Origin: Roseivirga thermotolerans
Lineage (GTDB): Bacteria > Bacteroidota > Bacteroidia > Cytophagales > Cyclobacteriaceae
Assembly (NCBI RefSeq): GCF_014653175.1
Contig: NZ_BNAG01000002.1
Coordinates: 186,001 to 250,000, forward strand
DNA: 64,000 nt
Reading direction: 5' to 3'
The first letter of the stretch is position 1. Every line of letters starts with the position of its first letter. Positions 1 to 64,000 of the stretch are shown in pieces. The position numbers and the translations under genes were made by a program. Below the pieces are notes generated by a model, which did not search any database, was not told the DNA's origin, and saw nothing but the letters and a program-made list of their open reading frames with translations.

Positions 1-754
1 AAAAAAGAGCACTTTCTGCTTTTTCAGAATGTTGATTCATCAGTTGTTCTATGGTCTCCGAAGCAACATCTATATCTACATTTGGTAACAATTCAGCATA
101 AATATTCATGGAATAAACACGCCAGTTGTAAAGTCTTGGGCTGTCCTTGTAATATCGTTCTATAGGAGAGAAGAAGGATGCCTCTGCGAACGAAGAGTTT
201 TTAGGTAAATCTTCATAAACCCCAGTAACCAGTAAGGTCCATTCGGCATTCACCTTAATGAATTGGTTAATCGGATCCTTGTCCCCAAATAGTTTAGTAG
301 CCAATGACTCTGAAAGCATAATTGAATTCAAATCTTTCAGTCCATCCCAGCTTCCCTTTTTCATTTTTAGAGAGAGGAGCTCAGGTGCGCCATCCTGAAT
401 AAAAATTCCGGTTTGAGTAAAGGTTTTCTCATTGGTTGATAAAACATGTTGCTTTGGGCTTGAAGCTAAAACAACATGTTTGAATAGGGATGGGTAATCC
501 TCGTTCAATAATTCGCCAAGTTTGCCCACATGGGTGTCGCTAACTGAAATTTCTCCTTGGGTATTTTTTCTCAGTACTTTAACCACTCTATCGTAATTCT
601 CATGGTACTTATTGAAAGAAAGCTCATCATTGATCCAAAGGGCAACCAGAAGGGCAATGGAAATCCCTGCTGCCAGACCTCCAATGTTTAGAAGGGAATA
701 AATTTTATTTCTCTGAAGGTATCTGAAACTACTTAGAAAATGATGTCTTAGCAT
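1..754 (-). CDS. FtsX/MacB-like ABC transporter permease (partial, C-terminal part outside window)
   Basis: The reading frame is open from an ATG at 754 to the window edge, giving 251 codons of an FtsX/MacB-type permease. It starts MLRHHFLSSFRYLQRNK, followed by one hydrophobic segment at about residues 18-40 (SLLNIGGLAAGISIALLVAL). An extracytoplasmic stretch of the MacB periplasmic-core type follows, with the family motif around SIMLSESLATKLFGDKDPI. The three C-terminal membrane helices expected of the family would lie beyond position 1. No PadR gene or ATPase gene is seen next to it in the window. It resembles the permeases at 4426-7017 and 16443-19073 but lacks their ~80-residue cytoplasmic prefix. 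The transported substrate cannot be told from sequence. Confidence 0.8.
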   Translation of the reverse strand, partial: MLRHHFLSSFRYLQRNKIYSLLNIGGLAAGISIALLVALWINDELSFNKYHENYDRVVKVLRKNTQGEISVSDTHVGKLGELLNEDYPSLFKHVVLASSPKQHVLSTNEKTFTQTGIFIQDGAPELLSLKMKKGSWDGLKDLNSIMLSESLATKLFGDKDPINQFIKVNAEWTLLVTGVYEDLPKNSSFAEASFFSPIERYYKDSPRLYNWRVYSMNIYAELLPNVDIDVASETIEQLMNQHSEKAESALF

Positions 755-1159
755 TGATGTGAAATTTGGTCAGCTGTTACTGAATTGGATAAAATACCTT
801 TGAGCTCATCTATATCAGTTCCTGTCTTTTATTTGCGAGTTCAAACACTTCATAGATTTTATTAAACCCTGAAGGTTGCATAGCAGACCCCCCCCCTTTT
901 TGGTTTGTTGAGTTTGAACATCCCTTATTTATCGGGATGTGGACTAAAAATGCATAACTAGGCCGATTTGGTCTAACTTGCTTAAAATGTCTGGCAAAAA
1001 TGTAAAGAGTGCTATGTGGATGTTTAGAAAGGCCTTGATTGAAATATGCAAGGCTGTTTTAGATCAGTTACGTTTTCTTATTCTACCAATAACCACTCAG
1101 ATAAACATATTTATAGGACTGTTTAGGATAAGCTATTTTTGAGCAAAACCATTTGCTCC
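755..1159. other. Intergenic region between divergent genes; nine-C tract
   Basis: About 400 bases separate the divergent permease and VPS10-like genes. I see no coding region. A homopolymer of nine C (888-896) followed by five T (897-901) lies about 135 bases upstream of the permease start. A TAnnTTTG-type box (TATTTTTG) lies at 1134-1141, just before the VPS10-like gene. Nothing else stands out. Confidence 0.5.
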
Positions 1160-4100
1160 ATGATTAAATCATCCAAAGCCCTACTCTTTCTATTAGTTGC
1201 TTTTACATATAGCAGCTTACAGGCTCAAACAGACCTCTCTTTATTCGAAACCATGAAGCCGAGGTCTATTGGCCCGGCAGGAATGTCCGGAAGAATTACG
1301 TCTATCGATGTAGTTCGGCACAACACTAACATTATCTATGCCGGAACAGCCTCCGGAGGTTTGTGGAAGTCTACTAGTGGAGGAACTACCTGGCAGCCTG
1401 TTTTTGACAATCAGGAAGTAGCTTCGGTAGGAGCGGTAAAGATAGATCCTTCCAACCCTAGCACTATATGGGTAGGTACCGGTGAGGGTAACCCAAGAAA
1501 CTCGCTCAATTCGGGTTATGGAATTTATAAAAGCCTGGATGCCGGAAGAACCTGGCAACATATGGGCTTAGAAAAGACAAAAAACATCCATCGCATAATT
1601 GTGCATCCGAACGATCCCAATACCGTTTGGGTGGGGGCTATTGGCTCTCCATGGGCCGAGCATCCGGAGAGAGGTGTTTTTAAAACAACTGATGGTGGAA
1701 AGACCTGGAAAAAGGTGCTTTATGATGTGCCCGGTGCAGGAATTGCTGACCTTGTGATAGATCCTACTAACCCCAATAAGCTCGTTGCGGCTATGTGGGA
1801 GCATAGAAGATGGCCCTGGTTTTTTAATTCGGGAGGGCCGGCCTCGGGTATCTATATTTCGCATGATGGTGGAGAAACCTGGAAGAGAAAGACGGCTGAA
1901 CATGGGTTACCTAAAGGGGATTTGGGACGAATAGGATTGGCCATAGCTCCCTCTATGCCCGATCGGATTTACGCCTATGTAGAGTCGAAAGAGAATGCCC
2001 TGTATCGCTCCGACAATGGAGGTGAAACTTGGTATAGGATTTCCAACAAAGGCGAAAGTGGTATTGGTAACCGACCGTTTTATTATGCCGAGATTTATGT
2101 AGACCCTAAAAACGAAAACAGAGTGTATTCGCTGCACACCACAGTTACATTTAGCGAAGACGGTGGCCGAAGCTTTAGCACTTTTGTAAACCCCGGCTAT
2201 GTACATGTCGATAATCATGCTTTTTATGTGCATCCCGATAATCCCGACTTTATGGTGTTGGGTAATGATGGGGGGCTAGTGCTGAGCACCGACCGCGGTG
2301 GTAGCTGGCAATATTCGGAAAACCTGCCGATTGGCCAGTTTTACCATGTGAATTACGATATGGAAACCCCATACAATGTAATGGGCGGTATGCAAGATAA
2401 TGGTGCCTGGTTAGGGCCAAGTCAGCTGCTGAAGCAGGGAGGAATAAGGAATAGCTACTGGGAAAGAATTGTAGGAGGAGACGGTTTCGATGTAGTACCC
2501 GACCCGCTAGATTCACGCTATGGATACTCATTGAGCCAAGGAGCTAACATTCAACGCTACGACAGAGAAACCGGCAAAATGCTGGGTATTCAACCCGAGC
2601 ATCCTAATGGAGAAGAACTACGCTGGAATTGGAATGCCGGAGTGAATATAGACCCCTTCGATAAGAAGACTGTATACCTTGGAGCCCAGTACTTGTTTAA
2701 GTCGGGCGACCATGGATTGACCTGGGAAATTATTTCACCAGACCTTACCACAAATAACCCCGAAAAACAGAAGCAGTTCGATACTGGAGGGCTCAACTAT
2801 GATAACTCAGGTGCTGAGATGCACACTACCATTACGGTAATAGAGCCAAGCACCAGAGAGCAGGGATTAATATGGGTGGGTACGGATGATGGTAACGTAC
2901 AACTGACGCGCGATGGAGGTAAAAGCTGGACGAATAGTGCCGGAAAGTTTCCCGGATTGCCGGAGGCCACCTGGGTACAACAAATAAAGGCCAGTACTCA
3001 CAACGAGGGTACTGCTGTGGTCGTGTTCGATGACCACCGCAGAGATAACTGGTCTCCCTATGTGTATCAGACTACCAACTACGGACGCACCTGGAAACGA
3101 ATTGTAGACGATACTGATGTGTTTGGTTTTGCCCTTGCTTTTGTGCAAGATCCGGTTGAGCCAAACCTAATGTTTTTGGGTACAGAATCAGGCCTATATG
3201 TAAGTATGGATGGCAGCCAGACCTGGGAAAAGTGGACACACGGATTCCCCACAGTACCCACTATGGATCTGGCTATTCATCCCAGAGAACACGATCTGAT
3301 AATAGGTACTTTTGGTCGTGCCATCTGGATTTTGGACGACATAAGGCCTTTGCGAGAAGCAACCAGCCTGGGTGCCGACAAGCTCATGGAGAAAGAACTG
3401 CATCTATTTTCAATTCCTGATGCCACTAATGCCATTATTGGCCCATACTGGGGCTACAGAAGTACAGGTCATGGTATGTTTTTCGGAGAGAATAAACCGT
3501 TTAGCGCAGCCATTAACTTCTATGTGAAAGAGAAGAAAGGACGTGTGAAAATGGAAATATCCGATGCCAATGGCGAAGTGATCAGAACCCGGTACTTTGC
3601 ACCGGATCAAGGGCTAAACAGGGTGTATTGGGGATTCGAAACAGATGGTGTGAGACGTCCCGGTCAAAGAAAGCCCACAGGGGAAGAGGTAACTCCTCCT
3701 GGTGGCTACGATGCGCTGCCCGGTACATATACCGTAAAACTTACTTATAACGGAACTTCTGCCTCCGGAACACTCAATTTGTTAAAAGATGAGCGGGTGG
3801 AGTGGGATATGCCGGCTTTAGAAGAGAAACAAAGGTTTATTACCCAATACAATGCACTAGTGACCGAAATGACTGAGGCGGTAGATCGGCTTACCGAAGC
3901 ACAACAAATTGTGAGCAGGGTAGAGGTTCTTGATGAAGACAATGAAGAGCTAAGAAAGAAGTCAGGTCAGGTAAAAAAGGAGCTGGCGGCTTTGAGGGAG
4001 TTGATTTTTGAAAAGCCGGTTCAGGGTTTTAGGAGTGATCCTAATGCTATTTCTAACCAGTTGGGCAATCTAAGGAGCAAAATAGGAGGTAGCTACGATC

Positions 4101-4255
4101 CCTTGTCGCAGGCGGCTCAATATGCTTATAGTAATGTGAGTAAGAATTGGCAACCGGTACTTCAAAGAATCAATGACTTTTTTAATAATGAGTGGGTTGC
4201 CTATAAAAGCTTTGTAGAGGGACTAAATCTGGAGCTGGTGAAAGGCTTTAATTAA
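1160..4255 (+). CDS. Secreted VPS10/sortilin-like BNR (Asp-box) beta-propeller protein
   Basis: This is a large exported protein of about 1031 residues. The N-terminus MIKSSKALLFLLVAFTYSS followed by LQAQ is a clear signal peptide. The first ~750 residues carry about eleven Asp-box motifs of the form S-x-D-x-G-x-T-W, for example KTTDGGKTWK, ISHDGGETWK, RSDNGGETWY and LTRDGGKSWT. They build one or two beta-propellers of the VPS10/BNR-repeat class. The last ~150 residues contain a beta-rich domain and a helical, possibly coiled-coil end. Such proteins in Bacteroidota act outside the cytoplasm; some relatives are glycosidases or protein binders, but no catalytic residues can be assigned here. 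A TTG seven codons upstream (1139) is an alternative start. I prefer the ATG because the TTG lies inside a promoter-like box at 1134-1141. No type IX sorting domain is seen. Confidence 0.85.
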   Translation: MIKSSKALLFLLVAFTYSSLQAQTDLSLFETMKPRSIGPAGMSGRITSIDVVRHNTNIIYAGTASGGLWKSTSGGTTWQPVFDNQEVASVGAVKIDPSNPSTIWVGTGEGNPRNSLNSGYGIYKSLDAGRTWQHMGLEKTKNIHRIIVHPNDPNTVWVGAIGSPWAEHPERGVFKTTDGGKTWKKVLYDVPGAGIADLVIDPTNPNKLVAAMWEHRRWPWFFNSGGPASGIYISHDGGETWKRKTAEHGLPKGDLGRIGLAIAPSMPDRIYAYVESKENALYRSDNGGETWYRISNKGESGIGNRPFYYAEIYVDPKNENRVYSLHTTVTFSEDGGRSFSTFVNPGYVHVDNHAFYVHPDNPDFMVLGNDGGLVLSTDRGGSWQYSENLPIGQFYHVNYDMETPYNVMGGMQDNGAWLGPSQLLKQGGIRNSYWERIVGGDGFDVVPDPLDSRYGYSLSQGANIQRYDRETGKMLGIQPEHPNGEELRWNWNAGVNIDPFDKKTVYLGAQYLFKSGDHGLTWEIISPDLTTNNPEKQKQFDTGGLNYDNSGAEMHTTITVIEPSTREQGLIWVGTDDGNVQLTRDGGKSWTNSAGKFPGLPEATWVQQIKASTHNEGTAVVVFDDHRRDNWSPYVYQTTNYGRTWKRIVDDTDVFGFALAFVQDPVEPNLMFLGTESGLYVSMDGSQTWEKWTHGFPTVPTMDLAIHPREHDLIIGTFGRAIWILDDIRPLREATSLGADKLMEKELHLFSIPDATNAIIGPYWGYRSTGHGMFFGENKPFSAAINFYVKEKKGRVKMEISDANGEVIRTRYFAPDQGLNRVYWGFETDGVRRPGQRKPTGEEVTPPGGYDALPGTYTVKLTYNGTSASGTLNLLKDERVEWDMPALEEKQRFITQYNALVTEMTEAVDRLTEAQQIVSRVEVLDEDNEELRKKSGQVKKELAALRELIFEKPVQGFRSDPNAISNQLGNLRSKIGGSYDPLSQAAQYAYSNVSKNWQPVLQRINDFFNNEWVAYKSFVEGLNLELVKGFN

Positions 4256-4281
4256 CCAAGAGAGCCCCTCAATTAGTAAGG

Positions 4282-4421
4282 TGCTGTCTTAAAAGTTAAC
4301 GTTCTCAAACTCGATCGAGAATCTCCAAAGAGCTTAGAAGCAAGGTCAGTGGAGATTCTGAATCAAACTTACCCTAGGCGTTAGGCAGGGAATGACGCAA
4401 GCAATAACTTTTAAGACAGCA
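4282..4421. repeat. 140-bp element with 17-bp perfect terminal inverted repeats
   Basis: The 17-mer TGCTGTCTTAAAAGTTA at 4282-4298 recurs as its exact reverse complement at 4405-4421. A second inverted pair (AGAATCTCCA and TGGAGATTCT) is nested inside, so the whole element can fold into a long imperfect hairpin. It contains no reading frame. It fills the gap between two convergent genes and ends 4 bases before the permease stop codon. It may be a MITE-like or REP-like dispersed element that also serves as a terminator; it resembles the elements at 15701 and 36655 in size and in end sequence. Confidence 0.7.
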
Positions 4422-4425
4422 TTGT

Positions 4426-7017
4426 TTATTCATTACGCAGGTTGGTGGCAGGGTTTACCCTGGCTGCCTTAAACGTTTGCCCAAATACGGTGAGCCATGC
4501 CAGTAACAGAGTGCCAAGGCCAGCCAAAGCAAAGAACCACCATTTCAGTTCAATTTGATACGCAAAGTCGCTCAACCATTGTTGGGCAGCCCAGTAGCTG
4601 AGCGGCAGAGCTATGATGATGCCCAGCCCGACTAAAATTGAAAACTGGCCGGTGAGTAGTACAATTATTCGCCATACACCAGACCCCAGAACCTTTCTTA
4701 TGCTGATTTCCTTTACCCTTTTTTCGGTGGTATAAGCAGTAAGCCCAAACAGTCCCAAACAAGAAATAAGAATAGCCAATATGGCCGAGTAGCGCGATAG
4801 TACTGCCATTCGTTGTTCGGAAGCATATAGGGCCTGATAGTCTTGATCTACAAATATGGGTTTGAATGGGAATTCAGGATTGAACTGGCTGTAGAGCTTC
4901 TCAATTTGCTGTAAAGTAGTTGAAGTTTGCTCACCATTGATTCTGGCCATAATGAAATGAGTAGATTCCGGACGGTATAGAAAAAGGGCCGGTTCTGCCG
5001 GTTTATGGATGGAGGCGATCGAAAAATCTTTTACAACGCCTACAATCTGTTTTTGACCCGTATAATGATAAACGGTTTTGCCAATTGGATCTTCCATACC
5101 CATGGCTTTGATAGCCGTTTCATTAAAGATAACTCCGTTCTCGTTTGTCTTAAACTCTTCTGAAAATCCTCGGCCTTTCAGAAATTCCACTCCCAGCAGT
5201 TCCACAGAGTTTATGCCCGCATTATATTCCCAAAACTGAATCTGATCCTCGTCCGTTTTGCCCTTCCAACCAACACCTCCGGTAGAGTTCATGCCCCCAA
5301 CCATAAAGCCCGAAACTGCAGCATTTTCTACTCCCGGTAAGTTTTTGAGTTCAGCGAGAAAGGCCTCGTACTGATCGGTAAGCTGCCCTTCTCGCTCAAA
5401 GTAAATCAGGTTATTGCGGTCGTAGCCCAAGTTTTTAGTTTGTACCAATTCCATTTGCCTGAAAATGACCACCACACTTACAATGAGTACCGTTGAAAGA
5501 GCGAATTGAAATACCACCAGGGCTTTTCGGCCTATTCCACTTGAGTTATTGGTGGCTTTAAAACCTTTTAAAATAAGCAGGGCCTTGAGTCGGGAAAGGT
5601 GCAGGGCAGGATAACTTCCGGCCAACAGTCCTACCACCAACAACAAGACAGTGGCGGCAACAAGCAGTTGCGGACTAAACACAAGACGGATATTTTTTTG
5701 GGTGATATGATTAAACTCAGGAAGTAGTAAAAATACCAGCAAGAAGGCTAGTAAAGTGGCCAATGCGCAGAGTAGTACCGATTCGGTTAAAAACTGATAG
5801 GCTAGTGATTGTCGGGTAGCCCCCAACGATTTTTTAACCCCCACTTCTTTCATACGTTGCGAGGCTCTTGCGGTGGTTAAATTGATAAAATTGATGCAGG
5901 CGATAAGCAAAATAAGTAAGGCAATAAAGGAGAGAAGCCGTACCGATTCTATGCGTCCACCGGCCTGCTCGCCATTAATGAATTTACCATGCAGATATAG
6001 GTCGGTGTATGGACTTAGAAACAGCTCTACCCTGGTATCGGGCAAGTTCGCTTTAAAAATAGCATCTATTTTTTGACCCACTACCTCGGCAGAACTACCC
6101 GGGCCAATAACCACAGATTGGCGGGCATAGTAGTTACCCCATTGTTTGTAGGTAATGAGTTCATCGTGGAAGTAATTCCATGGAAGAATAAGCTCAAATT
6201 GCTCAGAACTATTTTGGGGAATGTTTTCCAACACACCACTCACTTTGAATTCAGTTTTAGAGCCTCTAAAGTGCCATTCTATAGTTTGTCCCAGAGCATC
6301 CTGATTGGGGAAAAGGCGCTCTGCCAGCGATTCGGTAATTAGTGCATCGTAGTTAGTTGACAGCAGGCTTTGCGATTGACCCGCCTTCAACGGAAATGAA
6401 AAGGCACTCAGGTACTCCTGGTTGGCAAATCTACCTTGCACTTTGAGCGATAATGGCGTGCTTCCGCTCACCGATACAGTGTATTCATGAGGGTCGGTAT
6501 AGACGGCAGCCCATTGGACTTCGGGCACCTGGGTTTTTATTTCTTCGTGCAACAGACCGGGAGTGCCTTTTATAGTAAATGTGCCACTAGCATCGGTATG
6601 GTTAGACATAATATGGTAGAGGCTTTCTTTATTTTCATGAAAACCATCAACCAACAGTTCGTCATTCACCCAAAGATAAATAAGCAGTACACAGGCCAAG
6701 CCTGTGGTGAGGCCTAGTAGGTTGATGATAAAGGAGCTTTTGTGTCGAACAAACGACCGGAGCGTAATGATTAAGTTGTGTTTGAACATGTCGTAATAAT
6801 TGAGTTTTTGATATCCTTTAAAGGAACGAACAATGCCGGGTCTTAGCAGCAGAAGAACATCTTTTGCGAAAAGAAATTTTGCTTTGGCAGAGCCACGTTC
6901 CAACTGTCTTTTTTCGAACCGCTCGAGCAAGTCTCCTTCCAGGTGTTCTGCCATATATGGATCGCAAAACCACCGAAAGAAGCGCAAAAGCAACTGAGGA
7001 GGGTTGGTGTTTTTCAT
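4426..7017 (-). CDS. ABC transporter permease, FtsX/MacB-like, with N-terminal permease-prefix domain
   Basis: This is an 863-residue membrane protein with the two-module architecture common in Bacteroidota. An ~80-residue cytoplasmic prefix (around PYMAEHLEGDLLERFEKRQ) is followed by a first membrane helix, a MacB periplasmic-core region and a three-helix FtsX block (around CINFINLTTARASQRMKEVGVKKSLG). A second core region and FtsX block end near the C-terminus (around GLFGLTAYTTEKRVKEISIRKVLG). The known family exports or senses envelope-active compounds with a partner ATPase, but no ATPase gene is adjacent. It starts 4 bases after the stop of the upstream PadR regulator, so the two are one operon. 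A TTG at 7029 could add four residues; the ATG at 7017 is preferred. The substrate is unknown. Confidence 0.88.
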   Translation of the reverse strand: MKNTNPPQLLLRFFRWFCDPYMAEHLEGDLLERFEKRQLERGSAKAKFLFAKDVLLLLRPGIVRSFKGYQKLNYYDMFKHNLIITLRSFVRHKSSFIINLLGLTTGLACVLLIYLWVNDELLVDGFHENKESLYHIMSNHTDASGTFTIKGTPGLLHEEIKTQVPEVQWAAVYTDPHEYTVSVSGSTPLSLKVQGRFANQEYLSAFSFPLKAGQSQSLLSTNYDALITESLAERLFPNQDALGQTIEWHFRGSKTEFKVSGVLENIPQNSSEQFELILPWNYFHDELITYKQWGNYYARQSVVIGPGSSAEVVGQKIDAIFKANLPDTRVELFLSPYTDLYLHGKFINGEQAGGRIESVRLLSFIALLILLIACINFINLTTARASQRMKEVGVKKSLGATRQSLAYQFLTESVLLCALATLLAFLLVFLLLPEFNHITQKNIRLVFSPQLLVAATVLLLVVGLLAGSYPALHLSRLKALLILKGFKATNNSSGIGRKALVVFQFALSTVLIVSVVVIFRQMELVQTKNLGYDRNNLIYFEREGQLTDQYEAFLAELKNLPGVENAAVSGFMVGGMNSTGGVGWKGKTDEDQIQFWEYNAGINSVELLGVEFLKGRGFSEEFKTNENGVIFNETAIKAMGMEDPIGKTVYHYTGQKQIVGVVKDFSIASIHKPAEPALFLYRPESTHFIMARINGEQTSTTLQQIEKLYSQFNPEFPFKPIFVDQDYQALYASEQRMAVLSRYSAILAILISCLGLFGLTAYTTEKRVKEISIRKVLGSGVWRIIVLLTGQFSILVGLGIIIALPLSYWAAQQWLSDFAYQIELKWWFFALAGLGTLLLAWLTVFGQTFKAARVNPATNLRNE

Positions 7018-7021
7018 AACC

Positions 7022-7342
7022 TTAGGCAAAATCGGGAATGGCGTTCCAAAGCCCGAGGCGCTGTTCCTTGGTTTCCTTAAGCACCGATTTCCCCAGTGAG
7101 GTTAGAGTAAAGTACCTTTTGCGCTTGCCGCCACGTATTTTAGTGGCTCCTTTTAGTTCAGACTCCAGGTAGCCTTTGCCTTCGAGGCGTTTCAAAACAG
7201 TTTGCAATGCTCCCATGCTGACTGACCGATTCAGACGGGTTTCCATTTCTTCGATAATAGATACACCGTAGGCTTCTTCTTTGAGAATGGCCACGGTGAG
7301 CATTACTATCTCCTCAAACTCTCCCAGATGATGTTTGCCCAT
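7022..7342 (-). CDS. PadR family transcriptional regulator
   Basis: This is a 106-residue winged-helix repressor of the PadR type. It opens MGKHHLGEFEEIVMLTVAIL and carries the family core (GVSIIEEMETRLNRSVSMGALQTVLKRLEGKGY) followed by the wing around RGGKRKRYFTLTSLG. PadR proteins in this setting repress the downstream permease and are released by a ligand or envelope signal; that role is inferred here. It is the first gene of a two-gene operon with the FtsX-type permease. An in-frame upstream extension exists, but it runs through the promoter-like direct repeats at 7354-7425, so the ATG at 7342 is chosen. Confidence 0.9.
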   Translation of the reverse strand: MGKHHLGEFEEIVMLTVAILKEEAYGVSIIEEMETRLNRSVSMGALQTVLKRLEGKGYLESELKGATKIRGGKRKRYFTLTSLGKSVLKETKEQRLGLWNAIPDFA

Positions 7343-7353
7343 TTTAATTTTTG

Positions 7354-7425
7354 CCTTAAATGTAGTTTTTAATAATTCAGGGACAAAGCGATTCAATTAA
7401 TTTTTACCTTAAATGTAGTTTTTAA
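7354..7425 (-). promoter_or_regulatory. Tandem 19-bp direct repeat upstream of padR, probable operator/promoter
   Basis: The sequence CCTTAAATGTAGTTTTTAA occurs at 7354-7372 and again at 7407-7425, 53 bases apart and within 32-base blocks that differ at only two positions. On the coding (minus) strand it reads TTAAAAACTACATTTAAGG. The first copy ends about 12 bases before the padR ATG. Position and exact repetition suggest binding sites for the PadR protein or a duplicated promoter. A third exact copy lies at 8935-8953. Confidence 0.6.
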
Positions 7426-7430
7426 TGATT

Positions 7431-8606
7431 TTATCTATCCACAATAAATGAGATGGGAGGGTGTTTGGGAATAATCAGTCGGTAGTAACCTGCTCCAAGG
7501 TGAGATACATTGTAGGTATTTCTGTCAATAGGTCTTAGGTCGAAAAACTGTCCGCTGTTGTTGGTTGCTTGCAAATATTCTAGTGGCCGATTACCGGTTA
7601 GGGTAAGAATTTCGCTCACCGGGTTCGATACTATTTTCACCTTGAACTCGCGTTTAAAATAGACGCTTTGCACTTCAAAGATTTCGCTCTGCCCGGAAAA
7701 ATCTACTTGCTTTAGCCTGTAATACGATCTATCGTCAAGCGGTTCTGCATCAACGAAACTGTAGGCTATGGTATGTGTTGCATGAGCACTCCCTTCTACC
7801 TTACCCACTACGTTCCAGTCCCATCCGTTCGGTGAGCGCTGCACCTCAAAATGACTGTTGTTTACTTCCCATGCTGTAGACCAGGTGATCATCACATCTG
7901 TTGTTCTCGCGATTACTTTAAAACTAATAAGGTCGACAGGCAATGATTGCCCATCGGTTGGGTTACAATTAGGATAATTGGCATAAACAAAAGGCGCACC
8001 TCCACCATTGTGCCATACAAGGTAATTGCCGTTTCTTGTAGAGGCCCATAGGTTTTGATAGTTAAAATTGGTGGTAGTACCGTTTACAATAGACTGAAAG
8101 TACCTGAAGCCGGAGGGGCTGTTGGCAAACAGACCGTTGTCTGGCCAGGAACTATCGTTAGAAAGCACAACATATACATTGCCAAGGCCTAAACCACACC
8201 ACCCGGAAAAATTAATAGATGTAAGGTTTATATTATTAAATACCACCAGGTGGCTTCCGGAAGGAATGGTCGAGCCGGAAGAAGCACCAATGAAATTTAG
8301 ATCGGAACAACCGCTTAGTGGTAGCAGTGCGTTGAGGGTAGAGGCCCATGTAGCAGCAACAGATAGACTTTCGAAGCTATCGGTAAATGTGGTTGAGGCC
8401 GGAGACGATGTGCCATACCTTAAGTCGAGCGTAGAGGGAGAGAGGGTGAATGATGAGCCGCCACCGTACACCACTACATACTCTCCATAGCCATCACTTA
8501 GGCCGCAGCCGTCAATAACAGCACTTACCATTTGAGGTCTCTGCGCATAGAGTCCATCAATGGGTATAGTACTCCCTAATACAATAGTAAGAACAATTGA
8601 TTTCAT
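7431..8606 (-). CDS. Secreted protein with type IX secretion system C-terminal sorting domain
   Basis: This is a 391-residue exported protein. MKSIVLTIVLGSTIPIDGLYAQ is a signal peptide. The middle is Ser/Gly/Thr-rich and beta-like, with no catalytic motif I recognise. Residues ~230-310 have the fibronectin-like pattern common before sorting domains (ITWSTAWEVNNSHFEVQRS, then YYRLKQVDFSG). The last ~75 residues (NPVSEILTLTG to GAGYYRLII) match the type A T9SS sorting domain, so the protein should be exported across the outer membrane and processed or anchored at the surface. It ends 5 bases from a copy of the padR-region 19-mer and is transcribed alone. Function is unknown; surface adhesion or matrix contact is only a guess. 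Confidence 0.8.
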   Translation of the reverse strand: MKSIVLTIVLGSTIPIDGLYAQRPQMVSAVIDGCGLSDGYGEYVVVYGGGSSFTLSPSTLDLRYGTSSPASTTFTDSFESLSVAATWASTLNALLPLSGCSDLNFIGASSGSTIPSGSHLVVFNNINLTSINFSGWCGLGLGNVYVVLSNDSSWPDNGLFANSPSGFRYFQSIVNGTTTNFNYQNLWASTRNGNYLVWHNGGGAPFVYANYPNCNPTDGQSLPVDLISFKVIARTTDVMITWSTAWEVNNSHFEVQRSPNGWDWNVVGKVEGSAHATHTIAYSFVDAEPLDDRSYYRLKQVDFSGQSEIFEVQSVYFKREFKVKIVSNPVSEILTLTGNRPLEYLQATNNSGQFFDLRPIDRNTYNVSHLGAGYYRLIIPKHPPISFIVDR

Positions 8607-9051
8607 TTATTGGTGTGATTATTTAAATGTTGTGTGTGTTAGGGAGAAAGGAATATTAAAATATAACTTATAAGTTTAATAGTAAAGTTAGATAAGACAA
8701 TATTTTACTTTAGATTTTAGGGTTACTCATTTAGATCGCATTTGTTAGATCCGGTATACTGGCCACAAGCTGTGTCCTCATAGCGTCTTTTAACAGCCAT
8801 TTGTGAAGACACAAATGGAGGCAAGGTTCAGAAATATACTTCTTGCGACTTAAGTAAGTAACCCTATTAGTTGCTCTAATTCTTATATGGGCTGAGTGTG
8901 TTGCCGGGTTGTGCAGAAAAGTAGTTCAATTTCACCTTAAATGTAGTTTTTAAAATTATTGTAATGTGAAAATTACAAATGGCTATCTGTACGGCCCAAC
9001 CAGAGAAGGTTGGGTATTTGTATTTCATTTGATTAGGATTCAACAAAGGTG
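8607..9051. other. Intergenic region with a 9-bp-stem hairpin and third copy of the 19-mer
   Basis: No coding region is seen in these 445 bases. A perfect hairpin, CCATTTGTG (8797-8805) with loop AAGA and CACAAATGG (8810-8818), lies in the middle without a clear T-tract on either strand. A third exact copy of CCTTAAATGTAGTTTTTAA is at 8935-8953, in the same orientation as those at 7354 and 7407. The promoter of the type IX-secreted protein should lie in this region. Confidence 0.55.
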
Positions 9052-10134
9052 TTAACTGGATCCTGTAGCTGTCGGTAGAGCACCCGCCCCTGCTCCTGCA
9101 CCAGCACCCGCCATAGCCGGTGTTGGTGCCCCTACCATAGGGGCAGCTGCGGCTGGCATGGCAGAAGCACCGGCTGCCGGAGGGGCAAGCGTAAGAGTAC
9201 CCATAGCATCAGGATCATAAGTGGCCTGTACTTGTTCAATGATCTGCCGAATCACGGGCAACATGGAGTTGTAGTCGTAAGACGCACCTCCTGACTTTAG
9301 TCGGTGAAGTTCTTTATGTAGTTCGGAAAGCGAACCCCTACCACCCCGCTGTCTTTCACCCACTCCAGCATCCATTAGGTTTATGCTGGCCGTTTGTAGA
9401 CCTCCAAGTCCTTTATTTACCATGTGTTCTTTATTTACATCGTCTGTGATAATGTTATTGATTAGGCCAACTAATGCCGGATGCGCTACAGCAATTTCGT
9501 GCAGTACTTCCTGAAATTTAGAGCGAAACTTAGGGCCAACTCTTCCATACCTGCTTCTGGCAGCAGCATCACGGGTTGAAGCCAGACACCGATCCCATGC
9601 CTCCCTTAAAACCGGATTAACTCTGAACGATAATTCACCAAACTCTTCGTAGAGGTTCTTTATGGCAGCTTTAGTTTCTTCATCGATATGTCCGTTTAAA
9701 CTCTTCACCCTGTCTGCCAGTGCGGCCGTTTTAGCCGCAAAGCTTGATGCATCTCCCAGGGTTCCTTCCTGAACTTCATGAAGTGCCTCCAGTGCATCCT
9801 TCAATATAGTTTGATTGTCGGTTGTTATCGCTGTTCTGGCTCCATGTGCGGTGCTGAACATCATCTGCTTTACAGAAAGTTGAGGAGACACTGCTTTATT
9901 TACAAGTGGGCGGTTGGCCCTATTGTTGCCCCATTGCTCAGCTTTGACCAGTTTACTGTATTTATGTGAAGCAAGCTGTACCAGACCCGATGAAAGCAGT
10001 GCGGCTCGTGAATCTTTATTTAGAGCAAGTTGGGCAGGCCTGGTCTGATTTTGAATGGCTCTTGAGGGAGTACGGCTCGAATCTTGACTAGGATTACTGA
10101 CTTTTTGGTATTTGTGCACATATCTTAATGTCAA
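9052..10134 (-). CDS. Hypothetical protein with Ala/Gly/Pro-rich C-terminal tail
   Basis: I do not recognise this 360-residue protein. Residues 1-100 are basic and Ser/Gln/Asn-rich and look disordered. Residues ~105-310 are largely helical (around ALEALHEVQEGTLGDASSF and PVLREAWDRCLAST), and the last ~50 are low-complexity Ala, Pro and Gly ending in a GAGAGAGAG run. It has no signal peptide or membrane helix. The start is uncertain: the frame opens at TTG 10134 with a stop just upstream, and a GTG five codons in is also possible; no ATG occurs before residue ~90. It is divergent from the histidine operon and has no co-directional partner. A disordered N-terminus plus helical bundle would suit a cargo or effector of a contractile injection system, but that is speculation. 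Confidence 0.65.
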   Translation of the reverse strand: MTLRYVHKYQKVSNPSQDSSRTPSRAIQNQTRPAQLALNKDSRAALLSSGLVQLASHKYSKLVKAEQWGNNRANRPLVNKAVSPQLSVKQMMFSTAHGARTAITTDNQTILKDALEALHEVQEGTLGDASSFAAKTAALADRVKSLNGHIDEETKAAIKNLYEEFGELSFRVNPVLREAWDRCLASTRDAAARSRYGRVGPKFRSKFQEVLHEIAVAHPALVGLINNIITDDVNKEHMVNKGLGGLQTASINLMDAGVGERQRGGRGSLSELHKELHRLKSGGASYDYNSMLPVIRQIIEQVQATYDPDAMGTLTLAPPAAGASAMPAAAAPMVGAPTPAMAGAGAGAGAGALPTATGSS

Positions 10135-10159
10135 ATTTCAGAAAAGGTTACCATGCGAA

Positions 10160-10189
10160 TTTGAAATGTGCATTGGTTCACTATCTTTG
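10160..10189 (+). promoter_or_regulatory. Bacteroidota-type sigma-A promoter of the histidine operon
   Basis: A -33 element TTTG (10160-10163) and a -7 element TATCTTTG (10182-10189, consensus TAnnTTTG) are separated by 18 bases, as in primary-sigma promoters of Bacteroidota. Transcription would start near 10195, immediately before the His-rich leader peptide, leaving about 150 untranslated bases before hisG. Confidence 0.65.
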
Positions 10190-10196
10190 CAGCGCA

Positions 10197-10250
10197 ATGC
10201 AAATGATTCTCGCACATTTCCACGCTCATCATTTCCACCATCTCTCTTGA
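10197..10250 (+). CDS. Putative his operon leader peptide (attenuator), six His codons
   Basis: A 17-codon frame, MQMILAHFHAHHFHHLS and TGA, lies between the promoter and hisG. Six of nine consecutive codons are His (CAT or CAC), far above chance and typical of leader peptides that sense charged tRNA-His. A short self-complementary stretch (ATCTCTCT at 10240-10247 with AGAGAGAT at 10250-10257) covers the end of the frame, where a ribosome stalled on the His codons would interfere with folding. The second ATG (10203) may be the true start. I do not see a textbook GC-rich terminator with a T-tract between here and hisG, so the mechanism could be an unusual terminator, a pausing or anti-sequestering structure, or Rho. 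The gene it controls and the codon content make the assignment fairly convincing. Confidence 0.7.
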   Translation: MQMILAHFHAHHFHHLS

Positions 10251-10344
10251 GAGAGATATTGCAACCCCCTATGTGGCCTACGCGGTCGCTTCCCTTTCCA
10301 GTTTTCTTTAATCATTTTCTAAACTTACCAGTTGAATAATTCAG

Positions 10345-11205
10345 ATGGAGAATATATTACGAATAGCTATTCAAAAGAAAGGCCGCCTGAGCGATGACTC
10401 CTTAAAACTAATCAAAGAGTGTGGCATAAAAGTGAATAACGGTACCGGCAAACTAAAAGCCGATGCAACCAACTTCCCGATGGAATTTCTCTTTTTAAGA
10501 GACGATGATATTCCCGGATATGTGCAGGACGGTATTGCCGATATTGGCATTGTAGGAGCTAATGAAGCCGAAGAAAAAAACAAAGAGGTAACCTGGGTAA
10601 AGCACTTGGGGTTCTCAAAGTGTAGGCTCTCTTTGGCCATCGATAAAAATGAGGAGTATAACGGTGTGCAGGATTTTGCAGGCAAAAGCCTGGCTACATC
10701 GTACCCCAAAATTCTGGGCGACTTTCTAAAAGCTCAAGGTGTTGAGGCCGATATACATGAAATCAGCGGTTCGGTAGAAATAGCACCAAGCATAGGTTTG
10801 GCCTATGGTATTTGCGACATAGTGAGCTCCGGATCTACCCTGCTTAGCAATGGGCTAAAAGAGGTAGAAGTGATTTACAAGTCGGAGGCTGTATTACTGG
10901 CTACACCAAACCTGGCTCCCGAAAAGCAGGCCATCCTCGATCGGCTGATATTTCGGATCAACTCTGTTCAGGCAGCCAAAAACAACAAGTACATTCTGCT
11001 CAATGCACCCAATAATAAGGTGCAGGAAATCATTAAGATTTTGCCGGGTATGAAGAGCCCAACAGTATTGCCCCTGGCTATGGAAGGGTGGAGTTCAGTG
11101 CACACTGTAATTCAGGAAGACGATTTTTGGCAGATTATAGAAGACCTTAAATCAGCAGGAGCAGAAGGTATTTTGGTGGTGCCAATTGAAAAGATGATCC
11201 AATGA
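10345..11205 (+). CDS. hisG: ATP phosphoribosyltransferase (long form)
   Basis: The enzyme catalyses the first step of histidine synthesis, joining ATP and PRPP to form phosphoribosyl-ATP. The 286 residues start MENILRIAIQKKGRLSDDSL and include the phosphate-binding signature around GSVEIAPSIGLAYGICDIVSSG. The length and the ~75-residue C-terminal extension (around NKVQEIIKILPGMKSPTVLPL) identify the long, hexameric form with the ACT-like domain that binds histidine for feedback inhibition; it needs no HisZ. It is the first structural gene of the operon and overlaps hisD by 4 bases (ATGA). Upstream lie a promoter at 10160-10189 and a His-rich leader peptide. Confidence 0.97.
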   Translation: MENILRIAIQKKGRLSDDSLKLIKECGIKVNNGTGKLKADATNFPMEFLFLRDDDIPGYVQDGIADIGIVGANEAEEKNKEVTWVKHLGFSKCRLSLAIDKNEEYNGVQDFAGKSLATSYPKILGDFLKAQGVEADIHEISGSVEIAPSIGLAYGICDIVSSGSTLLSNGLKEVEVIYKSEAVLLATPNLAPEKQAILDRLIFRINSVQAAKNNKYILLNAPNNKVQEIIKILPGMKSPTVLPLAMEGWSSVHTVIQEDDFWQIIEDLKSAGAEGILVVPIEKMIQ

Positions 11206-12488
11206 AAGTCTTTATAAATCCGGATAAGTCTTCATGGTCTCAGTTACTCAAGCGTCCTACAATGGACTTGGAGGAAATAGAGCAAAAAGTAAGACCGGTA
11301 ATGGAGATGGTAAAGCAGAAGGGAGACTCTGCCCTTCGGCAACTTACCCGACAATTCGATGGAGTAGATGTAGAAGATTTTCAAGTGCCTGAGTCGGAGT
11401 TTGAAGAAGCCGAAAAACTGGTTGACTCTCAACTGAAAACAGCCATACTCACTGCCAAATCTAACATTGAAGCGTTTCACAAGGCTCAGGAACAACCCGA
11501 GCTGGTGGTAGAAACAATGCAGGGAGTGAAATGCTACCGCAGGTCGGTAGGTATTGAGAAGGTGGGGCTTTATATACCCGGTGGAACAGCCCCATTGTTT
11601 TCAACGGTTTTAATGCTCGCAGTTCCGGCCAGACTAGCCGGTTGTCGGGAGATAGTGCTGTGCACTCCACCCAACAAAGAAGGAAAGGTTCACCCGGCCA
11701 TTTTATACACCGCCAGGGTAGTGGGTATATCCAGAGTTTTTAAGGTGGGAGGTGCACAAGCCATTGCCGCGCTTACTTTTGGTACAGAAACCATACCTCA
11801 GGTATACAAAATTTTTGGCCCCGGCAATCAATACGTTACCGCTGCCAAGCAATTATCTACGCGCTTCGGTTTGGCAATAGATATGCCTGCCGGGCCATCA
11901 GAAGTAGCGATTTATGCCGATGGTACGGCAAGTCCTGAGTTTGTTGCGGCCGACTTGCTTTCACAGGCCGAACATGGGTCAGACTCCCAGGTGGTTTTGG
12001 TGGCCAATTCTCAAGCCATGATACAACAGGTTCAAAAGGCCATAGAAACACAACTGGCTGCACTACCCAGGGCGGGTGTGGCTAGTCAGGCCTTGAAAAA
12101 TAGTGTGGCCATAGTTTTAAACGAAAACGAAGCCATTGAACTGCTCAATGAATACGGAGCAGAACACTTGATACTGAGTGTGAGCGAACCATGGAGAATT
12201 GCTAACCAGATAGTTAATGCAGGTTCCGTGTTTCTGGGCCATTTGACCCCCGAATCGGCCGGAGATTATGCCTCAGGAACGAATCACACCTTGCCCACGA
12301 ATGGCTATGCTAAAATGTACAGTGGTGTTTCACTCGATAGTTTCGTGAAGAAAATAACCTATCAGGAGATTAGCCCTGAAGGATTGAAAGTGCTTGGTCC
12401 GGTGGTTGAAAAAATGGCCGAAGCTGAAGAACTTCAGGCACACAAGAATGCTGTAACCGTAAGACTTAACGCGCTGAGAGATGTTTGA
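11202..12488 (+). CDS. hisD: Histidinol dehydrogenase
   Basis: This zinc enzyme performs the last two oxidations, L-histidinol to L-histidine with two NAD+. The 428-residue length is normal. Family signatures include VGLYIPGGTAPLFSTVLML, the nucleotide-binding stretch VGGAQAIAALTFGTETIP, and DLLSQAEHGSDSQVVLV, which holds the conserved Gln and His that ligate zinc. The later HTLPTNGYAKMYSGVS motif is also present. It overlaps hisG by 4 bases and hisC by 8, indicating tight translational coupling. Confidence 0.97.
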   Translation: MKVFINPDKSSWSQLLKRPTMDLEEIEQKVRPVMEMVKQKGDSALRQLTRQFDGVDVEDFQVPESEFEEAEKLVDSQLKTAILTAKSNIEAFHKAQEQPELVVETMQGVKCYRRSVGIEKVGLYIPGGTAPLFSTVLMLAVPARLAGCREIVLCTPPNKEGKVHPAILYTARVVGISRVFKVGGAQAIAALTFGTETIPQVYKIFGPGNQYVTAAKQLSTRFGLAIDMPAGPSEVAIYADGTASPEFVAADLLSQAEHGSDSQVVLVANSQAMIQQVQKAIETQLAALPRAGVASQALKNSVAIVLNENEAIELLNEYGAEHLILSVSEPWRIANQIVNAGSVFLGHLTPESAGDYASGTNHTLPTNGYAKMYSGVSLDSFVKKITYQEISPEGLKVLGPVVEKMAEAEELQAHKNAVTVRLNALRDV

Positions 12489-13530
12489 CCCAAACGATTT
12501 ATTAAGGCCTCACTTGAAGCAACTGGTGCCTTATTCATCGGCAAGAGATGACTATAAAGGGAGTGAGGGAATATTTTTAGACGCCAATGAAAACCCTTTA
12601 GGTTCCATAACGGAAGATAACTGGAACCGCTACCCCGATCCGTATCAGTACGCTCTCAAAACACGGTTGGCAGAAATCAAGGCCGTTAGTCCTGATCAAA
12701 TTTTTCTGGGAAATGGGAGCGATGAACCTATCGATTTGCTATTTAGGGCGTTTTGTGAACCACAGAAAGATAAGGTGATTATCAATCCGCCCACCTACGG
12801 CATGTACAAGGTAAGTGCAGATATTAACAATGTGCAGGTTAAAGAGGTGCTACTTACCAATCAGTATGACCTGGACATTCAGGAATTACTTTCTATCATT
12901 GAGCCCGACACAAAACTAATTTGGATTTGCTCGCCTAATAACCCAACAGGAAACGATGTGAGCCTTGAGAAAATAGAGATTGTGCTAAAGGCTTTCAAAG
13001 GCATAGTGGTGGTAGATGAGGCCTATATAGACTTTGCGAAGAGGCCTTCATTCATTCATCGACTTAGGGAGTTTCCCAACCTTGTAGTGCTGCAAACCAT
13101 GAGTAAAGCCTGGGGCTTGGCTTCATTGAGGTTGGGAATGGCTTTTGCTTCTCCCGAAATTGTGGGTATACTGAATAAGATAAAACCTCCTTACAACCTC
13201 AGTGGGCTGACTCAAAAAACCGTTATAGGAGCACTCAATAATCTGGAAAAGAAGGATCAAATGGTTGCGCAGATTCTTGCAAACAGGGAGATACTGAAAA
13301 CCGAGTTGGAAAAGCTGCCTATAGTGAAGAGGGTGTATCGTTCAGATGCAAACTTCTTTCTGGTGAAAATTAATGAAGCACGAGAGGTGTACTTGAAATT
13401 GATTGACCAACAGGTGATTTTGAGAGACCGGTCTAAAGTGGTTTTATGCGAAGAAGGGATTCGGATAACCATTGGCACCCAAGAAGAGAATAAAAAGCTG
13501 ATTGAAGAATTAAAGAAGTTGTCAAACTAA
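12481..13530 (+). CDS. hisC: Histidinol-phosphate aminotransferase
   Basis: This PLP enzyme of fold type I converts imidazole-acetol phosphate and glutamate to histidinol phosphate. The 349 residues include [10 protein letters not shown] near residue 35, the [11 protein letters not shown] motif near 150, [10 protein letters not shown] near 180 that contacts PLP, and the Schiff-base lysine at about K209 in [14 protein letters not shown]. The start overlaps the end of hisD by 8 bases. A 55-base gap with a small hairpin separates it from hisB. Confidence 0.97.
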
Positions 13531-13542
13531 TCCTCATGGCAA

Positions 13543-13560
13543 GCCTGTCTGTAGGCAGGC
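13543..13560. repeat. Short hairpin, GCCTGtC/GgCAGGC type
   Basis: The hisC-hisB gap holds an 18-base near-palindrome, GCCTGTCTGTAGGCAGGC. Similar CAGGCAGG-rich palindromes occur inside the repeats at 15701 and 36655, so this may be a fragment of the same dispersed family. Without a T-tract it is unlikely to be a strong terminator; it might tune the hisC/hisB ratio. Confidence 0.45.
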
Positions 13561-13585
13561 CTGCAATGATGTTGAAAAACCAACC

Positions 13586-14683
13586 ATGAAAAAAGTATTA
13601 TTTATCGATAGAGACGGAACCATTATTGTGGAGCCGCCCACCGACTTTCAGATAGACTCTTTGGAGAAACTGGAGTTTTTACCGGGAGCTATTTCTAACC
13701 TTAGAAAAATAGCCGAACAGCTCGATTATGAACTGGTAATGGTTACTAATCAAGATGGTTTAGGAACCGATTCTTTTCCAGAAGAAACATTTTGGCCTGC
13801 TCACAATAAAATGCTGAAGACCTTGGCGAATGAAGGAGTTGTGTTCGATGAAATCTGTATCGACCGCACTTTTGAACATGAAAACGCACCTACCAGGAAA
13901 CCTGGCACGGCATTGCTAACCAGGTATTTAGAGGGAGATTATGATTTGTCCAATTCCTATGTGTTAGGAGATAGAAAAACCGACATTCAACTGGCCGAAA
14001 ACCTTGGCGCAAAGGCCATTTTCATCTCTCAAGAGAAAGACGAAAGAGCTGTGTTGTCTACAACAAGTTGGGATGAAATTTACAAGTTCCTTCGTTTACC
14101 CGACCGGAAAGCCGTGGTGCAGCGCACCACAAAAGAAACAGATGTGCTGGTAGAATTGAACCTTGACGGTCAGGGGGCTTGCGATAATCAAACCGGACTT
14201 GGCTTTTTCGATCATATGCTCGACCAGTTGGGTAAACACTCCGGTGCCGATCTTAAAGTGCATGTAAAGGGAGACTTGCACATAGACGAACACCATACCA
14301 TTGAAGATACGGCTCTCGCATTGGGAGAAGCTTACTTGAAAGCCCTTGGTGATAAGAAAGGAATAAACCGCTATGGTTTTCTACTTCCGATGGATGAAGC
14401 CTTAGCTCAGGTGGCGATAGATTTTAGTGGAAGGCCTTGGCTGGTATGGGACGCTAAGTTTAGCCGAGAAAAGGTGGGAGATATGCCCACCGAAATGTTT
14501 ATGCACTTCTTTAAATCATTTTCAGATACATCTAGAAGCAACCTCAATATAAAGGTGGAAGGAGAAAATGAGCATCATAAAATTGAAGCGATTTTCAAGG
14601 CATTCGCCAAAGCCATTAAGATGGCCGTGCAGCGCAATGAAAATGAACTCGATAAACTTCCTTCAACAAAAGGGACTTTGTAA
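13586..14683 (+). CDS. hisB: Bifunctional histidinol-phosphatase / imidazoleglycerol-phosphate dehydratase
   Basis: This is a 365-residue fusion. The first ~165 residues are a HAD-family phosphatase with nucleophile and acid DRDGT at residues 8-12 and the downstream [15 protein letters not shown] motif; it removes phosphate from histidinol phosphate. From about residue 170 the protein is an IGP dehydratase, with the metal-binding clusters [31 protein letters not shown] and [17 protein letters not shown]. It is the last recognisable his gene here. The hisH, hisA, hisF and hisI genes that often follow are absent from the window. Confidence 0.96.
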
Positions 14684-14706
14684 TTTGGCCGGTCAATTCT
14701 AAATCC

Positions 14707-15636
14707 ATGCGGAATTTTTTTTTATTTCTTTCCTTGTCATTGAGTATTCAGGTCTGTGCTCAGGAAAATCTCGACTGGTGGGATGCATTGCACAACTATC
14801 CCAATGCTGCAGGGCCATTCAGAAACCGGTACCAGAATATTTCGCCTGGTTTTTTAGGCCCCAATGCCTTGAGAGTGCCTGTCTTGTACAATGGTAAAAT
14901 AGATAATGAGTTTTGGTTCGATGCCGGAGGCGATTTTCACCGTGGTGGTGGCGATAAGACCAATAATTTTTTCCTGGCTACCAATCTGCCATTGGCAAAA
15001 AACAGGGTTATGCTCTTTGCCAGTAGTATTCCACGCGAATCTTGGGTGGTGTCTGAAGCTACACGAGATCTAAGAAGAATGACAGCCTTTGATGGGAAGG
15101 GAAGAAATACAGGCGATATCATAGGAGGGTTCATATTCAGGGTTTTCGATGAAGATCAATCAGGCTTTCTCAACGTAACTTTCCGTACTCAATTTAAGAG
15201 TACCACAGGAGGTAATTTAGTCAATGCCCGATTCTCCGATCATGGTATGCTCAACTGGGATGCCCAGTTTAGCAAAACCCTTTGGAACAACGAGCAATCG
15301 TCTTTTTTACTCAAATGGATGCTCGGATTTCTCACCTGGCAAACGAATCAGAACGGACTGCCCAATGGTTCCAGCAATTTACAGAACGATGCTCCACTGT
15401 ACGGAATAGGAGGTGAATTTAGCTACGGAAACTGGTTGATTGGCTCAGACATATCGGGCTACCATGGTTACATTGGCAATAGAGATTACCCACTTTTTTG
15501 GCGAAACCAGGTCCTTTACAGGCACAGAGACTTTGGTCTCAGAATGGAGTATAACCATGGTCTTAAGGCGTGGGATTGGAACACCTTTTCTTTTGGTGTT
15601 CGGTATTATGTGGGCAAGGCCTTTGATGATCATTAG
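14707..15636 (+). CDS. Predicted outer-membrane beta-barrel protein, function unknown
   Basis: This is a 309-residue exported protein with signal peptide MRNFFLFLSLSLSIQVCAQ. After cleavage the sequence alternates hydrophobic and polar residues in aromatic-rich strands (for example RVMLFASSIPRESWVV, GFLNVTFRTQFKS, FLLKWMLGFLTWQ) and ends with a strand like those that close an outer-membrane barrel (FSFGVRYYVG). I do not recognise a named family. It begins 23 bases after hisB, so it could be co-transcribed with the his operon, but nothing in its sequence suggests a role in histidine metabolism. A hairpin repeat follows 65 bases downstream. Confidence 0.75.
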   Translation: MRNFFLFLSLSLSIQVCAQENLDWWDALHNYPNAAGPFRNRYQNISPGFLGPNALRVPVLYNGKIDNEFWFDAGGDFHRGGGDKTNNFFLATNLPLAKNRVMLFASSIPRESWVVSEATRDLRRMTAFDGKGRNTGDIIGGFIFRVFDEDQSGFLNVTFRTQFKSTTGGNLVNARFSDHGMLNWDAQFSKTLWNNEQSSFLLKWMLGFLTWQTNQNGLPNGSSNLQNDAPLYGIGGEFSYGNWLIGSDISGYHGYIGNRDYPLFWRNQVLYRHRDFGLRMEYNHGLKAWDWNTFSFGVRYYVGKAFDDH

Positions 15637-15700
15637 CCACAGATTATGATCGCAGGTTTTGTGAAATAGCAGGCACCTTTAATGGCCTGAAACAGAAACC

Positions 15701-15868
15701 AGGTTATCTCAAAAGCTTTAAAGCTTGTCATTCTGAGTTTGTCTACCAACAGATAGGTCCATTTTAGAATCTATAAGTTCGATAATCAGCACTATGAAGA
15801 CCCTGAACTTGCCTGCCTTTGCCACAGGCAAGTTCAGGGTGAGGCTGACCTGGTTTTTGAGTAGCCTC
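15701..15868. repeat. Dispersed intergenic hairpin repeat, copy A
   Basis: This ~168-base element is clearly homologous to 36655-36826: shared blocks include TCTCAAAAGCTT, AGAATCTATAAGTTC and AGCACTATGAAG in the same order. Its ends are imperfect inverted repeats (AGGTTATCTCAAAA and TTTTTGAGTAGCCT). Inside is a perfect 15-bp stem, CCCTGAACTTGCCTG at 15801-15815 with its complement at 15825-15839. It has no coding capacity, so it is probably a non-autonomous mobile element or REP-like repeat that can also act as a terminator. Confidence 0.75.
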
Positions 15869-15883
15869 GTTTTTTAATTCTAC

Positions 15884-15996
15884 TTATGCCTGGTTGCCAC
15901 CGGTCGTCAGTTGCTTCGTCACGGCCGTACCAATTAAGGCTTCTAGGGGTGTTCCCCTCCATTTTCACCATTTATACAATAGACTTTCGGATTAGG
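15884..15996 (-). pseudogene. Decayed C-terminal fragment of an SPFH-family gene
   Basis: The minus strand reads as a near match to the last ~30 codons of the SPFH gene at 19113-20477. The block GGTGAAAATGGAGG-GGAACACCCC is shared with one G missing, which shifts the frame; correcting it gives GTPLEALIGTAVTKQLTTGGN, against GTPLEALIGAAMTKQLTTNTGGN in the intact gene. The match fades upstream of about 15996, and a TAA stop is at 15884-15886. It looks like the remnant of a paralogous copy, cut short and frameshifted, beside the repeat at 15701-15868. Confidence 0.65.
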
Positions 15997-16080
15997 TTAT
16001 GTTTTGTGACAGCCCACTACATTTTTTAAATAGTTTGGTAACCTTCACTAGGTTGGATGAGTATTATCTAGGAAATTTGA

Positions 16081-16101
16081 ATATATAATTTTCTTATATA
16101 T
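16081..16101 (+). promoter_or_regulatory. Palindromic PadR operator overlapping the padR start codon
   Basis: ATATATAA (16081-16088) and its exact complement TTATATAT (16094-16101) are separated by five bases, and the right arm overlaps the ATG of the following padR gene. A perfect 8-bp inverted repeat at this position is the expected form of an autoregulatory operator for a dimeric PadR repressor. It differs from the direct-repeat site of the first padR gene. Confidence 0.6.
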
Positions 16102-16441
16102 GATTACATCTAATGAACTGCTAAGAGGAACACTTCGAACCATAGTGCTTAAGCTCCTCTATGAATATGGCCGAATGTACGGCTATGAGATCACTCAAAG
16201 GGTAAAGGAGCTGTCAGGCGGAGAAATTCAACTCACCTTTGGAGCCTTATACCCAACCCTTCACAAGCTTGAAAAAGAGGGTGTTCTCACGACTACTTCT
16301 GAGGTGGTTGATCATCGCTCCAGGAAGTACTATGAGTTAACCAAGGTTGGTGAGGCCACGGCTTCAACGAAGATTGAAGAATACTTTGCCTTTATTGGCA
16401 ATATGGATAAGATCATGTCTGCTCAATCTAAAATTGCCTGA
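16100..16441 (+). CDS. PadR family transcriptional regulator
   Basis: This is a 113-residue winged-helix protein. The PadR signature is clear: LRTIVLKLLYEYGRMYGYEI, FGALYPTLHKLEKEGVL for the recognition helix, and the wing HRSRKYYELTKVG. A short C-terminal helix for dimerisation follows. It sits one base upstream of the start of an FtsX/MacB-like permease gene and very probably represses the pair. A palindrome overlaps its start codon. It is only distantly similar to the PadR protein at 7022-7342, which has a different N-terminus and operator. Confidence 0.92.
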   Translation: MITSNELLRGTLRTIVLKLLYEYGRMYGYEITQRVKELSGGEIQLTFGALYPTLHKLEKEGVLTTTSEVVDHRSRKYYELTKVGEATASTKIEEYFAFIGNMDKIMSAQSKIA

Positions 16442-16442
16442 T

Positions 16443-19073
16443 ATGAAAAGGGAGCAGGTGCTGGCCATAAGAAGGGAAGTTAGAAAGCGTGGGCTGAACT
16501 TCACCTATGTAGAAGATGAAGCGGTTGATTTTATTAGCTGTCAAATTGAAGAGCTACTCACTCAGGGACATTCTTTCGAATCTGCATTTCAGGAGGCTTT
16601 CCAGCAGGCTGCTGAAGAAGGCATGTTCAATCTCAAAACCAAGTTAATTACTCCAAAATCGATTTATACCATGGATATGCTCTCCAACTATCTAAAAGTT
16701 GCCTTCCGTAATTTCTCTAAATACAAAGCCAATTCGGCCATCAACTTATTAGGCCTGGTGCTGTCTCTTACAGCTTCAATAATCATTGGACTTTATCTTA
16801 AGTATGAGTACTCTTTCGATAAAGAATTTCCTGAGTTAGACCGACTCTATAGGGTTAATTCCATTTCCAATCTTAGTCAGAATACAAGCTATTTGAATGC
16901 TGTTTCAGGAATGTTGGTTCCGGTTATTGATAGCGAAATCCCTGAAGTGGAGCTGGCTTCTGATCTGGCAATTATTATCTCAAATCAGCCTTTAAAGACC
17001 AATGGTTCCGTATTCTTCGATTATCGCTTGTCAGGTGTGAGCGAAGACTTCATTGAAATGTTCAATCTTAAAGAAGTAAAAGGAAGCCTGAAGGCTCCTT
17101 TCCAAACGCTCAATGGTATTGCTATTTCAGAGAGCCAGGCTCTTAAGATATTTGGAGAGGAAGACCCGATAGGTCAGAGTTTTTCAATTGAGCAGAACCA
17201 AAAGGTATATTCCTTTTTGGTGCAAGCCGTTTTTCAAGATATACCTGCCAATACGCATTTTATGGACGATAAATGGAATGGCTTCGATATGCTGGTTTCT
17301 ATGGAGACCGCCAGGTCGATACCGAGCAATCAGCCTTCCTGGACCTCGATCAATAGCCCCGCCTATGTGAGGTTGGCACCCGGAGCTTCAGAAGAAACCG
17401 TGAACGCCAAAATGAATGAGTTAGTGGTGAAGCATCATGGAAAGGAAATTTGGTATGAACATTATTTACAACCTGTCTCAGATATTCATTTGAATACCAG
17501 GGAAGATGGAATATCCTCCGTTGGCAATGTTCAACAACTGAAACTATTCGGTCTTATAGGTGTGATTATACTGGTAATTGCCTGCATTAACTATGTGAAT
17601 CTGACAACAGCACAAGCCTCTGTTAGATTGAAGGAAGTGGGTGTTAGGAAAGTAATTGGGGCAAGAAGAAGACAGTTTGTGATGCAGTTTCTGGTTGAGG
17701 CAGCTCTCATGAGTTTAATGGGTCTGCTAATCTCAGCAGTATTGGTTTCGGTTTTAATTCCTCTGCTGAATGGCAATTTTGGCCTTCATCTTTCCTTAGA
17801 TCTTTCAAGCGACTGGCAAAACCTGGCTGGCTTTGTTGGCCTGATGCTTTTAGTGAGCCTGCTTTGCGGAACATATCCCGGGTGGTATTTGTCCAGATTG
17901 AGAGCCAATGTTTTGTTAAGGTCTAGCTCTTCGGTAAAGTCTGCTGGAGGAATATTTAGAAAGATTTTAGTGGTGCTGCAGTACGCTACTTCTATCACGC
18001 TCATTGTAGCTACTCTGATCATTGGTCATCAGATGAACTTTCTGAGTAAGAAAGATCTGGGTTTTGAAAAGGAGCAGGTGGTTTATCTGAAAATGGGATG
18101 GCAAGCCGGCTATAAGTATGGTGAGCTACTTTTCAATGAAGTTTCTACCGAGAGCGGAGTGCTTGCTGCATCGCTTACCAGTAATACTTTGGGAGATGGT
18201 AGTTTGTCAGGTAATGGAATAAGCGTTGGAGAGGCAGAAGTAGAGAAGCGTGAGATGCACCAGGTTTTAGCTGTAGATAATGGCTATCTGGCTGCTTTGG
18301 GACTCGAATTAAAAGAGGGGAGGTGGTTCTCAGAAGATTTCGCTTCAGATAGAAAAGAGGGGTTTGTAGTAAATGAGGCCTTTGTGAAACACTTTAATCT
18401 TGAAAATCCCATTGGTACTAAATTGGCTAGAAACAGTCAGAATGGAACTATAATTGGGGTGGTGAAAGACTTTCACTTCAAGTCTATGCATACTGCCATT
18501 GAGCCATTGGTCATGTTTGAAGATGACAGAGATAGGTATTGGAACATTGCACTGCGCATTTCCCCGGAAAATATGGGTAATACGCTTGAAAGGCTTGAAA
18601 CTGCCTGGGCTGGTGTGGTTCCTGACTTCCCTTTTACCTATGAATTTTTGGACGATCAGATTGATCAATACTATAAGTCAGATAGAGATTTTGCCTTGGT
18701 TTTTCAGGTGTTTGCCGGTTTGGCTATAGTGGTTTCTTGTTTGGGACTGATTGGCTTAGTGGCCTTTACAACCCGTAGACGGGCGAAGGAAATTGGTGTA
18801 AGAAAGGTATTGGGGGCTTCGGTAGGCACAATTCTGCAATTGTTGTCATTAGATTATGTGAAGCTTATTCTGTTGGCTGCTTTATTGGCCATTCCTGTTG
18901 CTTATTATGCCATGAGCCAATGGTTGGAGAATTTTGAATATAGGGTGAATATTCATGCTGGCGTTTTTGTGCTAGGCTTGCTGATCACCATAGTACTTTC
19001 ATGGATTTCAGTGAGTTATCTATCGGTTAAAGCAGCTAAGTCAAACCCTGTAGATTCGCTGAGGACGGAGTAA
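16443..19073 (+). CDS. ABC transporter permease, FtsX/MacB-like, with N-terminal prefix domain
   Basis: This is an 876-residue membrane protein starting MKREQVLAIRREVRKRG, with an ~75-residue acidic helical prefix before the first membrane helix. Then come two MacB-core plus FtsX units: the first FtsX block near IACINYVNLTTAQASVRLKE and the second near GLIGLVAFTTRRRAKEIGVR, ending DSLRTE. The architecture equals that of the permease at 4426-7017, and the two are paralogs. The ATG lies one base after the padR stop. No ATPase gene is nearby. A strong terminator follows 6 bases after the stop. Likely role: efflux or envelope-stress transport, substrate unknown. Confidence 0.9.
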   Translation: MKREQVLAIRREVRKRGLNFTYVEDEAVDFISCQIEELLTQGHSFESAFQEAFQQAAEEGMFNLKTKLITPKSIYTMDMLSNYLKVAFRNFSKYKANSAINLLGLVLSLTASIIIGLYLKYEYSFDKEFPELDRLYRVNSISNLSQNTSYLNAVSGMLVPVIDSEIPEVELASDLAIIISNQPLKTNGSVFFDYRLSGVSEDFIEMFNLKEVKGSLKAPFQTLNGIAISESQALKIFGEEDPIGQSFSIEQNQKVYSFLVQAVFQDIPANTHFMDDKWNGFDMLVSMETARSIPSNQPSWTSINSPAYVRLAPGASEETVNAKMNELVVKHHGKEIWYEHYLQPVSDIHLNTREDGISSVGNVQQLKLFGLIGVIILVIACINYVNLTTAQASVRLKEVGVRKVIGARRRQFVMQFLVEAALMSLMGLLISAVLVSVLIPLLNGNFGLHLSLDLSSDWQNLAGFVGLMLLVSLLCGTYPGWYLSRLRANVLLRSSSSVKSAGGIFRKILVVLQYATSITLIVATLIIGHQMNFLSKKDLGFEKEQVVYLKMGWQAGYKYGELLFNEVSTESGVLAASLTSNTLGDGSLSGNGISVGEAEVEKREMHQVLAVDNGYLAALGLELKEGRWFSEDFASDRKEGFVVNEAFVKHFNLENPIGTKLARNSQNGTIIGVVKDFHFKSMHTAIEPLVMFEDDRDRYWNIALRISPENMGNTLERLETAWAGVVPDFPFTYEFLDDQIDQYYKSDRDFALVFQVFAGLAIVVSCLGLIGLVAFTTRRRAKEIGVRKVLGASVGTILQLLSLDYVKLILLAALLAIPVAYYAMSQWLENFEYRVNIHAGVFVLGLLITIVLSWISVSYLSVKAAKSNPVDSLRTE

Positions 19074-19079
19074 AAGATA

Positions 19080-19110
19080 AAAGAGGGTGCTCTTTAGAAG
19101 CACCCTCTTT
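19080..19110. terminator. Rho-independent terminator between convergent genes
   Basis: A perfect 12-bp stem, AAAGAGGGTGCT (19080-19091) and AGCACCCTCTTT (19099-19110), with a 7-base loop lies between the permease stop and the SPFH stop. Its A/T flanks allow use in both directions. Confidence 0.85.
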
Positions 19111-19112
19111 AC

Positions 19113-20477
19113 TTAATTCCCTCCGGTATTGGTGGTCAACTGTTTGGTCATTGCCGCACCGATGAGGGCCTCAAGGGGTGTTCCCCCTCCATTTTCACCG
19201 TTGCTCATAATCATGGTTGTAGGGAATTTGATTTTGGCCAACTCCTTAGCAACTCCAATCGCTATCTCCTTTTCCAGCTCGGCACGTTGCTGTGGGGTAA
19301 GACCCGCAGAAACAAGTTTGGCGTTCTGGTATGCTTCAGCGTCAGCTTTTACTTTCTGGGCCGAAGCCTTTAGTTTCTCTGTTTCGAGTGCAATGGCCGC
19401 TAGCTTCTTATTGGTTTCCTCTTGTTTAAGTTTAGTCTCAATGGAGATTAGTGCTTTTACCTGCTCTTTCTCCTGAGCCACCCTTTCGGCTGCTTTGTCT
19501 CGTTCACCCTCGGCTATAATTCTGGCCTGAGCATCTTTAGCGGTTTTTATTTTTTGCTGCTCCAGTTGCCTTTTGGCCGATTCGTCTCGTTGCGCCTCCA
19601 GTCGTTGTTTAAACACTTGCTCCAACACTACATCGTCTACAATTACCTGAGCCACTATAATGTTGTTTTCATTAATGTCGTGTGGAATCCGAATAAACTG
19701 GCCATGCTCATCCACGCGTTTTTTAACCTCATACCGGGTCTGCACTTCTTTGATCTCTCGGTTTTCTTGCTCAATGGCCGTTACCACTGTATCCCTATAC
19801 TCTGTTTTTTCAACGCTATAGGCACCATCTTTTAATTGCTCTTCAATGGCTACCCGGAAATCAGAGGCAGAACCTGAGATGTAATCTTGGGCGGCAAACA
19901 TATAGCCGGTATTAGATACCACCTCCCTTACTGTGGGAATTAGGGTGTTTTGTGCGAGGTTTTGTAGACTACGGAACTCGATAGCCAACTCGATGAAAGA
20001 CTCCTTGTCTGCAGGTAGCTGAAAACGAGTTGATAACTTTGTTGTAGCTGTAACCTGGTCGATGAACCGGATGGGGATGGGATCCATTTTTCCCTCAATT
20101 TCCTCGGTATCTTCTCCTTCTCCCACCACTTTAACATCGATGAATTTTTGCCAGGGGGTGATCTTTGCAAAGCCTCGAAACTTGATTCCCTCAGACATAA
20201 TGGCGTCTTTTTTTCCATTGGGGTATACCACAAAGTATTGGTAACCCGGTTCGGCCCAAAAGAAAAGGTAGGGTATCATAATCAGGAAAGCTCCTATGGC
20301 TACAATGATTAGCGATATTTTACGGCTGAACATGAGAAGCCATGGCGATGCTTTAGACCGGATTTTAATCACCTCACCGGTGGTGTTCTCCTTGAATTCG
20401 TCTTCCTCAGCCAGAAAGGGCCTCACAATCAGGGTAATAAACCCTAAAATGATAATAATTATTCCTAAAAAAGTCAT
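19113..20477 (-). CDS. SPFH/Band 7 domain membrane protein
   Basis: This is a 454-residue protein with two N-terminal hydrophobic segments (residues 2-22 and about 50-75), a Band-7-like domain (about 80-300), and a long charged coiled coil rich in Ala, Lys, Glu and Gln (about 300-400, flotillin-like). The C-terminus is Gly-rich (ENGGGTPLEALIG). SPFH proteins assemble large membrane-associated rings and organise membrane domains or proteases; which one is meant here is unknown. It lies convergent to the permease across a shared terminator. A decayed copy of its C-terminus is at 15884-15996. Confidence 0.85.
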   Translation of the reverse strand: MTFLGIIIIILGFITLIVRPFLAEEDEFKENTTGEVIKIRSKASPWLLMFSRKISLIIVAIGAFLIMIPYLFFWAEPGYQYFVVYPNGKKDAIMSEGIKFRGFAKITPWQKFIDVKVVGEGEDTEEIEGKMDPIPIRFIDQVTATTKLSTRFQLPADKESFIELAIEFRSLQNLAQNTLIPTVREVVSNTGYMFAAQDYISGSASDFRVAIEEQLKDGAYSVEKTEYRDTVVTAIEQENREIKEVQTRYEVKKRVDEHGQFIRIPHDINENNIIVAQVIVDDVVLEQVFKQRLEAQRDESAKRQLEQQKIKTAKDAQARIIAEGERDKAAERVAQEKEQVKALISIETKLKQEETNKKLAAIALETEKLKASAQKVKADAEAYQNAKLVSAGLTPQQRAELEKEIAIGVAKELAKIKFPTTMIMSNGENGGGTPLEALIGAAMTKQLTTNTGGN

Positions 20478-20563
20478 AGTTTAAATTGGTTAAAGGTTAT
20501 ACATAGTTTATTTGTTGACCTTCCAGGTCGGTACATAATGGTTCTTGAAATAAAATTGGAAGC

Positions 20564-20971
20564 TTAGCGGTCTGAGACGCGGTACACGAACTTAAGTCCG
20601 GACCAAATACTGTCTACAGCGCATACTTTGACGTCAACAAGCCCTGCTTCAAGACCTGTATTTCTAACAATCATATCACTCAGGTCTGTGGGAACCTTGG
20701 AGGATTTCTTTGGCCAGGAAATCCACAACATTCCTGTTTTCTTCAATGAAGATTTGAGTTCTAGAATTTCCGACTTCAGCTTTTCGGCCGAAAGACAGAA
20801 GTAGTGGATAAAGTCTATGGCTCCGGCAGGTATTTTATCGTAAATCTCAACCCCTTCCGGAAGCGGGGCTAGATTGTCCCAGTAAGTTTCAGGTTCGTTA
20901 ATAACGAGCATCCGATGATGCTCTTTTATTCCGAGTTTTTTCACTAAAGGTGTTCCTGAGTATCCTGCCAT
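20564..20971 (-). CDS. DUF3052 family protein
   Basis: This 135-residue protein opens with the family hallmark MAGYSGTPLVKKLGIKEHHR. It continues with an alpha/beta fold resembling a degenerate methyltransferase (around DFIHYFCLSAEKLKSEILEL, then KTGMLWISWPKKSSK). DUF3052 proteins have no proven activity to my knowledge. It stands alone; AT-rich sequence (20972-21180) separates it from divergent guaA. Confidence 0.85.
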   Translation of the reverse strand: MAGYSGTPLVKKLGIKEHHRMLVINEPETYWDNLAPLPEGVEIYDKIPAGAIDFIHYFCLSAEKLKSEILELKSSLKKTGMLWISWPKKSSKVPTDLSDMIVRNTGLEAGLVDVKVCAVDSIWSGLKFVYRVSDR

Positions 20972-21182
20972 GTTTATTTGAAATACATTTATTATTACGA
21001 ATTATATTTTTAAAAAGTTACATATTTCACAATAATATTTTGAAATATATTATATACGAAATTATCTACTGAATTATAAAAAATGCTGAGATGCTCATTA
21101 TCAGCTATTTCCTAAAGATAAAAGTCTGTATGTGAATTTTAGAAATAGTAGGTTTTAATTAGTGATAAGTCGGGGCTAGTGT

Positions 21183-21190
21183 TATTTTTG
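21183..21190 (+). promoter_or_regulatory. TAnnTTTG -7 promoter box immediately before guaA
   Basis: TATTTTTG fits the Bacteroidota -7 consensus and ends only 3 bases before the guaA ATG at 21194, so a transcript from it would have almost no leader. A clear -33 element is not visible at the expected distance, which lowers confidence. Confidence 0.4.
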
Positions 21191-21193
21191 CGC

Positions 21194-22723
21194 ATGGCAG
21201 AACAGATCCTCATCTTAGATTTTGGATCGCAGTACACTCAACTGATAGCGAGAAGGGTCAGAGAACTCAATGTCTACTGCGAAATTCATCCTTACAATCA
21301 AATACCAGAAATAACTGACAATATAAAAGGGGTAATTCTCTCGGGTAGCCCATGCTCTGTGCGCGAGGCCGATGCTCCTGATATTGATGTAGACCAGTTT
21401 AGAGGTAAAATGCCTGTTTTGGGAGTGTGTTATGGGGCCCAGCTCATGGCTCAGAAATACGGAGGCAACGTGCTTCCGTCAGAAATAAGAGAGTACGGTA
21501 GGGCCCGCCTGAGTAGAGTAGACACGCATTTCGATTTGATGAAAGAAATTAGCCTCGATTCCCAGGTGTGGATGTCTCATGGAGATACCATTAAAGAATT
21601 GCCACAGGGCTTTGAAGTAATAGCAAGTACAGCAAGTGTAAATGTAGCGGCTTACAAGGTACAGAATGAAGCTACCTACGGTATTCAATTTCACCCTGAG
21701 GTCACACATTCCGAAGAAGGAAAGATATTGCTCAGAAACTTTGTGGTACACATCTGTGGCTGTGCGCAAGACTGGACCCCTGATATCTTTGTGGAATCTA
21801 CAGTGGCAGAGCTGAAGCAGAAACTAGGCAACGATAAGGTGGTATTGGGATTATCCGGTGGGGTAGACTCTTCGGTGGCTGCAGTGCTTATTCATAAGGC
21901 CATAGGCGAAAATCTGCACTGTATATTCGTGGACAATGGGCTTTTGAGAAAGAATGAGTTTGAGTCTGTTTTGGAGTCGTATAAAGGCATGGGCCTTAAT
22001 GTGAAAGGGGTAGACGCTAAGGATCAGTTCTACGCTGCGCTGAAAGGTATTTCTGACCCTGAGGGCAAACGGAAGGCTATAGGAAGAGTCTTTATTGAAG
22101 TTTTCGATCAGGAAGCACACAAGATTCAGGGGGTAAGATGGCTGGGGCAAGGTACCATTTACCCCGATGTTATTGAGTCTGTTTCCGTGAAGGGTCCTTC
22201 TGCTACAATAAAATCACATCACAACGTTGGAGGATTGCCGGAGAAAATGAACTTGAAGGTGGTGGAGCCGCTGAACACGCTCTTTAAAGATGAGGTTCGT
22301 AATGTTGGCCGAAGCCTTGAGATTGATCCAAATATTCTGGGGCGTCATCCGTTTCCCGGACCAGGCTTAGGAATTAGAATATTGGGAGACATTACTCCAC
22401 AGAAGGTAGCCATTCTTCAGGAGGTAGATGCCATTTTTATCAATGGCCTCAAGAACAAAGGGTTGTACGATCAGGTTTGGCAAGCAGGTGCTATACTTTT
22501 ACCGGTTCAGTCGGTGGGAGTAATGGGCGATGAAAGAACCTACGAACAAGTGGTGGCACTTAGGGCAGTGACCAGTGTAGACGGTATGACGGCCGATTGG
22601 GTAGACTTGCCATACGCTTTCTTACAAGATGTATCGAATGAAATAATTAATAAAGTAAAAGGAGTTAATAGGGTGGTGTATGACATAAGCTCTAAGCCGC
22701 CAGCAACCATTGAATGGGAATAA
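21194..22723 (+). CDS. guaA: GMP synthase (glutamine-hydrolysing)
   Basis: The enzyme converts XMP, ATP and glutamine to GMP. The 509 residues carry the class I amidotransferase domain with nucleophile Cys at about residue 79 ([15 protein letters not shown]) and its His-Glu partner ([14 protein letters not shown]). The ATP-pyrophosphatase P-loop [13 protein letters not shown] lies near residue 220, and the C-terminal dimerisation domain ends [10 protein letters not shown] start 15 bases upstream would lie across a promoter-like box; [16 protein letters not shown] is the typical N-terminus. The stop codon overlaps the start of the next gene (TAATG), so the two are coupled. Confidence 0.97.
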
Positions 22724-24540
22724 TGATAAAACGAATTCTGTTTACGTTTTTATTGATTTTAATTTCTGGACTCTTACAAGCCCAGAACATCAAGCAGCTG
22801 TTTGACGAAGGGAAGTCTTATTTCGATAAGGAGCAGTATGCATTGGCCATTGGTAAGTTTCAGGCCCTATCGGGCATGGACTCTGACAATGATATGGTCA
22901 GATATGCCTCGTTTTATTATGCCATATCGGCCTATAAGACCGGAGATAGAACTACAGCCAAGAATCTGTTTCGGCAAATTCAATCCAAATATCCCAGCTG
23001 GGGTGTTGACGAAGACCTTAACTATTGGTTGGGGGTAATTGCCGTTGAAGAGGGGAAGGTGGCCGATGCATTTAGACACCTCAATCAGGTATCTGCAGAA
23101 GAGCTTGCGCCTTCGGTAACCGCTTTAAAGGAAAAAGCACTGGTACACATTTCGGGTGTTGACAGTCTTAAGTCGTTACTGACCGAGTTTAATGATGATA
23201 AGATTGCTTCGCGCCTAGCCGATGTAATGCTGGATTTGCCTGTGGTAGAACAGGATATGGACCTGCTAGAAGCTCTTCAGCAAAATTATAATTTGGAGCT
23301 ATCGCTTAGCCTTGAAGGCATTGCCTTTTCTCCAAAAAAGGAAGTATATAATATAGGCCTGTTTCTGCCTTTTGCTTATCGTAATGATTCACTCAGGCGT
23401 GTGCAGTTAGAGACTAACTGGACTACCCGAATGTATCATGGTGCTTTGCTTGGGGTAAAGAAGCTCGAAGAGGAGGGAATCAAAGTCAATCTGGTAACCA
23501 TCGATACGCGCGATGCGAACAGGACTCTCGAAAGTATGATTAACTCCGGTCAGCTAGATAGCCTCGACTTAATTCTGGGGCCGGTAACACAAAGTGCAGT
23601 TGAAACCATGACCAGATTTTCGCGAGAAAAGAAAATCAACATGGTGAATCCCTTGTCTTCCAATGGAGAAATACTCATTGATAATCCCTATGCCTTTTTA
23701 TACTACCCAAGCAACAAATCCATTGCTATTCGGTCGGCCGAGTATGCCAAAAAACATTTTAATAAGAAGAAAGGAGTAGCTGTGTTTTACTCCGGCCAAG
23801 CCGATTATGAAAGAGCTAAGCTCTACAAGGAACTGATAGAAAAGGATTCCTTCAATGTGACCATTTTCATGAGGGTTCCGGCTGATCAATCGGTTAAGAT
23901 TCAGCAGTTACTGATTGCAGAGACTGAGGTAGATAAAGACTCTGCCAAAGTAGCCAGGATGTTTGCCGAAATGGATTCTTTGCGTGCAGCAGGAGACCCC
24001 AATTGGGAAAAGTATACCGAGCGTGATTTTGTTAGGGACACACTCAGAATATTGCCAGACAGCTTAGGGCATGTATACATAGCTTCCGATTTCTCTTCAC
24101 TTTCCACCAGTGCTTTGAGCGGCATTGCAGCCAGGCCGGATGCCATTCAGTTTTTGTCGTCCAGCCGTTTTTTGGCAGCAGAACAATCACTTTCGTTTGG
24201 CCAGTTAGAGCGACTAAATACTGTCTTTGTAGGAAGTAACTTTATAGACTATTCCAGCGCCAATGTGGCTGAATTCAGAAGGAATTATATTAACACCTTT
24301 CGTGCAAGTCCTGTTAAAGAAGAACGTTTGGGCGATGCCTATTTGGGCTACGATTTGGTGGTGACCTATGGCAAGCTACTAAGCGAGTATGGAAAATATT
24401 TTCAGGTGGGCTTGAGAAGGCGTGAGGAGGTTCCCGGAACGCTCACTGAAAAGCTGAATTACCGATTGACAAACGACAATCGGTATATGCCCTATCTAAG
24501 AGTGAAAGACGCTCGTGTGGTAAAACTGCAAGATCAATAG
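22723..24540 (+). CDS. Exported TPR plus type I periplasmic-binding-fold protein (LpoA-like architecture)
   Basis: This is a 605-residue exported protein with signal peptide [21 protein letters not shown]. Residues ~25-200 contain TPR-like helical pairs (around YALAIGKFQALSG and TAKNLFRQIQSKYPSWG). Residues ~215-590 have the fold of LivJ/LivK-type substrate-binding proteins, from YNIGLFLPFAYRND through LDLILGPVTQSAVETM and VYIASDFSSL. It has no lipobox. No ABC transporter genes are nearby. The domain pair matches LpoA, the activator of penicillin-binding protein 1A in Gammaproteobacteria; similar function here is an inference from architecture. It is coupled to guaA (TAATG) and 2 bases from hemL. 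A start 9 bases upstream is possible. Confidence 0.8.
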   Translation: MIKRILFTFLLILISGLLQAQNIKQLFDEGKSYFDKEQYALAIGKFQALSGMDSDNDMVRYASFYYAISAYKTGDRTTAKNLFRQIQSKYPSWGVDEDLNYWLGVIAVEEGKVADAFRHLNQVSAEELAPSVTALKEKALVHISGVDSLKSLLTEFNDDKIASRLADVMLDLPVVEQDMDLLEALQQNYNLELSLSLEGIAFSPKKEVYNIGLFLPFAYRNDSLRRVQLETNWTTRMYHGALLGVKKLEEEGIKVNLVTIDTRDANRTLESMINSGQLDSLDLILGPVTQSAVETMTRFSREKKINMVNPLSSNGEILIDNPYAFLYYPSNKSIAIRSAEYAKKHFNKKKGVAVFYSGQADYERAKLYKELIEKDSFNVTIFMRVPADQSVKIQQLLIAETEVDKDSAKVARMFAEMDSLRAAGDPNWEKYTERDFVRDTLRILPDSLGHVYIASDFSSLSTSALSGIAARPDAIQFLSSSRFLAAEQSLSFGQLERLNTVFVGSNFIDYSSANVAEFRRNYINTFRASPVKEERLGDAYLGYDLVVTYGKLLSEYGKYFQVGLRRREEVPGTLTEKLNYRLTNDNRYMPYLRVKDARVVKLQDQ

Positions 24541-24542
24541 CT

Positions 24543-25838
24543 ATGCATCAGATTACAAAAAGCAACAACCTCTTTGAAGAGGCTCAGAAATATATACCAG
24601 GAGGTGTTAATTCTCCTGTAAGGGCATTCAAAGCCGTAGGAGGCAATCCCATTTTTATAAAGAAGGCTAAAGGAGCCTTTATTTTCGATGAGGATGGCAA
24701 TGAATACATTGAGTTGATTAATTCCTGGGGCCCAATGATTCTTGGCCATGCCAATAGCAAAATAGAAGAGGCTGTACAGAAAGCCATTTCAGGATCCCTT
24801 TCGTTTGGAGCACCAACGGCCATTGAGATAGAAATGGCCAAAACTATTTGTGAGATGGTGCCCTCTATTGAAAAGGTTAGAATGGTGAACTCAGGGACAG
24901 AGGCCACCATGTCGGCCATCCGATTGGCCAGAGGTTACACCGGACGATCGAAAGTGATCAAATTTGAGGGCTGCTATCACGGGCATGGCGATTCGTTCTT
25001 AATTGCGGCCGGTAGCGGAGCCATTACGCTGGGGGAACCCAATAGTCCCGGTGTTACGAAAGGTACTGCCCAAGATACGGTTACTGTACCCTTCAACGAT
25101 GTTAACAAAGTACATGAGGCTGTTCGGGCCAATAAAGAAAATGTAGCGGCTATTATTGTAGAACCTGTAGCCGGCAATATGGGCTGTGTACTACCTGCGG
25201 AGGGTTTTTTGGAAGGTTTGCGTGAAATATGTAATGCGGAAGGAATAGTGCTCATTTTCGATGAGGTAATGACGGGTTTCCGTCTTTCACCTTCTGGAGC
25301 GCAAGGCGTATTCGATGTGCAACCTGATATTACCACCCTTGGTAAAATAATTGGCGGGGGTATGCCGGTAGGAGCATACGGTGGCAAGCGCGAAATAATG
25401 GATTTTGTTTCTCCTGTAGGTCCGGTGTATCAGGCGGGGACTCTGAGTGGTAATCCTGTAGCAATGGCCGCGGGATTGGCTATGTTAAGTCAGATTAAAG
25501 AAGACCAAACCTTATATAGCGATCTGGCCCTTATTACGGCCAAGTTGGAGAATGGCTTGCAGGAAGGACTCGATAATCTTGGGCTGCCATATACCATCAA
25601 TAGAATAGGTTCTATGATTAGTGTTTTCTTTACTTCCGAAAAGGTATCGAATTTTGAAGACGCCAAGAAGTCTGACTTGAACCTCTTTGGCCAATACTTC
25701 AGAGAAATGCTGAAGAGAGGGGTTTATTTGCCACCATCGCAGTTTGAGTCTTGGTTCATATCCAAATCTATTACACCTAATCTTGTAGACAGAATTGTAG
25801 AAGCCAGCAACGAGTCGCTGCGGGTAATTCATCAGTAG
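24543..25838 (+). CDS. hemL: Glutamate-1-semialdehyde 2,1-aminomutase
   Basis: This PLP enzyme forms 5-aminolevulinate for tetrapyrrole synthesis by the C5 pathway. The 431 residues include IPGGVNSPVRAFKAVGG, MVNSGTEATMSAIRLARG, EGCYHGHGDSFL, IFDEVMTGFR, and the PLP lysine at about K268 in TLGKIIGGGMPVGAYGG. It is the last gene of the guaA run and overlaps the convergent DUF3667 gene by 7 bases at the 3' end; I see no terminator hairpin there. The gltX, hemA and hemC partners are not in the window. Confidence 0.97.
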   Translation: MHQITKSNNLFEEAQKYIPGGVNSPVRAFKAVGGNPIFIKKAKGAFIFDEDGNEYIELINSWGPMILGHANSKIEEAVQKAISGSLSFGAPTAIEIEMAKTICEMVPSIEKVRMVNSGTEATMSAIRLARGYTGRSKVIKFEGCYHGHGDSFLIAAGSGAITLGEPNSPGVTKGTAQDTVTVPFNDVNKVHEAVRANKENVAAIIVEPVAGNMGCVLPAEGFLEGLREICNAEGIVLIFDEVMTGFRLSPSGAQGVFDVQPDITTLGKIIGGGMPVGAYGGKREIMDFVSPVGPVYQAGTLSGNPVAMAAGLAMLSQIKEDQTLYSDLALITAKLENGLQEGLDNLGLPYTINRIGSMISVFFTSEKVSNFEDAKKSDLNLFGQYFREMLKRGVYLPPSQFESWFISKSITPNLVDRIVEASNESLRVIHQ

Positions 25839-26998
25839 TACCAGAAACTGATGAATATTTCCAGGTAGAAGAATATTTGCAAGAAGAAGGCGTAAACAAA
25901 GCCTACAATATTGAATTTAATAAGGGTTTTAAACCATCCCTGCTTATATACTTTCAGAAATGAAATGTAGGCATAAGTACTGGTGAGTATAAAAAATACA
26001 ACCCCTATAATGGCTCGGGCTGCGTCAATATCCCATGCCGGAAAGGTATTTTTAGTAACTATCTTATACATAATTAATAAGCCCAAACCATAGAGCAGAT
26101 AGGCAAATGAGTGAATGTGCAGGGCATGAACAATGTGCTTAATGTACAGGTGCTTTCTCCGTACATAGACAAACTTTAGCACTCCGGCAAAAAGCGGAAT
26201 AAGAATGAACATCATCAGCGGTAGGTTGCCAAGCACAAAACCTTTAAAGCCTTCATCGTTTTCAAAGATTTTTCGGGTTTGGGCATACACATGCACTTTT
26301 TGATTGGGGCTAAGAAAATTACCTTCAATATTGCCTCCATTGCCTTGTAGAGAATCCCAAAATACAGAATCGGGCATTCGTCTGTCTCTGGCAAAGCGGT
26401 GCATTTTATCTACCCATTCTTCGTCTTCAGACGTGGGTAACTCAACGGTAGAAAGTGACACTTTTGTGTCTTCTATAAAGTCTTCGGAAAAGTCGGCCTC
26501 TAGCGAGTCTAACAATTGACTAAAGGAGACTATTCCACTGTATTTCTGAGTCAGTGAGTCTTCTATCAAGGCCATTTTCACACTGTCGGAGAGAACCTTT
26601 AAGCGGTCGTTGTCCCTTAAAGCATCGAGGCTGGCGGTAGTTATCTCGGAGTCATCGCTAAGGTCTTTAAGGTTAAAGTCTGAGAGCAGGTAGCTTATGG
26701 TAAAGAAGTAAAAAAGGCTCATGACCAAATACAGCCTTACCGGATGAATGAAGTGCTTAATTTTGCCTTCGTGAAAACGATTGGTCAATGCTCCGGGCTT
26801 AAAAAGAAAAGGAACGAGGCTGTGGGCAAGCTTGGAGTCAAGCCCCAGGTAATTATCGACAAACTCTTTAATGAGCGTGTAAAATGTAACGTTATTGTCT
26901 GTGTTAGCCTGACCGCATACCGGGCAAAAATTATAGTCTTCGTGCAGGCTGGAGCCGCAGTTGTTACAAGAGTTGCTTCTTCTTTTCTTTTCTATCAT
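25832..26998 (-). CDS. DUF3667 family zinc-ribbon membrane protein
   Basis: This is a 388-residue protein opening with a four-Cys zinc ribbon (CNNCGSSLHEDYNFCPVCGQ, residues ~11-30), then the family stretch around FLFKPGALTNRFHEGKIKHF and a first membrane helix. A ~150-residue acidic non-membrane loop follows, then about four C-terminal membrane helices. The DUF3667 family is common in Bacteroidota and has no defined function. It is transcribed alone and overlaps hemL tail to tail. A TTG start at 27022 would add eight residues; the ATG at 26998 is preferred. Confidence 0.85.
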   Translation of the reverse strand: MIEKKRRSNSCNNCGSSLHEDYNFCPVCGQANTDNNVTFYTLIKEFVDNYLGLDSKLAHSLVPFLFKPGALTNRFHEGKIKHFIHPVRLYLVMSLFYFFTISYLLSDFNLKDLSDDSEITTASLDALRDNDRLKVLSDSVKMALIEDSLTQKYSGIVSFSQLLDSLEADFSEDFIEDTKVSLSTVELPTSEDEEWVDKMHRFARDRRMPDSVFWDSLQGNGGNIEGNFLSPNQKVHVYAQTRKIFENDEGFKGFVLGNLPLMMFILIPLFAGVLKFVYVRRKHLYIKHIVHALHIHSFAYLLYGLGLLIMYKIVTKNTFPAWDIDAARAIIGVVFFILTSTYAYISFLKVYKQGWFKTLIKFNIVGFVYAFFLQIFFYLEIFISFWYY

Positions 26999-27108
26999 GC
27001 TCTGGTACGACCGAACTATCAAATATAGCAGAAGTAGGCAAGTGGTAAAAGGCTTGCCTTACCGAATCTAATCAATAACGGTGCACCAACGAGAAGAAAA
27101 AGTAGGGC

Positions 27109-28095
27109 TCAGGCCTCGCTTTCTTTGAGTCTGTCTTTAAACATGGCCCTCAACTTCTGCACTTTAGGGTTAATTACTGCCATGCAGTAGGGTTGGTTGG
27201 GGTTGTCATTAAAGTAATTCTGATGATAGTCTTCTGCCGGGTAGAATGCCGCAGGGCCGGTTATTTCAGTAACTATGGGGTCTTCGAAGTAGTCACCCAT
27301 TTCAGTTTTTACTTCTTCAGCAATTTTTTGTTCTTCTTCACCGGAGGTTATAATTATGGAACGATACTGCGTGCCTGTGTCGTACCCTTGCCTGTTAAGT
27401 GTGGTGGGGTCGTGAGTGGAGAAAAAGATTCTTAGCAGGTCTGAGTAGCTCAGTTCATTTGGGTTATAAGTAATTCTGATTACTTCTGCATGACCTGTTC
27501 GTCCGCTTGTTACTTCCCGGTAGGTGGGTTTTTTAACAGAGCCGCCTGCGTAACCGGATTCTACTTTATGAACCCCTTTTATTCGCTGAAAAACGGCCTC
27601 TGTACACCAAAAACAGCCACCTCCAACAATGGCAGTTGCTTCTGTAAGTTCGGTAGAAAGTAACTGCATGGAGGCAGAGTTTACGCAGTATCTAAGACCA
27701 CTGGGTTCCGGACCATCGGGGAAAACATGTCCCTGGTGGGCATCGCAGGTGTTGCACATAATTTCTACCCTCACCATGCCATAGCTGGTGTCTTTTTCAT
27801 ACTTAATGGCATTTTCTTTTACAGGCTGGGTAAAGCTTGGCCAGCCGCTTCCTGATTCGAACTTCACCCTGGAATCGAAGAGGGGAGTGCCACAGCAAAC
27901 ACAGCCATAGAGCCCCGGTTCATGTCTTTCGCAGAACTCACCTGTACCCGCCCGTTCGGTTCCTTTTAAACGGGCTATCTGGAATTGTTCCGGAGTAAGT
28001 ATTTCTTTCCATTCAGCTTCGGTTTTTTCTACCCTTCTATCGGGTTTGGGATTTCCGTTGTTGGTGAATTTAATGACATCTGACCAGGTAAGCAT
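27109..28095 (-). CDS. msrBA: Bifunctional methionine sulfoxide reductase, MsrB-MsrA fusion
   Basis: This is a repair enzyme for oxidised methionine. Residues ~1-148 are MsrB, acting on methionine-R-sulfoxide: zinc pairs C65/C68 (YGCVCCG) and C114/C117 (CNTCDAHQGHVF) and the catalytic Cys at ~137 in RYCVNSAS. From ~155 the protein is MsrA, acting on the S-sulfoxide, with catalytic Cys ~161 in GGGCFWCTEAVF and downstream GRTGHAEVIRITYNP and YHQNYF. The order MsrB then MsrA is the reverse of many fused Msr proteins. There is no signal peptide, so it is cytoplasmic; the nearby thioredoxin (28466) is a plausible reductant. The ATG at 28095 is preferred to a TTG two codons upstream. Confidence 0.95.
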   Translation of the reverse strand: MLTWSDVIKFTNNGNPKPDRRVEKTEAEWKEILTPEQFQIARLKGTERAGTGEFCERHEPGLYGCVCCGTPLFDSRVKFESGSGWPSFTQPVKENAIKYEKDTSYGMVRVEIMCNTCDAHQGHVFPDGPEPSGLRYCVNSASMQLLSTELTEATAIVGGGCFWCTEAVFQRIKGVHKVESGYAGGSVKKPTYREVTSGRTGHAEVIRITYNPNELSYSDLLRIFFSTHDPTTLNRQGYDTGTQYRSIIITSGEEEQKIAEEVKTEMGDYFEDPIVTEITGPAAFYPAEDYHQNYFNDNPNQPYCMAVINPKVQKLRAMFKDRLKESEA

Positions 28096-28142
28096 AGGCA
28101 ATTGGTTTACGGCAGAAAGAACAAGTGCTTTTGCCAGAAAGT

Positions 28143-28382
28143 TTATTGTTTGCCCAAATATCGGTTAAACTCTGCAATTAGTTTTTCTCTTTCGCTTGGC
28201 CGTGGTGCATCTTTGTTAACTAGCCGACCATTGTGGTAGATCATATAATGCGGAAGGGCTGGAATGTTGAGCTCTTCCATTTTTTTACGATAACCAGCGT
28301 TGTCAATTCTACAATTTAGACAGGAGTTGGGTCGAATGTTAAAGTGATTTGGTTTGGTTCTTTTTTCTCTTCTATAATTCTT
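28143..28382 (-). pseudogene. Truncated C-terminal fragment of a thioredoxin-fold (TlpA-like) protein
   Basis: A 79-codon open stretch with no ATG near its start lies between a TGA at 28383-28385 and a TAA at 28143-28145. Its second half reads MEELNIPALPHYMIYHNG, then RLVNKDAPRPSEREKLIAEF, which fits the C-terminal half of TlpA/ResA-type thioredoxin-fold proteins (cis-Pro region, NG turn, DAPRPS motif). The N-terminal half with the CxxC active site is missing. It is probably a gene remnant left downstream of trxA and its terminator. Confidence 0.55.
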
Positions 28383-28407
28383 TCAGAAGCCTTATCCGAA
28401 CGCGCAC

Positions 28408-28437
28408 AAAAAAAGGAATGAAGTGTGTTTCATTCCT
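28408..28437 (-). terminator. Rho-independent terminator of trxA
   Basis: On the minus strand AGGAATGAA (28437-28429), a 6-base loop and TTCATTCCT (28422-28414) form a 9-bp stem that runs into a seven-T tract, 30 bases after the trxA stop. Confidence 0.9.
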
Positions 28438-28465
28438 AAATATACTTGTAATGTTTTACCACTAT

Positions 28466-28837
28466 CTAGTTAGTTTCGTTCTCGCCTAACAATTCTTTTT
28501 TGATCACATCCTTGAGTACTTCTTTGGGAAGAGCGCCAGACTGCATCATAGGCTGTCTACCGTCTTTCGGAATGAAAAGAATACTGGGAATACTTCTGAT
28601 TCCAAACATGGCACTTAGCTCTTGTTCTACTTCGGTATCTACCTTGTAAATGTCTATTTCCGGAAACTCTGCTGCCAACTCTTCGAAGATTGGAGCTACC
28701 ATCTGGCATGGTCCGCACCAATCGGCATAAAAGTCTATAATGGCCGGTTTTTCACCTTCAAACTTCCATTCTTTTTCTTTCTTGTAGTTGAATACCTTGG
28801 TTTCAAAATCAGCCAGACTTAATTGTTTTGTTTTCAT
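28466..28837 (-). CDS. trxA: Thioredoxin
   Basis: This is a 123-residue thioredoxin with active site WCGPC at residues 40-44 (IIDFYADWCGPCQMVAPIFEE) and the cis-proline loop IRSIPSILFIPKDG. It is slightly longer at the N-terminus than the ~105-residue minimal form. An upstream in-frame extension with no thioredoxin features is ignored, and the ATG at 28837 (MKTKQLSLADFETKV) is chosen. It is a single-gene unit with its own terminator. It likely supplies electrons to reductases such as the MsrB-MsrA fusion nearby. Confidence 0.95.
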   Translation of the reverse strand: MKTKQLSLADFETKVFNYKKEKEWKFEGEKPAIIDFYADWCGPCQMVAPIFEELAAEFPEIDIYKVDTEVEQELSAMFGIRSIPSILFIPKDGRQPMMQSGALPKEVLKDVIKKELLGENETN

Positions 28838-28931
28838 ACTTCTCAAATTACAAACATTTAAGTCTTGCAGCCAACAAACAGTTCCATAGAAGTATAACCA
28901 ATGTAACACAGGTTACTTTTAGGGGCATTGA

Positions 28932-30074
28932 TTACTCGTTGCTCCATCGGGGAACACCTTTGTAGCTCTCCCAGGTTGGCAGCCTTTTGGTTTCAGTTTT
29001 TGTGGTTTCTAGTGCGCGCAAAAACTTTTCCTCGTGGCCGTTCAACCAGTTGGAGAATGTAGGGCCGGGTGAGTGGCCTTTGGTAATGTGCTTTAACAAG
29101 AGACCTATGTTAAAGGTGGTGCTGCTCAGGCCGGCTTCGGCCAGTTTGGCATCTTGTGCATTACAGGCCTGCTCATATTGCCCTTTTACCGGAACCATTA
29201 ATACAGGCTTGTTTAAGTACATGGCTTCACAAATGGACTCAAAGCCGGCAGTTGAGGCATAACCCGCGCAACCAGCCATTAGGTGTAAAAATTTTTGATC
29301 GTTGATGTAGTGAAAGGTGAGGTTTTTATGGGGTTTCCACTCATCGGGCAGTTGTTTGTTATCCCAAAAGCAATGGATTTTGATTTTCTTGTTTTCCTTA
29401 TGCCACTCTATGATTTCCTGAGCGTAGCCTTTGTTTACCACATAGGCCAGAATGTAGTCTCCGTTTGTCGGAGTGAGCGAAAAAACTTCCTTTCTTAAAA
29501 GCGGTGGGGCTATAATGAGCTTGGGTGAGTCGCTTTTCAGGGGTCTAAATGAAAGGGCTATTATTTTATGGCTGCCTATGGCAGTGAGTTGGTTGTTGAG
29601 CCGGAAGGCCCATTTCTGGGTTTTGAAACCCTCTGCAAAGGGAAAGCTATTGTGTAGTGCGAGGTATTGATGCGCGATACACACTCTTTGAGTAGAGGGT
29701 CTGAAAAGTCCGAAATATAATCCTCCCAGTATGTCGTAGAAGTTTACTATAAGATCGGGTTTAAACTCTTTCCTAAACTTGTGCAGGCGAATGAGCTCTC
29801 TCAGAAAAAGGGGGGTACTGAGCAGATTAAAAGTGACTGTTTTCCAAAGGTTTACAGATTTACTGTTTTTGTCGAAGTAGAAATTGGGACTTTTAAATGT
29901 CTTTAGGTTAGCATTGGTGTTTTGCGCTACAAATTTGGGGATGCTTCTTCGGTTGCTGGTGCCAACTGCAATGGCGGTTACCAGGTGGTTGGCATTACTC
30001 AATATTTTTTCTAAAGCTAAGGCCTGTGTCATGTGTCCTCTTCCTTCGCCCTGAACAATAAAAAGAACTTTCAT
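28932..30074 (-). CDS. MurG-like glycosyltransferase (GT-B fold)
   Basis: This is a 380-residue GT-B type enzyme. It starts MKVLFIVQGEGRGHMTQAL, the Gly-rich acceptor-site loop of GT28/MJ1255-like transferases, and later has a sugar-nucleotide site around GYASTAGFESICEAMYLNKP and PVKGQYEQACNA. There is no signal peptide or membrane helix; it is probably a cytoplasmic-face enzyme. It lies 4 bases downstream of the LpxH-like phosphoesterase gene in the same operon, which suggests glycolipid or lipid A-type surface chemistry. Donor and acceptor are unknown. Confidence 0.85.
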   Translation of the reverse strand: MKVLFIVQGEGRGHMTQALALEKILSNANHLVTAIAVGTSNRRSIPKFVAQNTNANLKTFKSPNFYFDKNSKSVNLWKTVTFNLLSTPLFLRELIRLHKFRKEFKPDLIVNFYDILGGLYFGLFRPSTQRVCIAHQYLALHNSFPFAEGFKTQKWAFRLNNQLTAIGSHKIIALSFRPLKSDSPKLIIAPPLLRKEVFSLTPTNGDYILAYVVNKGYAQEIIEWHKENKKIKIHCFWDNKQLPDEWKPHKNLTFHYINDQKFLHLMAGCAGYASTAGFESICEAMYLNKPVLMVPVKGQYEQACNAQDAKLAEAGLSSTTFNIGLLLKHITKGHSPGPTFSNWLNGHEEKFLRALETTKTETKRLPTWESYKGVPRWSNE

Positions 30075-30078
30075 GTGA

Positions 30079-30915
30079 TTATGCCTGACTTGCTGTTGCT
30101 GCTACTTCTTTTGTCCCATTGCCGGTGTAAGCATGAAGAGGAATGGTTTTTTCATCACTTTCATCTTTTTCCTTTTGGTTGCTTTCGCTGTAATACACAA
30201 GGCTCCACTCACCCTTCTTGTCTTCTACCAAAGCTGTCATTGATTCAACCCAGTCTCCGGAATTCAAGTAATGTATGCCATTAATGTGTTTAATAGCGGG
30301 CTGATGAATATGTCCGCATATTATGCCTTCACACCCTTTGTATAGGGCCATACTGGCGAGTTGTGTTTCAAAATCATCAATATATTTTACAGCCTGCTTT
30401 ACCTTACCTTTTACTTTTTGCGAGAGCGAAAAATAAGGAAGCCCCTTTTTCAGTCGTCTGTAGTTGTATTGTCTGTTAAGCCACAGTAGAAAAGTATACC
30501 CTATATCGCCCAACTTGGCAATCCATTTGAATTGGGTAGTAATTGAGTCGAAAACATCGCCATGGGTGATGTAGTACTTTTTACCATGGCTGGTGTAAAC
30601 AAGGTCTCTGGCGATTTTTAAATTGCCGACAGCAAAGGGTAGAATCTGATCGAGAAAGTCATCGTGATTGCCTCTCAGGTAGGTTACTTTGGTGCCATCT
30701 TCTTCTATCATTTTTAATATTTTGGTGAAGAAGCGGGTGTGCTTACGTTTCCATTTGCCTGACTTTTTGAGTTGCCAGCCGTCTATGATGTCACCGTTTA
30801 GAATCAGGTTCTCGCACCTGTATTGCTTTAGAAACCTTACGAGCTCTTTGGCTTTAGAGCCCTTTGTGCCTAGGTGAACATCAGAAACAATGATGGTTTT
30901 ACATTCATTTTTCAC
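30079..30915 (-). CDS. LpxH-like metallophosphoesterase (UDP-2,3-diacylglucosamine diphosphatase family)
   Basis: This is a 278-residue calcineurin-like phosphoesterase with the metal-binding blocks in order: IIVSDVHLG, LNGDIIDGW, YLRGNHDDF, THGD, and GIICGHIHQPA. The family splits pyrophosphate bonds of UDP-diacylglucosamine in lipid A synthesis, but a second, closer LpxH is encoded at 39019-39780, so this one may act on another glycolipid. It precedes a MurG-like glycosyltransferase in the same operon. The tail is acidic and low-complexity. The start is GTG at 30915; no ATG lies nearby in frame. Confidence 0.85.
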   Translation of the reverse strand: MKNECKTIIVSDVHLGTKGSKAKELVRFLKQYRCENLILNGDIIDGWQLKKSGKWKRKHTRFFTKILKMIEEDGTKVTYLRGNHDDFLDQILPFAVGNLKIARDLVYTSHGKKYYITHGDVFDSITTQFKWIAKLGDIGYTFLLWLNRQYNYRRLKKGLPYFSLSQKVKGKVKQAVKYIDDFETQLASMALYKGCEGIICGHIHQPAIKHINGIHYLNSGDWVESMTALVEDKKGEWSLVYYSESNQKEKDESDEKTIPLHAYTGNGTKEVAATASQA

Positions 30916-31046
30916 TGTCTGAGGTTTGGGGGTTAGGGTTAAAACAATATCACATCTTTATGTGACCCCTTTATGACCAGTGAATTATCTGAATGCTATA
31001 AAAAAGAAGGTAGATACAAGGAGGGTTAAAATTGCCTTAATATAGG

Positions 31047-31286
31047 CTAAGCCTTGAGTTGTTCGTCTATATATTTCACGGCTTGTCCAACGGTTTGAAG
31101 TTTTTCGGCATCACTATCAGGAATTCTGATGTTGAAAGACTGTTCAAACTCCATAACAATTTCGGCATAGTCGAGAGAGTCTATCCCCAGGTCTTTAATA
31201 AAGTTAGCATCCAATGTGGCTTCTGTAGGGGCAATGCCTATTTTCTCAACAAGTATTTGGGTTACCTTTTCTAGCGTTTTGCTCAT
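31047..31286 (-). CDS. Acyl carrier protein
   Basis: This is a 79-residue acidic helical carrier. The phosphopantetheine serine is at about residue 37 in GIDSLDYAEIVMEFEQ, with the usual helix I and helix III surroundings. It is smaller and more divergent than a typical housekeeping AcpP, and stands apart from fab genes. It may serve fatty-acid synthesis or a dedicated lipid or surface pathway; fabH at 55470 lies far away. Confidence 0.93.
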   Translation of the reverse strand: MSKTLEKVTQILVEKIGIAPTEATLDANFIKDLGIDSLDYAEIVMEFEQSFNIRIPDSDAEKLQTVGQAVKYIDEQLKA

Positions 31287-31337
31287 TCGGTTGGTGGTAA
31301 AATTGGTTGGCGGAAGTTAAACCATTTCAATATAAAT

Positions 31338-32687
31338 CTAAAACCTAAGGGTAAATTCTGTGCCTTCATTGATCACCGAACGGACCATTATGGCGCCTCC
31401 GTGTTTGCGCATAATTTGTTTGGATAATGAAAGACCTATACCGGATCCTTGCTTTTTGGTGGTAAAAAAAGGAATGAAGATTTTACCTAAAGCTTCTTCG
31501 TCTATTCCGGAACCATTGTCTCTAATCTTAATGGTTGGTCGACCATATTCATTCACAAACGCATTGATAATTATGGTTTTATCTTCTTCATTTTCTTCCA
31601 GGGCGTGCATGGCGTTCTGAATGAGGTTAATTAAAACCTGATCGAGCAGTTCTTTGTCTACATGCAGTTTTAAGTCTTTGGGTACAATATTTACAACAAA
31701 GTCAATACCCTTTACTTCCATTTCATGAGAAAGTAAAAGCTTAATGTGGTCAACAAGTTTTCTTATTTCTATCTCCTGGATCTTCGGTTCAGGAATACGT
31801 GTGAGGTTTCTAAAGTCAGAAACAAAGCGTATGAGCCCTTCGCTTCTTCTTTTAATGGTTTGCACAGCCAGATAAATATCTTCGAGCTCTTCCTTTTCAA
31901 TCGGAACATCATCTTCAATATTGTCTACCAGATTTACTTCTACCGTATTGGCAAGAGATGATAATGGAGTGACCGAATTCATGATTTCATGTGTGAGCAC
32001 ACGAATCAGATTTTGCCAGGCATCCATTTCTTTTTCTTCCAATTCCGATTGTATGTTTTGAATAGACACCAGCTTAAACTCTTCGCCTCTTAATACCAGC
32101 TCAATCACATAAATAGAGAGTTGGGTTCGGGTGCCTTCACGGGTAAGTTCAATCAGGGCACTTCCTCCGGTTTTTAGTTTTACAAGCGACTCTACGAGCT
32201 TAGGGCTTACTTTGCTCAGCTCAAAAATACTGTTGATGCTATCTATGCCAATGAGTTTCTTTGCCGCACTGTTAATGATCTGAACTTCTCCCAGCTTGTT
32301 GAAAGTAACCAAGCCAATGGCTACGTGTTGCACAATGGTCCTGAAATAGTGGTAATTGGCCTCTTTTTCGGCCCGTATTTCTCTAAACTTTCTAATTACG
32401 GTGTTGAATTCATTGTACAGCTCATTCATGGATTTACCTCTTCCTGAAGTGGGGTAGGTGGTGGTAAAATCATCATACTTAATAGAGCTTAAGAAACCTG
32501 CAATCTCTCGGTTGGTTTTGTCCAGGGTTCTTATTAGAAAATAGACCTGAAGGGCCACCAATAGTGCAATGAAGAAAGCATTTACATTATTGGCGGTTTC
32601 TATGTAGGCGTAGGCCAAAAGAAAAATAGAGCCAACCAATAAGGTGACTCTAATAATTATGGCCATTCTTAAGTTTTTAAAGCCCAT
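31338..32687 (-). CDS. NtrY-like sensor histidine kinase
   Basis: This is a 449-residue membrane kinase. It has two N-terminal membrane helices (~10-28 and ~36-55) with almost no periplasmic loop, then a HAMP-like linker, a PAS region (~115-215) and the kinase core. The H-box is LIRVLTHEIMNSVTPLSS, the N-box is LINLIQNAMHALEEN, and the G boxes are IRDNGSGIDE and GSGIGLSLSKQI. It likely senses a membrane or cytoplasmic signal. It overlaps the response-regulator gene by 11 bases and lies in an operon that is divergent from a MacA-ATPase-TolC operon with a sigma-54 promoter, the probable target. Confidence 0.93.
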   Translation of the reverse strand: MGFKNLRMAIIIRVTLLVGSIFLLAYAYIETANNVNAFFIALLVALQVYFLIRTLDKTNREIAGFLSSIKYDDFTTTYPTSGRGKSMNELYNEFNTVIRKFREIRAEKEANYHYFRTIVQHVAIGLVTFNKLGEVQIINSAAKKLIGIDSINSIFELSKVSPKLVESLVKLKTGGSALIELTREGTRTQLSIYVIELVLRGEEFKLVSIQNIQSELEEKEMDAWQNLIRVLTHEIMNSVTPLSSLANTVEVNLVDNIEDDVPIEKEELEDIYLAVQTIKRRSEGLIRFVSDFRNLTRIPEPKIQEIEIRKLVDHIKLLLSHEMEVKGIDFVVNIVPKDLKLHVDKELLDQVLINLIQNAMHALEENEEDKTIIINAFVNEYGRPTIKIRDNGSGIDEEALGKIFIPFFTTKKQGSGIGLSLSKQIMRKHGGAIMVRSVINEGTEFTLRF

Positions 32688-34053
32688 GCTTTTCTAATCT
32701 TCGATACAATGAGGCACGTGTAAGCCCCAACTCTTTGGCTGCCTTAGAAATATTACCAGAATGCTTGTTAATGGCTTTGAGAATCACATTCTTTTCCACC
32801 TCATCCAGATTCAGATTATCCACACTTTCTGTTTGGGAGTCGGCTTTTTGAACCAGAAAGAAGAAGTCGTCTGGCATTAATACATTGCCTTCGCTCATAA
32901 TAATTGCGCGTTCAATGGCATGTTGCAACTCCCTGATATTGCCGGGCCAGGAGTATTTCGATAGTTTCTTATAAGTAGACGGAGCGATTTTTTTGGGGGG
33001 CTTTCTATACTTTTCACAGTAGACCTTCACAAAATGGTCGGCCAAAAGATTAATGTCGTCTTGTCGCTCGCGCAAAGGAGGAAGGTGAATTTCTACAGTA
33101 TTGATACGGTAAAGCAAATCCTGCCGAAAGGTATTTTCGGCAACCATATCGTACACCGGCATGTTGGTGGCGCAAATAAGGCGTATGTCAATATCTATGG
33201 GTTTATTGGTTCCAATTCGGGTCACCTGCCTGCTTTGTAGTACGGTAAGCAATTTAGACTGAAGAGGCATACTCAGGTTGCCAATCTCATCTAAAAACAA
33301 CGAGCCCCCTGATGCTACCTCAAATCTACCAGCTCGGTCTTCCTTGGCATCGGTAAAGGCGCCTTTCTTATGGCCAAATAGCTCCGATTCAAACAGTGTT
33401 TCCGTAATGGCTCCCATGTCTACCCCCACAAAGACATTGTCTTTGCGCAGGGAACGTTGGTGAAGAGCACGAGCCACAAGCTCTTTACCCGTACCGTTTT
33501 CCCCCAAAATAAGCACATTGGCATCGGTGCCCGCTACTTTGTCTATTATGCTAAAGACATTCTTCATGGCGGGGCTGTCTCCTATAATGTCTTTAAAAGG
33601 CTTGCTTATATCATCTTCCAGCTGCTTTTTGGCGCTTTTGAGCTTTTCTACTTCTTTGTAGCTCTGCTTTAGTTTAATGGCCGAAGAGAGTGTGGCGAGA
33701 AGTTTTTCATTTTGCCAGGGCTTCAATACAAAGTCGGTGGCCCCTTCTTTGAGAGCCCGCACGGCCATTTCTACATCGCCAAAGGCAGTAATCAATATAA
33801 CCACTGCTTTGGGGTCGGCTTCTAAAATCTGTTCCAACCAATAGAACCCTTCTTTACCACTGGTAATGTCTTTACTGAAGTTCATGTCCAGCAATATGAC
33901 ATCATAGGTCCCATTGTTCATTAAGAAAGGAATCTTCTTGGGGTTCTTTTCTATAATCACCTCTTTGGCGTGCTTCTTCAGTAAGAGTTTGGCTGCAATG
34001 AGCACGTCCTCGTCATCATCTATTATCAGTATTTTTCCGAGTTCTTTGTCCAC
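32677..34053 (-). CDS. NtrC-family sigma-54-dependent response regulator
   Basis: This is a 458-residue regulator of three parts. The receiver domain has phospho-acceptor Asp at about residue 56 (VILLDMNFS). The AAA+ domain has Walker A GENGTGKE near 185, the sigma-54 contact loop written GAFTDA instead of GAFTGA, and Walker B GGSLFLDEIG. The C-terminal Fis-type helix-turn-helix is KHSGNISKAAKELGLTRASL. It activates transcription by RNA polymerase carrying sigma-54. The start is GTG at 34053. A 14-bp perfect palindrome lies 36 bases upstream and a sigma-54 promoter lies ~530 bases away before the divergent efflux operon. Confidence 0.95.
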   Translation of the reverse strand: MDKELGKILIIDDDEDVLIAAKLLLKKHAKEVIIEKNPKKIPFLMNNGTYDVILLDMNFSKDITSGKEGFYWLEQILEADPKAVVILITAFGDVEMAVRALKEGATDFVLKPWQNEKLLATLSSAIKLKQSYKEVEKLKSAKKQLEDDISKPFKDIIGDSPAMKNVFSIIDKVAGTDANVLILGENGTGKELVARALHQRSLRKDNVFVGVDMGAITETLFESELFGHKKGAFTDAKEDRAGRFEVASGGSLFLDEIGNLSMPLQSKLLTVLQSRQVTRIGTNKPIDIDIRLICATNMPVYDMVAENTFRQDLLYRINTVEIHLPPLRERQDDINLLADHFVKVYCEKYRKPPKKIAPSTYKKLSKYSWPGNIRELQHAIERAIIMSEGNVLMPDDFFFLVQKADSQTESVDNLNLDEVEKNVILKAINKHSGNISKAAKELGLTRASLYRRLEKHGL

Positions 34054-34088
34054 AAGCTTGTATTTGAAAAGTTATTGCAACTGAAATA

Positions 34089-34102
34089 ATGCCAATTGGC
34101 AT
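34089..34102. promoter_or_regulatory. 14-bp perfect palindrome, candidate binding site of the NtrC-like regulator
   Basis: ATGCCAATTGGCAT is its own reverse complement. It sits 36 bases upstream of the response-regulator start and about 480 bases upstream of the sigma-54 promoter at 34584, a reasonable place for an enhancer or autoregulatory site. A second copy is not seen nearby. Confidence 0.4.
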
Positions 34103-34418
34103 AGAAGCGAAATATAGGGGATTAGTTTTAGAGGATGTCCGATATCGCAACAAAATTAGTCCGATTATGAACGTGTTTTTCTTAAAAAGTATCGCTTATG
34201 CGAGCATTGAAAACTCCTGAGCTTTGTGTGTAATAGCAATAAATTGAGGTGAAATTTGCTAAAAACAGGTACGTACAGATATCGGCTCGGGTGCAGACGA
34301 AAAAACCTTACTTTTAAAAGAATTTGGTTTTGCAGATGAAATGAAAGTGTTTATATTGCACCTGTTGTTTTGAATTAATTTAAAGATTAATTCAGATATT
34401 TTGAGTTTTTGACCTTTG

Positions 34419-34450
34419 GGCTCGGTGCTGACCATACCGAGCCTTTTTTT
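34419..34450 (+). terminator. Strong Rho-independent terminator with no upstream protein gene
   Basis: GGCTCGGT (34419-34426), a 9-base loop and ACCGAGCC (34436-34443) are followed directly by seven T (34444-34450). The direction is plus strand only. The nearest upstream genes are on the minus strand and point away, so the terminator must end a short untranslated transcript. Confidence 0.85.
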
Positions 34451-34583
34451 ATGCCCAATGGGCTCTTCCGGTGTTCGATTGTGTTCGTTTTCGATCAATT
34501 TCTGTTTTAATTCTGTACACTTACATGCAACCTGGCGGGGTGGGATATAGTCTATTCGTTTGATTTATAGTGTTTTACAAAAG

Positions 34584-34598
34584 TGGCACCCTTGTTGT
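34584..34598 (+). promoter_or_regulatory. Sigma-54 (-24/-12) promoter of the MacA-ATPase-TolC operon
   Basis: TGGCAC (34584-34589), five bases and TTGT (34595-34598) match the sigma-54 consensus TGGCAC-N5-TTGC; the invariant GG and the -12 GT are separated by exactly ten bases. Transcription would start near 34610, 27 bases before the adaptor ATG. The next genes upstream, divergent, encode an NtrC-type activator and its kinase, which strongly supports the assignment. Confidence 0.75.
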
Positions 34599-34636
34599 CA
34601 ATCGGTGATCGGACTAGAAAACACGAATAATTAGCA

Positions 34637-35884
34637 ATGGACAGAAAAATTAAAAAGAAGACTTGGACAACTAAGCGCATAGTGACCATTCTCGGCAGTG
34701 CCGCTATTCTATACTTAATACTTTACGTTTTTATTTTTAATGATAACTCGGCCAAGCTCAATGTAGAAATTGAGAAGATAAGTGTGGGTGAGGTTATTGA
34801 AGGCCCTTTTCAAGAGTTTATACCTATTCCCGGTACGGTTCAACCCAAAACCACTATATATCTCGATGCGAAAGTGGGCGGCAACGTTGAACGAAAGTTT
34901 TTAGAAGGTGGAGTAAGAGTAAAAAAGGGAGATACTATTCTTAAGTTGGAGAACCGGCAGCTCGAAATGAATTACATCAGCGAGCAGACTCAAACCAACC
35001 GGTTGAGAAATGAGATTGAAAACACTAACAACAGGTTGCAACAACAGCTTTTTACTTCGAAAGCACAGGTTATATCACTAGACTTTGACATCGATGAGGC
35101 CAAGGACCAGTTGATGCGTACTGAGCAACTCTGGAAGAACAAAGTAGCCACTGAGCAGGAGTACTTAAACGCCAAAAGAAGGTATAACCGTTTGTTGGCT
35201 ACCAGAACAAATACACTCAAGCAAATGGAGTTTGACTCCATCAATAATATTACCCAGCGCGATCAGAATATTGAAAGATTGGTAACCTCCGAAGATGCCC
35301 TGAAGTTGGTGCAGCGACAGTTGGAGGACTTGTATGTGACAGCTCCAATAGATGGTCTTCTTTCTACAGTAAATGCAGAGATTGGCCAGCAAATAGGACA
35401 GGGAACTACTATTGCCCAAATTGATGATTTGGACGGCTTTAAAGTGTCGGCTTTAGTAGATCAGCACTATTTGCCCAGAATATATGAGGGGCTGGTAGGA
35501 ACTTATGATTTTGCCGGAAATACCTACAAGCTGGAAATCAGAAAGAAGTTTCCTGAAATCAACAACGGTCAGTTTGTGGTAGAGCTTGTTGGTGAGATTC
35601 CTGAAGGAGTCAGACGAGGCCAGGAGCTTTCTGTGCGACTCCAATTGAGTGAGGAAAAAAGAGCTATTCAGATACCTAGAGGTAGCTTCTTTCAAACTAC
35701 AGGTGGTAACTGGATCTTTGTGTTGAACGAAGATGAAACCGAAGCCGTCAAGAGGAGAATCAAGATTGGAAACCAAACTCCACGGAACTATGAAGTACTG
35801 GAAGGTTTAAAACCTGGAGAAAAAGTGATATTTTCATCATACGAAGGGTATGAAGATAAGGACAAGCTTATCATCAAGAAATAA
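34637..35884 (+). CDS. MacA/HlyD-like periplasmic adaptor subunit of an efflux system
   Basis: This is a 415-residue membrane-fusion protein. It has one N-terminal membrane anchor (about residues 15-35) and a split lipoyl domain: first half around GTVQPKTTIYLDAKVGGNV, second half around LYVTAPIDGLLSTVNAEIGQ. A long coiled-coil hairpin lies between (about 105-215). Beta-barrel and membrane-proximal domains follow, ending VIFSSYEGYEDKDKL. It should link an inner-membrane ABC transporter to the TolC channel. It is the first gene of an operon under a sigma-54 promoter; the ATPase gene follows after 33 bases. Confidence 0.92.
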   Translation: MDRKIKKKTWTTKRIVTILGSAAILYLILYVFIFNDNSAKLNVEIEKISVGEVIEGPFQEFIPIPGTVQPKTTIYLDAKVGGNVERKFLEGGVRVKKGDTILKLENRQLEMNYISEQTQTNRLRNEIENTNNRLQQQLFTSKAQVISLDFDIDEAKDQLMRTEQLWKNKVATEQEYLNAKRRYNRLLATRTNTLKQMEFDSINNITQRDQNIERLVTSEDALKLVQRQLEDLYVTAPIDGLLSTVNAEIGQQIGQGTTIAQIDDLDGFKVSALVDQHYLPRIYEGLVGTYDFAGNTYKLEIRKKFPEINNGQFVVELVGEIPEGVRRGQELSVRLQLSEEKRAIQIPRGSFFQTTGGNWIFVLNEDETEAVKRRIKIGNQTPRNYEVLEGLKPGEKVIFSSYEGYEDKDKLIIKK

Positions 35885-35917
35885 ATTAATTCAAACAACT
35901 AATTAACTTTTATAATT

Positions 35918-36631
35918 ATGGGAAACAACAAGAGTATCATCACCACTAAGGGGCTGAAGAAGTTCTATTACACGGATGAAATCGAAACGACCGCGTTGAA
36001 TAACGTAAATCTTCAGATTGCTGAAGGTGAGTTTGTTGCAATCATGGGACCATCGGGTTGTGGTAAATCTACTTTACTAAACATCATTGGTCTATTGGAT
36101 AACCCTTCTGAAGGGGAGTTCTATTTTTACGATGAAGAGGTCTCAAAATATTCTGAAAGACAAAGAGCAGAGCTTAGAAAAAGAAACATTGGTTTCGTGT
36201 TTCAGAGCTTCAACCTTATTGACGAGCTAACGGTATATGAAAACGTGGAGCTTCCTCTAATCTATCTCAAATATCCATCTTCTGAAAGAAAGCAAAGGGT
36301 AGAAGAAGTATTGGAACATATGCAAATTATGCATAGAAAAGACCACTTTCCACAACAGTTATCAGGTGGTCAGCAGCAAAGGGTGGCTGTAGCCAGAGCG
36401 GTTGTTGCCAAGCCTAACCTAATTCTTGCGGATGAGCCAACGGGTAACCTTGATTCTACCAACGGCCAGGAAGTAATGACACTTCTTAGCGATTTGAATG
36501 CAGGAGGTACAACCGTAATTATGGTAACGCACTCTGCTACCGATGCAGAATACGCTCACAGAGTGGTGAACCTGTTCGATGGTCAGATTGTATCTGAGAA
36601 CATCAATTCTAAAGAGAATTCACTGGTTTAG
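35918..36631 (+). CDS. MacB/LolD-type ABC transporter ATP-binding protein
   Basis: This is a 237-residue ATPase with Walker A GPSGCGKST near residue 45, Q-loop FVFQSFNLIDELTVYENV, signature LSGGQQQRVAVARAVV, Walker B LILADEPTGNLDS and the switch His in MVTHSATDAEYAHR. It belongs to the MacB/FtsE/LolD class that energises FtsX-type permeases. No permease gene lies in this operon; the space up to the TolC gene holds only a repeat. It could therefore serve permeases encoded elsewhere, such as those at 4426 and 16443. Confidence 0.95.
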   Translation: MGNNKSIITTKGLKKFYYTDEIETTALNNVNLQIAEGEFVAIMGPSGCGKSTLLNIIGLLDNPSEGEFYFYDEEVSKYSERQRAELRKRNIGFVFQSFNLIDELTVYENVELPLIYLKYPSSERKQRVEEVLEHMQIMHRKDHFPQQLSGGQQQRVAVARAVVAKPNLILADEPTGNLDSTNGQEVMTLLSDLNAGGTTVIMVTHSATDAEYAHRVVNLFDGQIVSENINSKENSLV

Positions 36632-36654
36632 TAACTCAGTAGAATGCTGAATGT

Positions 36655-36826
36655 GAGGCGGTCTCAAAAGCTTCAAAACAAGTGATTCTGAACTTGTCTA
36701 CTGACAGGCAGGTTAATTTCAGAATCTATAAGTTCTACAAAGAGCACTATGAAGCCCCTGAAACCTGCTTTTGCCGCAGGCAGGCAAGTTCGGGGTGGCG
36801 CTTATCTGGCTTTTGAGGCAACCTCC
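36655..36826. repeat. Dispersed intergenic hairpin repeat, copy B
   Basis: This ~172-base element is homologous to 15701-15868. Its ends are inverted repeats (GAGGCGGTCTCAAAAGC and GCTTTTGAGGCAACCTC), and inside are CAGGCAGG-rich palindromes. It has no coding capacity. It occupies the gap between the ATPase and TolC genes, where a permease gene would be expected. It might reduce transcription into tolC or mark an old rearrangement. Confidence 0.75.
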
Positions 36827-36889
36827 TGAAATAACAGGGACATAGGCTTCCCTCAGATCTTTATTGCCTAACGGATAGAAAACATTATT

Positions 36890-38236
36890 ATGAAAAAGAT
36901 ACTTTCAATAGCCCTATTACTGCTAATGGCCATGCCGGGGGTGTTTGCACAAAAAGTGCTTACACTAGAAGAGTGTATCGATATTGCTTTGCAAAACAAT
37001 ATTGCTTTAAAAAGGGCCAGAAACAGTGCTGAAATTGCCAGGGCGCAATATACCCAAAGCAAGTTCAACTTTTTACCTTCTTTGAGTGCGGGGGCTTCCC
37101 ACAACTGGTTCGAAGGACTTTCTTTTGACCAGACTTCGGGAAATCTGGTAAATACTACTACCCTAAGTGGTGGTGGTTCCATTGGTGCCAGTATGACTCT
37201 GTTCGATGGATTTTCGAATTTGCTAGGTATGCAACAAGCCAAGGCTAGTTATGAGGCTGCAGAAGAAAATGTAAAGAGTACTGTTCAGCTAACCCAAGCC
37301 AATGTGGTAAACGCTTTTCTTCAGGTGGTAACCACCAAAGAAAGCCTCAAAATTAATGAAGCCCTTAGAGAATTGTTACAAGAACAACTGGAAAGGGAAG
37401 AGATTAGAGAACGAGCGGGAGTGGGTAATATGGAGCAAGTGTATAACTTCAGATCTCAAATTGCCCAGCAAGACCTGGTTATAGTAAATAACCGGAATAC
37501 GCTAGAGTCTTCTAAGTTGCAGCTTATTCAGCTCTTGTTGTTGGATCCTTCGGAAGAATATAGTTTCGAGGGCATAACGCTCAACGATAGTTTGCTGGAA
37601 CAAGAACTACAAAACTATAATGAGGTGCATGAAAAGGCCATGAGCTTTTCTCCGGGCGTACGTTCGGCCGAGTTGAGTTTAGAAGCTTCCAGAAAAGCCA
37701 TGCAGTCGGCCAAATATTTGTGGATGCCAAACCTATCTATTTCGGCAGGCTACGGAACCAGTTGGTCATCCAACCTGAGAGACCAAACCGATGGTTCTGT
37801 AATTGACCTTTCTACCCAGTTCGATAATAACAGAAGAAAGTCTGCCTCCTTAAACCTTAACATTCCATTGTTTAACAACTTTAGGAATAGAACTCAGATG
37901 CAGACCAGCAAGATTCAAATGCTTAATTCTGAGCTAGGATTGGAGCAGGCTAAAAATGACCTAACCAATCAGTTGCAGCGGGCATATCTGGATTTGGTAA
38001 ATGCTAAAACTACCTATGGGGCAGCTAAGCAAAGTCAATTGAATCTAAACCAGTCGTTTGAATTTGCGAAGACCCGCTATGAAAATGGAACGATAGACTT
38101 TGTCACATACCTGCAGAGTCTTAATGCTAAGAATAGGGGAGATTTCGAAATGTTGAGATCGAAATACAGCATATATCTGAGAAAGCTGATTTTGGATATT
38201 TATATGGGCGAATTAATTTCTCCCACTAATAATTAA
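36890..38236 (+). CDS. TolC-family outer-membrane efflux channel
   Basis: This is a 448-residue protein with signal peptide MKKILSIALLLLMAMPGVFAQ and the two OEP repeats of TolC proteins, each with long helices. Characteristic segments are VLTLEECIDIALQNNIALK at the N-terminus and KTRYENGTIDFVTYLQSLN near the end. It should provide the outer-membrane exit for the adaptor-ATPase system of the same operon, 258 bases downstream of the ATPase with a hairpin repeat between. Its end overlaps the convergent gene at 38226 by 11 bases. Confidence 0.93.
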   Translation: MKKILSIALLLLMAMPGVFAQKVLTLEECIDIALQNNIALKRARNSAEIARAQYTQSKFNFLPSLSAGASHNWFEGLSFDQTSGNLVNTTTLSGGGSIGASMTLFDGFSNLLGMQQAKASYEAAEENVKSTVQLTQANVVNAFLQVVTTKESLKINEALRELLQEQLEREEIRERAGVGNMEQVYNFRSQIAQQDLVIVNNRNTLESSKLQLIQLLLLDPSEEYSFEGITLNDSLLEQELQNYNEVHEKAMSFSPGVRSAELSLEASRKAMQSAKYLWMPNLSISAGYGTSWSSNLRDQTDGSVIDLSTQFDNNRRKSASLNLNIPLFNNFRNRTQMQTSKIQMLNSELGLEQAKNDLTNQLQRAYLDLVNAKTTYGAAKQSQLNLNQSFEFAKTRYENGTIDFVTYLQSLNAKNRGDFEMLRSKYSIYLRKLILDIYMGELISPTNN

Positions 38237-39029
38237 TGGTATAGTATTCAACAACTTTACCAGACTGAATGATAATCTGATTGTTTTCCATAAATACTGT
38301 TTTAAAAGAAGGGTTGGCACGTCCAACCTTTCTTTTTTGCTTAGAGTAGATATCTACCAGTACTATCTGCCCTTCTTCTATGCTTACCAGTGAGTTTTCT
38401 CTAAAACTAAAGTAAGCTCCCCCTTTGAGGGGAATTGTGTCCATATAATTGCCCAGATTATCAAAAACGAGTACTCCTGAATTCTTATCACCAACAAAAA
38501 GCAGGTTTTGATATTCGCGCATAAAAGTGGGCTGAATGTTTTTTACTGAAAGACTGAGGGATAAAATGTTATCAAGAATGGTTTCTCCATTGTTTAGGTC
38601 AACCTTCTTAACGGCCAATGTATTGTTGTCGAACAACCATAGGTTGTTATCTCCGGAGAGGGTGGCCAGACCACTAAAATTACTTATGCTGAGCGACTGC
38701 AGAGGATAGCGCTCAGAATCGGTAAGAAAGCGATTTAAGAAAAGGTACTCCTGAAAGTTCTGGTAGTAAGCAAAAACTCTTAAACCCTGCCAGGCTTCGA
38801 GCAAAGTGGGGGCTGCCTTGCGCTGTGGCGAAAAGTGGTATAGCATTTTGCCGTTGCTATCGTATTTCTCAATGGTACCGTCTTTACTGGCAAAGTACAA
38901 GTAACCCTGGCGATCTATTGAAGCTGCTTCCGGAATAAAATTAATTTCGAATCGGTGTTTGAATACCAATTGCTGAGCAGCGAGTTGGGTACTGCAAAGA
39001 AGCACAAGAAGTAAGAAGCTAGCCCTCAT
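38226..39029 (-). CDS. Exported beta-propeller-like protein, function unknown
   Basis: This is a 267-residue protein with signal peptide MRASFLLLVLLCSTQLAAQ. The rest is a run of short beta-strand repeats of the YVTN/NHL/propeller kind (IDRQGYLYFASKDGTIEKYD, GLATLSGDNNLWLFDNNTLA, LFVGDKNSGVLVFDNLG). It has no catalytic motif I recognise. It overlaps the end of lpxH by 11 bases, so the two are co-expressed and perhaps both serve the envelope. Confidence 0.75.
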   Translation of the reverse strand: MRASFLLLVLLCSTQLAAQQLVFKHRFEINFIPEAASIDRQGYLYFASKDGTIEKYDSNGKMLYHFSPQRKAAPTLLEAWQGLRVFAYYQNFQEYLFLNRFLTDSERYPLQSLSISNFSGLATLSGDNNLWLFDNNTLAVKKVDLNNGETILDNILSLSLSVKNIQPTFMREYQNLLFVGDKNSGVLVFDNLGNYMDTIPLKGGAYFSFRENSLVSIEEGQIVLVDIYSKQKRKVGRANPSFKTVFMENNQIIIQSGKVVEYYTINY

Positions 39030-39780
39030 AGGTCTTTAGTTCTACTTTACCTTCAGCATATTCAGCATAAGTAAAGGCACCAAGCCATTCACCCAGGTTA
39101 ATGTATCGGCTGTTGTTTCCCACCTCAAGATCTAGCGGCAGATGACGATGACCGAAAATATAATAGTCTCTGTGTTTTTCTTTTTCTAAAGACTTGGCAT
39201 AAGACCAAAGCCATTCTTCTTCTCCCAGAAATCTTTGCTCAGTGTTGTTGGCCTGAGCCCTGCTTTTTCCGGACCAAAAATTGGCCAGGCCAATACCCAC
39301 ATTGGGGTGTAGCCAGTGAAAGGCCCATTGAAAGAAACGATTGGTAAATACTTTTTTTAGAAACTTATAGCCCTTGTCACCCGGCCCCAGGCCGTCACCA
39401 TGCCCAACATACAAGCTGGTTTGGTTAATGAATAGGTCAATGGGTTCGGTATATACCTTGGCATTAAATTCTTCCTCAAAGTATCCAAACATCCACAGGT
39501 CATGGTTTCCGGTAAAAATATGAAGCTCTATACCGGAATCAGCTATTTCGGCCAATTTGCCCTGGAAACGCAAAAAGCCCTTGGGGATGGTGGTCTTATA
39601 CTCAAACCAAAAATCGAATAAGTCGCCCACTAGAAAAATGGCATGGGCATCTTTTTGGCATTGACTAAGCCAATCAATTATCTTTTGTTCTCTCTCCCGA
39701 CTCTTTGCTTTGTTGGGTATGCCCAAATGAAAATCCGATGCGAAGTAAACTTTTTCTGATGCTTTAGGCTTAAGCTCCAT
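39019..39780 (-). CDS. lpxH: UDP-2,3-diacylglucosamine diphosphatase
   Basis: The enzyme cleaves UDP-2,3-diacylglucosamine to lipid X and UMP in lipid A synthesis. The 253 residues contain the phosphoesterase blocks FASDFHLG, LVGDLFDFWFEYK, FTGNHDLWMFGYFEEE, VGHGDGLGPGDKGYKFLKK and YIFGHRHLPLDLEVGN. The GDGLGPGD and FGHRHLP forms are typical of the Bacteroidota LpxH. It is followed by a propeller-like protein gene with an 11-base overlap. Another member of the superfamily is at 30079-30915. Confidence 0.93.
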   Translation of the reverse strand: MELKPKASEKVYFASDFHLGIPNKAKSREREQKIIDWLSQCQKDAHAIFLVGDLFDFWFEYKTTIPKGFLRFQGKLAEIADSGIELHIFTGNHDLWMFGYFEEEFNAKVYTEPIDLFINQTSLYVGHGDGLGPGDKGYKFLKKVFTNRFFQWAFHWLHPNVGIGLANFWSGKSRAQANNTEQRFLGEEEWLWSYAKSLEKEKHRDYYIFGHRHLPLDLEVGNNSRYINLGEWLGAFTYAEYAEGKVELKTYEG

Positions 39781-39826
39781 GGGTTAAAAAAGGAATTGGC
39801 GCAAGTTAGCGGAAAGGGTAAAACAA

Positions 39827-39855
39827 AAAAAATCAGGCGGTAAGCCTGATTTTTT
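39827..39855. terminator. Rho-independent terminator of ftsH (bidirectional)
   Basis: AAAAAATCAGGC (39827-39838), loop GGTAA and GCCTGATTTTTT (39844-39855) form a 12-bp stem with A and T tracts on both sides, 6 bases after the ftsH stop on the minus strand. Confidence 0.88.
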
Positions 39856-39861
39856 TATGGA

Positions 39862-41952
39862 TTATGATTCTTCTTTAGGAGGGCTATCGTCAAGGCTGGT
39901 TTGCTCTTTCGTTTCAGCCGTTTCTTCTACACTTTCTTTTTCTGCAGCTTCTGCTTCTTTTTTTGCTTTTCCATTGCTGCTGTTGGTGTAAGCCTGGTAA
40001 GTGGTTTCCTTCTCAAAAGGACGCTTACCAATAAGGCCTTCCAAATCGGACTGGAAAAGAATTTCTTTGTCAAGAAGTTCTTTGGCCAAAATTTCCAGCT
40101 CTTTCTTCTTTTCTAATAGCAACTGTTTGGTGCGCTCATAGGCCTGAGCAACAATCTTCTTAACCTCTTCATCGATGGTTTTGGCCGTATCTTCTGAATA
40201 AGGTTTGTTGAAACTGTAGTCGTTTTGCTTGGAGTCATAGAACGAAATATGACCAATCTTGTCGTTCATTCCATAAACCGTTACTATGCTGTAGGCCATT
40301 TTGGTTACTCTTTCCAGATCGCTTAAGGCACCGGTAGATATTTTGCCGAAAATAATCTCTTCGGCAGCTCTACCACCCAGAGTCATGCACATCTCATCGA
40401 GCAATTGCTCAGTTTGGTAAAGGAACTGCTCTTTGGGCAGATACTGCGCATAGCCCAAAGCGGCTACTCCTCTAGGTACGATAGACACTTTAACCAACGG
40501 ATCGGCATGTTCCAGGAACCAGCCGGCCACGGCATGTCCTGCTTCGTGGTAAGCCACAATCTTTTTCTCTTCAGGAGAAATAATTTTGTTCTTTTTCTCA
40601 AGCCCTCCAATTACACGGTCTATAGCGTCCTGAAAATCGGACATATCAACTGCTTTTTTGTCTTTTCTGGCGGCAATAAGGGCGGCCTCATTACACACGT
40701 TGGCTATTTCTGCACCGGCAAAGCCGGGAGTTTGGGCCGAAAGCTTCTTAGGGTCTACATCTTTTTCGAGCTTGATTGGCTTAAGGTGTACTTTAAAGAT
40801 AGCCTCCCTACCCACAATGTCGGGTTTGTCTATGCTTATTTGACGGTCAAATCGTCCCGGTCTAAGTAAGGCATTGTCCAGTACATCGGGACGGTTGGTA
40901 GCGGCCAAAATAATTACTCCTGAGTCTGTGGCAAAACCATCCATCTCCACCAGTAGGGAGTTGAGGGTATTTTCGCGTTCATCATTAGACCCCGGCATTT
41001 GACCTTTACCTCTCGATCTACCAATGGCATCAATCTCATCGATAAAGACTATACAAGGTGCTTTCTCTTTGGCTTGCTTAAACAAGTCTCTTACTCGGGC
41101 AGCACCTACACCCACAAACATTTCGACAAAATCTGATCCGGAAAGGGAAAAGAAGGGTACGCCTGCCTCTCCTGCAACGGCTTTGGCAAGTAAGGTTTTA
41201 CCGGTACCCGGAGGGCCTACCAGTAAAGCACCTTTCGGTATTTTACCACCTAGCTTTGTGAATTTGGAAGGGTTCTTTAAAAAGTCAACAATCTCTTTTA
41301 CTTCTTCTTTGGCTTCATCGAGTCCTGCCACGTTGTCAAAAGTGATTTTCACTTTGTTTTCCGTATCGAAAAGTGCCGCACGAGATTTTCCAATGTTGAA
41401 AATTTGACCTCCGGGACCTGCATTTCCAGTCATTCTACGCATCATGAGCCAGAAGAAAAGGATAATGAGAATCAGGAAACCCCAGGTGCTCAGGAATTCT
41501 AAGATGGTGGTTCGGTTGTCGAACTCAATAGAAACCTTCTGGTTGCTGGGAATATTGTTTTCTCTTACAAACGTATCGTAATAGTCGCGGAAATCTTCAG
41601 CAGAAAAGAACTGCTTTTCAATTTTGTAGTGAGGTCCTGTATTGAACCCAAAGGTATTATTCTTCTCAATCTCCGTTTTGTATTTGGCATTCTCTAGAGC
41701 TTCGCCTTTGAGAGTGATTTCTACAATGTTCTGATTTTCGATATAAAGTATTTTGCCAACATCATTGCTTTTCAGCATGTTTTCAAACTTGGCTTTGGTA
41801 ACTGGTATTCCTGAATTGGAATTGGTAAAGAATGAAATGGCGAAAAATAGAATAATCAGTGAGATGAAAACCCATATTTGATTATTCGGTTTTTTACCAC
41901 CTCCGGGGGCTGGTTTGCCCAGAATATTCTTCTTTCTTGGACTATCTGGCAT
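39862..41952 (-). CDS. ftsH: ATP-dependent zinc metalloprotease FtsH
   Basis: This is a 696-residue membrane AAA+ protease that degrades misassembled membrane proteins and regulators. It has a cytoplasmic N-terminus, a membrane helix (~27-45), a ~110-residue periplasmic domain and a second helix (~152-172). The AAA+ module carries Walker [15 protein letters not shown], Walker [13 protein letters not shown] and the pore and SRH motifs ([17 protein letters not shown]). The zinc protease site is HEAGH in [16 protein letters not shown]. The tail is acidic. It lies downstream of rsfS, 58 bases away, in the same direction. Confidence 0.97.
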
Positions 41953-42010
41953 TATTCAATTATTTGAGTCTTAGATAAATTTTCTTTATAACGCTTTACT
42001 GACACAAAGG

Positions 42011-42364
42011 TTAGCTGGCGTTGGTCACTGAAGTGATCGCGGCATCTCCCCATAGTTCTTCAAGGCCGTAGTAAGACCTCCGATCTTTTCTGAATACATG
42101 GGCTACAACGTTCACGTAATCAATAAGAATCCATTCTCTATTGGTGAAGCCTTCCTTTCTCCAGGCTCTTTCTTTGGTTTTTTCTACCTCTTCTTCAACA
42201 GATTTAGCAATTGCTTCTATTTGTGTGTCTGAGTTGCCCGAACAAATAACGAAAAAGTCGCAGATTGCCCCTTTAACCTTACGAAGGTCCATGATGACAA
42301 TGTCTTCGGCCTTTTTCTCCTCCATGCCCTTAACAACCACCTTGCTCAGTTCTTCCGAATTCAT
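42011..42364 (-). CDS. rsfS: Ribosomal silencing factor RsfS
   Basis: This is a 117-residue protein of the Iojap/RsfS family. Family stretches are IVIMDLRKVKGAICDFFVIC, the SGNSDTQIEAIAKSVE helix and EGFTNREWILIDYVNVVAHVF. It binds ribosomal protein uL14 and blocks subunit joining when nutrients are low. It precedes ftsH and is divergent from birA, with 54 bases between starts. Confidence 0.95.
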   Translation of the reverse strand: MNSEELSKVVVKGMEEKKAEDIVIMDLRKVKGAICDFFVICSGNSDTQIEAIAKSVEEEVEKTKERAWRKEGFTNREWILIDYVNVVAHVFRKDRRSYYGLEELWGDAAITSVTNAS

Positions 42365-42380
42365 TAATGAGTTAGTGAAG

Positions 42381-42388
42381 TATTTTTG
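42381..42388 (+). promoter_or_regulatory. TAnnTTTG -7 promoter box before birA
   Basis: TATTTTTG at 42381-42388 fits the Bacteroidota -7 consensus and lies about 30 bases before the chosen birA start. It overlaps the furthest upstream in-frame TTG, which argues against that codon as the start. Confidence 0.45.
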
Positions 42389-42418
42389 ATTTCTTTGCGC
42401 GTAAAACTACGAAAACTG

Positions 42419-43180
42419 TTGTACAAAATTCCTGCTAATACCTTATTTGTCGGTAAGGCGATCTTTTATATGCCATCCTGTCATTCAACCAATGACAGTG
42501 CTCGTGAGTTGTTGCAAAACACTGCCACAACCGAAGGGGCAATAATAGTTACTGATGAACAAACCAAAGGGAAGGGGCAACGGGGTAACGCGTGGCTGAC
42601 AAACCCCGGTGAGAACCTAACGCTGTCGCTAGTTTTAAAACCATCTTTTCTCAGGCTCGCCCAACAATTCTACCTTAACATGATTAGCTCCCTGGCTGTT
42701 AGAGATACAATTGCCGGTTTATTGCCTGGGGCTGTTGTGGTAGTGAAATGGCCAAATGACGTATACCTGAATGGTAAAAAAGTGAGTGGAATACTCATAG
42801 AAAATAGTTTGAAGAAGGAAGTGTTGGATAACTCGGTTGTTGGTATAGGTCTCAACGTTAATCAACAAAAGTGGAGTCTTGAAGGTGCGGTGTCATTAAG
42901 CACTGTGGCAGGTCATCAGTTTGCCCTTTCGTTGGTTTTTGAGAGACTTCTGGAATGTTTGGAGGCATATTATTTGAAATTGAAGGCAGGTAGATATGAG
43001 GAGATAAAGCAACTGTATCTGCAACACCTTCTTGGCTATAGGCAGAGGCGAAAATACAGGTCGGAAGTAGTGTTCGATGGCATAATTGAAGATGTGACTG
43101 ATGCCGGACTGTTGAAGATGAGAACTTCAGGAGGTACCGAATATTTTGACTTTAAAGCAATAGAATTTATCTGGAATTAA
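42419..43180 (+). CDS. birA: Biotin-[acetyl-CoA-carboxylase] ligase
   Basis: The enzyme attaches biotin to the carrier protein AccB, encoded at 54394-54870. About 253 residues form the catalytic domain only, without the DNA-binding domain of E. coli BirA. Motifs are MPSCHSTNDSARELLQ, TDEQTKGKGQRGNAWL (biotinyl-AMP loop), VVKWPNDVYLNGKKVSGILIE and VGIGLNVNQ. The start is uncertain. TTG at 42419 gives the usual N-terminus YKIPANTLFVGK and lies after a promoter-like box; TTG at 42386 is also open but sits inside that box, and the first ATG (42470) would cut into the fold. Confidence 0.88.
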   Translation: MYKIPANTLFVGKAIFYMPSCHSTNDSARELLQNTATTEGAIIVTDEQTKGKGQRGNAWLTNPGENLTLSLVLKPSFLRLAQQFYLNMISSLAVRDTIAGLLPGAVVVVKWPNDVYLNGKKVSGILIENSLKKEVLDNSVVGIGLNVNQQKWSLEGAVSLSTVAGHQFALSLVFERLLECLEAYYLKLKAGRYEEIKQLYLQHLLGYRQRRKYRSEVVFDGIIEDVTDAGLLKMRTSGGTEYFDFKAIEFIWN

Positions 43181-43189
43181 CATAAACAA

Positions 43190-43220
43190 TTGATCGGCAG
43201 AGGCTAAGGTGTTACCTTTG
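43190..43220 (+). promoter_or_regulatory. Bacteroidota-type promoter of ahcY
   Basis: TTG (43190-43192) and TACCTTTG (43213-43220, consensus TAnnTTTG) are spaced by 20 bases. Transcription would begin near 43227, about 16 bases before the ahcY ATG. Confidence 0.5.
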
Positions 43221-43242
43221 CGCCTCGAAAAAAGAATATTCA

Positions 43243-44550
43243 ATGCAAGAAACAGGAGTAAAATTCAAGGTTAAGGATATTAACCTGGCAGAATGGGGTA
43301 GAAAAGAAATTCAATTGGCTGAGGCAGAAATGCCAGGGCTTATGGCTTTGAGAGAAGAATATGGAGCCAGCAAACCACTCAAAGGAGCAAGAATAGCAGG
43401 GTGTCTTCACATGACTATCCAGACGGCTGTGCTTATTGAGACATTGGTAGAACTAGGAGCGGAAGTCACTTGGTCGTCATGCAATATTTTCTCTACTCAA
43501 GATCATGCTGCGGCTGCCATTGCCAAAGCGGGCATTCCTGTGTTTGCCTGGAAGGGTATGAACGAAGAGGAGTTTGACTGGTGTATTGAGCAAACACTTT
43601 TTGCCTTTGAAGGAGGTAAGCCATTGAATATGATTTTGGACGATGGAGGAGACTTAACGAACATGGTTTTGGATCGTTTCCCTGAGTTGGTGCCTGAAAT
43701 TAAAGGTCTTTCTGAAGAAACCACTACGGGTGTTCACAGATTGTATGAGCGTATGAAGAAGGGTACACTCCCCATGCCTGCCATCAATGTGAACGATTCA
43801 GTAACCAAGTCAAAATTCGATAATAAATACGGTTGTAAGGAATCACTGGTAGATGCGATCAGAAGAGCTACCGATGTAATGTTGGCCGGTAAAGTTGCCG
43901 TTGTGGCAGGCTATGGCGATGTAGGAAAGGGTTCTGCAGCATCTCTCAGAGGCGCAGGTGTGAGGGTTATTGTTACAGAGATTGATCCAATTTGTGCACT
44001 TCAGGCTGCCATGGATGGTTACGAAGTGAAGAAGATGGTGGATGCTGTGAAAAGAGCCGATATTGTGGTGACAGCAACAGGAAATAAAGACATTATTACA
44101 GGAGAGCACTTCAAGCTCATGAGGGATAAAACCATCGTTTGTAATATTGGTCATTTCGACAATGAGATTGATATGGCTTGGTTGAACAAGAACTATGGCA
44201 GTACCAAAGTTGAAATCAAACCTCAGGTGGACTTATACAATATCGAGGGTAATGACATCATAGTGTTGGCAGAAGGAAGACTTGTGAACCTTGGATGTGC
44301 TACAGGTCACCCATCGTTTGTAATGTCTAACTCTTTCACCAATCAAACGCTTGCTCAAATAGAGCTTTGGACTAATTCTGGAGCCTACGAAAACGCGGTT
44401 TATACGTTGCCTAAGCACTTGGATGAAAAAGTAGCCGCATTGCATCTGGCAAAAATTGGAGTAGAGCTCGATACGCTTACTCAAGATCAGGCAGAGTATA
44501 TTGGTGTTACGGTAGAAGGCCCATTCAAGCCGGAGCATTATAGATATTAA
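43243..44550 (+). CDS. ahcY: Adenosylhomocysteinase
   Basis: The enzyme hydrolyses S-adenosylhomocysteine to adenosine and homocysteine, keeping methyltransferases active. The 435 residues show the substrate domain ([35 protein letters not shown]), [20 protein letters not shown] with catalytic residues, the NAD+ site [18 protein letters not shown] near residue 225, and the C-terminus ending in the conserved KPEHYRY. It is a single-gene unit with its own promoter and terminator. Several SAM-dependent methyltransferases are encoded just downstream, on the other strand. Confidence 0.98.
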
Positions 44551-44572
44551 TCTGATTCAGATAAAATAATAG

Positions 44573-44600
44573 AAAGGCTTCCTGAAAAGGAGGCCTTTTT
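44573..44600 (+). terminator. Terminator between ahcY and the glycan cluster
   Basis: AAAGGCTTCC (44573-44582), loop TGAAAA and GGAGGCCTTT (44589-44598) form a 10-bp stem (one T-G pair) running into T residues, just after ahcY. Its 3' T residues merge into the stop codon of the convergent FkbM gene. Confidence 0.8.
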
Positions 44601-45411
44601 AGTTTCTATTGATGTAAACTAGGTTCTCCCCACTAATGCTCTTATCGAAAGGGTATTTGGCAATAGCCTTTTCGAAAACTTCTGTACAGCCCGGTCTCAT
44701 GCGTTCGTGAAGCTCTATGATGAGCAGCCTCACTTTAGGCAGCCATTCTTCATAGCCCTCCTGAAAAACACTCATTTCTGCACCTTCAATATCAAGTTTA
44801 AGAATGTCTATGCTTTCCCAACCCTGTTTGGCAATGAGATCGGCAATGGAGACGGCTTTAAATGCTCCGGCATCGGTGGCATCGCATTCTGCTACTTCAA
44901 AGGCCCAATGCTCTGTTTTCGGGTTGATGATTTTCAAGAAAGACGAATTACCCCAAATGGCGGTCTGTATGGGAGTGACATTGGGGTAATGGGCGGTGTT
45001 TTTCTTTACCTGCTCAAAATTTGAGTTATCAGGTTCAATAGACAAGACTTCAGCATCTGGGTATTTATGGGCGAAGAACACCGAGGCATAGCCTACGTTT
45101 GCTCCACCATCTAGAATGGTTTTAGGACTAAAACCTAAATCCATTTCATAGCGAATATTCATAAACACCTGCCTTAAGGTAGGCTCATCTGAAGTGCCTC
45201 TGCGCAGGTAAAGCTTATGCGGATATCCTGCTAGAGAAAACGATGTTTCTTCTCCCTGGCGGCTACTATCGAAAAAGTCTTTATAGAGTTCAAGGCCATC
45301 TGCTCCCCATTTTCTAACATACTGTTTGGGTCTGTAATAAAGCTTGAGCTTAGTTTTTAAAGGCTCATAGGCATTGTTGGCAAAGTCCTTAATTTTTCTC
45401 CTGATGCTCAT
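44599..45411 (-). CDS. FkbM family methyltransferase
   Basis: This is a 270-residue SAM-dependent enzyme of the FkbM type, which O-methylates sugars or polyketides. The SAM-binding motif is TILDGGANVGYASVFFAHK, the acidic motif II is EVLSIEPDNSNFEQVKKN, and the conserved DILKLDIEGAEMSVFQEG follows. It is the last gene of the cluster and overlaps the upstream FkbM gene by 4 bases. It is more divergent than the other two FkbM proteins of the cluster. Methylation of a surface glycan is the likely role. Confidence 0.88.
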   Translation of the reverse strand: MSIRRKIKDFANNAYEPLKTKLKLYYRPKQYVRKWGADGLELYKDFFDSSRQGEETSFSLAGYPHKLYLRRGTSDEPTLRQVFMNIRYEMDLGFSPKTILDGGANVGYASVFFAHKYPDAEVLSIEPDNSNFEQVKKNTAHYPNVTPIQTAIWGNSSFLKIINPKTEHWAFEVAECDATDAGAFKAVSIADLIAKQGWESIDILKLDIEGAEMSVFQEGYEEWLPKVRLLIIELHERMRPGCTEVFEKAIAKYPFDKSISGENLVYINRN

Positions 45412-46163
45412 AGGTGGGGCACTGGTTCAAATATGAAGTTATTACAATAAGCCTTCTTGTTTAGAATCTCTTTTTTCTCGTCCGTTGCTTGATCTCTTTC
45501 AGGATCAAACTCTACCAAGGGCCTTAGTTTACCATTCTTGTAGAAACTTCCTTTATAACCGAGATTTGTGAGGAAGTCAAATACATCAAAGACTGTCTGA
45601 CTATTCAGGTGACGGTTTTCGCACTCAAATAGTAGCTTTGGTTTGTCTTTTCGAAGTAAGTCTTCAGCACCTTTAAAAACTTCTAATTCATGACCCTCTA
45701 CATCTATTTTAATGAAGGAAACAGGTTGTGTTCTATTAGTCAGCAGTTCATCAATCTTAAAAACTGGAACCTTGATAGTATGTCCTTCCTGCTCGGCTCT
45801 CTTTTCAAAAGTTGCTCCTGGTGAGGTTAAACCTTCTGCTTTGGGTACGAAAAGCTCGAGCGAACCAGCCTTTGAAGAAACACCGGCATGATGTAGCTCT
45901 ACATTTGAAAATTCGAATGATCTAATGCTTTTGGTTAGGTACTCATGTAAAATGGGTTGAGGCTCAAAGGCAATTACTTTGCCTTTAGGGCCTGTAGCTT
46001 TTCGAATCCAATGAAGATAACCTCCTTTATGAGCACCGATGTCGAGCACAAAGTCTCCAGGCTTGATGTTTTTCAATAAATAAGCTAGCTCGGCCTTATC
46101 ATCAACGAATCGGTATTTGTATGCACGATAAAGGAATTCCGCCTTAGAAAATTTTTTGGACAT
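45408..46163 (-). CDS. FkbM family methyltransferase
   Basis: This is a 251-residue FkbM-type enzyme with SAM motif FVLDIGAHKGGYLHWIRKA, KVIAFEPQPILHEYL, and the conserved SFIKIDVEGHELEVFKGAED. It is clearly similar along its length to the FkbM protein at 48611-49324 (shared EVFKG, LLFEC and NLGYKG-type blocks), so the two arose by duplication. It lies 5 bases downstream of a GT39 gene and overlaps the next FkbM gene by 4 bases. Confidence 0.9.
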   Translation of the reverse strand: MSKKFSKAEFLYRAYKYRFVDDKAELAYLLKNIKPGDFVLDIGAHKGGYLHWIRKATGPKGKVIAFEPQPILHEYLTKSIRSFEFSNVELHHAGVSSKAGSLELFVPKAEGLTSPGATFEKRAEQEGHTIKVPVFKIDELLTNRTQPVSFIKIDVEGHELEVFKGAEDLLRKDKPKLLFECENRHLNSQTVFDVFDFLTNLGYKGSFYKNGKLRPLVEFDPERDQATDEKKEILNKKAYCNNFIFEPVPHL

Positions 46164-46168
46164 GGTGT

Positions 46169-47821
46169 TTAGGGTCGATAGACGAGTTGAAAATTAGCAA
46201 ATTTTGAATAGTCTCCATTTTCAGCCTCAATACAAGCCATGATAAACTTGGCAAACTGAGATTCACTTGGGAAATCATAGATTAGGCCTGACCAGAGCAC
46301 CTTAAAATCCTTAAGTTGACCAGCGTTTTCTTCTCTGACAAGAGCTAAGGTTTCTCTTGGGTTTTGATTAATCTGCTCAATGGTAGCATCCCTCTCAGCA
46401 AATCGTTTCGCATAAAAGGGAATGTTGTGAATAAGTGTGCCTTCAATAAAAATAGGTGTTTCAGAGGCTATATCATTTTGCTCAATGATTTTACCAATCT
46501 CATCATAAGGCCTAAACTGCTCCAGTTTAGGCAATAAAGTGGCAAAAGAGATGAGAAAGAGCGAAATGATCCAGAATGGTGCTGCTAAAAGAAGGTGGTT
46601 GTTTTTTTCCTTTTTCTTAAAGTGAAAAACAACAAGCAGGCCCAACCCTACACCTGGAGCCAAATAATTCGCCACATGGAGGTTCAGTTTTTCAATAATT
46701 AAAACATGGGCCACAAGAATGAGCGCGGTTGGTATCAGAAACATCAAGCTCCAGATACCTTGAGCCAAAAGATTTTTCGGATTGAAATCTAGAAGCAATG
46801 GCACCGTCATGAGCAATAGCCCTGGGTGTGCCTGTATCATGTAGGTTGGTATTTTACCCTTAGCAATGGTGAAAATCACAAACATTACCACCACCCAACA
46901 GAGCGGAAAAGCTATTCTTTGCCAATCCTTTCTATTCAATAACCACCAAAAACAGGCATAGAAGAATACCAGAGAATAGGGCAGGATACTCCATGAGATC
47001 ACTTCCAAATAGAAGAAAGGAGAGCCATTGGGTGTTCTGGATAATGCCCTTCCGAAAGTTTCGCGGTAGTAAACTTCCCAGAAGTCTTGCCCATCTTTCA
47101 GGTACATGAAAATTACCCAACTGAGGCCAATGAGTACTACAAGTGGAATGCCTATGGGGAGTTTCAGAAACTTCACATCGCGCCAAATCTCTTTCCAATC
47201 GAATGAATTGGTGATCAATGTATATAAACCGATTATCCCTCCAATCACTATAATGTAAGGGAATCCTTTGGTGAGCACTGTAAGCCCAAGGGCTATGTAT
47301 GACAACCACAGGTATTTGTTCTTTCTGGATATGTAGCCCTTAAGAAAGCCATACATGGTAAGGGTAAAGAAAAAAGTTAATGGTGTTTCTGGAGAGGCAT
47401 ACTGTTTTACCGCCAATAGCTGAACACTAAAGGCCATCATCACTAAAGAATATACGCCTCCCTTGTCACCATAAAGGAGCCTTCCAATTTTGTAGGTGTA
47501 CCAAATGCTGCCGATTGCTAATAGAACGATGGGAAGTCTGATGGCAAATTCAGTCAGTCCGAATATGGCGGACGATAAAGCGATGAGCCAGTAGGTAAGG
47601 GGTGGTTTATTGTATCGTGGCTCATAGTTATAGAAAATCTCCAGAAAGTTTCCGCTCTCAAACATTTCCCGGACAGATTCAGCATAAAAGCTTTCATTGG
47701 GAGTCCAGATATCATTGACATGAAAGTTGAAGAGATAGATTAATGATACGAATACCATTAAAAAAATCACTTGCTTTCGATGGTTAGCTTGAAGAGAAAT
47801 ATAAGACCAGATGCTGTTCAT
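46169..47821 (-). CDS. Membrane glycosyltransferase, GT39/ArnT-like
   Basis: This is a 550-residue integral membrane enzyme with about eleven membrane helices. The first periplasmic loop carries the family acidic motif in DIWTPNESFYAESVREMFESG and the RYNKPPLTYWLIAL segment typical of ArnT/PMT-C enzymes, which transfer sugars from polyprenyl phosphates on the periplasmic side. The C-terminal ~100 residues form a soluble domain. Its stop and the GT2 gene upstream share one base, so they are coupled. The likely donor is a polyprenyl-phosphate sugar made by a GtrB-like enzyme such as that at 50711-51658. Confidence 0.88.
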   Translation of the reverse strand: MNSIWSYISLQANHRKQVIFLMVFVSLIYLFNFHVNDIWTPNESFYAESVREMFESGNFLEIFYNYEPRYNKPPLTYWLIALSSAIFGLTEFAIRLPIVLLAIGSIWYTYKIGRLLYGDKGGVYSLVMMAFSVQLLAVKQYASPETPLTFFFTLTMYGFLKGYISRKNKYLWLSYIALGLTVLTKGFPYIIVIGGIIGLYTLITNSFDWKEIWRDVKFLKLPIGIPLVVLIGLSWVIFMYLKDGQDFWEVYYRETFGRALSRTPNGSPFFYLEVISWSILPYSLVFFYACFWWLLNRKDWQRIAFPLCWVVVMFVIFTIAKGKIPTYMIQAHPGLLLMTVPLLLDFNPKNLLAQGIWSLMFLIPTALILVAHVLIIEKLNLHVANYLAPGVGLGLLVVFHFKKKEKNNHLLLAAPFWIISLFLISFATLLPKLEQFRPYDEIGKIIEQNDIASETPIFIEGTLIHNIPFYAKRFAERDATIEQINQNPRETLALVREENAGQLKDFKVLWSGLIYDFPSESQFAKFIMACIEAENGDYSKFANFQLVYRP

Positions 47822-48591
47822 TAGATCGATTTCCCCTGATTTAAAAGTTTTAGGTACATGTATTTAAGAAAAGTATAATAGGCAGAAGTTTTACAAATAA
47901 TAAATCCTTCGAAGCCATCTTTAAAGCCTCCTTTTATGAAGTAGTCATTCAGAAACCTAACAGGGGGGCTCACAATCATTTTGAAGTTACTGGTTCTTTT
48001 GCCCATCTGCTTCATGGCCATGGCAGCTTGCTTGGCATAAGAGGCAGATACATTTACCAAGTCTTCATAAGAAGTAAATGAGTAGTGAAGTATATCGCCC
48101 TTAATCTTGCCAATAGATGCATCCTCGTCCATTTTCACTCTCGGGTGAGGATCCAAGCCACTCCATAGTCCTTTTCGTCTATCGTATAGTCTCAATTTAG
48201 CATCCGGGTACCACCCTGAATGATTGATCCATTTGCCACAGAAATTGGTATAGCGGTTAAAGAAATAACCATCATGCTTCCAATCATTCTTCACCCTTAA
48301 TACCTCAGACTGCAGCTTGTCTGACAACTCTTCATCGGCATCTAGTTGAAGCACATAGTCATGAGAGGCCTTGCTCTGGGCAAAATTTTTCTGATCCAGA
48401 AAACCATTCCACTTGTTCTCTATAAATATTGCACCTAGACCCTGCGCTATCTCTTTGGTGCGATCTGTTGAAAATGAGTCAACTACAACTATTTCATCAC
48501 ACACGGGCTTTAGTGAGTTAATGCACCGCTCGATATTCCTTTCTTCGTTGAAGGTGATAATGACTCCGGATATTTTAACAGCCTTTCCCAT
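47821..48591 (-). CDS. Glycosyltransferase family 2 (WaaE/KdtX-like)
   Basis: This is a 256-residue GT-A enzyme: ISGVIITFNEERNIERCINS at the N-terminus, DEIVVVDSFSTDRTKEIA, and the metal-binding DADEE in YVLQLDADEELSDKL. The remainder (YTNFCGKWINHSGWYPD, LRLYDRRKG) matches the WaaE-type glycosyltransferases that decorate lipopolysaccharide core. It is probably cytoplasmic. It lies in an operon with GT39 and FkbM genes. Confidence 0.9.
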   Translation of the reverse strand: MGKAVKISGVIITFNEERNIERCINSLKPVCDEIVVVDSFSTDRTKEIAQGLGAIFIENKWNGFLDQKNFAQSKASHDYVLQLDADEELSDKLQSEVLRVKNDWKHDGYFFNRYTNFCGKWINHSGWYPDAKLRLYDRRKGLWSGLDPHPRVKMDEDASIGKIKGDILHYSFTSYEDLVNVSASYAKQAAMAMKQMGKRTSNFKMIVSPPVRFLNDYFIKGGFKDGFEGFIICKTSAYYTFLKYMYLKLLNQGKSI

Positions 48592-48610
48592 TATTGCTTA
48601 AACCAAGTGA

Positions 48611-49324
48611 TCAGTTGTTGATGAAGATGTAGTTTCTGTGATTATCTGATTTCGGATATGGAATAGTGTCAAAATCATGAGCATCTACTCTCTGCTCTCC
48701 ACTAAAGAAAAAGCCCTTGTAACCCATATTTTCCAGAAACCTGAACACATCTCCCTGAAGAACCTCTTCATGATGGCATTCGAAGAGCAAAGTGGGCTTA
48801 TACTTCTTTAGGGTTTCTGATCCTCCTTTAAAAACCTCTAGTTCATGCCCTTCTACATCACATTTAATAAATGATAGCCGGCTAACATTCTTGTCTTTAA
48901 GAAAGGAGTCTAGTGCTGTTACTTCTACAGAAATCTTTTCCTTTCCAGTGGGATCGAAAAGTTTATTGTTCTCAGACTCAATCGTTGCGCCTCCGTCACC
49001 AATTTTTCTTCTATAAAGGTTCATCTGTGAAGCTTTCGATGAGAGCCCTTTGTTGACAATCTCAATGTTATTGAGACTGAATGAGCTTTTGATTTCTTTA
49101 AGAAAAGCACCTAGTTCAGGCTGTGGCTCAAATGAGATTACTTTGCCGTTTTTACCTACCGCTTTGGACATCCAATAGGTATAAACCCCTTTATTAGCAC
49201 CAACATCTATGGCAGTGGTGCCTTTTAAGTCTTGAGCCAATAAATACTTTATTGACTCTTTTTCTGCACGCAATCTGAATTCCCAGAAACGGTAAAGGGT
49301 CTTTATTTTTAAGCTAAATTGCAT
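48611..49324 (-). CDS. FkbM family methyltransferase
   Basis: This is a 237-residue FkbM-type enzyme: SAM motif AIDVGANKGVYTYWMSKA, KVISFEPQPELGAFL, and SFIKCDVEGHELEVFKGG. It is a close paralog of 45408-46163. The frame continues upstream to 49474, but that part has no family similarity and crosses the region divergent to the DUF3109 gene, so MQFSLKIKTLYRF at 49324 is chosen. It is probably the first gene of the operon 49324-44599. Confidence 0.9.
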   Translation of the reverse strand: MQFSLKIKTLYRFWEFRLRAEKESIKYLLAQDLKGTTAIDVGANKGVYTYWMSKAVGKNGKVISFEPQPELGAFLKEIKSSFSLNNIEIVNKGLSSKASQMNLYRRKIGDGGATIESENNKLFDPTGKEKISVEVTALDSFLKDKNVSRLSFIKCDVEGHELEVFKGGSETLKKYKPTLLFECHHEEVLQGDVFRFLENMGYKGFFFSGEQRVDAHDFDTIPYPKSDNHRNYIFINN

Positions 49325-49397
49325 TTGATTTAATATATAAACCTGTATTTCTCTTACTTTCGAGCCTGAACAGGTTTTAAAAAAGTTTCCAAAGATC

Positions 49398-49961
49398 ATG
49401 ATTTTAGTCGACAATGCCGTAATAAGTGACGACATCAAAGAGCAGTTCTTCGTGTGTGACCTCGAGAAGTGCAAAGGGGCTTGCTGTGTGGAAGGAGACT
49501 TGGGGGCTCCATTAGAAGAATCTGAGTTGAAGGAACTGGAAGATGCTTATGAGGCAGTTAAACCCTACTTGTCTAAAGAGGGGATAGAAGCCCTGGAGAA
49601 AGAAGGGCTTTATATCAAGGATTTTGAGGGGGACTATTCAACAACAACTATTGGTGGAAGAGAATGTGCTTTTGCCATTTATGATGAAAAGGGCATTTTG
49701 AAATGCGGCATTGAGCAAGCTTATCGAGACGGTAAAACCACCTTTAAAAAGCCAATATCCTGCGAGCTATACCCGATTAGGATTACCAAATACGATCACT
49801 ACGAAGCTCTTAATTATGATCGATGGAGTATCTGTTCTGCGGCCTGTACTTTGGGTGAGAAGCTGGGGGTGCCTGTTTATAAGTTTCTCAAAGACGCCCT
49901 GATTAGAAAATATGGCGAAGCTTGGTATAATGAGCTTTGTAAAGAAATTGAGGGTGCTTAG
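49398..49961 (+). CDS. DUF3109 family protein, cysteine-rich
   Basis: This is a 187-residue protein with many conserved Cys, in [38 protein letters not shown] and [10 protein letters not shown]. The pattern is that of the DUF3109/YkgJ-related families and suggests a metal centre, perhaps zinc or iron-sulfur; function is unknown. It is the only plus-strand gene in the 8-kb minus-strand glycan cluster. Its end overlaps the convergent methyltransferase gene by 4 bases. Confidence 0.85.
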
Positions 49962-50698
49962 TGGCGTGGCTTATAGGCCACACAGAAAGTACTCACTCCA
50001 AAGGGAGCATTAAAGGATTTAAGCAATTTGTTTTCAAGACTCAATAGAGCTAACAAGAGTCCATTACCTGTCGGAATACGCTCAATATCACCATGAATGT
50101 TTTCAGCCTTGGACTTAGTTAGGTTATTCAACTTTCTTTTCAAATAAAGAGGGAAGAAAAGGGTTACATTCCAATAGCTTGTTCTTTCAATTCGGAAACC
50201 TGCTTCAGATAATTTACGGCTTAATTCTTTCTTTGTATATCGCCTGTAATGCATGTTCACTTCATCATGCTGACTCCAAAGAAACATATAGGCCGGAACA
50301 AAAACATAAAGCCGTCCACCTGGCTTCAAAGTATTAAACCAGTTTTTAAGTGCCAGTTTGTCGTCTTTCAAATGTTCAAGGTTGTCTGAAGCAACAATGA
50401 TATCGAACTGTTGATCGAAATCAGGAGAGTGCCCATCCATAACAAAGGCATTTTTTAAGCCATTGCTTTTGCAGTTGCTGATAGCCTCAGGGCTAATATC
50501 CAAGCCATAAAGATGATCCGGATTAAAGCCATTCAATGCCAACTCTTTGAGTAAGATTCCGGAAGAACATCCAATGTCGAGAATTGAAGAATTTCGATCA
50601 GTTTCCTTGAAAAGTTTCAGGATGAATTCTCGTCTTGCTTTGAACCAAAAATGATCCGTCTCTATGTCGTGGTATTTTTCCTCGTAGGCTTTTTGCAT
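49958..50698 (-). CDS. Class I SAM-dependent methyltransferase
   Basis: This is a 246-residue enzyme: N-terminal [21 protein letters not shown] motif [39 protein letters not shown] and [19 protein letters not shown] with the HYRRYTK block. This pattern matches UbiE/Coq5-like methyltransferases found next to dolichol-phosphate-type GT2 genes in Bacteroidota. It lies 12 bases after a GtrB-like gene, so it probably modifies a lipid-linked sugar or glycan. Confidence 0.9.
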
Positions 50699-50710
50699 CT
50701 ATTGCCAGGG

Positions 50711-51658
50711 TTATTCTTCTACTTTTTTATTCTTTATTTTTTCCCGAATCACAAACAGAGGCCGTTGCTTTATCTGGAAGAAAATTCTAAGTACATATTC
50801 GCCTATCAGTCCTAAAGAAAGCATTTGAATGCCTCCAAACAGTACCAACACAAACAATAAGCCCGTAAAACCTTCCGGCACGTTTCCATAAATTAGCTTT
50901 TTGGCCAGTACATAGAACAGGTAGCCCAGAGAAGATAGAATGGTGAGCAAACCTAAGTTTGTTATGAGTTTAATAGGAAACTCACTGAAGTTAAATATCC
51001 CATTAAATGCCAGTTGCAAGAGCTTCTTCAAGGAGTATTTCGATTCGCCAGAGATTCTTTTCGCCCGGTCATACTCTACTCCAATTTGCTTAAAGCCAAG
51101 CCAGCTTCGCATACCCCTCAGGTATCGGCTCTCTTCCGGCATTTCATTCAATAACTTCGCCATTCTGGCGCTAATCAGAGAAAAGTCTCCGGCATCCAAA
51201 GGAATGTGCACAAAGGAAATTTTATCCATTATACGATAAAAAGTAGCATAGGCCAGCTTCTTCAGAACTCCCTCTTTTCGGTTTTTTCTGATGGCGTAAA
51301 CCACATCATAGCCTTCTTCATAAAGCTTATAAAACTGCTGTAGTAGCTCCGGTGGATCTTGAAGGTCCGCATCAATAATAAAGACCGCTTCGGTGGCTGA
51401 AATTTGTCTTAATCCGGCAGAAAGTGCTATCTGGTGTCCAAAGTTTCTGGATAGAATGATCGATTGAAATCGCTCGTCTTTCAGTGCCAGTTCCCTTATT
51501 AACAGAGCTGTAGAGTCTGTGCTTCCGTCATCCACAAGTATTACCTCAATCTTTTTGTGGAAGGAGTCAATAAGCTTTGTCAGCCTCTCGATCAGTTCTG
51601 TGAAAACATCTTCTTCATTATAGAGTGGAATTACTATACTGACTTCTGGCTTACTCAT
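50711..51658 (-). CDS. Glycosyltransferase family 2, GtrB/ArnC-like polyprenyl-phosphate transferase
   Basis: This is a 315-residue enzyme with a GT-A domain (VSIVIPLYNEEDVFTELIE, VILVDDGSTDSTALL, FIIDADLQDPPELL), then two C-terminal membrane helices (~235-300). This is the architecture of GtrB and ArnC, which load a sugar on polyprenyl phosphate at the cytoplasmic face. The product could feed the GT39 or GT87 membrane transferases of the cluster. It begins one base after the stop of the GT87 gene. Confidence 0.92.
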   Translation of the reverse strand: MSKPEVSIVIPLYNEEDVFTELIERLTKLIDSFHKKIEVILVDDGSTDSTALLIRELALKDERFQSIILSRNFGHQIALSAGLRQISATEAVFIIDADLQDPPELLQQFYKLYEEGYDVVYAIRKNRKEGVLKKLAYATFYRIMDKISFVHIPLDAGDFSLISARMAKLLNEMPEESRYLRGMRSWLGFKQIGVEYDRAKRISGESKYSLKKLLQLAFNGIFNFSEFPIKLITNLGLLTILSSLGYLFYVLAKKLIYGNVPEGFTGLLFVLVLFGGIQMLSLGLIGEYVLRIFFQIKQRPLFVIREKIKNKKVEE

Positions 51659-51659
51659 T

Positions 51660-52949
51660 TTAATCTTCAGTTGATTTGTAGTCTAACATCGAAGGTTTAA
51701 CCTGAATATAGGCTATTAGTAGTGCAACTATACCAAATGTCATGACCTTATAGAATTGTGTCTGATCATACAAAGCCTTACCAATTATATTGGACGATGT
51801 GAGGTTGGTCAAGACAAAGTAGATAATAATTGGGATGAGTATACTCTTCTTAGTCTTCCAAAACGAGCCTTTTTCCTCTTTTGTATAGTAAAGGTATATA
51901 CTGAGGTAAAACAGAACTGGAAAAATATAATAGAAAGAGTATTTATTCTGTGCAGGGAATATAAGTGGAAAAGCAAAACTGATGTATCCGAACTCCCAGA
52001 AAAGCTGCTTCCAGTCGGTTAGTCTTTTGAAAGGAGTCCACTTGGTAAAATGCAGAGTGAGAAGAACTAATAGCACGCGGACAACATTGGTAATGGTTCC
52101 GGCTAATTCATAAGAAATAGACATAATGTTCCTGCTGCCTGAAATTCTATCGTCAGGCATTTCTGTTAAGTAGGCGTAGATAAAGGCCGAAAGGTTATAG
52201 ATACCGGTTTTAGTCTCCAACGTATATTCACTATTCATTGGGTTGATAATGCCATACCACTCTTTAATGAGGAAATTGTTGTACTCCCAACCTACAAACA
52301 GGGCAGGGAGTAAAACCAGAATCACGACCCATAACACTGTGTACACCGGAGTTTTAAGGTTGCCCCTGAATACAAAATAGGCAATGAGTACAAGCGGCAT
52401 TATCTTGGTTATAATAGCCAAACCGAGCATTAACCCGGCCAGAATGTCTTTGTTTTTCTTTGATAAGTACAGCGAATAAAATGAAAGGAATACCAGGATG
52501 ATGGTGGTTTGACCCAGCTCAAAATTTTGCCCAATCAAACGGATACAGAGGAAGAGCGCGATTCCGGAAACCACAAAAAATGCCTTTGTATCATCTAGCA
52601 ATTTGGGGAAGAAGTCTTTGAAAAGAACCAGCGTTTTCACTACCAGAAAGGCATTGAAAAATAACCATAGGAAGATATAAAACTGCTTTGGGAGTAACGA
52701 GATAGGATAAAGTGCAATTCCGAAAATTGGTGCATATCTATACTGAGCATGTGGAGTCACTATTCCATCAGGCTCTGTTTCTACCATGTCCGCATCAGCA
52801 TAAGGGTTAGCCCTCTGGTCAATCATTACCCTGCCGGCAGCTATATAGATGCGGTAATCGGCAGCTTGTTGGGTGGTAAATCCAATGGATAGTAGTGTCA
52901 GGATTATGTACAGATAAATCCTTTGCCTTTGGTTGAAGAGGTCTTTCAT
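51660..52949 (-). CDS. Membrane glycosyltransferase, GT87 (DUF2029) family
   Basis: This is a 429-residue protein with about ten membrane helices. The first loop carries DYRIYIAAGRVMIDQRANPY followed by TPHAQYRYAPIFGIALYP, typical of GT87 polyprenyl-phosphate-dependent mannosyl-type transferases. Its start codon is abutted by the T-tract of a strong terminator (52955-52978), leaving no room for a normal promoter or leader; transcription must read through from accC or start within the hairpin. It is the first gene of the run GT87, GtrB-like, methyltransferase. Confidence 0.87.
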   Translation of the reverse strand: MKDLFNQRQRIYLYIILTLLSIGFTTQQAADYRIYIAAGRVMIDQRANPYADADMVETEPDGIVTPHAQYRYAPIFGIALYPISLLPKQFYIFLWLFFNAFLVVKTLVLFKDFFPKLLDDTKAFFVVSGIALFLCIRLIGQNFELGQTTIILVFLSFYSLYLSKKNKDILAGLMLGLAIITKIMPLVLIAYFVFRGNLKTPVYTVLWVVILVLLPALFVGWEYNNFLIKEWYGIINPMNSEYTLETKTGIYNLSAFIYAYLTEMPDDRISGSRNIMSISYELAGTITNVVRVLLVLLTLHFTKWTPFKRLTDWKQLFWEFGYISFAFPLIFPAQNKYSFYYIFPVLFYLSIYLYYTKEEKGSFWKTKKSILIPIIIYFVLTNLTSSNIIGKALYDQTQFYKVMTFGIVALLIAYIQVKPSMLDYKSTED

Positions 52950-52954
52950 AAAAA

Positions 52955-52978
52955 ACGCCAGTCTGTATAGACTGGCGT
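52955..52978 (-). terminator. Rho-independent terminator after accC, abutting the GT87 start codon
   Basis: ACGCCAGTCT (52955-52964), loop GTAT and AGACTGGCGT (52969-52978) form a perfect 10-bp stem. On the minus strand it runs into TTTTT and then directly into the ATG at 52949. It should end the fatty-acid operon and may act as an attenuator for the glycan genes. Confidence 0.88.
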
Positions 52979-53007
52979 AAGTATAAGAATAAAAGATTCT
53001 TTTTGTC

Positions 53008-54351
53008 TTATAATTTCGAGAAATCGAAAGTCTCTAAGTATTTGGTGGTGAAGTTTCCGGATTTAAAACCTTCGTCTTCCATTAGCTTAATATGGAAAGG
53101 AATTGTGGTTTTAATTCCTTCAATTACAAACTCCTCCAAAGCACGCTTCATTCTCACAATTACTTCTTCTCTTGATTGGCCACTTACAATAAGCTTGGCA
53201 ATCATTGAATCGTAGTTGGGCGGAATGGAATAACCTGCGTAAACGTGACTATCTACTCGCACACCGTGACCACCAGGAAGGTGGAGGTTGGTTATTTTTC
53301 CGGGAGAAGGTCTGAAGCCATGTGCAGGATCTTCGGCATTGATTCTACATTCCATAGCATAGAGCTTCGGATAATAGTTTTTACCGGATATAGGAATGCC
53401 TGCGGCTACTTTGATTTGTTCTTTTATCAGGTCAAAGTCGGTTACTTCTTCGGTAATTGGGTGCTCTACCTGAATACGGGTGTTCATCTCCATGAAGTAG
53501 AAATCACCGTGTTTGTCGAGCAGAAACTCAATAGTTCCTGCTCCTTCATACCCAATGGCTTCCGCAGCTTTAATAGCTGCAGCTCCCATTTTATCTCTAA
53601 TCTCCTGAGTAATGGCCGGAGATGGAGTCTCTTCAACGAGTTTTTGATGCCTTCTTTGAATGGAACAATCTCTTTCAGAGAGGTGGCAAGCTCTACCTGT
53701 GCTGTCGCCTACTACCTGAATTTCTACGTGGCGGGGCTCCTCAACAAACTTTTCCAGGTATAGGCCATCATTGCCAAAGGCTGCAGCCGATTCCATCTTG
53801 GCATCGTCCCAGGCCTTTTGGAATTCTTTGTCGGACTTAACAATCCGCATACCTCGGCCACCGCCTCCGGCAGTTGCTTTAAGTATAACGGGATAGCCCA
53901 TTTCGTTCGAAAGCTTTATTCCTTCTTCCACAGAGCTCAATAGGCCGTCAGAGCCGGGTATGGTAGGTACTCCGGCTGCTTTCATGGTTGCTTTGGCCGT
54001 GGCTTTATCGCCCATTTTGTCGATCATGTCGGGGCTGGCTCCAATAAACTTGATGCCGTATTCTGCGCATACTCTTGAAAACTCTGCATTTTCAGAAAGA
54101 AACCCATAGCCGGGGTGTATGGCATCGGCATTGGTTATTTCTGCTGCAGAAATAATATGAGGTATTTTAAGATACGACTGATTGGAAGGGGCGGGGCCAA
54201 TGTTCACGGCCTCATCAGCAAATCGAACGTGCAAACTGTCTTTGTCGGCAGTAGAGTAAACGGCCACAGTTTTAATGCCCATTTCTTTACAGGTACGAAT
54301 AACCCTGAGGGCTATTTCTCCTCTGTTTGCTATTAATATTTTCTTAAACAC
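53008..54351 (-). CDS. accC: Acetyl-CoA carboxylase, biotin carboxylase subunit
   Basis: This is a 447-residue ATP-grasp enzyme that carboxylates the biotin of AccB, the first step toward malonyl-CoA. Motifs are [20 protein letters not shown], the ATP loop [29 protein letters not shown], the active-site [17 protein letters not shown] and [20 protein letters not shown]. It starts at GTG 54351. It lies 42 bases after accB and ends the operon before a strong terminator. The carboxyltransferase subunits AccA and AccD are not in the window. Confidence 0.97.
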
Positions 54352-54393
54352 GGTTGGTTCTTTTTGGATGAAACTAATGAATAGAACGTATTC

Positions 54394-54870
54394 TTAGGCA
54401 GGGTCTACCAAGAACAACGGTTGGTCGTATTCTACCGGAGAGGCATTTTCGACCAAAACTTTCACAATAGTTCCTGAAACCTCAGACTCAATCTCATTAA
54501 AGAGCTTCATGGCTTCTACAATACACACCTTATCACCGGCCGATACTGTATCTCCTACATTTACAAATGCAGGGTCTTCGGGCTTAGGCGATCTGTAGAA
54601 GGTACCTATCATTGGCGACTTTATTTCTACATATTTTTTAGTGTCTTCTGCCGGTTTTGCCGGGGTGGCTTCGGCAGGAGCCGGAGCAGCGGCCTGAGCC
54701 GGAGCAGCAGCTACCGGAGCGGGGGCAGGAGCCGCAGCTGGAGCTGAAACTACATGAGCTTCGGTATCTCTTTTTACCTTAATTTTGAATTCTTCCGTTT
54801 CAATATTCACTTCAGCCAAACCAGATTTGGCAATGAAGTCGATCATGTTCTTAATTTCTTTCGGGTTCAT
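54394..54870 (-). CDS. accB: Acetyl-CoA carboxylase, biotin carboxyl carrier protein
   Basis: This is a 158-residue carrier. An N-terminal helical part (1-35) is followed by an Ala/Pro linker (about 41-75) and the biotinyl domain. The biotinylated lysine is at about K122 in [13 protein letters not shown]. BirA at 42419 would modify it, and AccC at 53008 uses it. It sits between efp and accC in the conserved Bacteroidota order. Confidence 0.97.
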
Positions 54871-54883
54871 AACGAGTTAAGGT

Positions 54884-55447
54884 TTATTTTACACGCTCAC
54901 CATACGAGCGGGTTCTTGTATCAACTTTAATTTTATCGCCTAAGTTAATGAATAATGGCACTTGAATTTCGGCTCCGGTTTCTAAAGTAGCAGGTTTACT
55001 GGCATTTGTTGCCGTATCGCCCTTTAAACCAGGCTCTGTGTAGGTTACTTCCAGCTCCACATAGGCAGGTAATTCGCAAGTGAGCGGCTGCTCTGTTTCT
55101 GCATGGAACAGAATATCTACTTCTTGTCCGTCTTTAATTAGGTCCGATGATTCAATCATGTCTTCAGGAATCATAACCTGTTCAAAGGTACTGCTGTTCA
55201 TAAAGTGAAAACCGAACTCATCTTTAAATAAAAACTGATGGGTTCTTTTTTCTACACGGGCAGTCTCAATTTTGTGGCCGGCAGAGAACGTATTGTCTAC
55301 CACCTTACCTGATTTAATGTTTTTAAGACGGGTTCTTACAAAGGCAGGTCCTTTGCCGGGTTTCACATGCTGAAACTCTATTACCATCCAAAGGTCATTG
55401 TTCATTACAATACAAAGACCATTCTTAATGTCTGCAGTAGTAGCCAT
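54884..55447 (-). CDS. efp: Translation elongation factor P
   Basis: EF-P rescues ribosomes stalled on polyproline. The 187 residues contain three beta-barrel domains, with lysine 32 at the tip of the first loop (HVKPGKGPAFVRTRLKN) as the usual modification site. The C-terminal signature ends KVDTRTRSYGERV. It lies between fabH and accB; the modification enzymes are not seen here. Confidence 0.97.
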   Translation of the reverse strand: MATTADIKNGLCIVMNNDLWMVIEFQHVKPGKGPAFVRTRLKNIKSGKVVDNTFSAGHKIETARVEKRTHQFLFKDEFGFHFMNSSTFEQVMIPEDMIESSDLIKDGQEVDILFHAETEQPLTCELPAYVELEVTYTEPGLKGDTATNASKPATLETGAEIQVPLFINLGDKIKVDTRTRSYGERVK

Positions 55448-55469
55448 GTATTAATACGAAATTAGTCTG

Positions 55470-56471
55470 TTACACTTTTGGATCATAAGCCCACTTTATC
55501 CAGATAGCCCCCCAGGTAAATCCGCCTCCAAAGGCTGCCAACACAAGGTTGTCGCCCTTTTTCAATTGAGACTCATAGTCCCAAAGACATAGAGGAATTG
55601 TTCCGCTGGTGGTATTACCGTATTTCTGAATGTTGAGCATTACTTTTTCTTCTCCCACACCCATGCGCTTGGCCGTTGCATCTATAATACGTTTGTTGGC
55701 CTGGTGTGGTACTAAGAACGAAATATCTTCTGCTACCAATTGGTTTTTCTCCATAATTTCTGCAGCTACATCGGCCATGTTGGTTACAGCAAACTTAAAC
55801 ACCGATGAGCCTTCCTGATACACATAATGCTCTTTATTGGCTAGTGTCTCGGCCGAGGCAGGTCTTCGGCTACCCCCGGCTTTCATATGAAGAAAAGGTG
55901 CGCCAGAGCCATCCGATCTTAAAATGGAGTCCATTACTCCAACACTTTCGGTGGTAGGTTCCAGCATTATTGCTCCGCCACCATCTCCGAAAATAATGCA
56001 GGTGGTCCTGTCTTCATAGTTAATGATAGAAGACATTTTGTCGGCTCCCACCACCACTACTTTTTTGTATTTTCCTGTTTCAATATACTGCGCTCCTGTA
56101 GTGAGGGCATATAAAAACCCCGAACAAGCAGCTTGCAGGTCGAAACCGAATGCATTTTTAGCTCCTATGGCGTCACCAATAAGGTTGGCCGTAGCCGGAA
56201 ACACCATATCTGGCGTGGTGGTAGCACAAATAATTAGATCTATTTCATCGGGAGTGGTATTGGTTTTGGCTAAAAGTCCTTCTACGGCTTTAATACCAAT
56301 AACCGAGGTGCCCTGATCTTCACCTTTTAATATTCTTCTCTCTTTGATTCCGGTGCGAGTGGTAATCCACTCATCGGTGGTGTCTACCATAGTCTCCAAC
56401 TCTTTGTTGGTGAGGATGTACTCCGGTACATACCCCTGGACTCCGGTAATCTGAGCTCTGAGCTGAGTCAT
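55470..56471 (-). CDS. fabH: Beta-ketoacyl-ACP synthase III
   Basis: This thiolase-fold enzyme begins fatty-acid synthesis from acyl-CoA and malonyl-ACP. The 333 residues include [15 protein letters not shown] and the Cys-His-Asn triad: Cys ~116 ([12 protein letters not shown]), His ~256 (VPHQANKRI) and Asn ~286 ([13 protein letters not shown]). It stands 167 bases from rpmF; the gap holds a terminator-like hairpin. The plsX gene that often sits between rpmF and fabH is absent. Confidence 0.97.
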
Positions 56472-56590
56472 GCAGTTAAATTTGGTTGGACATGCAGATT
56501 TGAGTCATAAACGTCTGCCAATATAAGGGGAAAGGTTTCAGAATCACAACAGAAAATGGACATAAGCCACCCGGCCCCTATAAATGAAAA

Positions 56591-56618
56591 TGCTCCTGAA
56601 TAAAACAATCCAGGAGCA
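56591..56618 (-). terminator. Terminator-like hairpin between rpmF and fabH
   Basis: TGCTCCTG (56591-56598) and CAGGAGCA (56611-56618) form an 8-bp stem with a 12-base loop, 20 bases after the rpmF stop on the minus strand and followed there by ATTTTCATTT. It may partly end the DUF177-rpmF transcript, leaving fabH with its own promoter. Confidence 0.6.
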
Positions 56619-56638
56619 AGTATCTTTTCAGGACTGAC

Positions 56639-56830
56639 TTAGGCCAATACCTCTTTTTCCATTACTACTTTACCTTTGTAGTAAAGTTTGCCTTCATGCC
56701 AGAATGCTCTGTGAGGCATGTGCATTTCGCCAGTTGTAGGACAAACTACCAGGTTTTTGGCGTGTAGTTTTTTATGAGTTCTACCTTTGTCCCTTCTGGT
56801 TCTGGAGGTTTTACGTTTAGGATGCGCCAT
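56639..56830 (-). CDS. rpmF: 50S ribosomal protein L32
   Basis: This is a 63-residue basic ribosomal protein, [20 protein letters not shown], with [16 protein letters not shown] in the middle. It shows only one Cys, so it is the zinc-free type. It follows the DUF177 gene after 30 bases, the near-universal pairing. Confidence 0.96.
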
Positions 56831-56860
56831 TTCTTATTCTATTTAATGCTTTCGCTATTC

Positions 56861-57391
56861 TTATTTTTTCAAATTCTTTAAAGCCGCCCATCGTGGGTCG
56901 GTAGTGTCTTCTTCTTGTTCAATGTCTTTTTCCAATGCCGAACTGTAAACCATCTGACCTTCCTCCGTGTCCATTTCTTCATCCTCATACCTGGGGTGAA
57001 GTTTCTTCATAGGTATTTGTAACCCTATGAATTCAAACAGAATATTAGCCACATTGAGTACCTGAGTGTTTTTGTCTATGACAAATACATCTTCAGAGAG
57101 CTCCTTTTCTTCGTCTCCGTACTTGTAAATAATGTTGTGTTCTGTATTTACCGGAAAATCGAAAAGGTCCAGGCTTCGGTCGCAGCTTAGTACTACGGTT
57201 CCATCTATTTTATAGTTGACCTGAATCATACTATCTGATTTGTTAAGTGTAACTGCCGCAGCAAGTTTTCCTTCACTTAGCAAATCACCATCGAACATGT
57301 CAAAGAACTCATTCCCAATTTCAAAGGTGTAGTCATGAATACCATTTGAAAGCTTATAGATATGAATATCAAATCTTTTTGCGGCTTTCAT
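56861..57391 (-). CDS. DUF177/YceD family protein
   Basis: This is a 176-residue acidic protein next to rpmF, as is usual for the YceD/DUF177 family. In other bacteria and plastids this family is linked to 23S rRNA accumulation and ribosome assembly. Visible pieces are VNYKIDGTVVLSCDRSLDLF and LQIPMKKLHPRYEDEE; the C-terminus WAALKNLKK is typical. It is the first gene of the operon that includes rpmF. Confidence 0.9.
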   Translation of the reverse strand: MKAAKRFDIHIYKLSNGIHDYTFEIGNEFFDMFDGDLLSEGKLAAAVTLNKSDSMIQVNYKIDGTVVLSCDRSLDLFDFPVNTEHNIIYKYGDEEKELSEDVFVIDKNTQVLNVANILFEFIGLQIPMKKLHPRYEDEEMDTEEGQMVYSSALEKDIEQEEDTTDPRWAALKNLKK

Positions 57392-57538
57392 GAATCACCA
57401 TTTAAAATTCAGGAGTGCAAAGGTATGGAATTCATCTGTAATAGTAAAAGCTTCTTGAAACGAAGTTTTACCAAAATGCAAGAGAAAAAATAGAATTGTT
57501 GGCCAAAGCCTATGGTGTGTTGACTTAGGGGTATAAAA

Positions 57539-57677
57539 AGTTGATTGCCCGGAATAGGTGAAGTATTAGACTCAATCGCTATCAATTATTAAGTATGAGA
57601 TCAGACAAAGAGCGATAAGGCTCTTTTGGCCTTATGAAGACAATTGTTTCACCTATTGCTTTCCGGGCAATTCAACT
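57539..57677. repeat. 139-bp element with terminal inverted repeats and an internal hairpin
   Basis: AGTTGATTGCCCGGAATAGG at 57539-57558 and its complement with small insertions at 57648-57677 form the ends. Inside, ATAAGGC (57615-57621) and GCCTTAT (57629-57635) form another hairpin. No reading frame is present. It lies between the DUF177 gene start and the carbonic anhydrase stop. It is a different family from the 15701/36655 repeats but is built alike. Confidence 0.65.
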
Positions 57678-57682
57678 AAGTG

Positions 57683-58321
57683 TTATTCACCTGAATATTT
57701 ATACACTTCTTGCAGCCCCTGGTTAGAGTTAATGGTATAGCCAAGGTCTTTAATGAGACCATCTTTGAGGCTATAAACCCAACCATGAATGTAAGGGAAT
57801 TCTCCCTGATCCCATTCTTCTTGCAAGAAAGATACTTTAGCCAGGTTTTGTACCTGCTCTTTCACGTTGAGTTCAACAAAACGGTTGAATCGATCGTCCT
57901 CATTTTCAATCGCGTCTAACTCTTTGGCGTTGGCTCTGTAGGCATCTTTAATATGCAGTAGCCAGTTGTCTAAAAATCCGAACTTTTGGTTACTCATGGC
58001 GGCTTTTACACCTCCGCATCCGTAATGTCCGCAAACCACAATGTGTTTTACTTTCAAAACTTTTACGGCATAGTAAACAACACTTAAGAGGTTAGAGTCG
58101 GTGTGAACCACCATGTTGGCAATGTTGCGCTGCACAAAGATAGACCCCGGCATGGTGTCTGTAATCTGGGTGGCAGGAACACGTGAGTCAGAACAACCAA
58201 TCCATAAAAATTCAGGACTTTGCCCTTTGGCCAGTTCATCAAAAAATGTGGGGTCTTTCTCTTTTACAGATTCTACCCATTTGATATTTCCCTGTTTGAG
58301 TAGGTTAATAGAATTAGACAT
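57683..58321 (-). CDS. Beta-class carbonic anhydrase
   Basis: This is a 212-residue zinc enzyme interconverting CO2 and bicarbonate. Zinc ligands are Cys43 and Asp45-Arg47 of the dyad (GCSDSRVPA), His99 and Cys102 (VVCGHYGCGGVKAAM). It has no signal peptide. It begins 6 bases after the end of the SulP transporter gene, so the pair forms an operon for bicarbonate uptake and use; bicarbonate feeds the acetyl-CoA carboxylase encoded nearby. Confidence 0.95.
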   Translation of the reverse strand: MSNSINLLKQGNIKWVESVKEKDPTFFDELAKGQSPEFLWIGCSDSRVPATQITDTMPGSIFVQRNIANMVVHTDSNLLSVVYYAVKVLKVKHIVVCGHYGCGGVKAAMSNQKFGFLDNWLLHIKDAYRANAKELDAIENEDDRFNRFVELNVKEQVQNLAKVSFLQEEWDQGEFPYIHGWVYSLKDGLIKDLGYTINSNQGLQEVYKYSGE

Positions 58322-58327
58322 GCGTTG

Positions 58328-59971
58328 TTATAGTTTAGGATTTATACTGTCAATTACTTTTAATTCATTTTCACCGTGCATTTTGGCCTCTTCGGAGGTA
58401 ACTACCAATTGGCCCAATGACTGATTGAACCCGTTGAGGTCTAAATGATCTAACGGACTTATTTTGAGTTTTATGTTCTTGAATTTGGCACTTTCTTTAA
58501 AGTCGCTGATTATTTCCAGCACATCGTGCTCAATGAACACAGTCTTACTCGCATCTATAAACAGCTCGGCCCCATCGGGCACTTTGTTCAGCTCGCGTAA
58601 AATCTGGGCCTTATTCAGGAAAGTTACCTGTTCTGAAAGCACAATCTGATAGTGCTCGTCAGTGGCGTCATGGGTAGACTTGAGTACATAAGGATTCTTA
58701 AGGTTGGTGAGCAGAATATTGAATACGGCTACGGCCATACCTATGCCTATACCCACGAGCAAGTCGGTAAATACAATGGCAAACACAGTAACTACGAATG
58801 GAATAAACTGCAACCACCCTTTTTTATACATCTCTTTGAACAATGCAGGTTTAGCTAGTTTATAACCCACCACCAAAAGAATAGCTGCAAGACTGGCCAG
58901 CGGAATCATATTCATGATATTGGGAATGGCCATTGCTGCCAAAAGTATGAGCACCCCGTGAATAAGGGCTGAAAGTCTGGTTTTACCGCCCGACTGGATG
59001 TTGGCCGAACTTCTTACTATAACCTGTGTAACGGGCAGCCCGCCAATAAGGCCGGAAACCATGTTACCAATACCTTGAGCTCTAAGTTCCTGATTGGTAG
59101 GGGTTACTCTCTTTTGAGGATCTAGTTTGTCTGTGGCTTCTACACACAGCAGTGTTTCCAAACTGGCCACAATGGCTATGGTTATACCCACAACCCACAC
59201 TTGCGGGTTGGTGATGGTGGAGAAGTCTGGTAAGGTAAACTGACCCAGAAAACCATTGAAGTCTTCAGATACAGGAATGTTCACCATGTGCTCTGAGGTA
59301 ATCTCATAAGCACCACCGGCAAATAGCTTACCGAAGATAATGCCAAGAACCACTACAACCAATGGCCCCTGCACAATCTGGAATAGTTTGATTTTTTTCA
59401 TGAACTTCTGCTCCCAAAGTATGAGAAGAAGAAGAGAGGTGAATGCAATAATAATGGCTCCGGGGCTAATGTAATCGACCATGTTCCAAAGCTCAGAGAA
59501 GGTGTTTTCCCCATCGGCCTGAACAAAATCCATTTCACCCTCAGGGTCTGCATCATAACCAAAGGCGTGAGGTATCTGCTTTAGGAAAATGATGATACCA
59601 ATGGCAGAGAGCATACCCTTAATTACAGAGGTGGGGAAGTAGTAGCCGATAATACCAGCCCTGACTATGCCCAGTACAACTTGTAAGGCTCCCGCAATAA
59701 CCACTGCCACGAGAAAGGTCTCAAATGAGCCAAGGTCTTCGATAGCAACGAGTACAATTACGGCCAAACCGGCTGCGGGTCCCGAAACCCCCAGACTGGA
59801 GCCACTAAAAGAAGTAACCACAATACCACCCACCATTCCGGCTATTATACCTGAGAAAAGCGGTGCTCCGGAGGCTAAGGCAATACCCAGGCACAGTGGA
59901 ACTGCTACCAGGAATACTACCAGTCCGGCTGGTGCGTCTGATTTAATGTGTTTAAAAAGGTCTTTATTCAT
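58328..59971 (-). CDS. SulP family anion transporter (probable bicarbonate transporter)
   Basis: This is a 547-residue membrane protein with about 12-14 membrane helices (DAPAGLVVFLVAVPLCLGIAL at the N-terminus), the family motif FSGSSLGVSGPAAGLAVIV, and a cytoplasmic STAS domain at ~450-530 (GAELFIDASKTVFIEHDVLE). SulP proteins carry sulfate or bicarbonate; the adjacent carbonic anhydrase gene favours bicarbonate. The C-terminal tail is acidic. Confidence 0.92.
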   Translation of the reverse strand: MNKDLFKHIKSDAPAGLVVFLVAVPLCLGIALASGAPLFSGIIAGMVGGIVVTSFSGSSLGVSGPAAGLAVIVLVAIEDLGSFETFLVAVVIAGALQVVLGIVRAGIIGYYFPTSVIKGMLSAIGIIIFLKQIPHAFGYDADPEGEMDFVQADGENTFSELWNMVDYISPGAIIIAFTSLLLLILWEQKFMKKIKLFQIVQGPLVVVVLGIIFGKLFAGGAYEITSEHMVNIPVSEDFNGFLGQFTLPDFSTITNPQVWVVGITIAIVASLETLLCVEATDKLDPQKRVTPTNQELRAQGIGNMVSGLIGGLPVTQVIVRSSANIQSGGKTRLSALIHGVLILLAAMAIPNIMNMIPLASLAAILLVVGYKLAKPALFKEMYKKGWLQFIPFVVTVFAIVFTDLLVGIGIGMAVAVFNILLTNLKNPYVLKSTHDATDEHYQIVLSEQVTFLNKAQILRELNKVPDGAELFIDASKTVFIEHDVLEIISDFKESAKFKNIKLKISPLDHLDLNGFNQSLGQLVVTSEEAKMHGENELKVIDSINPKL

Positions 59972-60050
59972 AGTTAAGAAAAATTGAAAAATTCAATGAG
60001 TAGCCCCTGTGGGCAACCAGATAATTAAAATAGTGTTTAATGTGGAAATT

Positions 60051-60356
60051 TTAAACCAATGTCCGTTCAGGAGGGGGGAGCAGAACCTTGTTAACGGCCG
60101 ATGAACCCAGTGGTTGGCTTTGTGTGTAATAGTTGACTTTGGTAGTTGCAAAGAAAATATAACGCGTTTGAAAACCCGGAAACTCGTCTTTGTGAAGACC
60201 TTCTTTGTTTTCCTCTTTTTCGTTTTCTGTTTCTTCTTCCGCATCGGTTATTTCACAGGCCAACTCTACGGCATTGTCCGATGCTTTAATGTACGTATCC
60301 ATTGCCAGGCACCCTGTAAAGAATAGCAAAAACAGTATGGTGATGGTTTTAGCCAA
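60051..60356 (-). CDS. Small predicted lipoprotein, function unknown
   Basis: This is an ~101-residue protein. MAKTITILFLLFFTGC is a lipoprotein signal with lipobox FTGC. An acidic stretch (EITDAEEETENEKEENKEG) and a Pro-rich end (VLLPPPERTLV) follow. There are two possible TTG starts, 60356 and 60389; the first gives the more canonical signal, and no ATG lies before it. It stands alone between pdxA and the SulP gene. The acidic segment plus LPPPE end is a pattern I have seen in small exported Bacteroidota proteins of unknown role. Confidence 0.55.
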   Translation of the reverse strand: MAKTITILFLLFFTGCLAMDTYIKASDNAVELACEITDAEEETENEKEENKEGLHKDEFPGFQTRYIFFATTKVNYYTQSQPLGSSAVNKVLLPPPERTLV

Positions 60357-60450
60357 AATAGTTGATACTATGTCAATGGTACGAGTCAATGGCTTATACG
60401 TTGCTACTATCGATAGAAGTCTGAAATTATTCGATAAAAATACGGTTTTC

Positions 60451-61476
60451 TTACGACTGTTGTGTCATTCGATTGACCCAAATATCTCTGGCCATGTAAA
60501 TGGCCGCCCTCATACTTTGCTCATTGGCCAGGCCTTTGCCGGCAATGTTGTAGGCTGTTCCATGGTCAGGAGAAGTACGCACAATACTCAGTCCGGCCGT
60601 AAAATTAACCCCGTCTTCAAAGGCAAGGGTTTTAAAAGGAATAAGCCCCTGATCGTGATACATAGCCAACACACCATCGAACTTAGTTTGGCTGGCATTG
60701 CCAAAGAAACCATCGGCAGGGTAGGGGCCAAATACCAATTCGCCCTTTTCTTTGAAGGCATTAATCACCGGGCGTATAATTTCGTTTTCCTCGGTTCCCA
60801 GCAGGCCATCTTCTCCCGCATGCGGGTTTAGCCCCAAAACAGCCACTTTGGGCTTGGTAATGCCAAAATCTTTCTTCAGAGACCTTAGCATAAGCGATGC
60901 TTTTTTCTCAATTACTTCCGCAGTAAGTCTCTCTTTGATTTGTGCTACCGAAATATGGCCCGTGGCTACTCCAATTCGCATTTGCTCACTACAGAGAAAC
61001 ATAAGGCTCTCTTCGGCTCCAAAAGTTTCGGTAAAGAATTCCGTGTGGCCGGGAAACTGAAAAGAATCGCTCTGAATATTGTTTTTGTTGATTGGTGCTG
61101 TAACTATGGCATCAATCTTTCCCTCTTTCAAATCCTGACTGGCTTGCTGTATGGCTGCCAGTGCCAAAGCCCCCGCCTCTTTGGTCTCTTCGCCCGGGGT
61201 CACTTCAATATCCTCTACACAGTTAATTACATTGAGTTTGTTGTATCGAATCTGATCGGCCTTTTGGGTTTGGTTAAACACAAACTTCTCAATGTCTAGC
61301 AGGGTTTTGTAGTGAGAAAGCACCTTTCCATGCCCATAAACTACCAGATTTACCTGATTGAAAATTCTGGCATCGAGTGCCGACTTGATAATCACTTCAG
61401 GACCAATACCGTTTACATCGCCAATAGTTATACCAAGTGTGGGCAGTTTTCTTTCTTCTCGCTTAGGTTCATGCAT
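60451..61476 (-). CDS. pdxA: 4-hydroxythreonine-4-phosphate dehydrogenase
   Basis: This is the NAD-dependent enzyme of the DXP-dependent pyridoxal phosphate pathway. The 341 residues contain ITIGDVNGIGPEVIIKSA, VTAPINKNNIQ with the metal site, FPGHTEFFTETFGAEE, GLNPHAGEDGLLGTEE and GVLAMYHDQGLIPFKTLAF. It is divergent from rsmA, a frequent neighbour in many bacteria (pdxA-ksgA). Confidence 0.96.
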   Translation of the reverse strand: MHEPKREERKLPTLGITIGDVNGIGPEVIIKSALDARIFNQVNLVVYGHGKVLSHYKTLLDIEKFVFNQTQKADQIRYNKLNVINCVEDIEVTPGEETKEAGALALAAIQQASQDLKEGKIDAIVTAPINKNNIQSDSFQFPGHTEFFTETFGAEESLMFLCSEQMRIGVATGHISVAQIKERLTAEVIEKKASLMLRSLKKDFGITKPKVAVLGLNPHAGEDGLLGTEENEIIRPVINAFKEKGELVFGPYPADGFFGNASQTKFDGVLAMYHDQGLIPFKTLAFEDGVNFTAGLSIVRTSPDHGTAYNIAGKGLANEQSMRAAIYMARDIWVNRMTQQS

Positions 61477-61514
61477 GTTTTGGTGCTCTTTCCTTAGGGT
61501 TTGAATCGAAGTTC

Positions 61515-61522
61515 TAATTTTG
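61515..61522 (+). promoter_or_regulatory. TAnnTTTG -7 promoter box before rsmA
   Basis: TAATTTTG fits the Bacteroidota -7 consensus 36 bases before the rsmA ATG. No -33 element is visible at a proper distance. Confidence 0.4.
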
Positions 61523-61557
61523 TGCGCAAATTAAGCTTTTTTAAATAAGTTGTGACA

Positions 61558-62343
61558 ATGTCTGACGTAAGACCAAAGAAACATTTAGGGCAACATTTTC
61601 TAAAAGATTTGTCCATAGCAGAGCGCATAGCCAATGGCCTTACAGGGCATGGAAATTACCGAAGCGTGTTGGAAGTAGGCCCCGGTACAGGGGTGCTCAC
61701 CCAATTTTTATTAAAGGGCGAGCATAATACCTGGGTAATTGATATAGACAAAGAGTCCATTGCCTATTTACACGAGCATTTTCCGGAGCTTCAGCAACAC
61801 ATTATTGACGGAGATTTTCTCAAGTACAACTTTTTAGATCATACCGGAGAACCGCTGGCCATCATAGGTAACTTTCCTTACAATATTTCTTCGCAAATAT
61901 TTTTCAGAATACTGGAAATGAGAAACCAGGTTCCTGAAGTAGTTTGCATGATTCAAAAGGAAGTGGCCGACCGAATTGCCGAGCCTCCAGGTTCGCGTAC
62001 TTATGGCATTTTGAGTGTGCTCCTTCAGGCCTACTACGACATTGAGTATTTGTTCACCGTAAAGCCCGGAGTTTTTAACCCCCCACCCAAGGTCAATTCG
62101 GGTGTTATCCGATTGAAAAGGAACCAGACAGAGCACTTAAACTGCGATGAAGACCTGTTTAAACGAGTGGTAAAGGCGGGTTTTCAAATGAGACGGAAAA
62201 CGTTGCGCAACGCATTAAAAGCTATAAATTTGCCGGCAGAGTTGGCAAACGACCCAATCCTTGACCTACGGGCCGAAGCACTTTCAGTTAATCAATTTGT
62301 GGACCTAACCAACAAGATAACAGCGTGTCGTCAGAACGAGTGA
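61558..62343 (+). CDS. rsmA: 16S rRNA dimethyladenosine transferase (KsgA)
   Basis: The enzyme dimethylates A1518 and A1519 of 16S rRNA in late small-subunit assembly. The 261 residues include KKHLGQHFLKDLSIAERIA, the SAM site LEVGPGTGVLTQFLL, and the adenine-methyltransferase motif GNFPYNISSQIFF. The C-terminal helical domain has FQMRRKTLRNALK. GTG at 61552 is an alternative start. The 3' end overlaps mgtE by 19 bases. Confidence 0.96.
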   Translation: MSDVRPKKHLGQHFLKDLSIAERIANGLTGHGNYRSVLEVGPGTGVLTQFLLKGEHNTWVIDIDKESIAYLHEHFPELQQHIIDGDFLKYNFLDHTGEPLAIIGNFPYNISSQIFFRILEMRNQVPEVVCMIQKEVADRIAEPPGSRTYGILSVLLQAYYDIEYLFTVKPGVFNPPPKVNSGVIRLKRNQTEHLNCDEDLFKRVVKAGFQMRRKTLRNALKAINLPAELANDPILDLRAEALSVNQFVDLTNKITACRQNE

Positions 62344-63689
62344 CATTTGAGCTTTCCAAAGAATATCTAGACCTGATGCTTCAGGCGATAGAGCGGAAAG
62401 ACGATGCCTTTATCCGCGACACCATGGAAGGAGTGAATCCGGCCGATATCTCTGCCTTGCTCGATGAGGTGGAGTCTGAAGAAGCTCGTTATGTTCTCGA
62501 TGTGCTCAACAATGCTGTGGGAGCAGAGGTAATTGAAGAGCTGGAAGAAGACACCCGAAAGGAATTTCTGGAAGAACTCCAACCCCATGAAATTGCCCAG
62601 TATATCGTAGAAATGGAGTCTGATGATGCCGTTGACATCATCAACGATTTGCCTGTAAAAACCAGAGAAGAAGTAATTGCCGCTATAGATGACCCTGAAA
62701 GTGCTGCCTACATTCAGGAACTGATGCGCTACGATGAAGACTGTGCCGGTGGTTTGATGGCCAAGGAAATGATTGTGGCCAATATTAACTGGACAGTCAT
62801 TCAAACCATTGATGAGATTCGCAGGCAGGCCGAAAACGTAGAGAAAATCTACTCGGTATATGTGGTAGATGATAAAGGTAAACTCCAAGGCAAGGTGTCG
62901 GTGAAGAAAATCATTCTTTCAAAAGACAAAACCTTTATCAAAGACATTTATGATAGCGACATTATTCATGTAGAAACCTACATGGATGAAGAAGAAGTGG
63001 CAGCCATAATGCGTAAGTATGATTTGGATGCCGTACCGGTAGTCAATTTGCAAGGAAGATTGGTTGGACGAATAACCATCGATGATATTGTGGATGTGAT
63101 TACCGAACAGGCCGAAGAAGAGCGACAGCTAATGTCCGGTATTTCGGGCGATATTGAGGAAGACGATACCATTTGGGCTATCTCTAAAGCAAGACTGCCC
63201 TGGCTACTCATAGGTCTGTTGGGGGGAACTCTGGGGGCTTGGGCCATTGGTTTTTTCGAAGGAGACCTGGAAAAAAACGCTGCCCTGGCATTCTTTATTC
63301 CGTTGGTTATGGCTACCGGTGGCAATGTGGGTATTCAATCATCGACCCTCATTGTGCAAAGCCTTGCCAACAAATCGGCCTTTGAAGACACTTTCTCCAA
63401 GCGAATTGCCCGCATGTTTTTGGTAGCCATACTCACAGGCATAGTACTGGCCCTTATTAGTTTCTTAATTGTATTCCTTTGGAAAGACGATCAGACCCTC
63501 GGTTCGGTGGTAGCCATTTCATTGGTTTGCGTGGTAATGCTAGCTTCTTTTATGGGTACTACAACCCCTTTGGTGCTCGATAAGCTAGGCGTAAACCCGG
63601 CACTCGCTTCAGGGCCGTTTATCACCACCACCAACGATATCCTCGGAATCATCGTTTATCTGGCAATTGCCAATCTATTATTACCCTAG
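62325..63689 (+). CDS. mgtE: Magnesium transporter MgtE
   Basis: This is a 454-residue Mg2+ channel/transporter. The N-terminal helical domain is residues ~1-130, and two CBS domains (~135-260; YDEDCAGGLMAKEMIVANIN, YDLDAVPVVNLQGRLVGRIT) gate the pore by Mg2+ binding. Five membrane helices follow, with PLVMATGGNVGIQSSTLIVQ and the TTPLVLDKLGVNPALASGPF pore motifs. It starts at GTG 62325, inside the rsmA frame, so translation is coupled. Confidence 0.95.
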   Translation: MSSERVTFELSKEYLDLMLQAIERKDDAFIRDTMEGVNPADISALLDEVESEEARYVLDVLNNAVGAEVIEELEEDTRKEFLEELQPHEIAQYIVEMESDDAVDIINDLPVKTREEVIAAIDDPESAAYIQELMRYDEDCAGGLMAKEMIVANINWTVIQTIDEIRRQAENVEKIYSVYVVDDKGKLQGKVSVKKIILSKDKTFIKDIYDSDIIHVETYMDEEEVAAIMRKYDLDAVPVVNLQGRLVGRITIDDIVDVITEQAEEERQLMSGISGDIEEDDTIWAISKARLPWLLIGLLGGTLGAWAIGFFEGDLEKNAALAFFIPLVMATGGNVGIQSSTLIVQSLANKSAFEDTFSKRIARMFLVAILTGIVLALISFLIVFLWKDDQTLGSVVAISLVCVVMLASFMGTTTPLVLDKLGVNPALASGPFITTTNDILGIIVYLAIANLLLP

Positions 63690-63691
63690 TC

Positions 63692-64000
63692 ATGAAGAAA
63701 AAGTGTCTCATTATTGATGATATGCACGAGAGCATTGTGCCTCTCTTAGAAGAAATTGGTATAGAACCTCATTATGCACCTAAAATTAGCCGAAGCGAAA
63801 TCCTCGATTGTATCGGTCAGTTTGAAGGAGTTTTGGTAAGAAGCAAAACCACCATAGATAAGGAATTTATAGACAAGGCCACCAAACTCGAGTTCATTGG
63901 CAGGGCGGGTGCAGGCCTCGATAAAATTGACGTAGCTTATGTAGAAGCTCGTAACATTGAAATACTCAATGCTCCGGAAGGTAATCGTGATGCCCTGGCT
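63692..64000 (+). CDS. serA: D-3-phosphoglycerate dehydrogenase-like 2-hydroxyacid dehydrogenase (partial)
   Basis: The first 103 codons are inside the window. MKKKCLIIDDMHESIVPLL begins the substrate domain, and VLVRSKTTIDKEF, LEFIGRAGAGLDKID and NAPEGNRDALA match the N-terminal half of phosphoglycerate dehydrogenases, the first step of serine synthesis. The NAD+ domain lies beyond the edge. The ATG is two bases after the mgtE stop. A related hydroxyacid dehydrogenase cannot be excluded. Confidence 0.82.
   Translation, partial: MKKKCLIIDDMHESIVPLLEEIGIEPHYAPKISRSEILDCIGQFEGVLVRSKTTIDKEFIDKATKLEFIGRAGAGLDKIDVAYVEARNIEILNAPEGNRDALA

Follow-up and report, generated by a model that had tools for sequence, protein, structure and literature searches.

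The window (the whole 64-kb stretch of DNA that was analysed) carries hisG as the first gene of hisG-hisD-hisC-hisB, all four identities being confirmed by NCBIfam, and a short His-rich open reading frame (ORF) stands between the putative promoter and hisG. Among named contigs, this hisG is closest to a Cytophagia MAG (92% identity), followed by several Roseivirga (83–87%), a genus that NCBI assigns to Cytophagales. The features of the leader region, all on the plus strand, are as follows.

10160–10163, +, promoter −33 element TTTG (direct reading)
10182–10189, +, promoter −7 element TATCTTTG (direct reading; conserved in aligned loci)
10197–10250, +, His leader ORF MQMILAHFHAHHFHHLS, with ATG at 10197–10199 and stop codon TGA at 10248–10250
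10201–10207, +, segment A, AAATGAT, just after the leader start
10228–10234, +, segment B, ATCATTT, within the His codons, pairing with A
10236–10316, +, match of covariance model R1, 20.0 bits, E 0.014 (smaller search)
10240–10257, +, H1, stop-codon hairpin ATCTCTC-TTGA-GAGAGAT
10258–10272, +, C-rich linker, mostly unpaired in the predicted fold, with CCCCC at 10265–10269
10273–10289, +, H2, hairpin GTGGCC-TACGC-GGTCGC, followed by a pyrimidine tail without a conserved U-run
10345–11205, +, hisG

The promoter is of the Bacteroidota type, with a spacer of 18 nt from TTTG to TATCTTTG, and the TTTG and TAnnTTTG columns are conserved in 32 aligned loci. The leader comprises 17 codons and ends 94 nt before the hisG ATG (10345); His occupies codons 7, 9, 11, 12, 14 and 15, that is, six of nine codons. 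No other 9-codon stretch with at least six His occurs in any of the six frames of the 64-kb window, and none arose in each of five mononucleotide shuffles of it. A sequence-only reading of this DNA had proposed a promoter TTTG-N18-TATCTTTG just before a peptide with six His in nine codons ahead of hisG, and a symmetric stretch at 10240–10257 overlapping the end of the peptide. Direct reading confirmed the promoter coordinates, the His cluster proved to be the sole one of its kind in 64 kb, and the symmetric stretch resolved into exact inverted arms around the stop codon. Bacteroidota promoters follow a known consensus with a usual distance of the −7 element; if that distance applies here, the leader mRNA may be almost leaderless, because TATCTTTG ends 7 nt before the leader ATG.

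The remaining his genes, read as hisH-hisA-hisF-hisI, form a separate cluster on the same contig, ~290 kb from hisG (484437–488120), and no short ORF with at least three His was found at that locus. A search of the genome with one 16-base pattern, allowing at most one mismatch, returned no second copy of the leader. On the minus strand, a divergent 360-aa ORF (9052–10134) starts 26 nt from the his promoter and has no match in NCBIfam.

Conservation of the His-rich frame

We collected hisG upstream regions from 172 loci, nine of which are duplicates. Ninety-six belong to the window's family (label f1), and these are the loci fetched; one search alone located hisG in 276 of the 295 family genomes. 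Loci sharing the window's genus label (g1) are referred to as same-genus, and Cyclobacteriaceae-type is our own label for loci of other family genera whose peptide ends in HHxHHSS. A short ORF with at least three His in ten codons was present in 94 of the 96 fetched family loci; the reverse strand yielded one in 4 of 96, and 10.2% of 480 shuffles did so. When at least four His were required, 87 of 96 family loci retained the ORF versus a single one of 96 on the reverse strand. Thus the frame, whose conservation had been offered in the sequence-only reading as a check, is kept in relatives. All 19 same-genus loci carry four to six His, and the last His codons swap between CAT and CAC within the genus while His is mostly retained. 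The peptide ends in HHxHHLS or similar in the genus, versus HHxHHSS in a large group of other family genera. In the named Larkinella and Dyadobacter contigs, no ORF was found by the three-in-ten criterion. Spirosoma hisG loci (L064, L068, L082, L083, L085, L086, L087, L089 and L090) have a different recurrent upstream ORF, MISQRATHSPFRHRRHHRG-like and rich in His and Arg, 150–180 nt before hisG. The conserved leader very probably senses histidine.

RNA structure of the leader

The arms of H1 are exact (ATCTCTC, 10240–10246, and GAGAGAT, 10251–10257) and enclose the stop codon in the TTGA loop. We scored H1 as significant when a stem as long or longer occurred in at most 5% of 200 shuffles. By this measure it was significant in 16 of the 19 loci from the window's genus, in all 29 Cyclobacteriaceae-type loci, whose uniformity is partly the result of selection because they were picked largely for their linker box (or for a similar alignment), and in 13 of 46 other family leaders, 58 of 94 in total. 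The sets with this stop-hairpin architecture (arch A) were chosen by eye and comprised 19 same-genus and, depending on the test, 19 to 29 Cyclobacteriaceae-type loci. One clade has the H1 arms CAUCUCUC/GAGAGAUG, whereas those of the other are AUUCCUCC/GGAGGAAU, the codons and the RNA after the stop having changed together. The linker contains ACAUAUCGCCC in Cyclobacteriaceae-type loci, nearly invariant in 24 of them, and often ACCCC in the window's genus, where the box is degenerate, the window included. Boxes similar to ACAUAUCGCCC recur inside the leader ORF and before hisG.

The covariation of these stems was assessed in two alignments. In a model-fitted alignment of 55 matches, 94.8% of the cells pair, 11 of 13 pairs show two-sided changes, and 62 compensatory cells were counted compared with 16.1 in shuffles (0 of 500 as high; slid controls far lower), in an alignment that leans towards structure, counts clade-level changes many times, includes five wrong-strand rows (L168+, L133−, L134+, L129− and L127−) and is gapped in H2 in 18–21 of the 55 rows, including that of the window's locus. 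An unfitted alignment of 24 sequences gave 6 compensatory cells versus 1.4 (1 of 500 shuffles as high) and three pairs with double changes (30 of 500 as high). Taken together, these comparisons indicate that the predicted H1 and H2 stems covary in relatives.

Predicted pairing between the leader start and the His codons (A:B) had a z of −2.34 in Cyclobacteriaceae-type loci, with 21 of 25 lying below −1, and was weaker in the genus (z −1.38; 11 of 18 below −1), AUG and CAU being complements; L016 and L113 have no suitable start and were skipped. Pairing of the 3′ arm of H1 with downstream RNA was ruled out, with mean z values of +0.66 and +0.14.

The covariance model R1, built from 24 relatives with the window excluded, makes the element findable in other genomes. 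It matched 36 of 148 family genomes once each; hisG was located for 34 of these, and in all 34 the match lies just upstream of it. At E 0.001 with strict filters, R1, whose source loci come from a single clade, matched no same-genus genome among the 148 searched, and its match to the window is weak (E 0.014). A second conserved block, approximately TACTAAACGTATATTGCATNC-ATG, stands before hisG in many Cyclobacteriaceae-type loci (L113–L172, for example L162); its sequence is like that of a weakened −7 promoter element and is reminiscent of the ACATATCGCCC box.

Terminator and antiterminator signatures

In the window, H2 is followed by the T/C-rich tail TTCCCTTTCC, and a consensus terminator scan of 601 bases picked it out as one of two terminator-like sites, where shuffles averaged 0.7 (sd 0.9). 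Of the 18 same-genus loci listed (L016 skipped), 17 have no more than five T among the eight bases that follow H2. The sequence-only reading had found no GC stem followed by a T-tract before hisG. A GC-rich hairpin, H2, is in fact present, and the statement that there is no standard terminator holds because the tail of H2 is not conserved as a U-tract across same-genus loci. The sole same-genus U-tract is that of L019 (genome G012), where H2 is CTGGCGATAAGCCAG followed by the T run TTTTTCTTG; it is possibly a terminator remnant or a fresh gain.

We surveyed 123 of 133 leader-bearing loci for terminators, leaving out the nine duplicates and loci with a spacer of less than 40 nt, and found a GC stem with a T-run in 23. 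These include textbook His leaders at seven other loci of the window's family (L040, L043, L044 and L046–L049) and, elsewhere in Bacteroidota, at L038, L097, L099 and L102. The others flagged are six Pasteurellaceae, the doubtful L031, L019, and four loci in which H1 itself was flagged.

Antiterminators were sought in truncated transcripts by calculating, for each ribosome position, how firmly upstream RNA holds the 5′ arm of the hairpin (terminator or H2) at the moment before the 3′ arm is transcribed. The classical set consisted of 16 of the 23 flagged loci; L031, L097 and five loci run as arch A or flagged only via H1 (L019, L129, L133, L134 and L168) were left out. All 16 classical his leaders gained more than 1 kcal/mol, with the mean gain rising from 2.1 kcal/mol with the ribosome at the stop codon to 10.0 at the best His codon. 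At a threshold of 3 kcal/mol, for which 11 classical Bacteroidota loci were used (L097 included, L031 left out), all 11 of these exceeded it, compared with H2 in one of the 19 same-genus loci and three of the 19 Cyclobacteriaceae-type ones. With two other ribosome footprints, 0–1 same-genus and 2–3 Cyclobacteriaceae-type loci exceeded it. The same test passed only 5 of 17 trp leaders (16 same-genus and one from another family), although plain terminators are present in 15 of the 16 trp leaders listed, and at 1 kcal/mol it passed 7 of 19 and 10 of 23 arch A loci as well as 9 of 37 terminator-less leaders. The test discriminates well among his leaders, yet the negative outcome for H2 is not decisive, because 12 of 17 trp leaders were missed and many loci pass at the lower threshold. 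In these folding calculations, there is little sign that H2 has an antiterminator dependent on the His codons. Folding at equilibrium with the ribosome footprint blocked was uninformative, since it changed almost nothing even in known attenuators.

Intrinsic terminators are available to this cell, because its own trp leader, MKRTNRNNAWWWHVTELR (upstream of the trpE match at 784112 of contig C3), is followed by the strong intrinsic terminator GCCCGCAGTTCATGCGGGCTTTTTT. A TGG run was seen in 17 of 19 trpE loci scanned. Upstream of ilvD in G012 (L177), a leader rich in branched-chain residues, MKQLTVIISVIIISPSG, precedes a hairpin with a T run; no such leader was seen directly upstream of ilvD in the window's genome.

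Since H2 lacks a conserved U-tract and shows little antiterminator sign, the his leader is a variant form, without standard attenuator parts as far as tested. Of the sequence-only reading, both the His leader and the lack of a standard terminator held up. The suggestion that the operon uses a version belonging to Bacteroidota as a whole is not supported: textbook his leaders occur in seven other fetched loci of the same family and in Bacteroidales and Flavobacteriaceae contigs, and the trp leader of this very genome also has a standard terminator. As judged from these sequences, the unusual form is a feature of the his operon in part of the group.

A proposed output through ribosome occupancy and Rho, and the rival readings

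We favour a cis-acting histidine sensor whose output is ribosome occupancy of C-rich, G-poor nascent RNA that Rho could otherwise use, while giving it somewhat less than an even chance. The comparison of sequences establishes the ORF and its conservation, H1, H2, the A:B pairing in relatives, the lack of a conserved U-tract and the C-over-G bias, whereas translation of the frame, stalling, the action of Rho and the direction of regulation are what we infer. The short ORF would be translated as the his mRNA emerges. When His-tRNA is scarce, the ribosome would stall on HHxHH with its leading edge meeting H1, given the usual footprint size, a stall that does not appear to choose between a terminator and an antiterminator. 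With His plentiful, the ribosome would leave, H1 would close, and pyrimidine-rich RNA (CAY, UCC, CCCCC and the UTR) would be exposed, on which Rho would end transcription before hisG is established. With His scarce, the stalled ribosome would cover the His codons; with the A:B stem opened, the leader start may then load further ribosomes.

The accessible text of PMC12121999 describes rut sites as YC-rich with a high C:G ratio and proposes that Rho loads on the 5′ region after the uORF ribosome leaves. The window's genome contains a rho gene. The excess of C over G (C−G) from −48 to +80 of the leader stop is 0.1875, a value reached by 0.44% of 7,984 equivalent segments of the 64 kb and, as a tie, by one of 46 regions upstream of ORFs, whereas the 128 nt directly upstream of hisG stay below 0.08, outside the top five of 46; the outcome changes with the segment examined, and most of the bias comes from the His codons (CAY, C-rich by nature). 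Across the genus, C−G falls from 0.223 over the final 48 coding bases to 0.083 over the 80 bases that follow the stop. The genus mean for the 128 nt upstream of hisG is +0.109, compared with +0.003 upstream of ilvD (21 loci), −0.032 upstream of trpE (19) and +0.038 upstream of homoserine dehydrogenase (21/24). After the stop, C−G averages +0.084 in 100 terminator-less loci versus −0.017 in 23 with T-runs (Mann-Whitney p 4e-9, uncorrected for kinship). The coding part of Pasteurellaceae leaders with terminators has the same C−G, 0.222. We also scanned for spaced C residues with our own simple RhoTermPredict-like version: the pattern occurs nowhere in the window leader, and its presence in 8 of 19 same-genus loci is no clear excess over the 32% of background segments that contain it. 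The C-over-G bias, mainly in the coding part, lends occupancy some support, and the Rho-type reading ranks first but below one half because the spaced-C pattern is absent from the leader and CAY codons cause much of the bias. Also counting against occupancy, the C-rich linker lies beyond the stop and would stay out of reach of a ribosome stalled at the final His codons. A narrower version, which we consider rather doubtful, is a switchless attenuator in which the C-rich His codons themselves (CAY next to UCC and CUC) form part of the Rho loading site.

The main rival to occupancy is translational attenuation, in which the His codons (UUCCAUC) pair with the hisG start (GAUGGAA) and a stalled ribosome frees the start; we regard it as unlikely. 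RNAalifold proposes the pairing UCCAUC:GAUGGA in 15 same-genus loci, and 13 of 19 contain a perfect stretch of 6–8 bp at −6.9 to −11.6 kcal/mol, while L007, L008 and L011 use another part of the His codons more weakly (−3.7 to −6.4 kcal/mol). Short matches of this kind are expected because CAU and AUG are complements, and the pairing shows no covariation: own pairs gave −8.06 kcal/mol versus −7.94 for swapped ones. The z values are −0.81 in the genus, −0.37 in Cyclobacteriaceae-type and −0.13 in other loci, and in the wider family the pairing is no stronger than chance. When the His codons were blocked, the hisG start was not clearly freed among the loci listed, and it became more paired in L012, L015 and L017. 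A precedent is the actinobacterial LEU element of leuA, for which the accessible text of PMC1262725 proposes a stem between Leu codons and the leuA Shine-Dalgarno box. There, too, a leader ORF with regulatory codons lies in structured RNA and the codon run may pair with the initiation region. Unlike a covarying helix of the LEU type, the pairing considered here lacks covariation. In the same text the LEU element is described as a pseudoknot, a fold that the prediction used here cannot produce, and leader translation is itself doubted as its mechanism.

Classical attenuation would also account for the leader if H2 with its pyrimidine tail were a weak intrinsic terminator whose antiterminator escaped the folding test. 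H2 covaries in relatives, the tails TTCCCTTT (window) and TTTTTCTTG (L019) speak for it, classical his leaders occur in the family, and the test overlooked most trp leaders. We nevertheless find this reading improbable, given the low T content of 17 of the 18 same-genus tails listed, the failure of 18 of the 19 same-genus loci to gain more than 3 kcal/mol, and the strong U-tract that the same genome uses for trp. A trans-acting factor that reads H1, the ACAUAUCGCCC box and H2, with the leader peptide as an extra input, would explain why the near-invariance of the box in 24 loci and its recurrence exceed what occupancy needs, but its degeneracy in the window's genus, the window included, makes such a factor quite improbable. 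That the leader is vestigial, its His ORF remaining after control of hisG was lost, would fit the missing classical parts and is the least credible reading, since 94 of the 96 fetched family loci retain the His codons and the stems change compensatorily.

The leader resembles proteobacterial hisL (Rfam RF00514, His_leader) in having a short ORF with clustered His codons before hisG and hairpins after it. It differs in having no conserved U-tract, little antiterminator sign, His codons at the very end of the peptide and a stop codon in a hairpin loop. RF00514 matched neither the window nor four arch A loci scanned (L162, L130, L124 and L037), scored above gathering for L104 (Actinobacillus) and below it for L043, a classical Bacteroidota leader (33.2 of 49 bits); no Rfam family reached gathering level in window positions 9500–11000. 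Classical Bacteroidota His leaders (L043, L047, L049, L099 and L102), some from the same family, share the gene and the His-rich ORF but have a GC hairpin, a T run and a strong antiterminator signature. In E. coli, tnaC senses free tryptophan. As in tnaC, toiL-topAI and other Rho-linked uORFs, a uORF lies upstream, a candidate rut lies in the 5′ region and ribosome position would matter, the role of Rho here being proposed; unlike the signals of toiL and tnaC, that of the his leader would be His-tRNA. The accessible text of PMC12121999 reports that toiL senses antibiotics and that its uORF is accompanied by a rut in the 5′ region.

Vitreschak and colleagues reportedly included Bacteroidetes/Chlorobi in a comparative study of attenuators in 2004. 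Leader control in the phylum is already known, since the available portions of two reports describe strong hints of attenuation by leader peptides upstream of amino-acid operons in Flavobacterium psychrophilum (PMC9723704) and sORFs reminiscent of leader peptides in Bacteroides thetaiotaomicron (PMC7366714). The accessible parts of the literature on Bacteroidetes his leaders and attenuators contained no description of a terminator-less stop-hairpin his leader, and this form appears to be undescribed as far as literature searches reach.

RNA switching is classically illustrated by amino-acid leader peptides; here the sensor codons are kept without the standard terminator. With a classical trp leader in the same cell and some classical his leaders in the family, two outputs of one signal can be compared directly. 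If the occupancy reading is right in its switchless form, the same bases would serve as the stall sensor and as the site that the stalled ribosome must cover, and no alternative RNA fold would be needed. Such an attenuator would be peculiar to hisG and to a part of Cytophagales, with trp in the same cell keeping its classical terminator. The leader also makes it possible to ask, at a small and well-defined site, whether leaders are places of Rho action in free-living Bacteroidota.
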